DNA of 36,274 nt from Verrucomicrobiota bacterium. Its GTDB lineage: Bacteria; Verrucomicrobiota; Verrucomicrobiia; Opitutales; Puniceicoccaceae. The notes beneath the pieces are model-generated. The model ran no database searches, had not been told where the DNA came from, and worked only from the letters and a program-made list of their open reading frames with translations. The stretch spans positions 1-36,274 of the forward strand of contig JBCDMB010000028.1 in assembly GCA_038744685.1 (NCBI GenBank), read 5' to 3'. Within the stretch, counting starts at the first letter, position 1; the number at the start of each line of letters is the position of its first letter. Below are positions 1 to 36,274 of this stretch, piece by piece. A program made the translations under genes and the position numbers.

Positions 1-40
1 AAAACCGACAACCTATTTCAGGACGCGACAAGTTTTCCGG

Positions 41-114
41 GGTCGAAATCGAAATCGGAATCGCTATCGAGGGTGTTCGAGACCCGATTTCGATAGCGAT
101 TTGGAGTTTCGATT
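41..114. repeat. Dispersed imperfect-palindrome repeat, copy 1
   Basis: A low-complexity, GATTTCGA-rich intergenic element. Bases 59-70 pair perfectly with 90-101 (AATCGCTATCGA against TCGATAGCGATT) around a 19-base loop. Its reverse complement aligns along most of its length with the element at 18389-18465, including the shared tail CGATTTCGATTTCGA. Two copies in opposite orientation in different intergenic gaps suggest a dispersed REP-like or structural repeat. No gene lies in bases 1-161. Confidence 0.7.
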
Positions 115-161
115 ATTGTCTATTTGCATAGCGGATTAATATTGGTCTTTGCGACCAAGAC

Positions 162-1157
162 CTACTCGAAGTTCAGCACGATTTTTCCGATAGACTTCTG
201 AGACTGGATGGCTTCCTCCAACTTGAGAAAGGCTTCCAGCGCGTTTTCGAAAGGAACCTCGCTATGAACTTTTGCTATCAGGCGCCGCTCTGCCCAGAGT
301 TCAGCAATGAACCGGCTGGACTGAGCCAGCTCCTCTGCACTGATATCGGGGACGAAGATCCCTTCCAGCTTGAGGGATTTCGAATAAAATTCTCCGATCG
401 GAAACACTGGTTTGGCTGCGCGGCCCGCTAGGATATACCCAGTTCCACTGCGAGCGAGAACTGAAAACATGCGGTGTGGGTCCGGGTTGCGCCCGATTTC
501 CACAACTGCCCCACAATGCCCGCGAGTCTCAGTGATCTCAGCAATCTCGTCGTCAGAAAACTCGGAAAGGTGTTTGGGATACGAATCCAGCGCACCCAAT
601 TTCTTACATTCGTCTGCCTTTTCCCCACTGCTCGTCATGGCGAGGCAATCCACCCCCCTCGCACCCAGAAGTTCGACTAGAGCTCTACCGACACTGCCTC
701 CGGCACCGTTAACCAAAACCGATTGTGCTCCCTGCTTCATAATCCGGTTAAAAATCATGAATGCGGTAACTGACACCAAACCACTGGCAGCCGCCTCTGC
801 GAAAGAAACCTCGGATGGCAAAGGGAACACCTTGTCCTCATCTACCTCAAGGAAGTCAGCGTGGCTGCCCTGAAGACCACCGGAACCCTGTAACACACCC
901 CATACTCTCGTTCCCTTGGGATACCTTCTCTTCGACGACTCCTCGGATATCACTCCTGCAAAATCATTCCCCGGTGTGTAAGGAAACCCAGTGCCGGAAC
1001 GGGCGAGACCAGTCAGAATATAGACATCGATCGGGTTGATCGACGCCGCGTGGACACGAACCATCACAGTCTCCTTCGATTCCTTCTCCCGCGTATCCTC
1101 GAACAAAGAAAGTTCCTTCAGATTACCGGGTTGATTCAGTAAAATGCGTCTTTTCAT
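162..1157 (-). CDS. Zinc-independent MDR-family alcohol dehydrogenase / quinone oxidoreductase
   Basis: A 331-residue medium-chain dehydrogenase/reductase. The N-terminal GroES-like half contains 'HAASINPIDVYILTG' and 'PGNDFAGVI', typical of the QOR/zeta-crystallin branch. The Rossmann half carries the NADPH-binding 'NGAGGSVGRALVELL' (about residues 149-163). The catalytic and structural zinc cysteine clusters of classical ADHs are not visible, so this is probably an NADPH-dependent quinone or enone reductase. The substrate cannot be told. It starts with ATG and stands alone, separated from the tRNA gene by 110 bases. Confidence 0.85.
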   Translation of the reverse strand: MKRRILLNQPGNLKELSLFEDTREKESKETVMVRVHAASINPIDVYILTGLARSGTGFPYTPGNDFAGVISEESSKRRYPKGTRVWGVLQGSGGLQGSHADFLEVDEDKVFPLPSEVSFAEAAASGLVSVTAFMIFNRIMKQGAQSVLVNGAGGSVGRALVELLGARGVDCLAMTSSGEKADECKKLGALDSYPKHLSEFSDDEIAEITETRGHCGAVVEIGRNPDPHRMFSVLARSGTGYILAGRAAKPVFPIGEFYSKSLKLEGIFVPDISAEELAQSSRFIAELWAERRLIAKVHSEVPFENALEAFLKLEEAIQSQKSIGKIVLNFE

Positions 1158-1267
1158 AAGAAGATCTTACACCCCCCTAATACCTCGCAAACAGACAATT
1201 CGGAGACTCTTTTTAAAACGGAATTAAACCCCCACGCGTTGATATCTACCTTCCAGCGTATGGACAT

Positions 1268-1344
1268 TGGTCGGGCCGACTGGATTTGAACCAGCGACCC
1301 CTACACCCCCAGTGTAGTGCGCTACCAAACTGCGCCACGGCCCG
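1268..1344 (-). tRNA. tRNA-Pro (anticodon GGG)
   Basis: On the minus strand this 77-base segment folds as a complete tRNA. The 7-bp acceptor stem is CGGGCCG/CGGCCCG with discriminator A and an encoded 3' CCA (1268-1270). The D-arm contains GGCGCAGTTTGGTAGCGC. The anticodon stem is CTACA/TGTAG with loop CTGGGGG, giving anticodon GGG. The T-arm contains GGTTCAAATCC. It reads CCC/CCU proline codons. No second tRNA is adjacent. Confidence 0.96.
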
Positions 1345-1412
1345 CCAATGACCCCAACGATGAGAGGTCTCGAAAGTAGAGCAACGATAATCTTATGCCT
1401 ACGGTCTCGATG

Positions 1413-2024
1413 CTAGTCTGAAAGACCGACAGGCGGCTCTCTTCGCCGAAAGAAAATGCGAACCAACTTAATCGCGAGGTATACCACGATGAAGACGATG
1501 ATGAGTCCGATAACTAGAGGGATCACAAACGCGAGACTAGCCACTGCTATGCTCCCTCCGGTTTCCGCCGTTGCGACAACAGGATTCGCCAGTCCGCCAC
1601 TCGTCGCGGTGGAAGCCCCTCTGGTTAGAACGGTCGTGCCTTGCACGACGCCAGCTGAGCCTCCTCCAAGCAAGAACCCTAAACCCCATTGCAGTGCTGC
1701 GTTCATTTCCGGAAGCATGGCAGTTGCAATCAAGGTGCCGCTACCAATCGCAGCAGGCGTTGCCACGGTGTCCAGAAGGTTGTCGACCCATGGAACGTAG
1801 TAGGAAACCACCTCTGCTACCGTCGCGGTTCCCAAGACTATTAGGACCATCGGGTGATCGAGCCAACCAAACTGTTCACCCAGATCAATATACCCCATGC
1901 GAGCGGCGATCGCCAAAGCGAGCACCGGAAGAAACACACGGAGACCTGCAGACGCGCTTAGAGCCAGGCCGGCAAAAACTGCCGTCAGTTCAGTTAGTTG
2001 CTCCGGATTTTCCAATGGGCTCAT
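1413..2024 (-). CDS. DUF4126 family membrane protein
   Basis: A 203-residue integral membrane protein resembling DUF4126. It begins with a Gly/Ala-rich region 'GLALSASAGLRVFLPVLALAIAAR' (about 15-42), continues with 'DHPMVLIVLGTATVAEVVSYYVPWVDNLLD' and a Gly-rich 'GFLLGGGSAGVVQG' segment. It ends with a strongly hydrophobic helix (about 160-187) and an Arg-rich cytoplasmic tail ('RRREPP'). The function of the family is unknown. Its first 35 bases overlap the 3' end of the upstream secreted-protein gene, so the two are probably co-transcribed and translationally coupled. Confidence 0.8.
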   Translation of the reverse strand: MSPLENPEQLTELTAVFAGLALSASAGLRVFLPVLALAIAARMGYIDLGEQFGWLDHPMVLIVLGTATVAEVVSYYVPWVDNLLDTVATPAAIGSGTLIATAMLPEMNAALQWGLGFLLGGGSAGVVQGTTVLTRGASTATSGGLANPVVATAETGGSIAVASLAFVIPLVIGLIIVFIVVYLAIKLVRIFFRRREPPVGLSD

Positions 2025-3330
2025 ATGGCAAAGGATTGTAGTCCGGGGGAGGGGGCACTGGACGGGAAGTCGGCACGGGCATAACCCTGTCCAGACTATC
2101 GATCGGTTCCGCCACCGGCTCCTCTACAATGCGGACGACCGGATTAATAAAACGGATCGAGTGGGCTACGCCGGTCATTATCCCTCCACTCTCCAAGTCT
2201 TCCAACCGTTTCACCGCTGAAAAACGGGGGTCGACCTGCGAAAATGCAAGCAAACCCCGATCCCCTGCGATCGGTACGAAAAGAGTGAAACGAGCAAACA
2301 TGCGATTTCCTTCCTTGTCGGCGAAACTCGCAAGTCCGACAAATGCTTCCATCTTCCCTATTTGGGTGAGAAAAGGCTCAGAGATTCGGACATCCTCCCA
2401 GCCATTAAGATACTCCTCCTCGATCTTCCGACGCAATTTACCCGATGTCATCCAAAGCCGTTCGTTGCCGTCGCTTCTTGGAACTAGAAATGGAAAGATC
2501 CGCAAATTTTCGGCAAGTTGCATTCCTTCGCTTGCGAGACTCAGTTTAATCACCTCCGGAACTCCCGAGCTCTGGTATTCGATGAACAAGTTCGAAGTGT
2601 CACGAGGAACTGCGAATGTAAAAAGAGGAACCCTGCTATCGATTCCCTCATTTTCGAGGAAGGTGCGGTCTACACGCAAAACTCTGCCCTCTGGGAGTCT
2701 GACAGTGAGGGAGCGGCTTTCGACCACCTCCTTCTCTGCCATCGGCACTCCAAAAGACTGCTCATTCATCGAAAAGACACTCGGCATAGAGACCTCTCCA
2801 ACAGTCTCGAGCGATGTGGGCCAATCCGCCTCTTCAAAAGCCCGTTCGTAGTAGTCCCACTTACCTCTCATGAGAGTCCTCGAGTAACGGGCGTCTGCGC
2901 CAACAGTGCGGAAAGTAAAGCGGTAAGCCATCAGACCCGTCACCCCTTCTCTCTCTGCGTAAGAGATAAATTCCATCCGCACCTCCGTTTCGGCGCGGGT
3001 TGTCAGCAGATAGGAAATCCCCGCCTCCTCCGCCTGAGGTTCCCTGAGGATTCGATAAGTAAGATCCGGATAACGTTCCCTCAGTCGATCCAATACCTCG
3101 AGAACGATCCTTCGCGGCTGCTGTATTTCAGGGTAGTGGTGAATTTCTATCCGCTCCGTCCAATTCCTTTCATTAGACCCATAAGGATAGAAAAACTGCA
3201 CTTCCCGCTCCGATGAACTCCTTTCACCCGCAAGGTAGAACTCTTTTCCTCCGAGAAACACCTCTTGTGCCGATGATGACCGACCCAAAAACAGCAGTCC
3301 AAGGAAGAAACATAAGAAAACCAAACGCAC
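1990..3330 (-). CDS. Secreted protein of unknown function
   Basis: A 446-residue protein starting at a GTG. It has a clear Sec signal peptide (residues 2-21, hydrophobic 'FLCFFLGLLFLG' and probable cleavage after 'SSA'). I do not recognise a named domain. The body is mixed alpha/beta with many charged residues, and the last 30 residues are Pro-rich ('PVPTSRPVPPPPDYNPLPYEP'), suggesting a flexible tail. It is predicted to be periplasmic or outer-membrane associated. It overlaps the DUF4126 gene downstream by 35 bases in another frame, with the Pro-rich tail encoded in the overlap. No ATG lies near the 5' end to offer an alternative start that keeps the signal peptide. Confidence 0.7.
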   Translation of the reverse strand: MRLVFLCFFLGLLFLGRSSSAQEVFLGGKEFYLAGERSSSEREVQFFYPYGSNERNWTERIEIHHYPEIQQPRRIVLEVLDRLRERYPDLTYRILREPQAEEAGISYLLTTRAETEVRMEFISYAEREGVTGLMAYRFTFRTVGADARYSRTLMRGKWDYYERAFEEADWPTSLETVGEVSMPSVFSMNEQSFGVPMAEKEVVESRSLTVRLPEGRVLRVDRTFLENEGIDSRVPLFTFAVPRDTSNLFIEYQSSGVPEVIKLSLASEGMQLAENLRIFPFLVPRSDGNERLWMTSGKLRRKIEEEYLNGWEDVRISEPFLTQIGKMEAFVGLASFADKEGNRMFARFTLFVPIAGDRGLLAFSQVDPRFSAVKRLEDLESGGIMTGVAHSIRFINPVVRIVEEPVAEPIDSLDRVMPVPTSRPVPPPPDYNPLPYEPIGKSGATN

Positions 3331-3565
3331 GATCGGTAGATTGATGGAGAGACCCTGAAAACGGAACGAGAAAATTCAGGGTGACGTGATGGGCCGGATT
3401 GGATTCTTCTGCACGGTCTGAGGGGCCAAGTCCTCTGCTTTCAGGAACATTGGAAGCAGACGCTAGAACAAGCCTCTCTAGACTCTGAAACCTCCTTTGG
3501 CTGAAACAGGTTCAATTGGTAGGACGATGGGATTAGTCGGATAGGCTTGAAGATGTATCGGTCTT

Positions 3566-4411
3566 GTGGAAAAGTTGAGTATGGTCAGGTGTGTCACTCT
3601 GTGTCTGTTTGCGTCGCTTTCATCGTCTCTCGGTGAATCGACTCCGGTAACCGGCGTGATCACATCGATGGATGCTGACAGTGGAACCGTAACCTTTAGC
3701 CCTGCGGACGGGCAACCTCTTCAAGATGTCGTTCTCGGGTCAGGCGATCTGGCTATTGGCTACGAAGGACGGGTGATCGAGGGTGAGCTCAACACGTCTG
3801 GTGCACAAATACGGCTAGAAAGGGTTTTTCCTGCTGAAGTCACAACAACCAATACAATGGACGGGGTAAACCGATCCTTGGTTCGAAGGGCAGCATCAGT
3901 GGGAAGAAGTGACAGCCTCGGGCGGGGCGACTATTTACCCGACTTTGCTTTGTTCAACCAGCGTGGCGAGGCGGTTTTTAGCAATAAGCTTCGCGAGAGA
4001 CCCGCGGTAATGACCTTTATCTTCACCCGTTGTGGCGACCCAAAGATGTGTCCAGCCACCTCCGTCAGACTTGCCGAGCTCGGACAGCAACTTCAAGAAA
4101 GTGGCCGAGAAGACGTTCGCCTCATTGCCATCTCTTTCGATCCCGCTTACGACTCGCCAGGAATTCTACGACAGTATGGGGAGGCTTTTCGTTTAAACGG
4201 CCCCTCTTTTGAGTTATTGACTGGCGATCCCGAAACAATCGAGGCGCTGATGCGATTGGTTGGAGTTCGAACGATCGAGGAAGATGGCACCATTGTTCAC
4301 AATCTTGTCACCCTTCTTACCGATGATCATGGGCGCATCGTTCTCCGCCAAGACGGGAGTCGCTGGTCCTCCGATGCCATCTATGGGCGTGTCCAATCAA
4401 TGGAGCGATGA
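3566..4411 (+). CDS. SCO1/SenC-type copper-chaperone thioredoxin-fold protein with extra N-terminal domain
   Basis: A periplasmic thiol-disulfide/copper protein that in this family delivers Cu to the CuA site of cytochrome c oxidase. The SCO domain occupies about residues 120-278. It has Cys156 and Cys162 in 'FTRCGDPKMCP' (a CX5C variant of the usual CX3C) and the conserved third ligand His245 in 'TIVHNL'. An uncleaved or cleaved signal segment covers residues 5-23. Residues about 27-90 form an additional small beta-rich domain resembling the CusF-like OB-fold seen fused to some SCO proteins, though the Met ligands of CusF are not evident. The GTG at 3566 is the long start; the ATG at 3581, preceded by GGAAAAG, is equally plausible (276 aa). 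The stop overlaps the next start (ATGA). Confidence 0.85.
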   Translation: MEKLSMVRCVTLCLFASLSSSLGESTPVTGVITSMDADSGTVTFSPADGQPLQDVVLGSGDLAIGYEGRVIEGELNTSGAQIRLERVFPAEVTTTNTMDGVNRSLVRRAASVGRSDSLGRGDYLPDFALFNQRGEAVFSNKLRERPAVMTFIFTRCGDPKMCPATSVRLAELGQQLQESGREDVRLIAISFDPAYDSPGILRQYGEAFRLNGPSFELLTGDPETIEALMRLVGVRTIEEDGTIVHNLVTLLTDDHGRIVLRQDGSRWSSDAIYGRVQSMER

Positions 4412-5286
4412 AACCCGGCGGGAAAAAATTGATTTCTACAGGGATCCTTACCCTTGTCTTTGCGATTCTCTTTGTTGGTTTGCGCTCTATTCCGGTATCA
4501 GAATGCCGGTTTCTCCACTACGAGCCAGTCGAGAATGTGATAGAAGGTGTTGAACCGGAGCTCTGCAGCGTTGCTCCTGTTCCCTTTGTCGATGTCGTAG
4601 CAAAACCGTTTCCAGTGGAGTTGGATATCCATGCGATCACACCAATGACCAACGGAGAGGTGGAGATCCTCTTTTCAGTTCTGGCGCCTGATGGGACTCC
4701 CCTACTTCCTCACGAACTGGCGATGACCCACACGAAGCGGATCCATTTTATGCTGATCGACGAAAAGCTGGACTCATACCATCATTTGCATCCGGAGCCT
4801 CTCGGTGATTCCGGCGACTATCGTGTGCGATTTACACCGCGCTCCGACCAGTACCGATACTTCGCGGAGTTTGTTCCGCTACAAACGAGACTCCTCGCGG
4901 TTGCAGACGGCTCGCTAAACGTGGATAGAGCTGTTCCTGCGGCACCTGCTTCTCCTTCTCCCATCGAGTTCTCTCTGGACGGAGTGAGTAACCCTCTGCA
5001 GGCAAATCGAGATCATCGGCTCACTCTCCGGCTCAGAAATGGTGACGACAATGGTGCTCTCCCTCTCGAGAAAACGATGGACGCCTACGCCCACCTTGTT
5101 GGCTTTGAAGATTCCCTGTCCGGCTACGCACACATGCATCCTCTCACAGTGGATCCATACATCGGAGAAACTGCTGAAATGGAGTTTGTATTTCACCCGA
5201 CCCGGCCCGGCAACTTTCGAATTTGGGTACAGGTGCGCGCCGATGGGAATGACATCTTTGAGCCGTTTGACGTTGTTGTGCTGTAA
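4408..5286 (+). CDS. Membrane-anchored protein with two His-rich (HLHP/HMHP) domains, putative metal binder
   Basis: A 292-residue protein with an N-terminal transmembrane anchor (about 8-25) and a periplasmic body made of two related beta domains. Domain 1 (about 68-160) contains His113 and 'YHHLHPE' (His125, 126, 128); domain 2 (about 185-290) contains His229 and 'YAHMHP' (His242, 244) followed by an Ig/FixH-like 'PTRPGNFRIWVQV'. The same arrangement, an early His then a YxHxHP cluster then a closing beta hairpin, occurs in both halves, indicating internal duplication. Direct translational coupling to the SCO gene (4-base overlap) suggests a role in copper handling or cytochrome oxidase assembly. 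I know no named function. Confidence 0.75.
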   Translation: MKPGGKKLISTGILTLVFAILFVGLRSIPVSECRFLHYEPVENVIEGVEPELCSVAPVPFVDVVAKPFPVELDIHAITPMTNGEVEILFSVLAPDGTPLLPHELAMTHTKRIHFMLIDEKLDSYHHLHPEPLGDSGDYRVRFTPRSDQYRYFAEFVPLQTRLLAVADGSLNVDRAVPAAPASPSPIEFSLDGVSNPLQANRDHRLTLRLRNGDDNGALPLEKTMDAYAHLVGFEDSLSGYAHMHPLTVDPYIGETAEMEFVFHPTRPGNFRIWVQVRADGNDIFEPFDVVVL

Positions 5287-5308
5287 CGCACTTGAGAACA
5301 CCACCTCA

Positions 5309-5713
5309 ATGTCCGTCCGAATTGGCCTAAGCTTCTCAATAGGCCTCTTTCTCCTCTCGGCATGCTCGCAGCAAACGGACGAGCTGAGAGAGTTTGCTGA
5401 GACGTATTTGGAATTCCATGACGACCAAAATATTGATGGTCTAATTGGTTTGATTGCCATTAAGCAGGGAGGTCCTGAAGTCTTCGAAAAGATCCGCTTT
5501 GCCTTCTATGAGGAGACTCAATGGCCTCTGCAAGACATTCAGGTTGAGCCTCTAACCGACTCCGAGAAAAAGGTCCTTCAACCCTCTCTTCCAGGAGAAC
5601 CAGCGTGGAGGGTGTTTATCGTTCTGGACACCGAAGACCGATTTACCTCCGAGTGGATCGCCGGCTACGTGAATGGACAGTTGAAACTACTGCTCCCGGG
5701 CGAAAAAGAATGA
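5309..5713 (+). CDS. Small lipoprotein of unknown function
   Basis: A 134-residue protein starting with ATG 22 bases after the preceding stop. It has a lipoprotein signal: hydrophobic 'GLSFSIGLFLLSAC' with a good lipobox (LSAC, Cys19), so it should be lipid-anchored. The mature part is acidic and has no domain I recognise. It is the third gene of the SCO operon and ends 8 bases before a convergent gene. A longer in-frame reading upstream exists but lies inside the previous gene and lacks the signal at its start, so the internal ATG is preferred. Confidence 0.75.
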   Translation: MSVRIGLSFSIGLFLLSACSQQTDELREFAETYLEFHDDQNIDGLIGLIAIKQGGPEVFEKIRFAFYEETQWPLQDIQVEPLTDSEKKVLQPSLPGEPAWRVFIVLDTEDRFTSEWIAGYVNGQLKLLLPGEKE

Positions 5714-5721
5714 TAGATATT

Positions 5722-6660
5722 CTACTTTCGAAACCTATGTCCCTCAGGAACCAGCATCTCCCGCAGACACGTGCGAACAATTTCTTCGGTGGGAGAAAGA
5801 TGGATACCAGCGTCCCTCAACTTTCCAGTCTCCATGACACAATTGGAACGAGGAGTCTTCGCAGCCACTCGCATAAACTCCTCCTCTGATGAGAAAAAAC
5901 TAAAGTCTTCGGGCAAAGGGTTTGGCTCAGAGGCTTTCTTTCGCCGCTCACCTTCTTCCTCAATCCACCTGACTACGTCCGACGTCTGGATCGGATCCGG
6001 CTGGGTCACATTATACACTCCAGGTTCAGCCCCTTTTTCCCACAGTTCAAAGCACGCTCTTACGTATTCGCCCAAATGAGAAATGGAGTTTTCTGCCTCC
6101 AGTAAACGGGCATAAGACATCACTTTGACCAGGTAGTTCCGTGGACTCGCCGTGCTATCGAACGGTATCCTCAACCTCCAAACGAAACAGTCCTTCGCGT
6201 CCTCAAGAATCTCTTCACCTAGCGCCTTTGTCCCACTGTAGAAACTGCACGGTCCGTTCCGAAACGAAAAGTTCGGAACATCTGACTCCAAAAATCCCCG
6301 CCCTGATTCATGTCTTCCTGAAAAGATGCATCCTGAGGACACATGACCCCATGGAGTCCCTGTCTCTTCACAAGCCTCCCGAATAGTCCCAGGTAAGACC
6401 GCATTGCCCAGCAGAGTATCTGCTTTGTGTAGTTCGCAGGCGTCGACGTTTGGCTTTCCAGTGTATCCGGCGGCGTTGATCAGAAAGGAAGGCCTGTGCT
6501 CGCGAAGGAATGAAATCAAGGTCCCTCTCTGCGTGTAATCGAGCTGGGCACGAGAGACATTCAGAAAACGGATCTGCCGACGCGTGAGGTAATCCTGGAA
6601 CGCCTTACCTACGTAGCCGGAGCCCCCCAAAAGCAGCACGTTTGTCGGAGTGGTCGACAT
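5722..6660 (-). CDS. NAD(P)-dependent sugar-nucleotide reductase of the RmlD/NRS-ER type (SDR family)
   Basis: A 312-residue extended short-chain dehydrogenase. The NAD(P)-binding 'LLLGGSGYVGKAF' is at the N terminus and the catalytic pair is in 'FYSGTKALGEE' (YxxxK). Segments 'INAAGYTGKPNVDACE', 'SSGCIF', 'DVPNFSF' and 'RLRIPFDSTASPRNYL' closely resemble the plant nucleotide-rhamnose synthase/epimerase-reductase (NRS/ER, the C-terminal domain of RHM), which converts a UDP/dTDP-4-keto-6-deoxysugar to the rhamnose form. The ATG at residue 7 of the longer TTG-initiated frame is chosen because the Rossmann strand follows it directly. The other rhamnose genes are not in the window, so the actual sugar is unknown. 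Residues about 225-260 carry a charged insertion. Confidence 0.75.
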   Translation of the reverse strand: MSTTPTNVLLLGGSGYVGKAFQDYLTRRQIRFLNVSRAQLDYTQRGTLISFLREHRPSFLINAAGYTGKPNVDACELHKADTLLGNAVLPGTIREACEETGTPWGHVSSGCIFSGRHESGRGFLESDVPNFSFRNGPCSFYSGTKALGEEILEDAKDCFVWRLRIPFDSTASPRNYLVKVMSYARLLEAENSISHLGEYVRACFELWEKGAEPGVYNVTQPDPIQTSDVVRWIEEEGERRKKASEPNPLPEDFSFFSSEEEFMRVAAKTPRSNCVMETGKLRDAGIHLSPTEEIVRTCLREMLVPEGHRFRK

Positions 6661-6757
6661 CACCAGAGTGTTCAGCAATTCGTCTAAAGGTCCAAGGAGG
6701 AAACAAACGAGGGATCGAGACTATCCCTCCAAACCCAAGCGATTGAGCAATAACCTC

Positions 6758-7666
6758 TTAGAACGTGTATTTCAGACCAAGGCCGTAGGCAAAGTGGTCA
6801 CCGGGGAAAGTCGCAGTGTTTAGCGGAGTCGTCGTCGAAAAAGGACTAAAGAAATAGTCTACATCGATATCGACCGACACATAACGAAGGTAAATATTCG
6901 CCGAGAGGTGTTTGATAATCTCAATATCCAAACCTCCACCAATGACAAACCCAGTTGAGTCGTCGGGCTCAAAGCGGTTGATCACGGTCGTCCCTCCGTT
7001 GGAAAAAGTCCACTCAGGACGTGCATCAAAGCTGGTTCCATAAAACGCCAATCCGATCTCACCGAAAGGAGTGAATGCACTGCCGTTTTCGAAACGACCG
7101 AACGCGTAGATGATCGGTCCGTCGAGTTCGAAGGTTCCATCTCCACCACCACTATCCAGAGTCTTTACCTTGAACTGATCGTAGGAGATCCCCACTCCGA
7201 AATAGGGCGAAATCGCATACTCCAAGTAGAAATAAACCGGGGCAGCGTCTTGCTCCTCAGTCGTCCGATTCAAGCTTCCAATGAACGAACCATTAAATTC
7301 TTCTCCACTCTCAGTATCCGTCAAAGAATACCACAGAACACGCGTTCCGATCGAAAGGCGGTCGCGGATGTACTTGTCGAAGAACGAATCACCCCTTCTC
7401 TGAACTGGAATAGTCTCCTCAGGTTTCTTGGGAGCGGGCTTGATCGTCGCGTTTTCCTCCATCGCAACAATGTCCGCATCCTCACCTGCAACTTGTTCCT
7501 CTGCCTCAATAACAGCCCTCTCGGATGCGGTAGGCGTCTCTCCCGCTTCGCTTGCCGGTGCAGGAAAGCCCGTTTCCTGCGCGGAAAGGTTCCCCACCAA
7601 AAAAAGAACCGAAAAGAAAAATAGAACTCGTGAAACGTTAGCTGTCTTTGGATTCATAACGGTCAT
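6758..7666 (-). CDS. Outer-membrane beta-barrel protein
   Basis: A 302-residue protein with a signal peptide (hydrophobic 'VLFFFSVLFLVGNLSA', cleavage before QE). An acidic, Ala/Glu/Pro-rich linker (about 32-85) follows, then a C-terminal barrel of alternating strands such as 'YFYLEYAISPYFGVGISYDQF' and 'FAYGLGLKYTF'. The C-terminal Phe is the usual BAM-complex signal. It resembles OmpW/OmpA-type eight-stranded barrels without a recognisable ligand. The second ATG three codons in (7657) is an alternative start. It lies between the acyltransferase and the sugar reductase on the same strand, so envelope biogenesis is a reasonable context. Confidence 0.75.
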   Translation of the reverse strand: MTVMNPKTANVSRVLFFFSVLFLVGNLSAQETGFPAPASEAGETPTASERAVIEAEEQVAGEDADIVAMEENATIKPAPKKPEETIPVQRRGDSFFDKYIRDRLSIGTRVLWYSLTDTESGEEFNGSFIGSLNRTTEEQDAAPVYFYLEYAISPYFGVGISYDQFKVKTLDSGGGDGTFELDGPIIYAFGRFENGSAFTPFGEIGLAFYGTSFDARPEWTFSNGGTTVINRFEPDDSTGFVIGGGLDIEIIKHLSANIYLRYVSVDIDVDYFFSPFSTTTPLNTATFPGDHFAYGLGLKYTF

Positions 7667-7708
7667 TAGCGGAAATGATTACTCAAACTACCGACAGAAA
7701 TGCAAATC

Positions 7709-8452
7709 TTATCTTTGGGATACCGTCCTTGCCGGGATTCCAACCACCACTTCACGTTCTGGAACGTCACGATTGACTACAGCCGAAGCTCCGACAACCG
7801 CTCCCGACCCAATCGAAACCCCATCGAAAACCACCACGTGAGCGGCCAACCAAACATCGTCCCCAACGACAACGCCCCCTTTTCCATCGAAGTCATACTG
7901 CTGGTTCATCGGGATATCCGTGCGAGAGATGCCGTAGGTTCCCCCTCCGAGTATATAGACATAGGCAGCGATCATAACGTCTTCTCCTATCTCCACTTTG
8001 TTGGAAGAAAAAATCTCAGAATGAAAGCCCACATTGCTTCGTGCCCCGAGACGAATCTGACCACCCTTGCACGATAGTATGGATCCTCTGCCGATAAACA
8101 CGTTCTCTCCCAGCTCGATCCCACCGTTGCCATCGCCCTTCGCGTCCAACAATACGCCATCGTCTACAATCACTCCTGAGCCAATCTTGATTCTCTTCCC
8201 GTGGCGGATCACGACGTCTTTCCCAAAGACAACGCCTGACCCACAATCCCCTAGGAGAAGAGGATACAAGTGCTTCCTTAAAAACAATCCCAAGGCTCCC
8301 GGCACCCACGAGGCAAAAAGCTGCACCAATTCGTAGACCACCAGGTCCCCCCAAGAGCGAGAACCGATGATCAGATCCTGGTAGCGCCTCAGGCTGGATG
8401 ACTTCTCTCCCGCGATCTCCGACTGGACCTTGTAGCGTTTTGCTTCCGTCAT
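7709..8452 (-). CDS. Hexapeptide-repeat (left-handed beta-helix) acyltransferase
   Basis: A 247-residue O-acetyl/acyltransferase-like protein. The first 80 residues are helical and include a hydrophobic stretch ('LVQLFASWVPGALGLFL'). From about residue 80 onward there are repeated hexapeptides such as 'IELGEN', 'IRLGAR', 'VEIGED', 'VVVGDD' and 'VSIGSG', ending in the usual 'VVGIPART' motif. Such enzymes transfer acyl groups from acyl-CoA to sugars of surface polysaccharides. The ATG at 8452 is preferred over an upstream TTG because AAAGGAG precedes it. It sits 42 bases upstream of the barrel gene and just downstream of infA. Confidence 0.82.
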   Translation of the reverse strand: MTEAKRYKVQSEIAGEKSSSLRRYQDLIIGSRSWGDLVVYELVQLFASWVPGALGLFLRKHLYPLLLGDCGSGVVFGKDVVIRHGKRIKIGSGVIVDDGVLLDAKGDGNGGIELGENVFIGRGSILSCKGGQIRLGARSNVGFHSEIFSSNKVEIGEDVMIAAYVYILGGGTYGISRTDIPMNQQYDFDGKGGVVVGDDVWLAAHVVVFDGVSIGSGAVVGASAVVNRDVPEREVVVGIPARTVSQR

Positions 8453-8491
8453 TCGGTTCGGGCTCTCCTTTGCCCACAACCAGGTTTTTCA

Positions 8492-8515
8492 ACCGGGGAA
8501 ATTTGAAACCCCGGT
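8492..8515. repeat. Inverted repeat between infA and the acyltransferase gene
   Basis: ACCGGGG at 8492-8498 pairs perfectly with CCCCGGT at 8509-8515 around a 10-base AT-rich loop. It lies 7 bases beyond the infA stop codon. In the infA direction it is followed by GAAAAACC rather than a T-run, so it is not a canonical intrinsic terminator. It may be an mRNA 3'-end stabiliser or attenuator. Confidence 0.5.
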
Positions 8516-8522
8516 ACCATTT

Positions 8523-8810
8523 CTACCTCTTGTTGTTACGCGGACCGTAGCTCCGAATCGGAGCGTTCCGATTCGCGTTCGAGTTACGCAAGCGGTAAGT
8601 AATCCGGGCTTTGTCCAAATCGTAGGGACTCATCACCATCTTCACGGTATCGCCAGTTGTAATCTTAATGAAGTGCTTTCGCAGCTTTCCAGAAATATGG
8701 GCGAGCACACGGTGCCCGTTTTCCAACTCTACCCGGAACATGGTACCGGGCAGGACCGCCACTATTTTTCCTTCAACTTCTACTTCATCATCTGACATAA
8801 CCAAACTCAT
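8523..8810 (-). CDS. infA: Translation initiation factor IF-1 with C-terminal extension
   Basis: An S1/OB-fold protein matching IF-1, which occupies the 30S A site during initiation. Family hallmarks are '[24 protein letters not shown]', '[16 protein letters not shown]', 'GDTVKM', '[13 protein letters not shown]'. A typical IF-1 is about 72 residues. Here about 20 further Asn/Arg-rich residues follow the fold, ending 'PRNNKR', a basic tail that could contact RNA. Start is either the first ATG (95 aa) or the ATG at codon 5 (91 aa, MSDDEVEV), which fits better with IF-1 N termini. It appears monocistronic or the first gene of the acyltransferase cluster. Confidence 0.93.
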
Positions 8811-8924
8811 CGTCGTCTCTTAAATCCTGATTGATGTCAACAACTTGCGAAACGGAGACTCTCGGAAAAACAAACGCTAAAATCGCTTGCCTTCACTACT
8901 CCCGAAAACGAGCGTTTCCCATTC

Positions 8925-9419
8925 ATGGATTGTCCGTTCGAAAAGCTCTACCCCTCTCAGTTGGATCGAAATGATTCGTTCTACATGAGTCTTGCCTATA
9001 ATCAGGCCCTGGAAGCTTTCCGCTCGGATGAGGTGCCGGTGGGAGCAGTGATCGTGCGGGAGAATGAGGTTGTAGCTTCCGCCTACAACGAAGTCGAGGC
9101 TACGGGTGACCCGACCGCACACGCGGAAATCCTCGCGATTACCCAAGCAGCCCGCTTCCTCGGCGATCAAAGATTAAACGCAATGACCCTTTACGTAACA
9201 AAAGAACCCTGCCCAATGTGCTCGGGGGCAATCATCATGAGTCGGGTCGGTCGCGTTGTATTCGGCGTATCCGATCCAAAGATGGGGTTTCTTGGTGGTG
9301 CGTTCAATGTCTGTGAAATTCGAACTCTCAATCACTTCCCTCTCATTACCTCTGGGGTTCTTGCAGACGAGTGTCATCAGCTCCTCCAGGCTTTCTTTTC
9401 CAATAAGCGGAAAAAATAA
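8925..9419 (+). CDS. tadA: tRNA-specific adenosine deaminase (A34 to I34)
   Basis: A 164-residue cytidine-deaminase-fold enzyme. The zinc site is visible as 'HAE' (His66, Glu68 as proton shuttle) and 'PCPMC' (Cys96, Cys99). The sequence 'EVPVGAVIVRENEVV' at the N-terminal side and 'VVFGVSDPKMGFLGG' after the PCxxC motif favour TadA over cytosine or guanine deaminases. It would deaminate the wobble adenosine of tRNA-Arg(ACG). It diverges from infA, with about 114 bases between the two starts, and sodA follows after 77 bases. Confidence 0.88.
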   Translation: MDCPFEKLYPSQLDRNDSFYMSLAYNQALEAFRSDEVPVGAVIVRENEVVASAYNEVEATGDPTAHAEILAITQAARFLGDQRLNAMTLYVTKEPCPMCSGAIIMSRVGRVVFGVSDPKMGFLGGAFNVCEIRTLNHFPLITSGVLADECHQLLQAFFSNKRKK

Positions 9420-9496
9420 GCACTTTGGAAAGTTGACGAGTCTGCCAGTTAGCGGCCATCTTGGTGGCTTTCACAGAAATCCTAACGCAAATTATC

Positions 9497-10123
9497 ATGT
9501 CCTACACACTACCAGATCTTCCCTACGGATACGACGCACTCGAGCCTCACATCGACGCTCGGACGATGGAAATTCACCACACGAAGCATCACAATACCTA
9601 CGTGACCAAGCTCAACGGAGCACTTGAGGGTCATGAGTTGGCCGAAAAACCCGTCGACGACTTAATTGCTGACCTGGCAGCTGTTCCCGAAGCGAAAAGG
9701 ACTGCCGTTCGAAACAATGCAGGCGGCCATTCTAACCACACCTTTTTCTGGAGCATTTTAAGCGGAACAGGAGGCGGCGAACCTACCGGTGAGCTCGCTG
9801 CAGCAATCGAAGCTGAGCTCGGTGGATTCGAGTCCTTGAAGGAAAAGTTCACAGATGCGGCCACCACCCGTTTCGGAAGTGGTTGGGCTTGGCTCTGCGT
9901 GGACGGTGACGGAAAGCTCTGTGTGTGCTCAACTCCGAATCAGGACAGCCCGCTCATGGCAGGCGTAGTTGAATGCGTGGGCACTCCGGTAATCGGACTC
10001 GATGTCTGGGAGCACGCCTATTACCTCAGCTACCAAAACCGCCGGCCGGACTACATCGCGGCTTTCTGGAGTGTCGTGGACTGGAATAAAGCCAACGAAA
10101 ACTACCTCGCGGCCAAGAGCTAA
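9497..10123 (+). CDS. sodA: Superoxide dismutase, Mn-type
   Basis: A 208-residue Fe/Mn superoxide dismutase that converts superoxide to peroxide and oxygen. Metal ligands are His27, His81 (in '[10 protein letters not shown]'), Asp169 and His173 ('DVWEHAYYL'). The Gly76-Gly77 pair and the Gln in 'NQDSPLM' (Gln149) are the pattern of Mn rather than Fe enzymes. No signal peptide, so cytoplasmic. The ATG at 9497 gives the standard N terminus ([19 protein letters not shown]); the longer frame from 9461 adds 12 atypical residues. A strong terminator follows. Confidence 0.94.
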
Positions 10124-10145
10124 TTAGGTTCTGCTCTCCATTTTG

Positions 10146-10176
10146 ACGGCCCGGATCTTCCGGGCCGTTTTTTTTT
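10146..10176 (+). terminator. Rho-independent terminator of sodA
   Basis: A perfect 9-bp GC-rich stem, ACGGCCCGG (10146-10154) with CCGGGCCGT (10160-10168), a 5-base loop, then eight further T residues. It lies 23 bases after the sodA stop. Confidence 0.93.
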
Positions 10177-10218
10177 GCGTAGGTCAGAAAGGTGAGTTTA
10201 ACTCCCCTAGAAGGATGA

Positions 10219-10632
10219 TCACCCGTCAACACTTACCCCTCGTTCTTCCAAAGACTTAGCAAGTTCGGTGTTGTAAGCGTAAGCCCAGCGTTTCGCCTCC
10301 CTATTGTGATTGGCTTGCTCGTTCGAAATTTCGAAACCGGCAGTCGTCTCGATCCTCGTTCTTATTGGATTCTTCTTCAGAATCTCTTCCGATATCTCGT
10401 CGATTCCCGGAATCATCCAACTACTAACCTGGTTGTTATCTCCGTCATACCTGTTAAACCAGACCTCGTAGAAAACAATGTTGCCTTCATTAAGAGCCAG
10501 TCGAGCCCTCTCAATCGGGTCAGTCGAAACCAAATCAGTTTCTCTTTCCCGTGTTTTTTCGAGACCAACTACGTAAAACGCGAGAAACACTACGGCAAAT
10601 AAACCCGCAAATCCTTTCCAAGCTTCATTCAC
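10219..10632 (-). CDS. Small single-pass membrane protein of unknown function
   Basis: A 137-residue protein starting at GTG with an N-terminal hydrophobic helix (about 6-23, 'GFAGLFAVVFLAFYVVGL'). A soluble, charged domain follows with 'NIVFYEVWFNRYDGDNN' and 'NREAKRWAYAYNTELAKSL'. I recognise no family. It starts 13 bases after the lpxB stop on the same strand and is probably co-transcribed with it, so an envelope role is possible but unproven. Confidence 0.6.
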   Translation of the reverse strand: MNEAWKGFAGLFAVVFLAFYVVGLEKTRERETDLVSTDPIERARLALNEGNIVFYEVWFNRYDGDNNQVSSWMIPGIDEISEEILKKNPIRTRIETTAGFEISNEQANHNREAKRWAYAYNTELAKSLEERGVSVDG

Positions 10633-10645
10633 TAAATCTCTTTCA

Positions 10646-11860
10646 CTATGGCCCGATCATCGTCACGGGCTCACCGACTTCCGGTGGATCCAGATGGCTT
10701 TTGAGCCAAGCGGCAGGGTCAAGGTATCGATTCGCGGAGAGCAGGTTGCGAAGTGTCGCCGCAGCTTCCTTCGCCACTTCGGATGCACCTGAAGACAACA
10801 TTCGCGCGACCTGCTCTCTCAATTTCTTAGGCGAAGCGGCTCCCTGGAGTAGCTCGGGATAAAAGGGTTTTTTCAACAAGATGTTCGCGATTCCAAGGTA
10901 AGGGATTTTTACGAACGTTTTTCCCAGCCAGTAAGTCATCGGATGTGCCCGATAAACAATCGTCCCGGGAATACCTGCCAAGGCACACTGCAGCGACATG
11001 GTTCCGCTGCTCGTCACTACCGCCGAACCCGTCGATCCATCAGAGACAAGCCGCAGTTCAGGCTCGAAAGGAAGCGTTACCTCGGACAGGATCCGTTCCA
11101 GTTCGCCCCGGATCCGCTCACCCGGGTAGAGGACGCGAACTTTTTTGTCACCCAGCAGGTCCAGAGATCCTGCCATACCCGCCAACATTCGTGGAAAAAT
11201 GCGGCCCACCGCTGCAGAACGACTACCCGGAAGAAGGAGAATTGGACCGTCAGGATCATACTCGACCTGCAATTGAAAACGAGGGTCGACGAATGGATGT
11301 CCCAGAAAAAATGCCGACAGCGTAGTGTCTTTGTAGCACTCCACCTCAAACGGAAAGATTGTCCCAAGTTCGTCCAGACACTCCTGCATGCTGAAGCGGC
11401 GCTTCGCCTTCCAAGCCCAAATCTGAGGGCTGATGTAAAAAAGCACCGTTACCTCACCGCCACCCTTTCGGCTTACACCACGCTTCTTCAGTTCCCTTGC
11501 GAGGCGCAGATTAAACCCTGGATAATCGACAAGACAGACTACATTAGGTTTGTGCGTCTCAATCCAATTGATCGTCTCTGCGAAGAGGTGCTTGAATTCG
11601 CCATAGTGGGAAAGCACCTCAACGAAGCCGACTACCGACAGCTCTGTTAATTCGTAAAGAACCTGAGCACCGGCACCCTTCAGGGCCGGACCACCGAGGG
11701 CACTCACGGAAAACTCGGGGAAGGCTCCGAGAAGATCACGCACAGCTGTTGCCGCATGCTGATCCCCACTATGCTCTCCAGCGACGACAAGGAGATCGCA
11801 GCGACCGTTTTCCGGAGGAGCAAACGAGTGAATTTCCGGAACCTTTGACAAGTTTCCCAT
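10646..11860 (-). CDS. lpxB: Lipid-A-disaccharide synthase
   Basis: A 404-residue GT19-family glycosyltransferase that condenses UDP-2,3-diacylglucosamine with lipid X to form the tetra-acyl disaccharide of lipid A at the inner membrane. Diagnostic segments are 'VVAGEHSGDQHAA' near the N terminus, 'LSVVGFVEVLSHY', 'VCLVDYPGFNLRLA', 'FYISPQIWAWKAKR', 'FPFEVECYKD', 'FLGHPFVD', 'LLLPGSRSAAV' and 'TSSGTMSLQCALAGIPGTIVYR'. The length is close to the usual 380-400 residues. The ATG at 11860 is preferred over the TTG one codon earlier. It follows a Gfo/Idh/MocA dehydrogenase gene by 5 bases, a common operon partner. Confidence 0.95.
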   Translation of the reverse strand: MGNLSKVPEIHSFAPPENGRCDLLVVAGEHSGDQHAATAVRDLLGAFPEFSVSALGGPALKGAGAQVLYELTELSVVGFVEVLSHYGEFKHLFAETINWIETHKPNVVCLVDYPGFNLRLARELKKRGVSRKGGGEVTVLFYISPQIWAWKAKRRFSMQECLDELGTIFPFEVECYKDTTLSAFFLGHPFVDPRFQLQVEYDPDGPILLLPGSRSAAVGRIFPRMLAGMAGSLDLLGDKKVRVLYPGERIRGELERILSEVTLPFEPELRLVSDGSTGSAVVTSSGTMSLQCALAGIPGTIVYRAHPMTYWLGKTFVKIPYLGIANILLKKPFYPELLQGAASPKKLREQVARMLSSGASEVAKEAAATLRNLLSANRYLDPAAWLKSHLDPPEVGEPVTMIGP

Positions 11861-11865
11861 CAACG

Positions 11866-12804
11866 CTATTGCTGACTCTGGCGAATCTGCTCAGTGACCT
11901 CGAGTGCGATCTTCAAGGCCTGCAACCCGGAAACTCCAGAAACCTTCGGCTCCGATCCATCGCGAACACAGGCGAGAAAAGACTCTAGTTCGAGCTTCAA
12001 CGGTTCGCCAGGTTCGATCGGAATATCATCGCGGACCAGACCTTGATCCCGCTTTCGCAGTAGATGCCCCTTTTGGTTCATGAAATCGAGTGAAAGATAG
12101 GACTCCGGCTGAAATACCCGAATCTCGCGCACCTTTTTCAGGCTAACCCGGCTTGTGTTGATGTTTGCCACACAACCATTTTCGAAAACGATCCGCGCGT
12201 TGGCGATGTCCTCTGTGGCGGACAGAACGTCCACGCCAACGGCTTCGATTTTCTTTACCGGCGACTGAACAAGCTGAAGGATCACCCCGATGTCGTGGAT
12301 CATTAAGTCGAGCACGACGCCTACCTCGGTTCCGCGTGGATTGAACGGGGCCAACCGATCAGCGGTAATGTATTGGGGCTTGAAAACTGCTTCCTCTAGG
12401 AAAGAGGTCACCGGGTTATACTGCTCTACATGGCCTACCTGAACGATGAGATTTTTCTCTTTCGCCTTTGCCAGTATTGCGGATGCTTCTTCCCGGCTTT
12501 TACAGATCGGCTTCTCAACCATGAGGTGGCAACCGCCCTCTAACAGAGGCAGTGCAACATCAGCATGCCTATCCGTAGGAACAACGACGCTCACCGCGTC
12601 ACACTTAGCGGCCATTTCATCCAATGAACCAAAACGTGGGCAGCGGAACTGCTCCGTGACTTCAATGGCCTTTTCGTCGTCGACTTCCAGGATCCCAGCG
12701 ATCTCACAGTATTCCGGCAATTCGCTGTAAATCCTTACGTGATGTCGCCCGAGGTAGCCGACCCCGGCTACACCCACTCGCAATTTGTTAGTAGTTTTTC
12801 CCAT
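11866..12804 (-). CDS. Gfo/Idh/MocA-family oxidoreductase linked to lpxB
   Basis: A 312-residue NAD(P)-dependent sugar dehydrogenase. The nucleotide-binding 'VGVAGVGYLGRHHVRIY' starts at about residue 9; the family motif 'MVEKPICKSREEA' lies near residue 92; the C-terminal alpha/beta domain includes 'GVVLDLMIHDIGVI'. ATG at 12804, preceded by GAG, is chosen over a TTG 13 codons upstream. The GVGYLG-type member next to lpx genes resembles GnnA, which oxidises UDP-GlcNAc at C3 for 3-amino lipid A, but the partner aminotransferase GnnB is not in the window. It overlaps none and precedes lpxB by only 5 bases. Confidence 0.82.
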   Translation of the reverse strand: MGKTTNKLRVGVAGVGYLGRHHVRIYSELPEYCEIAGILEVDDEKAIEVTEQFRCPRFGSLDEMAAKCDAVSVVVPTDRHADVALPLLEGGCHLMVEKPICKSREEASAILAKAKEKNLIVQVGHVEQYNPVTSFLEEAVFKPQYITADRLAPFNPRGTEVGVVLDLMIHDIGVILQLVQSPVKKIEAVGVDVLSATEDIANARIVFENGCVANINTSRVSLKKVREIRVFQPESYLSLDFMNQKGHLLRKRDQGLVRDDIPIEPGEPLKLELESFLACVRDGSEPKVSGVSGLQALKIALEVTEQIRQSQQ

Positions 12805-12843
12805 TCTACTCTCAAGAATTGGACGATCCCAACGATCTGGCAA

Positions 12844-13143
12844 CCCTCTGATGCGCTGCTACTTCAATCCATTTGTAATTGAATCAAGTCGAGATGCTCC
12901 AAGAAGGGAAAATCACCATTCAGACCAAATGACTGCGACAATGGCCATGAATTTCAGTAGTTGGAAGAGGGTTCACCCCTCTAGGGGAATTTTTTCTTTC
13001 GAGATCCAGATCGAGGCGTAAAGCCTCTTCCTACGAAGGGATAGGGATGATACCTCTAAAGATCTCCGTCGTCCTTTGCAGCGCTGACCTGGTGTCTGAG
13101 CCAGAGGTCAGCGGCACAATGGCGAGGCGGATTTAGATTTTTT
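12844..13143. other. Gene-free spacer with small hairpins
   Basis: No credible gene. Two hairpins are visible: GAGGC/GCCTC at 13013-13027 and an 8-bp GCTGACCT/AGGTCAGC at 13083-13112. The latter lies about 30 bases beyond the stop of the TonB-type receptor gene and may mark its mRNA end, but no T-run follows on the minus strand. Confidence 0.5.
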
Positions 13144-14970
13144 TTAGAAGCGATACACCAGATTGGCGAAAAACGTCTGACCCTCACGAGGAACTCCCGG
13201 AACCTCTTGAAAATCGTCGTCCCACAGATTCCAAACCCCGACCCACAATTCTGCACCAGGAAGACGGTCTGTTTGAAACTGCAGGGCAGCGTCAGTCAGG
13301 AAAGCGGTATCGCCACTCTCCCGCAGAATATTCTCCCGTTGCAGACGCCACTCTGAATCAGTCCGAAACGATACCCACGATGCGAGCGTCCAATTCAGCG
13401 AAAGCGTGACCCGATGCTCCGGGTAATTCAGCGCGTAGAAACTCGCATCCACCTCCGAAATTCCGTAGTCTTCATCTTTCTCCAACCAAGCGTATCCGAC
13501 CGAAAGTTTTCCACGGTCCCAACGGTATCGCCCGAGAAATTCGAGACCATAGACCCATAGATCGATTGGATTCGCGGTCCTCGCCAGTCCGCCAGAGGAA
13601 TTGAACGTCCAGTCTACAAGATTATCATCCCGCCGTGCGAAAACAGCCGCATCGACCGACCACGGACCCTCATCCACACCACCCCCAACGGAGAGGTTCC
13701 AGGAAGTTTCGCGACCCAGATCCTGATTTCCCCTGAAGAGTCCACCGTTCGGATTCGAAGCAATCGCGGTGTACCCCGGCACTTGGCTCGCTCCCGATCC
13801 ATCGACGTAGACTGCCCAACCATCACCATTCTGGTCCCTTACCGCATATTCCAATCGCGATACCGGCACCAACTGGCCACTCTCACGATTCGAATCATCG
13901 TATTTCCCTCCGAGAGTTCCGGTCCAAACCCCTTCCCCTCTCTCCCAACTCCGCTGCAACGCAAGACTTACGCCACCAAAGACCCGTGAATCGAATGAGC
14001 CAAAGGTAAGGGCAGTGCTTTCGATATGATCCGCATAAATCTCGAGGCCATACAAAACGATGGTTTCTCCGATCGGCTTGGCCCCTTTGATTGCCCCGCC
14101 ACCGACCTTCGTTTCATGCTGAAAAGGATTTCCAACATCCGGGTTGAAGCGGTCAAAGTCGTAGTCGTCGGAGTTTCTCCGATAATAGGCAGTTGCTTCG
14201 AGCCATTCGTTGTCATCCGGTTGGTAGCGGTGATTCAGGAGAAATAGCCGTGTCTTTACATTCTCCAGTTCGAAAGAGTCAAAGGGAGCCGCATAGAGGT
14301 TTTGCAGACCAAAAATCTTGCTCTGGTAGCCCGCAAAAAGATCGGTCTGCGTCGAATCGCTCCTGCGTTGTAGACGGCCAGCGTAGCGGTAGAAGCGGTG
14401 GTCTGCATTCTCAAGGTCGCCATCCCCTTCCGAATGAGCAAAGTTTCCGTCGACCAACCAATCTCCTCCCCATCGGTCAGTCGTTAACTTTACACCCCCT
14501 TGTAGTTCCTGAACATTGCCGTTGTATTGACTGAATCCTACTAAAACACTGCCTCCCTCCTCAACCGGTGCCCAGCCCCATCGAATCGATCCCGCAGTCG
14601 AGTTGAATGATCCGAGCGTATTTGCGGAACCTGTAAAAATCTGTGGCTCGAGTAGCATGGCGGTCGGCACCGGAATCTCAGCATAGTAATGCCCCGTTTG
14701 AGGATCGATGAGGGTAGCTGAACCAAGGACAAACCCAGTGCTTTCAAACGTTCCTCCTCGAATCGTCACATCCGCCTGCGCCTCATTAAAAAGACGCCCC
14801 TGCACATCGACCCGCGGGTCGAACTGCAGAGCCGTCACCGGGGTTTGGTAAGTAGCCGAGGGAGTCGCGACAGCAGGAACCAGAACGGGTGGAGCACTCG
14901 GCTCAATCAAAACCGCTTTGGCTGATTGAGAGACGAACAAACTGAAAAAAAGAAGACACGATCCACGCAT
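13144..14970 (-). CDS. TonB-dependent-receptor-like outer-membrane protein
   Basis: A 608-residue outer-membrane protein. It has a signal peptide ('CLLFFSLFVSQSAKA'), a plug-like region (about 45-140) with 'DVTIRGGTFESTGFVLG' and 'GSANTLGSFNSTAGSI', and a long beta barrel ending in 'LVYRF', the C-terminal aromatic expected for BAM substrates. The barrel strand 'GAELWVGVWNLWDDDFQEVPG' resembles the last strands of TonB-dependent receptors. A clear N-terminal TonB box and the early plug are not evident, so it is slightly shorter than typical. The ATG at 14970 is preferred over the TTG at 14982. The ligand is unknown; no cobalamin riboswitch is visible upstream. Confidence 0.78.
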   Translation of the reverse strand: MRGSCLLFFSLFVSQSAKAVLIEPSAPPVLVPAVATPSATYQTPVTALQFDPRVDVQGRLFNEAQADVTIRGGTFESTGFVLGSATLIDPQTGHYYAEIPVPTAMLLEPQIFTGSANTLGSFNSTAGSIRWGWAPVEEGGSVLVGFSQYNGNVQELQGGVKLTTDRWGGDWLVDGNFAHSEGDGDLENADHRFYRYAGRLQRRSDSTQTDLFAGYQSKIFGLQNLYAAPFDSFELENVKTRLFLLNHRYQPDDNEWLEATAYYRRNSDDYDFDRFNPDVGNPFQHETKVGGGAIKGAKPIGETIVLYGLEIYADHIESTALTFGSFDSRVFGGVSLALQRSWERGEGVWTGTLGGKYDDSNRESGQLVPVSRLEYAVRDQNGDGWAVYVDGSGASQVPGYTAIASNPNGGLFRGNQDLGRETSWNLSVGGGVDEGPWSVDAAVFARRDDNLVDWTFNSSGGLARTANPIDLWVYGLEFLGRYRWDRGKLSVGYAWLEKDEDYGISEVDASFYALNYPEHRVTLSLNWTLASWVSFRTDSEWRLQRENILRESGDTAFLTDAALQFQTDRLPGAELWVGVWNLWDDDFQEVPGVPREGQTFFANLVYRF

Positions 14971-15189
14971 CTGAAGTTTCAAGAAGAAATTTCTGAGGAG
15001 GACAATTGTTAACTCCCAATAAATTTAGTTAACACAAAAATCGGCTCCTGAAAGACTCTACACCTGGCGATATCCCCTCCATTTCCTTGTCCCGGACCTG
15101 CCGAGTAGAAAAAAAGATCTTTCTAACTCCAGAAACCTCACTCCTTTTAAAATCGAAAAGATTCTCGTCCCTATTGAAACACAACTTTT

Positions 15190-16179
15190 ATGCTGAGTCC
15201 CATGAAGCTACCTATCGTAGTTCTCGATTCCTTTACGACGTCTCCTCTGGCTATCGATGAGACCCATCCGGAACATCCTAGCTGGCATACTCTCGCAGCC
15301 CTTGGAGATTTGACTCTTCATCACCGAACGAGTGCCGAGCAGCTTATCGAGCGGGTAGGAAAGTCACCGGTAATTTTTACGAACAAAGTCGTGCTCTCCG
15401 CAGAAACTCTCCAGGCACTTCCGGATCTCCGCTATGTTGGTCTCATGAGCACCGGGACAAACGTTATCGATCTCGGGGTAGCGCGGGATCTGGGAATAAC
15501 TGTCACCAATGTGCCGGCGTACTCAACCGCTTCCGTTGCTCAACACACAATAGCACTGCTTTTAGAGATGGCGGGCAATGTATCCGCTCATGCGGAACTG
15601 GCGCATTCGGGAAAATGGTCCGCACAATCAGACTTCTCTGTCCGAGCAGGTCCTATGATTGAATTGGCCGGGAAAAAGTTTGGAATCGTGGGATGCGGAG
15701 ATATCGGCCAAGCAACTGCTAGAATTGCTGTCGCTTTGGGAATGGAGATCCTGGTTTATTCGCGCTCTCGCCGCGAGACTGATTTTCCGTGCAGATGGAT
15801 GGATAAAGAGGAATTTCTTCATTCGGCCGATGTGGTCTCACTCCACTGTCCGCTGACTCCAGAGACCGAAGAGTGGATCAACCGGACTACTCTCAGCCAA
15901 ATGAAACCGGGCGCTTTTTTAATTAATACCGGGAGAGGGCACTTGGTCGACGAGCAAGCTGTTGCCGATGCTCTTCACTCAGGACATCTCGGAGGCTACG
16001 GTGCAGACGTGACAAAGGAGGAGCCACCTTCTCCAAACAATCCTCTCTTTGGAGTCTCCGGCAGCCTCATCACCCCGCATGTAGCCTGGGCAAACACAGA
16101 GGCTCGCGCCCGTCTTATAGCCACCCTAGCCAAAAACCTGGAGGCATTCCTAAACGGTAATCCACAGAATGTAGTCTAG
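15190..16179 (+). CDS. D-2-hydroxyacid dehydrogenase (glycerate dehydrogenase/hydroxypyruvate reductase-like)
   Basis: A 329-residue NAD-dependent dehydrogenase that interconverts 2-ketoacids and D-2-hydroxyacids. It shows 'LMSTGTNVIDL' in the substrate domain, the dinucleotide-binding 'GIVGCGDIGQATARIA', 'VVSLHCPLTPETEEWIN', the catalytic Arg in 'LINTGRGHLVDE', the Glu in 'ADVTKEEPP' and the catalytic His in 'ITPHVAWANTEAR'. The pattern is closest to hydroxypyruvate reductase/glycerate dehydrogenases. An ATG at codon 5 (MKLPIVVLDSF) is an alternative start. It appears monocistronic. Confidence 0.87.
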   Translation: MLSPMKLPIVVLDSFTTSPLAIDETHPEHPSWHTLAALGDLTLHHRTSAEQLIERVGKSPVIFTNKVVLSAETLQALPDLRYVGLMSTGTNVIDLGVARDLGITVTNVPAYSTASVAQHTIALLLEMAGNVSAHAELAHSGKWSAQSDFSVRAGPMIELAGKKFGIVGCGDIGQATARIAVALGMEILVYSRSRRETDFPCRWMDKEEFLHSADVVSLHCPLTPETEEWINRTTLSQMKPGAFLINTGRGHLVDEQAVADALHSGHLGGYGADVTKEEPPSPNNPLFGVSGSLITPHVAWANTEARARLIATLAKNLEAFLNGNPQNVV

Positions 16180-16291
16180 AGAAAGGTTTTCATTCCTTAT
16201 AATAGTGGCCGAACTCCACACATTAGCTTTGGTATAAGGGTGTAACCATCTCCGAATTGACGTCACAACCATTTTCCAGTTTACCGACAAC

Positions 16292-16789
16292 ATGCCATAT
16301 CGTTCGTTCGTCGACTCGCCACTCTGGAAGGAGGCCTCAGCACTGGCAGATTCTGTTCTCGATTTTAGTAGGGGCATAGAGGATTTCTCCCTCCGCAACC
16401 GAATGACGGGGTCCGCTGTAAAAATCCCTTTCCTGATCGGAGAAGCCACCGAATCCGGCAGTATCGAAGAAATGAATGATCGTCTCAAGAGAGTCGAGGA
16501 CCCAGTCAGTGAACTGCGCAGTGTCCTTACCGAGTCGAAGGAACAAGGTTTCGCTCCCGGTGCGGACTATGAGTTGATTCAGGAGCACTGTCGGCACCTT
16601 CTTCGGAAAGTTCAATCGGAAGCATCCGGCTCAAGAATAGAGACTGAGTCTCTCGATGAAGAGGAGGGGCTGAAGGTAACGAAGAAGCCTGAACCCGTCC
16701 CAGCACAACGAGCTGCACGAATTGAAATCGGTCCACCAGAAACCACTTCCAGTGTGGAAAGGGTCACCGGTAAGGCTCCGAAACAGTAG
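16292..16789 (+). CDS. Four-helix-bundle-like (23S rRNA intervening-sequence type) protein with acidic tail
   Basis: A 165-residue protein. Residues 1-110 follow the pattern of the S23/four-helix-bundle family: 'LWKEASALADSVLDFSR', 'FSLRNRMTGSAVKIPFLIGEA', 'GSIEEMNDRLKRVEDPVSELRSVL', then a last helix 'YELIQEHCRHLLRKVQ'. Family members normally have 'SIPSNIAEG' at the second position; here it is 'KIPFLIGEA', so this is a divergent copy. A disordered acidic, Pro-containing tail (about 111-165) is unusual for the family. Function is unknown; the name reflects the fold rather than a presence inside an rRNA gene. Confidence 0.6.
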   Translation: MPYRSFVDSPLWKEASALADSVLDFSRGIEDFSLRNRMTGSAVKIPFLIGEATESGSIEEMNDRLKRVEDPVSELRSVLTESKEQGFAPGADYELIQEHCRHLLRKVQSEASGSRIETESLDEEEGLKVTKKPEPVPAQRAARIEIGPPETTSSVERVTGKAPKQ

Positions 16790-16859
16790 CAGATCGTGCT
16801 ACAGGACGAGACGACTCGCTCTGAGATACACAAACCAGCCAAAACGCCCACTCTTCCAA

Positions 16860-18092
16860 TTATTTAGCGAAAGTTTCCATCCAAGTGCATAAGGACTCTC
16901 GCACTTGAGAATTTCGAATTCGAACCCGAACTGAGTCGCAGTTTTCCCGGAATGTACGTCCTTCGAGAACAGTTCGTATCGTCTCCATGAATTTCACGCT
17001 ATTCAGCTGGCTGTAGCGAACCATCTTTCCAACCCCAAGCCGTTCTATCCGGATGCCGTTATCCGGTTGGTCATAAGATCGAGGCACGATAACCTGTGGA
17101 ACTCCTGCCTGAAGAGCGCGGGCAAGAGTTCCGATGCCGCCGTGATGCACCACTACCGAGCAGAGAGGAAAAAGGTCCTCGAATCGAGCCCGATCAATGT
17201 GGAAAACATGGTTGGGGAGATCTATTTCCGGTCGCTTTAAGCCAACCAGAAGACAACGTTGGTCCAGCTCCTTGCAGACCGCTACTGCACGACGATGAAA
17301 GGAATCGGTGTGAATATTGGCAGAGCCATGGGTGAACAGAACGGGCGGCTTTCCATCCTCAAGAAACCGGTTCAGAGATTCGGGGAGCGGTCGTCTCTCC
17401 ACCGTCTCGACAGGGAACCCAAACAACTTTAGCTGAGGGGGCCAATCTACTTCTTTCGGAGCAAACCACTCGGGAAAAAGTGCAGCTACTCCATCACATC
17501 CATTGATGGCTTCAGCATAGAAATCATCTATCGGACGAAGCCCACAGGACCGGCGAAACTCATTTAAACTCTTCTTACCCTCTCCCCAAATGCGCCAATC
17601 AACCAGCTTGTAAAGAAATTGCCTCAACCAGCGCGGACTTCGGCTTAACCATGCCAGCTCAGGGACAAAGACAGGAGTGTTTTCAAGCGAGCGGAAGACC
17701 ACCGGCTGTAGATGAACCGTAACGGACGGTATCTGCAATTTCTCGGCAACGGACCGAGCACTAACCGCTAGAGAGCCCGTGACCATAAGATCAGCACCCT
17801 CAGCGATCTCAAAAGTGGCGGTTCCCAACCGTTCCATGAGTTTCGCTACCTCCCCCATCAAGACCTCAGGACCCCGAAAGCGGTCCCAAAGCAAAGGATT
17901 TGATAGAAGCGAAGCGAACTCTTCCTCCGTTCCGAGAGGGTGCCATTCGAATCCCCGCTCCTCTGCAAGGAACGAATAAAAGGGTGTAAGCAAAAAGACT
18001 GGCTCGTGCCCCTTCCTTGCAAGCCCGTCTGCAATCCAAAAAAGGGGATCGACGTCTCCCTGCGATCCGAAAGGAACGCAGAGTATTTTCAC
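16860..18092 (-). CDS. GT1-family (UGT/MGT-like) glycosyltransferase
   Basis: A 410-residue GT-B glycosyltransferase. The N-terminal domain begins 'ILCVPFGSQGDVDPLFWIADGLARKGHEP', like macrolide and sterol glucosyltransferases. The C-terminal donor site reads 'VVHHGGIGTLARALQAGVPQVIVPRSYDQPDNGIR', with the HGG...G and D/Q residues that bind a UDP- or dTDP-sugar. The acceptor is probably a lipid or small hydrophobic molecule, but cannot be specified. It starts at a GTG overlapping the stop of the upstream lipoprotein gene by 4 bases (GTGA), so the two are translationally coupled. Confidence 0.85.
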   Translation of the reverse strand: MKILCVPFGSQGDVDPLFWIADGLARKGHEPVFLLTPFYSFLAEERGFEWHPLGTEEEFASLLSNPLLWDRFRGPEVLMGEVAKLMERLGTATFEIAEGADLMVTGSLAVSARSVAEKLQIPSVTVHLQPVVFRSLENTPVFVPELAWLSRSPRWLRQFLYKLVDWRIWGEGKKSLNEFRRSCGLRPIDDFYAEAINGCDGVAALFPEWFAPKEVDWPPQLKLFGFPVETVERRPLPESLNRFLEDGKPPVLFTHGSANIHTDSFHRRAVAVCKELDQRCLLVGLKRPEIDLPNHVFHIDRARFEDLFPLCSVVVHHGGIGTLARALQAGVPQVIVPRSYDQPDNGIRIERLGVGKMVRYSQLNSVKFMETIRTVLEGRTFRENCDSVRVRIRNSQVRESLCTWMETFAK

Positions 18093-18304
18093 TCGAACGA
18101 ACCCGAAATCGACTCTTTCATCGCTGCCTCTTCAGACGGGTTTAGCTGACCACCTTCCGCGAAATCGTCCACTGTGTCCTCCTGTATTGCGTCGAGACCA
18201 GAGGAAGTCCGGTCTTCCCTACTCTCATTCAAATTCTTCCGAAACCCCGCGCAACCCGAGAGGAGAGAAAGAGCCAAAGAACAAGCCAAAAGTATGCGAA
18301 CCAT
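18089..18304 (-). CDS. Very small lipoprotein coupled to the glycosyltransferase
   Basis: A 71-residue protein with a good lipoprotein signal ('LLACSLALSLLSGC', lipobox LSGC) followed by a short acidic, probably disordered mature region. The ATG at 18304 has AAAGG seven bases upstream; a TTG two codons earlier would be too close to that site. Its stop overlaps the glycosyltransferase start by 4 bases. No family recognised. It may anchor or regulate the glycosyltransferase, which is inference only. Confidence 0.65.
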   Translation of the reverse strand: MVRILLACSLALSLLSGCAGFRKNLNESREDRTSSGLDAIQEDTVDDFAEGGQLNPSEEAAMKESISGSFE

Positions 18305-18388
18305 CCTCAAACCTTTAATCGACGATCACCCAGCGCTTCAACGGGAAAGAGAAGCGTGGTATTAATTCGCTACTTAAATAGAAAATAC

Positions 18389-18465
18389 TCGGGATTCGAT
18401 ATCGGGATCGAAACCGGGTCCCGAGTGCTTTCGATCGCGATACCGATTTCGATTTCGATTTCGTA
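18389..18465. repeat. Dispersed imperfect-palindrome repeat, copy 2
   Basis: TCGATATCGGGATCGAAA (18396-18413) pairs with TTTCGATCGCGATACCGA (18429-18446) with two mismatches, and is followed by CGATTTCGATTTCGATTTCG. It aligns with the reverse complement of the element at 41-114. The stem has diverged between copies while self-complementarity is kept, which suggests selection for structure. Confidence 0.7.
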
Positions 18466-18584
18466 TAAGGCGCGGTTTAATAACGAAAATCATCATCTGA
18501 ATTTCTCAATGAAGCACCTACCCTCCCCAGCCTCTTCCTGTGGAAGCCTGGCGATTCATTTCAAAAACGACAGCGTGGTGTCAT

Positions 18585-18780
18585 TTTGACCCTAATCCGG
18601 TTAAACTTCCAACGTCGAGGCTTTGCGACTCGGCCAGTGAGGTCCAGCGTTCTGAGGATTGTCGATTTCACGGGCGATAATACCGGGTTGCCTACGAAGG
18701 CTGAATATAGCCACCGAATGTCCTCGGTTTGTCGGGATATACCAAACGGGTTCGTTGCCTTCCTTCCATTCTCTTTTTGA
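18585..18780. other. Gene-free spacer segment, possibly repeat-derived
   Basis: No credible gene. Short reading frames on both strands have no start context or domain. The segment directly abuts the palindromic element at 18781-18860 and its composition differs from flanking coding DNA, so it may belong to the same dispersed unit. Bases 18466-18584 likewise hold nothing I can name. Confidence 0.35.
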
Positions 18781-18860
18781 CCACGGATATCACGGATTAC
18801 GCGGATAGGATTTCTCTTCAGTTTTCTTTTCACATCCGTGCTCATCCGAGTAATCCGTGG
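18781..18860. repeat. CACGGATTA-type palindromic repeat
   Basis: The left arm 18781-18806 (CCACGGATATCACGGATTAC...) and right arm 18834-18860 (...CCGAGTAATCCGTGG) are inverted repeats of each other with a few mismatches, separated by a 27-base T-rich spacer. Short CACGGAT/ATCCGTG units recur within each arm. Elements of this CACGGAT form are dispersed in many bacterial genomes. It is centred about 140 bases upstream of the predicted sigma-54 start site. Confidence 0.7.
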
Positions 18861-18930
18861 TTCAAATTCTTCTTTCTCCCATATCAGGCCAGACGGTCGT
18901 ACCTTCTCTTACCGATAACTTTACGTGGTG

Positions 18931-18947
18931 CTGGCATATCAAATGCT
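18931..18947 (+). promoter_or_regulatory. Putative sigma-54 (RpoN) promoter of the guanidine/urea locus
   Basis: CTGGCATATCAAATGCT matches the -24/-12 pattern TGGCAC-N5-TTGCW with two mismatches and has GG and GC exactly 10 bases apart. The expected transcription start is about 18958, leaving a leader of roughly 48 bases before the ATG at 19006. A near-identical element precedes the gene at 31650-32321. Confidence 0.6.
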
Positions 18948-19005
18948 CATCGCGGGTGACCAAAGAGATCCATCTTTGCCCACAAATCGAAAACACAACC
19001 ACATC

Positions 19006-20016
19006 ATGATCAAGTCAGCCTCCCTTAACTCGCTCTACAAAATGTTCCGCGCAGGTATTTGCGCCTCTTTCCTTGTAGCTGCCAGCTTTCTCACCGCGAA
19101 AGAGCCGCTAAAGATTGGTTATAGTGATTGGCCGGGGTGGGTCGCGTGGCAGATCGGAATTGACAAAGGTTGGTTTGAGGAGGCTGGCGTCGACGTAGAA
19201 TTTCTTTGGATGGATTACGTGGCCTCTATGGATGCCTATGTAGCGGGTAACATTGATGCCGTTTGCATGACCAATGGGGATGCCCTTGTCACGGGAGGCA
19301 CTGGAAAGCCATCCGTCGGTATTATCATCAACGACTACTCAAACGGAAATGACATGATTGTTGCTGCACCGGGTATCGAGACTCTCGAAGACCTGAAAGG
19401 CAAAAAAATTGGAATCGAAGAAGGCTTCGTCGTTCACCTCCTTCTTCTCAAGGGAGCTGAACTCGCCGGGATTGATGCAGCGGAGTTTGAAATCGTTAAT
19501 GTGCCAACCAATGAAACGCCTCAAGTGCTCGCTTCCGGGGCTGTCGATGCCATTGGTGCATGGCAACCGAATTCAGGTCAGGCACTGAAGACTGTTCCTG
19601 GTTCGAGCCCTGTTCTTACCTCTGCAGATGCTCCAGGAATCATTTATGATCTGCTCTTTGTTGATCCAGAAAGCCTGGAGACTCGCCGCGATGATTGGGC
19701 GAAAGTTGTGTCTGTGTGGTATCAAATCGCCGACTACCTGAAGGACGAAGACAACATCGATGAGGCACTCGAGATTCTCTCTAAGCGTGTGCAGCTCACC
19801 CCCGAAGAGTACGAGCCCTTTTTCGAAGGCACCTACATTCTCAGTCTCGATGAAGCCCTTGAGGTTTGGAAAGACGGTGACGGACTTGGTTCGGTCTATG
19901 GGTCCACCGAAATCTCCGACAAATTCAATGTAGAGCAAGGTGTCTATGAGGAACCCCTCGAGACCGACAAATACCTCGACCCGAGCCTTACTCTCGAATA
20001 CGCGGCTTCCAAATAG
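19006..20016 (+). CDS. ABC transporter substrate-binding protein, NitT/TauT type (probable guanidine/guanidino-compound uptake)
   Basis: A 336-residue periplasmic binding protein with an N-terminal signal ('[18 protein letters not shown]'). The mature part begins '[23 protein letters not shown]', characteristic of the NMT1/SsuA/NrtA-like fold, followed by '[15 protein letters not shown]' and '[14 protein letters not shown]'. The ATG at 19006 is preferred to an upstream in-frame GTG at 18925 because that start lies upstream of the predicted promoter and buries the signal peptide. The locus content points to guanidine, urea or a related compound as ligand; related NitT/TauT-type transporters accompany guanidine riboswitch-controlled carboxylase operons in other bacteria. 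Confidence 0.88.
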
Positions 20017-20054
20017 TTAGAAACTCGCTTTTCAAACCTTTGTGTTTGCTTGCT

Positions 20055-20086
20055 GAAGGCGGACCATTCTCAGTTGGTTCGCCTTC
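20055..20086 (+). terminator. Intercistronic hairpin after the binding-protein gene
   Basis: GAAGGCGGACCA (20055-20066) pairs with TGGTTCGCCTTC (20075-20086), 12 base pairs including one G-T, with an 8-base loop and a short GTTTTA tail. The weak tail suggests partial termination or 3'-end protection, which would make the binding protein more abundant than the membrane components. Confidence 0.65.
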
Positions 20087-20142
20087 GTTTTATGCAGAAT
20101 CGAGGACGTCGTACAAGAGAATCCGAGTAACCCAACGGCACC

Positions 20143-21528
20143 ATGAAGAAAAATAGGCCGAAGGTGAAAAAGCACCCATGGTTTGCGGTTCGCAAGGATT
20201 TAGAAGGTAGACGGCGCCTTTTCCTGACCATCTGTTCGTTTCTGTTGCCATTAGCGATCTGGTGTTTTGTCAGCTACACTCCCTTTTTCTGGCACCCTGA
20301 TATCAAGCTTCAGATTTCGGCTGATCGTTCGAACGTCACTACCGTCTATACAGCGGGAAATCACATAACGAGAACGGCAGATGAACCGGGAGGGTTCGAC
20401 TTCAGTGTATTTCAGCAGCAGATCCGGGACGAAAATGCGGCTCTGCGGGAAAAACTCGATGCAGGCGAAGAAGTAAGAGGTTCGCGACGGAACAATATAA
20501 AATTGCTGAGGCACATAGCGCCTGTCGGAGTAGCGAATGGTTGGATCGATCGGGATCAAACGACTGACGATGCGGAGATTTATGCAATCTGGAGGGGCCT
20601 CGCACTCGGAGAGTTGAATCCGAGAAGGGTGCAGATTTCCGATGAAAATCTTGAGGTGATCAAGAGTAACTGGGCAATCCTCGGTAGCCACTCCGAGACT
20701 TTTGATTCCAAGGAAATACCGTCTCAACCATTGCTGAAACTTGTTCCTCAGGGGGTTCCAGCTAACCCGGACTACTTGCCTGCCCCACACGAAGTTGTCT
20801 TGAAAGGGTTTGAGGATTTTACGTTCGTTTCCGAAGGAGATACTCCCTCAATGTTTGAACGTTACCTGCACTCACTGAAGGTCGTCTTTTTAGGGTTTCT
20901 GATGGCCGCTCTGATCGGTGTTCCCCTAGGAGTTCTCTGCGGAACTTTCGATCTCTTTTCAAGACTCTGCGAGCCGTTCGTGGACTTTTTCCGCTACATG
21001 CCGGCACCCGCCTTTAGCACTCTTTTGGTGGTCATTTTTGGAGCCCATGACGCTCCAAAGGTGGCCTTGGTTTTTGTTGGCACCTTCTTTCAGCTCGTGC
21101 TCGTTGTTTCCAACACTACGCGTCAGCTAGATGGCGCCCTTCTCGAAGCCGCGCAGACGCTCGGGGCAAAGAGTCTTACGCTTATCCGAAGAGTAATTAT
21201 TCCCGGCATTACTCCCAACCTTTACAACGACTTGCGCATCTTGCTTGGCTGGGCGTGGACTTGGCTCGTGATTGCAGAATTGATTGGAGTGAAGAGCGGG
21301 TTGACTGAGTTTCTCGAAACCCAGGGGCGCTTTCGAAACTTTGATAGCGTATTCCCGATCATCATCTTAATCGGAGTTACAGGATTCGTGACAGACCAAA
21401 TTCTCGCATCGCTTCGGAAGTATTTCTTCCCTTGGACGCCGGAAGCCGCGGAGAAACGGCACGGGTTCATAGGACGTTTTGTAATTTGGCTCATCAACCG
21501 GAACACTTACAGAAAACCGGCGAGTTAG
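20143..21528 (+). CDS. ABC transporter permease with large N-terminal periplasmic insertion
   Basis: A 461-residue BPD_transp_1 permease. A first membrane helix (about 25-45) is followed by about 190 soluble residues that do not resemble the core permease. The usual core starts near residue 240 ('[23 protein letters not shown]') and includes the EAA loop '[24 protein letters not shown]', which docks on the ATPase, and '[14 protein letters not shown]'. SsuC/TauC-type permeases are about 250-280 residues, so the protein is nearly twice the normal length, with the insertion between TM1 and the 'LPAPHEVV' linker. It lies 126 bases after the binding protein and 11 before the ATPase. Confidence 0.88.
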
Positions 21529-21539
21529 AAGGCAGGAAG

Positions 21540-22439
21540 ATGAGCGAGATTGTTAAACTCCCAAGCTACAAAGATCAGAGCGAATCCGTTCGTGCGCGAT
21601 TCGCTGAGCTCTACCAGCGTCCGATTAAACTCGATGTCCAAAAACTGAGTAAGACCTTCTCCACGCCAAAGGGTGATCTAACGGTATTGCATGATCTCGA
21701 TTTCAATATCCACCGTCGGGAGTTTGTTTCGGTTATCGGACCGTCAGGGTGCGGTAAATCGACTTTGATTCGGGTCCTTGCAGGGCTCGAGACAATAACA
21801 GACGGGGAATTTCTTCTCGATGGCCAAGAGATGATCGGGCCAGGCGCCGACCGCGGCATGGTCTTTCAGGGCTACACGTTGTTTCCTTGGTTGTCCGTCA
21901 AGAAAAACGTCATGTTCGGTCTCGAGGTAAACGGCATGTCGGGACCAACCGTCGAACAAGAGGCTATGCAATGGATCGAAATGGTGGGACTAGCGAATTC
22001 TGCAGATAAGTATCCGAGACAATTATCAGGCGGAATGAAGCAACGGGTCGCAATTGCCCGGGCTCTAGCGAATCAACCTCAGATTCTCTTTATGGACGAA
22101 CCTTTCGGAGCTTTGGATCCTCACACGCGTTGTCAGATGCAGTCCCATCTATTGAAGATCTGGCGAAACGTAGATGTTACCATCATGTTTGTGACACACG
22201 ACTTGGAGGAAGCGATCTACCTCTCCGACCGGATCTTGGTCCTGAAAGCCAATCCGGGCGAGATCGAGGAGTTCATCGAAGTACCAGTGCCGCGTCCACG
22301 CGAGCCGGATTGTTTGTTGAGCCCAGAGTTTTTGGCGACAAAGCAACGCCTTGAGGAGCTCATCCATCCAAAGGCTCATGAACCGGAGGAAGAGCTGCCC
22401 GTTATTCGAATGACTCTCAAGAGCGACGATGTTGAATAG
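21540..22439 (+). CDS. ABC transporter ATP-binding protein, NitT/TauT type
   Basis: A 299-residue ATPase powering the transporter. Walker A is 'GPSGCGKST', the Q-loop is in '[14 protein letters not shown]', the signature is '[15 protein letters not shown]', Walker B is '[12 protein letters not shown]' and the H-loop is in '[11 protein letters not shown]'. It has about 45 N-terminal and 50 C-terminal residues beyond the compact SsuB core. The ATG at 21540 is chosen because AGGAAG lies just upstream; a longer frame from 21432 is inside the permease gene. Two bases separate it from the creatininase-like gene. Confidence 0.93.
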
Positions 22440-22441
22440 GG

Positions 22442-23218
22442 ATGCAGGATGCCACCTACAGTCCGTGGTCGGCTATGACGTGGCCGGAAATCCTCGAACG
22501 AATTGACGGTGGCTGTGATGGGGTAATTCTCCCTCTCGGCGCAACCGAGCAACACGGCCCTCATTTGGGAACCGGCATGGACAGTGTCCTTTCCGAAGAG
22601 GTGTGCCGGGCTGCGGGTAAGGCAACTGGTGTTCCGGTCCTACCGACGTTGCCTTACGGCTGCTCAATTGGCCATTCCCACCGATGGCCGGGGACAATCG
22701 CCCTCAGCCCCACGACAATGATCGCGGTGCTCTGTGATATGGGCGACTGGCTGTATAAATCAGGTATCCGCCGCTGTTTTCTGGTGAATGGTCACGTCGG
22801 TAATCAATCAGCGATTGGATGCGCCTTAGATACCCTGCGCTGTCGATATGACGATATGATGGTTTCAAATATAAACACTGGGAACATAACCCCGGCAATC
22901 GAAGCAACTTTCTCAGCAGACGCAGATGACTGGCACGGAAACGCAGCCGAGACGAGTCTGATGATGGCACTGTCTCCGAAAATGGTCCGAATGAATGAAC
23001 TTACGAGCGCCGACGACCCAGACCGAACGGGCGAATGCGTTTTCTTTCATCCGGTAAATCGCACCAGCACAAACGGAGTAACCGGACGGCCCAGTGAGTC
23101 TTCAGAAATAGCAGGTAAACAGCTTTTTCAAGAGCTGGTTTCCGCACTCAGTAAGCTTGTCGAAAAAGGTCTTAAAGAAAAACCTCCTCTCGATGCCTCC
23201 TACGATGAGCGCGTTTAA
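22442..23218 (+). CDS. Creatininase-superfamily metallohydrolase
   Basis: A 258-residue member of the creatininase/MftE/ArfB superfamily, which hydrolyses cyclic amides and related C-N bonds with a dinuclear metal site. Visible metal-site motifs are '[18 protein letters not shown]' (Glu36, His38, Asp47), 'VNGHVGN' (His118) and 'WHGNAAETS' (His165, Glu170). In true creatininases the residue two after the motif His is Glu (Glu122 in the Pseudomonas enzyme); here it is Gly, as in other superfamily branches. So creatinine may not be the substrate. Its position inside a guanidine/urea operon suggests it releases or opens a guanidino or ureido compound. It has only 2 bases to the ATPase gene and 12 to glnT. 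Confidence 0.85.
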
Positions 23219-23230
23219 CTGAATTTTGAA

Positions 23231-24649
23231 ATGACAGAATTCTACGATAAGTATAAGACCGCCGCTGGAAATCTATACTCCAAGGAAAAGTGGACTGACG
23301 CTCAAATAGCCGCGATTCAGGACGATTTAGAGAAGGCCGGCGTCAAGTATTGCGTCGGTAACTACGTCGACATCCACGGAGTTCCTAAGGGCAAGGTTGT
23401 GCCTCTTAGTCATTTCTCTGAATTCGCTCGCGGATCAGAGCTCTACACAGGTTATGCACTCGACGGTCTCGGCCAGAGTCCCAATGACGATGAAATCGCC
23501 TCCAACCCGGATTTGGGCCTGATCATACCGCTCCCATGGAACCCCGAGGTTGCCTGGATTCCGGCGGACAACACATTGCATGGTGAACCTTACGAAGTGA
23601 ACACCCGTGTCTTGCTGCAAAAGGTGCTCAAAGAGGCTGAGGCTATGGGTTTCGGGATGAATCTCGGTATAGAGTGCGAGGTCTTCGTCCTTCACCACAA
23701 CGATGATGGATCGCTCGAAATTCCAAATCGCGACGACGATCTGGAGAAGAGCTGCTACGACTTCAAGCGGTTTATGGATCGCTACGGTTGGCTGGATAAG
23801 ATGGCCACAACCATCGATAGCCTTGGATGGGAACTCTATTCGTTCGATCACGAAGACGCGAACTCTCAGTTCGAGTTTGATTTTAAATATTCCGACGTTC
23901 TCACCATGTGTGATCGCTTCGTTTTCTTCCGTTACATGGCGAAGCACTACGCCTCTGAAGAAGGACTCATCGCGACTTTCATGCCTAAGCCATTTGCAGA
24001 TAAGACGGGCTGCGGCGCGCATTTCAACATGTCTCTTTTCGACAAAGACACGGGGGAGAACCTCTTTGCGTGCAACAGAGCTGACGACCCGCGGGCGCTC
24101 GGGCTTAGTGAGCTTGGTTATCAGTTTTGCGCCGGCATCCTCAAGCACGGTCCAGCCCTTTGTGCAACATTCGCGCCAACGGTAAATAGCTACAAACGCC
24201 TCGTCAGGCGTGGCCTCATGAGCTACTACTCATGGGCCCCTGTGTTCAACTCCTACGGTAGTAATAATCGGACGAACTCTCTCCGCATTCCAATGGCTGG
24301 GGGCCGCATCGAGTCGCGGAACGCCGATGCATCCTGCAACCCCTATCTCGCTGCCGCACTTGCACTCGCCGCCGGACTCGAAGGAATCAGAGAGAAACTC
24401 GATCCAGGCGATCCTCAGGAAGATAATCTCTATGAACTCACTCCCGATCAACTCTCTGGCCGTGGAATCTCAGAACTCCCTAGTTCTTTGGATGAAGCTG
24501 TCAAAGCGTTCTCGGCTGACTCTTTCGTTGAGAAGGTCCTGGGTGATGAGTTGCGGAATGAATTCATCACCTACAAGTCCGAAGAATGGCGCCAATACCA
24601 TCAACGGATTAGCCAATGGGAGGTTGATCAATACGCTCGGCTTTTCTAA
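23231..24649 (+). CDS. glnT: Glutamine synthetase, type III (GlnT)-like
   Basis: A 472-residue glutamine synthetase homologue, ATP-dependent amidation of glutamate with ammonia. The beta-grasp N domain includes '[15 protein letters not shown]'; the catalytic domain shows 'GIECEVFVL' (metal-binding Glu pair), '[13 protein letters not shown]', '[21 protein letters not shown]', '[10 protein letters not shown]' (ATP site) and '[24 protein letters not shown]'. These match the glnT/TIGR03105 type found near urea-carboxylase and methylamine loci. A Tyr equivalent to the GlnA adenylylation position remains in 'NLYELTPDQ', but whether it is modified is unknown. Some relatives ligate amines other than ammonia to glutamate. 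It probably captures the ammonia released downstream. Confidence 0.9.
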
Positions 24650-24678
24650 AGCTAGTTTTTTGAACTAGTATTCCGTCT

Positions 24679-25431
24679 ATGAGTGAAAATACACCTGCTC
24701 CGCCTCTTGGCTCGAGCGAGCAAATCTACGAAACCACACTCCGTGGTGCGACCATGTGGTCAAAGGTCATCGGACGTGGCAAGACGCTTCGAATGACCGA
24801 CCTGGAGGGTAAGGCGAATGTCGGAATGCTTCTCTACAACGCGTTCGAAAAGCACGAGCGCTACAACATGCCGGACACCCTGAAGGGCCAGCACATCTTC
24901 TACCTTTCAGCACCCTACTGTCTGCATTCGGACATGGGGCGGTTATTTTGCTCGATCACAGGCGATACTCGTGGATGGCATGATGCGGTCTGCGGATGCT
25001 CCGACGCCGCGTCGGTAGAAGAGAAGTATGGCACTAAGACCTTTCAGGAGGCGCGAAATAGTTTCTACCGGGATGCGCAGAACTCTTTTCTAATCGAGTT
25101 GGCGAAATGGGGCTTGGGCAAACGGGATCTGATGCCGAACATCAATTGGTTCAGCAAAGTGGTGACTGATGACAACGGGAAATTGAGTTTTGTCGAGGGA
25201 GAGTCCACTCCCGGCGATACGGTAGACCTTCGCTTCGAAATGGACACTCTCGTCGTCCTCAATACCTGCCAACACCCGTTCGATCCAAATCCAACTTACG
25301 ACCCAGGCAAAGTTAAGCTTGAGGTATTCAAAAGCACTCCGGCAGCCGAGAACGATCCGTGCCTGAACTCACGACCCGAAAACCAGCGTGCGTTCAACAA
25401 CACAGAGGAATACAACGCCCTTCGATTTTAA
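24679..25431 (+). CDS. Carboxyguanidine deiminase subunit (DUF1989, urea carboxylase-associated protein 2 type)
   Basis: A 250-residue DUF1989 protein of the kind long annotated as urea carboxylase-associated protein and since shown in other bacteria to form, with its paralogue, the carboxyguanidine deiminase CgdAB, which converts carboxyguanidine to allophanate plus ammonia. It shares with its neighbour the '[16 protein letters not shown]' and '[15 protein letters not shown]' segments. The putative metal cluster reads Arg98-His101-Cys105/Cys107, whereas the neighbour has Cys95-His98-Cys105. The subunits are therefore not equivalent. Which one is CgdA or CgdB cannot be settled by eye. 18 bases separate them. 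Confidence 0.87.
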
Positions 25432-25449
25432 CTTCCCAACCCTTTTCCC

Positions 25450-26085
25450 ATGTTGACCGAAAGCACACTCAAACCCGAAGACGCGGTGTATCGCAAAACC
25501 GTTTTGGCAGGCGACTATTGGATCCACAAAATCAAGAAAGGTCAGACGTTCCGTATTGTTGACCTGGAAGGTAATCAAGCGGCCGACACCTTGTTCTATG
25601 ATGCTGAAGATCCGGAAAATCGCTACAGTGCGTCCGATACCGTCCGCCGACAAGGTTCCCTCTACCTGACAACGGGTTCGGAGCTGATCTCGTCAGAAGG
25701 AGACCTTCTGATGAGAATCACTGCCGATACCTGCGGTCGCCATGACACCCTTGGCGGAGCGTGTTCACGTGAGAGCAATACAATGAGGTATTCTCCCAAA
25801 ACGGAGTTCATGCACGCCTGCCGCGACAGCTTCATCCGGGGCTTGCAGGATTGGGGGCCGGATCTGACAACCCGTGATCTTCCTTGCAACATCAACTTCT
25901 TCATGAACGTGCCAGTCACGCCGGAAGGAAAACTCACGTTCGAAGACGGGATCTCTTCCGCTGGTCTCTATGTAGAAATGATCGCCGAGCGAAATGTGAT
26001 GTGTCTCATCTCCAACTGCCCCCAATTGAATAATCCTTGCAACGCGTACAACCCTACTCCTATTGAGACGATCATCTGGGATTAG
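25450..26085 (+). CDS. Carboxyguanidine deiminase subunit (DUF1989, urea carboxylase-associated protein 1 type)
   Basis: A 211-residue DUF1989 protein, paralogous to the preceding gene. It contains '[17 protein letters not shown]' and the conserved cluster '[16 protein letters not shown]' (Cys95, His98, Cys105), likely the metal-binding catalytic site. Cytoplasmic, no signal peptide. It is expected to pair with the 250-residue protein to deiminate carboxyguanidine, the product of the carboxylase encoded next. A 103-base gap with no clear promoter or terminator separates it from the carboxylase gene. Confidence 0.88.
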
Positions 26086-26188
26086 AAAGTACCTCGTGCC
26101 AAAAACGAGTCTTAAGCATCTGTGAAGATCCACGTTTTCCTCAGTTGGACAGCCCATCTCGTTCTCTGTCTCTAAATTTCTCGCAATC

Positions 26189-29100
26189 GTGTTTTCCAAA
26201 GTTCTCATAGCAAACCGCGGTGAGATCGCCTGCCGGATAATTCGCAGTCTGGATCAACTGGGCATTGAGTCCGTGGCCGTGTATTCCGACGCCGATCGCG
26301 ATTCACCTCACGTATCGATGGCGACCGAAAGTTATCGCATCGGACCAGCTGCAGTCAGCGAGAGCTATCTCCGGGCAGAGACTATTCTTGAAGTCGCCTT
26401 AGACTCCGATTCCCAAGCCATTCATCCTGGGTATGGCTTGCTCAGCGAGAACGCCGATTTCGCAGCAGCGTGCGAAACGGCTGGTATCACTTTCATCGGG
26501 CCGACCCCTGAAAGTATGCTCGCATTCGGGCTCAAGCATCGAGCCCGGACACTAGCATCGGAAAACCGTGTGCCTTTGGTCCCAGGAACAGACCTTTTGG
26601 CAGACGTAGATGAAGCTCAGGCGGCCGCAGCCGAAATCGGTTATCCCGTCATGCTCAAAAGCACCGCTGGGGGTGGAGGCATCGGAATGCAGATTTGCCA
26701 CTCCGTCTCAGAACTTTTGGACGCTTACGAGCGTGTCGAACGACTCAGTCAAAGCCATTTCGGGCAAGGTGGGATTTTCCTTGAGAAGTATGTCGAACAC
26801 GCTCGGCACCTCGAGGTTCAGATCTTTGGCGACGGTGAAGGTCATGTGCTCTCCCTCGGTGTGCGGGATTGCTCAGCCCAAAGACGCAATCAGAAGGTGA
26901 TTGAAGAAACGCCTCCCGCAAATGTCTCCAAAGAAGTAGTGACCGGGCTTCAAGAAGCCGCCTTGCGGCTTTGTGAATCGGTAAAATATCGATCCGCTGG
27001 CACCGTTGAGTTTATTTACGACAACGACACAGGAGAGTATTACTTCCTTGAGGTAAACACTCGCCTACAAGTGGAGCATGGCGTGACGGAGCTGGTGACC
27101 AATGTCGACCTCGTCGGTTGGATGGTCCGGCTGGCAGCAGGTAGTCTAACCCTCTCATCTTGGCCAAAGATCGTTTCCAAGCGCGGACACGCGATACAAG
27201 CGAGGCTTTATGCAGAGAATCCGCATAAGGATTTTCAACCGTCGAGCGGCCTTTTGACCCAAGTCTGTTTTCCAGAGGGTGTCCGCTGTGACCACTGGGT
27301 AAGCTCCGGGACTGAGGTGACCCCTCACTACGATCCGCTTCTGGCGAAGCTACAGGTCTATGCCGAATCACGCGATCAAGCTGCCGAAGCGATGGCAAGT
27401 GCTCTGGAAGCGACCAGGCTCGATGGCATCGAAACCAACCTTGAATACCTGAGTTCCGTCGTAGCCTCCCAACCATTTCGGTCGGGAAATATCGTGACCA
27501 AGAGCCTGTCGCTGCACGATTATCAGCCAAGCACTTTTGAAGTGCTTCGTTCCGGAACGATGACGACTGTGCAGGATTTTCCCGGTCGAACCGGTTATTG
27601 GGAGGTCGGCGTTCCGCCGTCTGGCCCGGTGGACTCTCTCGCTTTTCGACTGGGCAATCGGATTCTCGCCAATCCGGAGAATGCTGCAGGCCTCGAGATT
27701 GTCATGACCGGGCCAAAGCTGGAATTCCACACCAATGTCGTCGCAATCCTCACGGGAGCGGAGATGAGCGTCACCCTCGATGGAAAACCCGTTGAATTCT
27801 ACCGCCCCTTCCCCATTAGATCAGGCTCCGCGCTCGACATCGGAAAACTGAAGGGACCAGGCGTCACAAGCTATCTCTTGATTCAAGGAGGAATAGATGT
27901 GCCACTCTATCTGGGTAGCCGCTCAACCTTTCCTCTGGGTCAGTTTGGAGGCCATGGAGGTCGAGCACTACGGGTAGGAGATGTCCTTCCAATTCAAAGA
28001 AGCACTTCTCTTTCTCACAATGATTCAAAGGCTTATCCGGCCGTTCAGGACCTGGAATACCTTCCGAAAGACCAACAGCCAAAGCTGAGTCACGCGTGGG
28101 ATATAGCGGTCCTCTACGGGCCTCATGGAGCACCCGATTTCTTCAAATCCTCCGATATCGAAATGTTTTTCGAGGCGAAATGGGAAGTGCACTACAACTC
28201 GGCGCCGACCGGTGTTCGCCTCATCGGACCAAAGCCATCGTGGGCTCGCCCAGATGGCGGAGAGGCAGGGCTACACCCGTCCAATATCCACGACAACGCG
28301 TATGCGGTGGGAGCTATCGACTTCACGGGAGACATGCCTGTGATTTTAGGACCCGACGGGCCAAGCCTCGGCGGCTTTGTTTGCCCGGTCACAATCATTC
28401 AGAGCGATCTTTGGAAAATCGGTCAACTGAAGCCGGGTGACACGGTTTGCTTCCGTTGTGTCTCGCGTGACGTTGCCTCAAATCTCCTCCGAAAACACGA
28501 AGAAAGCATCGCTACGCTGCGAACTGACTTCTCAGTGCCCGCTGAACCGAGAATTCCTGCCGATGACGAGATGATTCTCGTCGATGAGGGTCAGGACGAA
28601 AATCGGCTAGTGATTCGTCAAGCTGGCGACGCTTACGTGCTTGCGGAGATCGGGCCTATGATTCTCGACTTCAAAATACGCCTTCACATCCATGCACTCT
28701 ACCAGGCACTGAAGAAGCAAGCGTTTGGACCTGTTATAGACATCAATCCCGCTATTCGGTCATTACAGGTTCATTTTGATCCGAAAGAACTCCGTGCGGA
28801 AGACGTAGCAGCGTGGATTAATCAAACCAATAGTCAGCTTCCGCCACTCAAAAATATCACCGTTCCCTCCCGCATTGTTCATTTGCCACTTTCATGGGAC
28901 GACCCCAGCACCCGGCTTGCTACGGAAAAATACATGCAGTCCGTTCGCCCGGATGCCCCCTGGTGTCCGGACAACATTGAGTTCATTCGTCGGATCAACG
29001 GCCTTAAGACCCGCGATGATGTTTACGATATCGTATTCAACGCCCGCTATGTCGTTTTAGGCCTTGGAGATGTCTATCTGGGTGCCCCCGTCGCCACTCC

Positions 29101-29827
29101 GCTTGACCCTCGCCATAGACTGGTGACCACGAAGTATAACCCAGCCCGTACATGGACTCCGGAGAACGCCGTCGGCATCGGTGGAGCCTACCTTTGTATT
29201 TATGGAATGGAAGGTCCCGGTGGATATCAATTTGTGGGCCGCACGATCCAAATGTGGAATCGCTACAACCAGACCAAATCCTTCACGGAAGGTAAGCCCT
29301 GGCTTCTTCGGTATTTCGACCAGATTCACTATTATCCAGTTGAGGCAGAAGAACTTGAAGTCCTCCGGCACGATTTCCTGCAGGGTCGTTTCAATCCAAG
29401 AATTGATGAATCCACATTCAGCCTTGGTGACTACGAGAAATTCCTCACTGAAAATTCGGAATCGATTCAAGCTTTCAAGTCAAAGCAGCAATCCTCGTTC
29501 AACGCCGAACGACAGCGATGGGAGGAAGCAGGACTGGCAACATTCGTAGAGGAAGACAGTGTAGCGGTTGATGAAGATTCAGAGGCTTTACCCGAGGGCG
29601 TTGAACCGGTTGAGAGTCCAGTCGCTGGAAGCGTTTGGAAAATACTCCAGAAGGAGGAAGGCAGTGCCATTGGAGCGGGCGATTCACTGGTGATCCTCGA
29701 ATCAATGAAGATGGAGATCAAGGTCACTGCGCCCGTTTCCGGCACGTTGTTTCGCTGTCTGATCAAGGAAGGCCAGGGAATTTCGCCTGGGCAGGCACTA
29801 TTTGGAATCAAGGAACACTCATTTTGA
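26189..29827 (+). CDS. Biotin-dependent urea/guanidine carboxylase
   Basis: A 1212-residue multidomain carboxylase starting at GTG ([16 protein letters not shown]). Domains: biotin carboxylase (1-445) with ATP-grasp 'AGGGGIGMQ', '[16 protein letters not shown]' and '[16 protein letters not shown]'; carboxyltransferase part of AHS2/KipA type (about 447-765, '[19 protein letters not shown]'); AHS1/KipI type (about 795-1060, '[19 protein letters not shown]'); biotinyl domain (about 1145-1210) with Lys1174 in 'ESMKMEIKV'. It uses ATP and bicarbonate to carboxylate urea to allophanate or guanidine to carboxyguanidine. The adjacent DUF1989 pair makes guanidine the likelier substrate; the residue that discriminates the two was not assigned. 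Confidence 0.93.
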
Positions 29828-29840
29828 CTGTAAGACCCTG

Positions 29841-31568
29841 ATGATGGAAATGGATCTATCGATCAAGAGCCTAAAGACTCAGTATGCGGAGGGCTCAATA
29901 ACCCCTCGGAGTTTAGTTGAGAAGCTACGCAGGAGAATCGTTGAAGTAGAGAATCCCAATGTGTGGATCCATCTCCTCGATGGCGAAGAATTGGAGCCCT
30001 ATCTCGCTCAGTTGGACGGAAAGGATCCTGCAAGTTTGTCCCTGTTTGGGATCCCATTTGCGATCAAGGATAACATCGACCTTGCAGGCGTTCCGACTAC
30101 CGCCGGCTGCCCAGCCTACAGCTACACGCCAACAGTCTCCGGCACAGTAGTGGAAAATCTCATCAAAGCGGGTGCGATTCCTATGGGGAAAACGAATCTC
30201 GATCAATTTGCGACTGGTCTTGTCGGAGTGCGTTCACCCTATGGTACACCGCGCAATCCCTACGCTCCAAAACGGGTGCCCGGTGGCTCCAGCTGTGGTT
30301 CGGCGGTCGCCCTGTCCGAAGGTCTGGTTTCGTTCTCGCTCGGAACGGATACGGCGGGCTCTGGCCGCGTGCCAGCGGCTTTCAACAAGCTTTGGGGAAT
30401 CAAACCGAGTCGAGGTCGGCTCAGTAACAGAGGTCTTGTTCCGGCATGCCGCACTCTTGATTGCATTTCAATCTTTGCGCTTAGCGGAGAGGACGGGCGT
30501 GTCGTTCTAGACACTGCCGAAAGTTACGACCCTGCTGATTCCTATTCACAGCCAATCTCGGACCTCTCTTTGCCAGCATCGAAGACAATCGGTATCCCAA
30601 AGCAGGATCAGCTCATGTTTTTTGGTGATGCGGACTATAATCGGGCCTGGGAGACCAGTGTCGAACAGCTGAAAGAGAAGGGCTGGCAAATCGTTGAGGT
30701 GAACTTTCAACCATTTCTTGACGCAGCCCGACTTCTTTACGAGGGACCCTGGGTTTCCGAACGCACTGCGGCGCTAAAGAAATTCCTCGAGAGCAATCCA
30801 GACGACTTTTTCCCCGCTACGAAAAGCATTATCAGTGGAGGAATGGAGAATACGGCGGTTGAAGCCTTTGATTCGATCTACAAACTGGCTGATCTCAGGC
30901 GCCAGACGGAAGCAGTATGGGAAGGCCTTACTGCGATTGTCACTCCAACTGCAGGAGGTTTTCCCTCTCTCGAAGACCTGAAGATCGAGCCGATAGGACC
31001 AAATTCCAAGCTTGGATACTATACTAACTTTATGAATCTTCTCGATCTCTGCGCGGTCGCCGTGCCCAGCTCCGACAGTCCAGTCGGATTGCCTTTCGGC
31101 GTTACCTGGATGGCTCCGCGGGATACCGACAAGGTCCTTATTGATCTCGCAACAAACGGACCACAAGAAAGTGAAGCAAGAGAACGGATTTCCATTCTTC
31201 TATTTGGAGCCCATATGAGCGGACTGCCGTTCAACACACACGTTCAACAACTCGGTGCGGCATATGTCGGAAAAATTCATACCGCGGAGAAATATAGAAT
31301 GAGTTATCTGCCTAAACCCGAACCCCATCGTCCGGGAATTTTCCGCGTCGACGACGGTGGCGTATCAATAACCGGCGAGGAATGGTCGTTCCCTTTCGAG
31401 TCCCTCGGTAAATTTCTCGCAACGATTCACCAACCTCTCGGACTTGGGGAGATCGAGCTCAAAGACGGCCGCAAGGTGCACGGCTTTCTTTGCGAAGCCT
31501 CGATCGCATCTAGCGAGCGAGACATTTCGGAATTCGGTGGATGGCGAGAATTTATTAGAGCACTCTGA
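29841..31568 (+). CDS. atzF: Allophanate hydrolase
   Basis: A 575-residue amidase-signature enzyme that hydrolyses allophanate to two ammonia and two CO2. The Lys-Ser-Ser triad is Lys76 ('AIKDNID'), Ser150 ('PGGSSCGSA') and Ser174 ('[11 protein letters not shown]'), with the same spacing as in AtzF. A complete C-terminal domain (about 440-575, '[10 protein letters not shown]...' to 'GGWREF') is present, as in the bifunctional forms that act on the N-carboxy intermediate. ATG at 29841 (or the next codon) is chosen; a longer frame overlaps the carboxylase. It follows that gene by 13 bases and is the last gene of the locus. Confidence 0.94.
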
Positions 31569-31590
31569 TCGAAGTCTTACTTTGGAATCA

Positions 31591-31621
31591 AAAAAAAGCA
31601 CCGCCCTTCCGGACGGTGCTT
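31591..31621 (-). terminator. Terminator of the TorF-like porin gene, between convergent genes
   Basis: AAGCACCG (31596-31603) pairs with CGGTGCTT (31614-31621), plus two inner C-G pairs. Read on the minus strand the hairpin is followed by eight T residues, a classic intrinsic terminator. On the plus strand the tail is only TCAAATTT, so it would be a weak terminator for the allophanate hydrolase operon. Confidence 0.88.
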
Positions 31622-31649
31622 CAAATTTGGAAACTTTCTGATTTTCAGA

Positions 31650-32321
31650 TCAGAATCCGATACCCCAAGAGACGAAGAAGAGAGGATCGTCGGCGGCAAC
31701 GTCTGATTCATCAGCGAGAGTGACCGAGAAAGTGAAATCCCCAAAGTCTGTGCTCTTGCCAAGGTCCAGCTGGCCCCAAACGTAGTCGCCGTCACTGGAG
31801 AAATCAAAGATGTAGTATCCCACAGTAAGGCCTACCGAAAAGTTCTCGGCGAGATCAAAGCCACCCGATACGAAGAATGCGACATCTCCGTCGGAAAAGT
31901 AGCCATCATCAATTTCGCTCACGAACGTGTAAGCGACCCCAGCACCAAAGGCGTCGTAAGCGAGATTCAAATACACTTCTGCGAAGTTTGCATCCTCATC
32001 TGCTGCCGGGTAGAGATACCCGATGACGCCAACGTCATACCCAAGGTCTCCAGCTTCACCTGCGAAGCCACCGTAAACGTCGAGTTCGGTCCCTCCAGCA
32101 AAGTTAACGTTGGACACCCAAGTTCCGACGTAGATGCCGCTCTCGTCAGCAAAGTCGAGACCTCCTTGAACGGCCGCGTCGTTTCCAGTTTGGGAAACAC
32201 CCCGGAAAACGTAGTTGCTGGTTACGCCGATGTTGCCGTCGATCGGTAATGAATCCTGAGCAAAGGCGGAACCGGTCGCAAGTATTGCAGACGCGGACAG
32301 GATTGTAGTCAGTTTTTTCAT
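31650..32321 (-). CDS. TorF/TIGR02001 (Gcw_chp)-type outer-membrane protein
   Basis: A 223-residue protein with a Sec signal ('LTTILSASAILATGSAFAQ'). The mature start 'GNIGVTSNYVFRGVSQTGNDAAVQGGLDF' is the hallmark of the TIGR02001/Gcw_chp family, recently called TorF putative porins. The rest is a small barrel of alternating strands, rich in Asp/Gly, ending 'FVSWGIGF' with a terminal Phe. Family members often lie beside glnK-amtB nitrogen genes. Here it converges with the guanidine/urea locus and has a sigma-54-like promoter 65 bases upstream, so an outer-membrane channel for small nitrogen compounds is a reasonable hypothesis. Confidence 0.85.
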   Translation of the reverse strand: MKKLTTILSASAILATGSAFAQDSLPIDGNIGVTSNYVFRGVSQTGNDAAVQGGLDFADESGIYVGTWVSNVNFAGGTELDVYGGFAGEAGDLGYDVGVIGYLYPAADEDANFAEVYLNLAYDAFGAGVAYTFVSEIDDGYFSDGDVAFFVSGGFDLAENFSVGLTVGYYIFDFSSDGDYVWGQLDLGKSTDFGDFTFSVTLADESDVAADDPLFFVSWGIGF

Positions 32322-32385
32322 ATCAGTTGGTTTGTTTTAGATTTGTGTTTGAGTCCGGGAATGAACACCAGAACCGCGGCCAAAA

Positions 32386-32402
32386 TGCAGCTTTGATGCC
32401 AA
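32386..32402 (-). promoter_or_regulatory. Putative sigma-54 (RpoN) promoter of the TorF-like porin gene
   Basis: On the minus strand TTGGCATCAAAGCTGCA matches TGGCAC-N5-TTGCW with two mismatches and has GG and GC exactly 10 bases apart. Predicted transcription start is about 32375, giving a leader of about 54 bases. It shares the unusual TGGCAT form with the element at 18931-18947. Confidence 0.6.
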
Positions 32403-32948
32403 TCTCCCAAAGCAATCGGAAGATTCTTAAATTGGTCGGAGTGGTCTAAACGACTGAACCAATGTCAGCCCAATCAACAAGACTGGTATCGAGGCCGCCC
32501 AGCCAACAATTGCGACTCTCCCGGCACAGATAACTCCTCTCCTGCACCTATCAGTGGATTCTCAAAGGAACAGACGAATTCCGTCAGTTTTCTGCAGGCG
32601 CCACTCTTGTAGAGGCTGGTAAAAAAAGTCCTCCACCAAGAATCGGAAAATGCATTCGTCGCTTAGTGAAGATCCTTGGCGAACAGCGATTCTTCCCCAT
32701 AAGAGTCTCCCTCAAACCTGGACGGACTGTTCCCTTCGATTCCGCTGTCTCAGTGGAGGAAACAAAACACCCGCCTCCTGCGCAGAAATCTTGATCTCGA
32801 AGCGTAGATATTCGTCCTGTAAAGGGCAGATCCAGAAGCATTGCCCAACCACTTTAGAGTAGTTGAGCCTAAATGACTCAATACGATTTTCCTAGTCTCT
32901 TGGATCGGGCCATAATGACTCTTTCTAAATTTTAACTGTTTTCTTATC
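32403..32948. other. Gene-free spacer
   Basis: No credible gene. Short minus-strand and plus-strand frames (for example 32584-32841) have no domain, no ribosome-binding site and non-protein-like composition. An activator site for the minus-strand sigma-54 promoter would be expected here; a GCACC half-site at 32544-32548 is visible but no full palindrome. Confidence 0.4.
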
Positions 32949-32975
32949 TTGTTGTTATTCAATATTTTGTAAAAT
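32949..32975 (+). promoter_or_regulatory. Possible vegetative promoter of the hsp20 pair
   Basis: TTGTTG (32949-32954), a 15-base spacer and TAAAAT (32970-32975) lie in a strongly AT-rich tract 69 bases upstream of the first hsp20 start. The spacer is short, so this is tentative. No CIRCE element is seen. Confidence 0.3.
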
Positions 32976-33043
32976 CCAAAACCTTGGTATCCGTCCTGCA
33001 GAACGATGACTGTATTCTATTAACCACTAACCAAGGAAACCAA

Positions 33044-33454
33044 ATGACATTATTCAAAACTGATCTCTACTCGAATGACCCATTCGCGGGAATGAACTCT
33101 CTATTCGAGCACTTTAACCGTAGCTTCGGAGGGAGCTTTGGGGTTTCGTCCAGAGACCGGCAGATCCCTGTAAACCTATACTCCGCCGATGACGCTTATA
33201 ACGTCCGGGCCGAGGTGCCGGGGTTCTCCAAGGAAGAGGTAACTGTCGAGCTGGAAAACGCGGTCCTCGAAATCCGAGCACAAAAGAAGAGTTCGGAAGA
33301 CGGATCGACCAATAGTGTTCAACTCGTTCGAAAGATCACCATCGGAGACGATGTGGATCCGCAAAAGGTAACCGCTAAGCTGGAAAACGGAGTTCTCTCG
33401 GTTCATCTGCCGAAGAACGAAGCGACGAAACCGAAGTCGATCGAGGTGAGCTAA
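33044..33454 (+). CDS. Hsp20/alpha-crystallin small heat-shock protein, copy 1
   Basis: A 136-residue small heat-shock chaperone. An aromatic-rich N-terminal arm ('FEHFNRSFGGSFG') precedes the alpha-crystallin domain (about 40-130) with 'IPVNLYSADDAYNVRAEVPGFSKEEVTVELENAVLEI' split across its strands, and the family signature 'AKLENGVLSVHLPK'. The C terminus lacks an obvious IxI motif beyond 'KSIEV'. The ATG at 33044 follows AAGGAAAC; a longer frame from 32984 adds 20 unlikely residues. It holds unfolded proteins for refolding. A second Hsp20 gene follows after 38 bases. Confidence 0.92.
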   Translation: MTLFKTDLYSNDPFAGMNSLFEHFNRSFGGSFGVSSRDRQIPVNLYSADDAYNVRAEVPGFSKEEVTVELENAVLEIRAQKKSSEDGSTNSVQLVRKITIGDDVDPQKVTAKLENGVLSVHLPKNEATKPKSIEVS

Positions 33455-33492
33455 GACAACATTTAAAAACAAAACGAAAGGAAACCATTCAA

Positions 33493-33873
33493 ATGAGTAA
33501 CTGCATGACTAAAACTGATAGCGAAGTCACCCAAGCCGCACGGCGAGAATCTTTCCGCCGACCCCACTACGAGGTCGTTCCTGGAAAAGAGAAGTATCTT
33601 CTAAAGGTTCACTTGCCGGGCGTCGCGAAAGACCGAGCAGAAATCACGATTGAGAAGGACCAACTTCTAGTTGTTGGGCGGAGAAAAACACAGGCTCCAG
33701 AAGGCTTTAAGCCTGTTTATGAGGAGTTGGCGCGAGACGACTATCGTTTACAGCTTCAGCTAAACGTGCAGGTGGATCAGGACCGGGTGGAAGCTCAGAC
33801 AGAGAATGGAGTTCTGACGGTCACTCTACCGCTCGCTGCGGCCAGCAAGGCCAAAACAATCTCGGTCGAATAG
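33493..33873 (+). CDS. Hsp20/alpha-crystallin small heat-shock protein, copy 2
   Basis: A 126-residue small heat-shock protein. The N-terminal arm is short and not aromatic-rich. The alpha-crystallin domain (about 25-122) contains 'YLLKVHLPGVAKDRAEITIEKDQLLVVGRR' and 'AQTENGVLTVTLPLA', with 'KTISV' at the end. GAAAGGAAACC precedes the ATG. It diverges markedly from copy 1, so the two probably co-assemble or have different clients instead of being a recent duplication. It ends the operon at a strong terminator. Confidence 0.92.
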   Translation: MSNCMTKTDSEVTQAARRESFRRPHYEVVPGKEKYLLKVHLPGVAKDRAEITIEKDQLLVVGRRKTQAPEGFKPVYEELARDDYRLQLQLNVQVDQDRVEAQTENGVLTVTLPLAAASKAKTISVE

Positions 33874-33906
33874 ACCGACCATAAAAACATAGTAGGTCAT
33901 CAATAC

Positions 33907-33940
33907 AGCTCGGCGCCCAAGTGGCGCCGGGCTTTATTTA
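33907..33940 (+). terminator. Terminator of the hsp20 operon
   Basis: AGCTCGGCGCC (33907-33917) pairs with GGCGCCGGGCT (33923-33933), 11 base pairs with one G-T, 5-base loop, then TTATTTATT. It sits between the convergent hsp20 and surE genes. Confidence 0.85.
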
Positions 33941-34714
33941 TTCCGGGATTCCAAGAAGCGTAAAGTCGATGAGAGAATGGCTGATGTCCCCTTCCTCAAG
34001 GGCAAGGACATCGGTTCCGGGGCGATCCTCCGGGACGTGGCCAGACTTAAAGCGAAAGGCAAACCCGCCGTCCGACGGTTCAAAAAGACCGGCCATCCTC
34101 ATGTTGACAGGCACCGTTCTTTTAATGGGAGTCTCCGGCGTTACGCCGACCGGAAAGTTCACGTTGTGCACGATTCCCTGTTTGGAAGCCCATTCACCAC
34201 GGACTACTTTCCCGACCATCTTGGTCGCATGTGCAGCAGCGTTCTCAAGGCTCTCGAAGTAGGCACCTTCAACGAAGCCGTTCGCCTTACGGACTTGTTC
34301 GAAAAGCTCATTGGGGATCATTTTACTGAATGCGATCGCCGGAATCCCGGTAAACGATCCCTCGAGGGCGCCCGCTACTGTTCCCGAACTAAGGACAAGA
34401 GGCACCGTCGTGTTGAATCCAAGATTGATCCCAGAGACAACGGCCGCCGGAGTTTTTTGAACCAAATGTTCCAAGGCAATATTCACACAATCGGTTGGCG
34501 TGCCTCCAATCCTCCACCCGTCGCATCCAAGCGAGTCATCAAAGGTTGCTGACACTTCCCCGTGACGGGATATTCCGCGGCCAATCCAGCTCTGCTCATT
34601 CTCCGGCGCTGCAACGATGACTTCAAAATCTTCTAAAAGACGGTCGACTAAAATCCGCAAGAAGAAGGACTCGAATCCATCGTCATTGGTGACCAGTATT
34701 TGCAGTCTTTCCAT
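33938..34714 (-). CDS. surE: 5'/3'-nucleotidase SurE
   Basis: A 258-residue metal-dependent nucleotidase that removes phosphate from nucleoside monophosphates, linked to stationary-phase survival. The N terminus 'ILVTNDDG' carries the metal-binding Asp pair; 'APENEQSW' contains the metal-ligand Ser; 'VSGINLGFNT' provides the Asn; and 'SSGTVAGALEGSFTGIPAIAFS' is the signature that usually follows. Normal length for the family. It starts with ATG and is alone on its transcript as far as can be seen. Confidence 0.93.
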   Translation of the reverse strand: MERLQILVTNDDGFESFFLRILVDRLLEDFEVIVAAPENEQSWIGRGISRHGEVSATFDDSLGCDGWRIGGTPTDCVNIALEHLVQKTPAAVVSGINLGFNTTVPLVLSSGTVAGALEGSFTGIPAIAFSKMIPNELFEQVRKANGFVEGAYFESLENAAAHATKMVGKVVRGEWASKQGIVHNVNFPVGVTPETPIKRTVPVNMRMAGLFEPSDGGFAFRFKSGHVPEDRPGTDVLALEEGDISHSLIDFTLLGIPE

Positions 34715-34847
34715 TTTCGATGGTTAACCGATCAAAGATTTGCTGGCAAGGAAGAGAGTTGAATCGCTCTTCTTAATCGCTTTCGAGAATTATCCCAATA
34801 CGGATCACTTCGAGCGAGGCTTCACTAGTGACTAAGGCTGAAAAGGC

Positions 34848-35150
34848 CTATTCTGAGTCACTTTGGTCTACACCCTTCTCTCGAGATTTTCCTGATTCCT
34901 TGAGGGTGCCCAGGGACAATCCAGTGGCTACGAGTGCCACTCCGACCCCGAGATTAGCAATTCCCATTGTTGTGTTACTACCCAGAATCCAAACGAACCC
35001 ACCCAGCAAGAACACACATCCTGCAATCAACCAGATCTTACGCCTCATCATACCTAACTCCAGTTGCCCCGGTTCGAGCTCAAATCCGAACAACCTCCTC
35101 AAAGGTTTGGAAGCATTTCCCGTTCCTCGACTGAACAACTCCACCAACAA
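34848..35150 (-). CDS. Small two-helix membrane protein of unknown function
   Basis: A frame of 100 residues from a TTG, or 67 residues from the more natural ATG-ATG at 35051 (MMRRKIWLIAGC). It encodes two transmembrane helices, 'IWLIAGCVFLLGGFVWILG' and 'GIANLGVGVALVATGLSLG', and a charged C-terminal tail. No family recognised. It lies 56 bases downstream of meaB on the same strand (with the longer start) and may share its transcript. Confidence 0.5.
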   Translation of the reverse strand: MLVELFSRGTGNASKPLRRLFGFELEPGQLELGMMRRKIWLIAGCVFLLGGFVWILGSNTTMGIANLGVGVALVATGLSLGTLKESGKSREKGVDQSDSE

Positions 35151-35206
35151 ACCACTTCAATGATGTGGGCAACCCGTCATAAAGACTCCCTGGTTGTCCT
35201 TTGCTA

Positions 35207-36274
35207 TCACGAACAGTCTTTCCCTCCCAAAGCCAAATCGACGGCATTGCCAACGGGGAGAATACCTTCTGCCACTTTCCCTTCCAGCTCGGCTACCGTC
35301 GTGGCTATTGAGTCCTCCGAGAAGAAGCGGGAGAGAATGGCCTCTTTCAAGAGAGTTCGAAACCACTCCACATTTTGCCGCTTCCTCTCCCGCTCAAGAA
35401 CACCGTTTTCCTTAGTCAATCTGAGAAACTCTTCGATCAGATTCTCCAATCGGCCTAGCCCTTTCCCGGTAAGCGCTGAGCACGTGATTGCCTTCGGCTT
35501 CCACCCTTCGCTGTAGGGTTCAAGGAAACCAAGAATCCTACCGTATTCTCCGCGGGCCGCCCTAGCTTTTATTAGGTTGTCTCCGTCAGCCTTGTTGACA
35601 GCGATTGCGTCTGCGATTTCGACCACCCCTTTCTTGATTCCCTGAAGCTCATCCCCTGCTCCGGAAATCTGGAGTAACAGGAAAAAATCCACTAGCGAGC
35701 GAACAGCGATCTCACTCTGCCCTACCCCAACCGTTTCCACCAAAACAGTTTCATACCCTGCAGCCTCAACGAGAATGATGGCTTCCTTGGTTCGCGCAGC
35801 CACACCTCCCAAGGTGCCTGCAGAAGGGGATGGCCGGATAAAAGAATTCTCATGGCGACTAAGTAGCTCCATCCGGGTTTTGTCTCCCAAAACACTGCCA
35901 CCGCTTCGGGAACTCGATGGATCCACAGCGAGGACCGCAATTTTCTCTCCACGATTGCAGACTCGGAGACCGAAAGCCTCGATAAAAGTGCTCTTACCCG
36001 CGCCAGGTACACCGGAAATCCCAATCCTCCTCGATTTACCAGAGTGCGGAAGGCATGCCTCGATTACCGCTTTGGCTATTTCCTGATGAGCAGGAGCTTT
36101 GCTTTCTACGAGAGTAATCGCCCGGGCCAGTCGCATTCTTTCACCCTCCAGAACACCCTCAACCAACCATTCAGGATCGGGCGGAGGAGTTCTAGGTCGG
36201 ACCGACTTCCTCGCACCATCCGCTCCTTCTTCTCCCGCACGCACGAAAGAGGCAAAGTAATTGGGGTCAGCGTC
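35207..36274 (-). CDS. meaB: MeaB/ArgK-type G3E GTPase, 5' end beyond the window
   Basis: A methylmalonyl-CoA mutase-associated GTPase that loads and protects the B12-dependent mutase. It has Walker A 'GVPGAGKST', the family segments 'AVDPSSSRSGGSVLGDKTRM' and 'VETVGVGQSE', and the NKxD-type guanine specificity element 'VNKADGDN'. A GTG at 36244 could start a 345-residue protein, but the frame stays open to the right edge and reads 'DADPNYFASFVRAG' before it, so the true start probably lies outside. The mutase genes are expected further right. Confidence 0.9.
   Translation of the reverse strand, partial: DADPNYFASFVRAGEEGADGARKSVRPRTPPPDPEWLVEGVLEGERMRLARAITLVESKAPAHQEIAKAVIEACLPHSGKSRRIGISGVPGAGKSTFIEAFGLRVCNRGEKIAVLAVDPSSSRSGGSVLGDKTRMELLSRHENSFIRPSPSAGTLGGVAARTKEAIILVEAAGYETVLVETVGVGQSEIAVRSLVDFFLLLQISGAGDELQGIKKGVVEIADAIAVNKADGDNLIKARAARGEYGRILGFLEPYSEGWKPKAITCSALTGKGLGRLENLIEEFLRLTKENGVLERERKRQNVEWFRTLLKEAILSRFFSEDSIATTVAELEGKVAEGILPVGNAVDLALGGKDCS

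Follow-up and report, generated by a model that had tools for sequence, protein, structure and literature searches.

A predicted guanidine-assimilation operon of Verrucomicrobiota with a conserved creatininase-fold protein and glutamine synthetase-like ligase

The closest described counterpart of the locus analyzed here is the Gca/CgdAB/AtzF operon of Pseudomonadota, with which it shares an importer, two DUF1989 subunits, a carboxylase with an Asp signature, and an allophanate hydrolase, in a similar order (PMC11410670, PMC12186494). Guanidine carboxylases differ from urea carboxylases by Asp rather than Asn at the equivalent of K. lactis position 1330, together with Asp at position 1584, and the DUF1989 pair is described in the guanidine literature as carboxyguanidine deiminase (PMC11410670, PMC12186494). 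A guanidine-carboxylase operon with an additional front-end pair is likewise known from Vreelandella boliviensis, where MgdH/MgdL, a 2-oxoglutarate dioxygenase and a lyase, convert a substituted guanidine (methylguanidine) to guanidine (PMC12508155).

We analyzed a stretch of 36,274 nucleotides from a Verrucomicrobiota bacterium (contig JBCDMB010000028.1; hereafter, the window). Its proposed front-end pair is of another kind than that of Vreelandella, consisting of a creatininase-fold hydrolase (CREAT) and a glutamine synthetase (GS)-like ligase (GLNT, or GlnT). Guanidine carboxylase examples from Azospirillum and Caballeronia, unlike the window, are not accompanied by these two genes.

Gene content and core pathway

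Nine co-directional open reading frames occupy positions 19006 to 31568 (Table 1). Pfam and NCBIfam profile searches bore out the gene families that a first-pass annotation, made from the sequence alone, had assigned to them. The intergenic gaps, computed with the ATPase start shifted to the ATG at 21540, are in gene order 126, 11, 2, 12, 29, 18, 103, and -26 bases, so that the earlier description of gaps of mostly 2 to 30 bases is fair, with two longer ones (126 and 103). The analysis supports the proposed shared operon.

Table 1. Genes of the operon in the window, with the profile evidence for each
Product	Position	Strand	Evidence or remark
NMT1-type substrate-binding protein (SBP), ABC importer	19006..20016	+	PF09084/PF13379
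ABC permease, BPD_transp_1	20143..21528	+	PF00528 at residues 259-423 of 461
ABC importer ATPase	21540..22439	+	PF00005; start is the ATG of MSEIVKL
CREAT, creatininase-fold metal-dependent amidohydrolase, operon-specific clade	22442..23218	+	PF02633, E=8e-68
GLNT, GS-like ligase, probably gamma-glutamyl-amine (GmaS/GoaS-type)	23231..24649	+	TIGR03105, 615 bits
UAAP1, carboxyguanidine deiminase subunit (DUF1989)	24679..25431	+	TIGR03425, 331 bits (cut-off 206)
UAAP2, carboxyguanidine deiminase subunit (DUF1989)	25450..26085	+	TIGR03424, 313 bits (cut-off 285)
Guanidine carboxylase, biotin-dependent, annotated as urea carboxylase	26189..29827	+	TIGR02712, 1793 bits (cut-off 1304)
Allophanate hydrolase	29802..31568	+	PF01425 and PF21986; TIGR02713, 671 bits (cut-off 511)

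The SBP is the first gene of the operon in relatives as well, and its top NCBIfam model, TIGR03427 ("putative urea ABC transporter SBP"), was matched below the cut-off (138 versus 334 bits). The permease carries approximately 200 additional N-terminal residues ahead of the transport domain; several relatives match the protein over nearly its full length, which suggests that this region is conserved. The true start of the allophanate hydrolase is probably one of the ATGs near 29838. Downstream, at 32984 to 33873, two neighboring genes resemble by eye Hsp20-type small heat shock proteins.

When aligned to the K. lactis enzyme (3va7), the window carboxylase reads GAI-D-FTGD at position 1330, where K. 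lactis itself reads GAI-N-FTGD, and LGLG-D-V places an Asp at the equivalent of position 1584. Asp occupies the first motif in all 31 readable operon carboxylases, including that of the window, and Asn in none. Both DUF1989 subunits and the allophanate hydrolase score above their NCBIfam cut-offs; with these present alongside the carboxylase, the known guanidine route is complete. Searches of the window's genome retrieved neither a urease alpha gene nor an arginase-family gene, and a PDB search found no solved relative of UAAP1. Taken together, these signatures indicate that the core of the locus is very probably a guanidine-assimilation operon, and the full guanidine-to-ammonia route that had been proposed for it stands, as a guanidine rather than a urea pathway, on the carboxylase Asp signatures, the DUF1989 pair, the allophanate hydrolase, and the importer.

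The GS-like ligase and the creatininase-fold protein

GLNT scores above the 470-bit cut-off of TIGR03105, which NCBIfam names "type III glutamate--ammonia ligase." This score cannot separate a GS from an amine ligase because the model probably also takes in amine ligases. In RhGmaS, Ala stands in place of the GS ammonium-site Asp50' and Trp in place of the flap Glu (PMC7948447). GS-like ligases without these two residues use organic amines, with ammonium use not reported (PMC11335346). With the Asp50' place assigned by alignment through RhGmaS, the window GLNT has Thr there and Trp at the place of the flap Glu. It thus lacks both residues of an ammonia-assimilating GS and displays the pattern of GmaS and GoaS, as judged against 7cql (RhGmaS) and 9qur (glutamate-methylamine ligase), the latter being its top PDB match and the former the next. 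The flap Trp is common to the GLNT proteins of operon relatives, and the likeness to GmaS/GoaS extends to the HEDAN.QFE core (PMC7948447, PMC11335346). Unlike GmaS and GoaS, GLNT belongs to a subfamily of its own, with at most ∼42% identity to plasmid GlnTs among the best listed matches, and it is partnered by CREAT instead of a glutamine-amidotransferase-like hydrolase or N-methylglutamate synthase.

The same genome encodes a separate 340-residue GSII-like protein (L148), in which the FDGSS motif is intact. The loss of the ammonium site in GLNT and the presence of this second enzyme make it unlikely that GlnT channels freed ammonia into glutamine, as the first-pass annotation had suggested. 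On the strength of its active-site residues, we consider GLNT a likely amine ligase and not a GS.

CREAT belongs to the same fold family as P. putida creatininase (1q3k/1j2t) and has the same metal ligands, with E36, H38, D47, H118, and E170 retained in the alignment, the first four being the E, H, D, and H of the creatininase superfamily. Although creatininase is its best NCBIfam match, CREAT reached only 122 bits against the creatininase equivalog TIGR04448 (cut-off 235); against the MftE model, it scored 109 bits (cut-off 172). The creatinine-binding residues of P. putida creatininase, Glu122 and Trp154, are missing from CREAT, which has Gly and Asn at these places. The operon CREATs form one clade separate from genome paralogues (support 100/99). 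An AlphaFold model built from a two-row alignment had a mean pLDDT of 44 and was set aside. CREAT is best described as a putative amidohydrolase of the creatininase fold.

Conservation of the pair, alternative cassettes, and a NikR-like gene

A search for this gene order across Verrucomicrobiota, proposed as a check by the first-pass annotation, was made in a sample of 388 genomes, with placement in the phylum resting on kinship to L001. The order SBP-permease-ATPase-CREAT-GLNT-UAAP1-UAAP2-carboxylase(-allophanate hydrolase) recurs in relatives. L001, a Puniceicoccaceae metagenome bin, has all nine genes (64 to 82% identity), and the arrangement also occurs in members of several families within the same order and class. 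Recurrence in relatives from many families argues against chance. UAAP1 was found in 44 of the 388 genomes, 14 of which have CREAT and a GS-like gene linked to it, usually between importer and deiminase. The insertion of CREAT and GlnT, previously noted as an unusual addition, is therefore real and conserved, with a single CREAT clade, and is no local accident. In the remaining 30 genomes, the linked pair is missing; absent from about two thirds of the guanidine operons of the phylum, the module is not needed for guanidine itself.

The operon GLNT subfamily is sharply bounded, with identities of 67 to 79% followed by a drop to ≤51% across the 388 genomes. All 13 genomes with a member of this subfamily also have UAAP1 (hypergeometric P = 9e-14, a value that ignores shared ancestry). 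In L069 and L071, CREAT is accompanied by a different GS-like subfamily; the partner is replaced while CREAT stays paired, an indication that it is the combination of functions that is maintained. CREAT and the GS-like gene are in swapped order in L064 and L067, and in L067 the pair lies on the opposite strand, a few kilobases from the deiminase genes. L062 has an additional GLNT-subfamily copy after the importer, without CREAT or UAAP1. Beyond Verrucomicrobiota, our view comprises plasmid records and one strict scan of genome contigs, which gave two loci. The plasmid collections contained distant relatives only (best listed identities of ∼36% for CREAT and ∼42% for GLNT), and in none of five plasmid loci inspected were relatives of the two genes side by side.

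The slot between importer and deiminase contains, depending on the relative, nothing extra, CREAT-GLNT, a Rieske-oxygenase set, or both. The Rieske set consists of a Rieske oxygenase and an FGE-like protein, often with an AP-endonuclease-like TIM-barrel protein, and includes a GFA-like protein in L064 and L141. It is present in five relatives, in L063, L064, L069, and L071 together with CREAT and in L141 without it. The nearest NCBIfam model for the Rieske proteins is glycine betaine monooxygenase, and carnitine monooxygenase is among their best PDB matches, which suggests oxidative N-dealkylation. By analogy with MgdH/MgdL, the slot contents would be consistent with a modular front end deriving guanidine from its substituted forms. 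Within the window's own genus, two genomes have a Rieske-FGE-TIM-barrel set at a separate locus (L169:7486-10247 and L170:8970-12170), adjoining ABC transporter genes of its own.

At the gathering threshold, neither the window nor any of nine relatives gave a guanidine riboswitch, a difference from the Pseudomonadota operon, and a permissive scan of positions 18000 to 31700 gave none either. Promoter and terminator scans gave sites no more numerous than in shuffled sequence. Of the 17 genomes that carry the pair, 16 have a single NikR_C gene, in or adjoining the operon, and a NikR-like gene occurs in 37 of the 44 UAAP1 genomes (e.g., L033:7741-8184 and L001:5525-5977). The seven that lack it are the window's own genome, in which no remnant was found in the window, and six with a second UAAP2-like gene. 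The latter DUF1989 gene, without a NikR-like gene, was observed in L144, L145, L154, L155, L157, and L158, from another branch of the phylum. In none of 41 aligned NikR-like proteins is the set of four nickel ligands complete, and every one of them has lost Cys95. The protein may have been co-opted as a sensor of guanidine or of some other compound in the pathway; we found no publication describing a NikR-like regulator of guanidine operons. At 18775 to 18866 of the window, upstream of the operon and where L001 carries its NikR-like gene, lies a palindromic repeat with ten full or partial matches across the draft genome.

Competing readings and a proposed route

Several readings of the locus were weighed. 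The NCBIfam names (urea carboxylase, urea amidolyase associated proteins) would have the operon serve urea, which is highly improbable given that 31/31 operon carboxylases have Asp, not Asn, at the specificity position and that the DUF1989 pair is described as carboxyguanidine deiminase (PMC11410670, PMC12186494). We give equally little credence to CREAT being a true creatininase in an operon that uses creatinine or creatine: membership in PF02633 and the best NCBIfam match speak for it, but the score lies under the equivalog cut-off (122 versus 235 bits) and the Trp154 and Glu122 positions are not conserved.

Less remote, yet still quite unlikely, is that GlnT is a true GS that captures pathway ammonia and that the creatininase-like enzyme cuts down a larger guanidino compound after its import. 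The TIGR03105 equivalog score (615 bits, above 470) and the location of the gene in an ammonia-producing operon agree with this, whereas the ammonium-site Asp and the flap Glu have given way to Thr and Trp (PMC7948447), the nearest solved structure is a glutamate-methylamine ligase, the genome has a separate GSII, and 30/44 guanidine operons of the sample do without CREAT-GLNT. A GMAS-like GLNT, in a slot that accepts different cassettes, could instead mean that the pair is only co-regulated with guanidine use and handles another amine as a nitrogen source, for example methylamine that is stored or detoxified in the form of gamma-glutamylmethylamide. We consider this unlikely, as the pair is tightly linked to the guanidine importer and the N-methylglutamate synthase subunit GlxC, whose gene follows GlnT in the inspected Pseudomonadota examples, is absent from 17/18 genomes tested, including the window's. 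Methylamine use via N-methylglutamate synthase was rejected on this absence of GlxC.

We lean slightly toward a combined reading, namely, a guanidine operon with an exchangeable front end in which CREAT and a gamma-glutamyl-amine ligase would act on a substituted guanidine or on the amine derived from it. The ABC importer would bring a guanidino compound into the cell. GLNT would couple glutamate not to ammonia but to another amine, and CREAT would hydrolyze an amide, the two together processing a substituted guanidine, or the amine freed from one, so that guanidine enters the core. There, the biotin-dependent carboxylase would convert guanidine to carboxyguanidine at the expense of ATP, the two DUF1989 proteins would deiminate carboxyguanidine to allophanate, and allophanate hydrolase would set the remaining nitrogen free as ammonia. 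The guanidine-type core, the loss of the GLNT ammonium site, the CREAT metal site, and the conserved linkage are read from sequence; what we infer is a serial action of module and core, the sequence of the two module steps, and the substrate.

That CREAT-GLNT is a front end helping to release or process a substituted guanidine falls, in our judgment, just short of an even chance. In its favor, aniline and naphthylamine degradation likewise combines a GS-like amine ligase with an amide hydrolase and a Rieske oxygenase (PMC11335346). A ligase beside a hydrolase would, however, be futile without an intervening reaction, and in the window no oxygenase supplies one, which counts against the combined reading. 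The substrate of CREAT may also not be a gamma-glutamyl amide; trimming of a larger imported guanidino compound is plausible and is strengthened by the Rieske-oxygenase cassettes at the same slot in relatives. More speculatively, Verrucomicrobiota may possess a hitherto undescribed gamma-glutamylation route in which the ligase and the creatininase-fold hydrolase, sometimes with a Rieske oxygenase, free guanidine from substituted guanidines under the control of a NikR-family sensor of guanidine or a pathway compound that lacks the nickel site; we regard this as doubtful.

That bacteria can feed on free guanidine is now accepted, while the larger compounds that feed it are largely open, and the locus hints at a so far undescribed first step on such a larger guanidine compound. 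The NikR-like gene without nickel ligands, traveling with the operons, is a candidate protein-based sensor for operons without a riboswitch. The conserved two-enzyme module in guanidine operons, together with the alternative cassettes, provides concrete enzymes that may open new guanidine sources.
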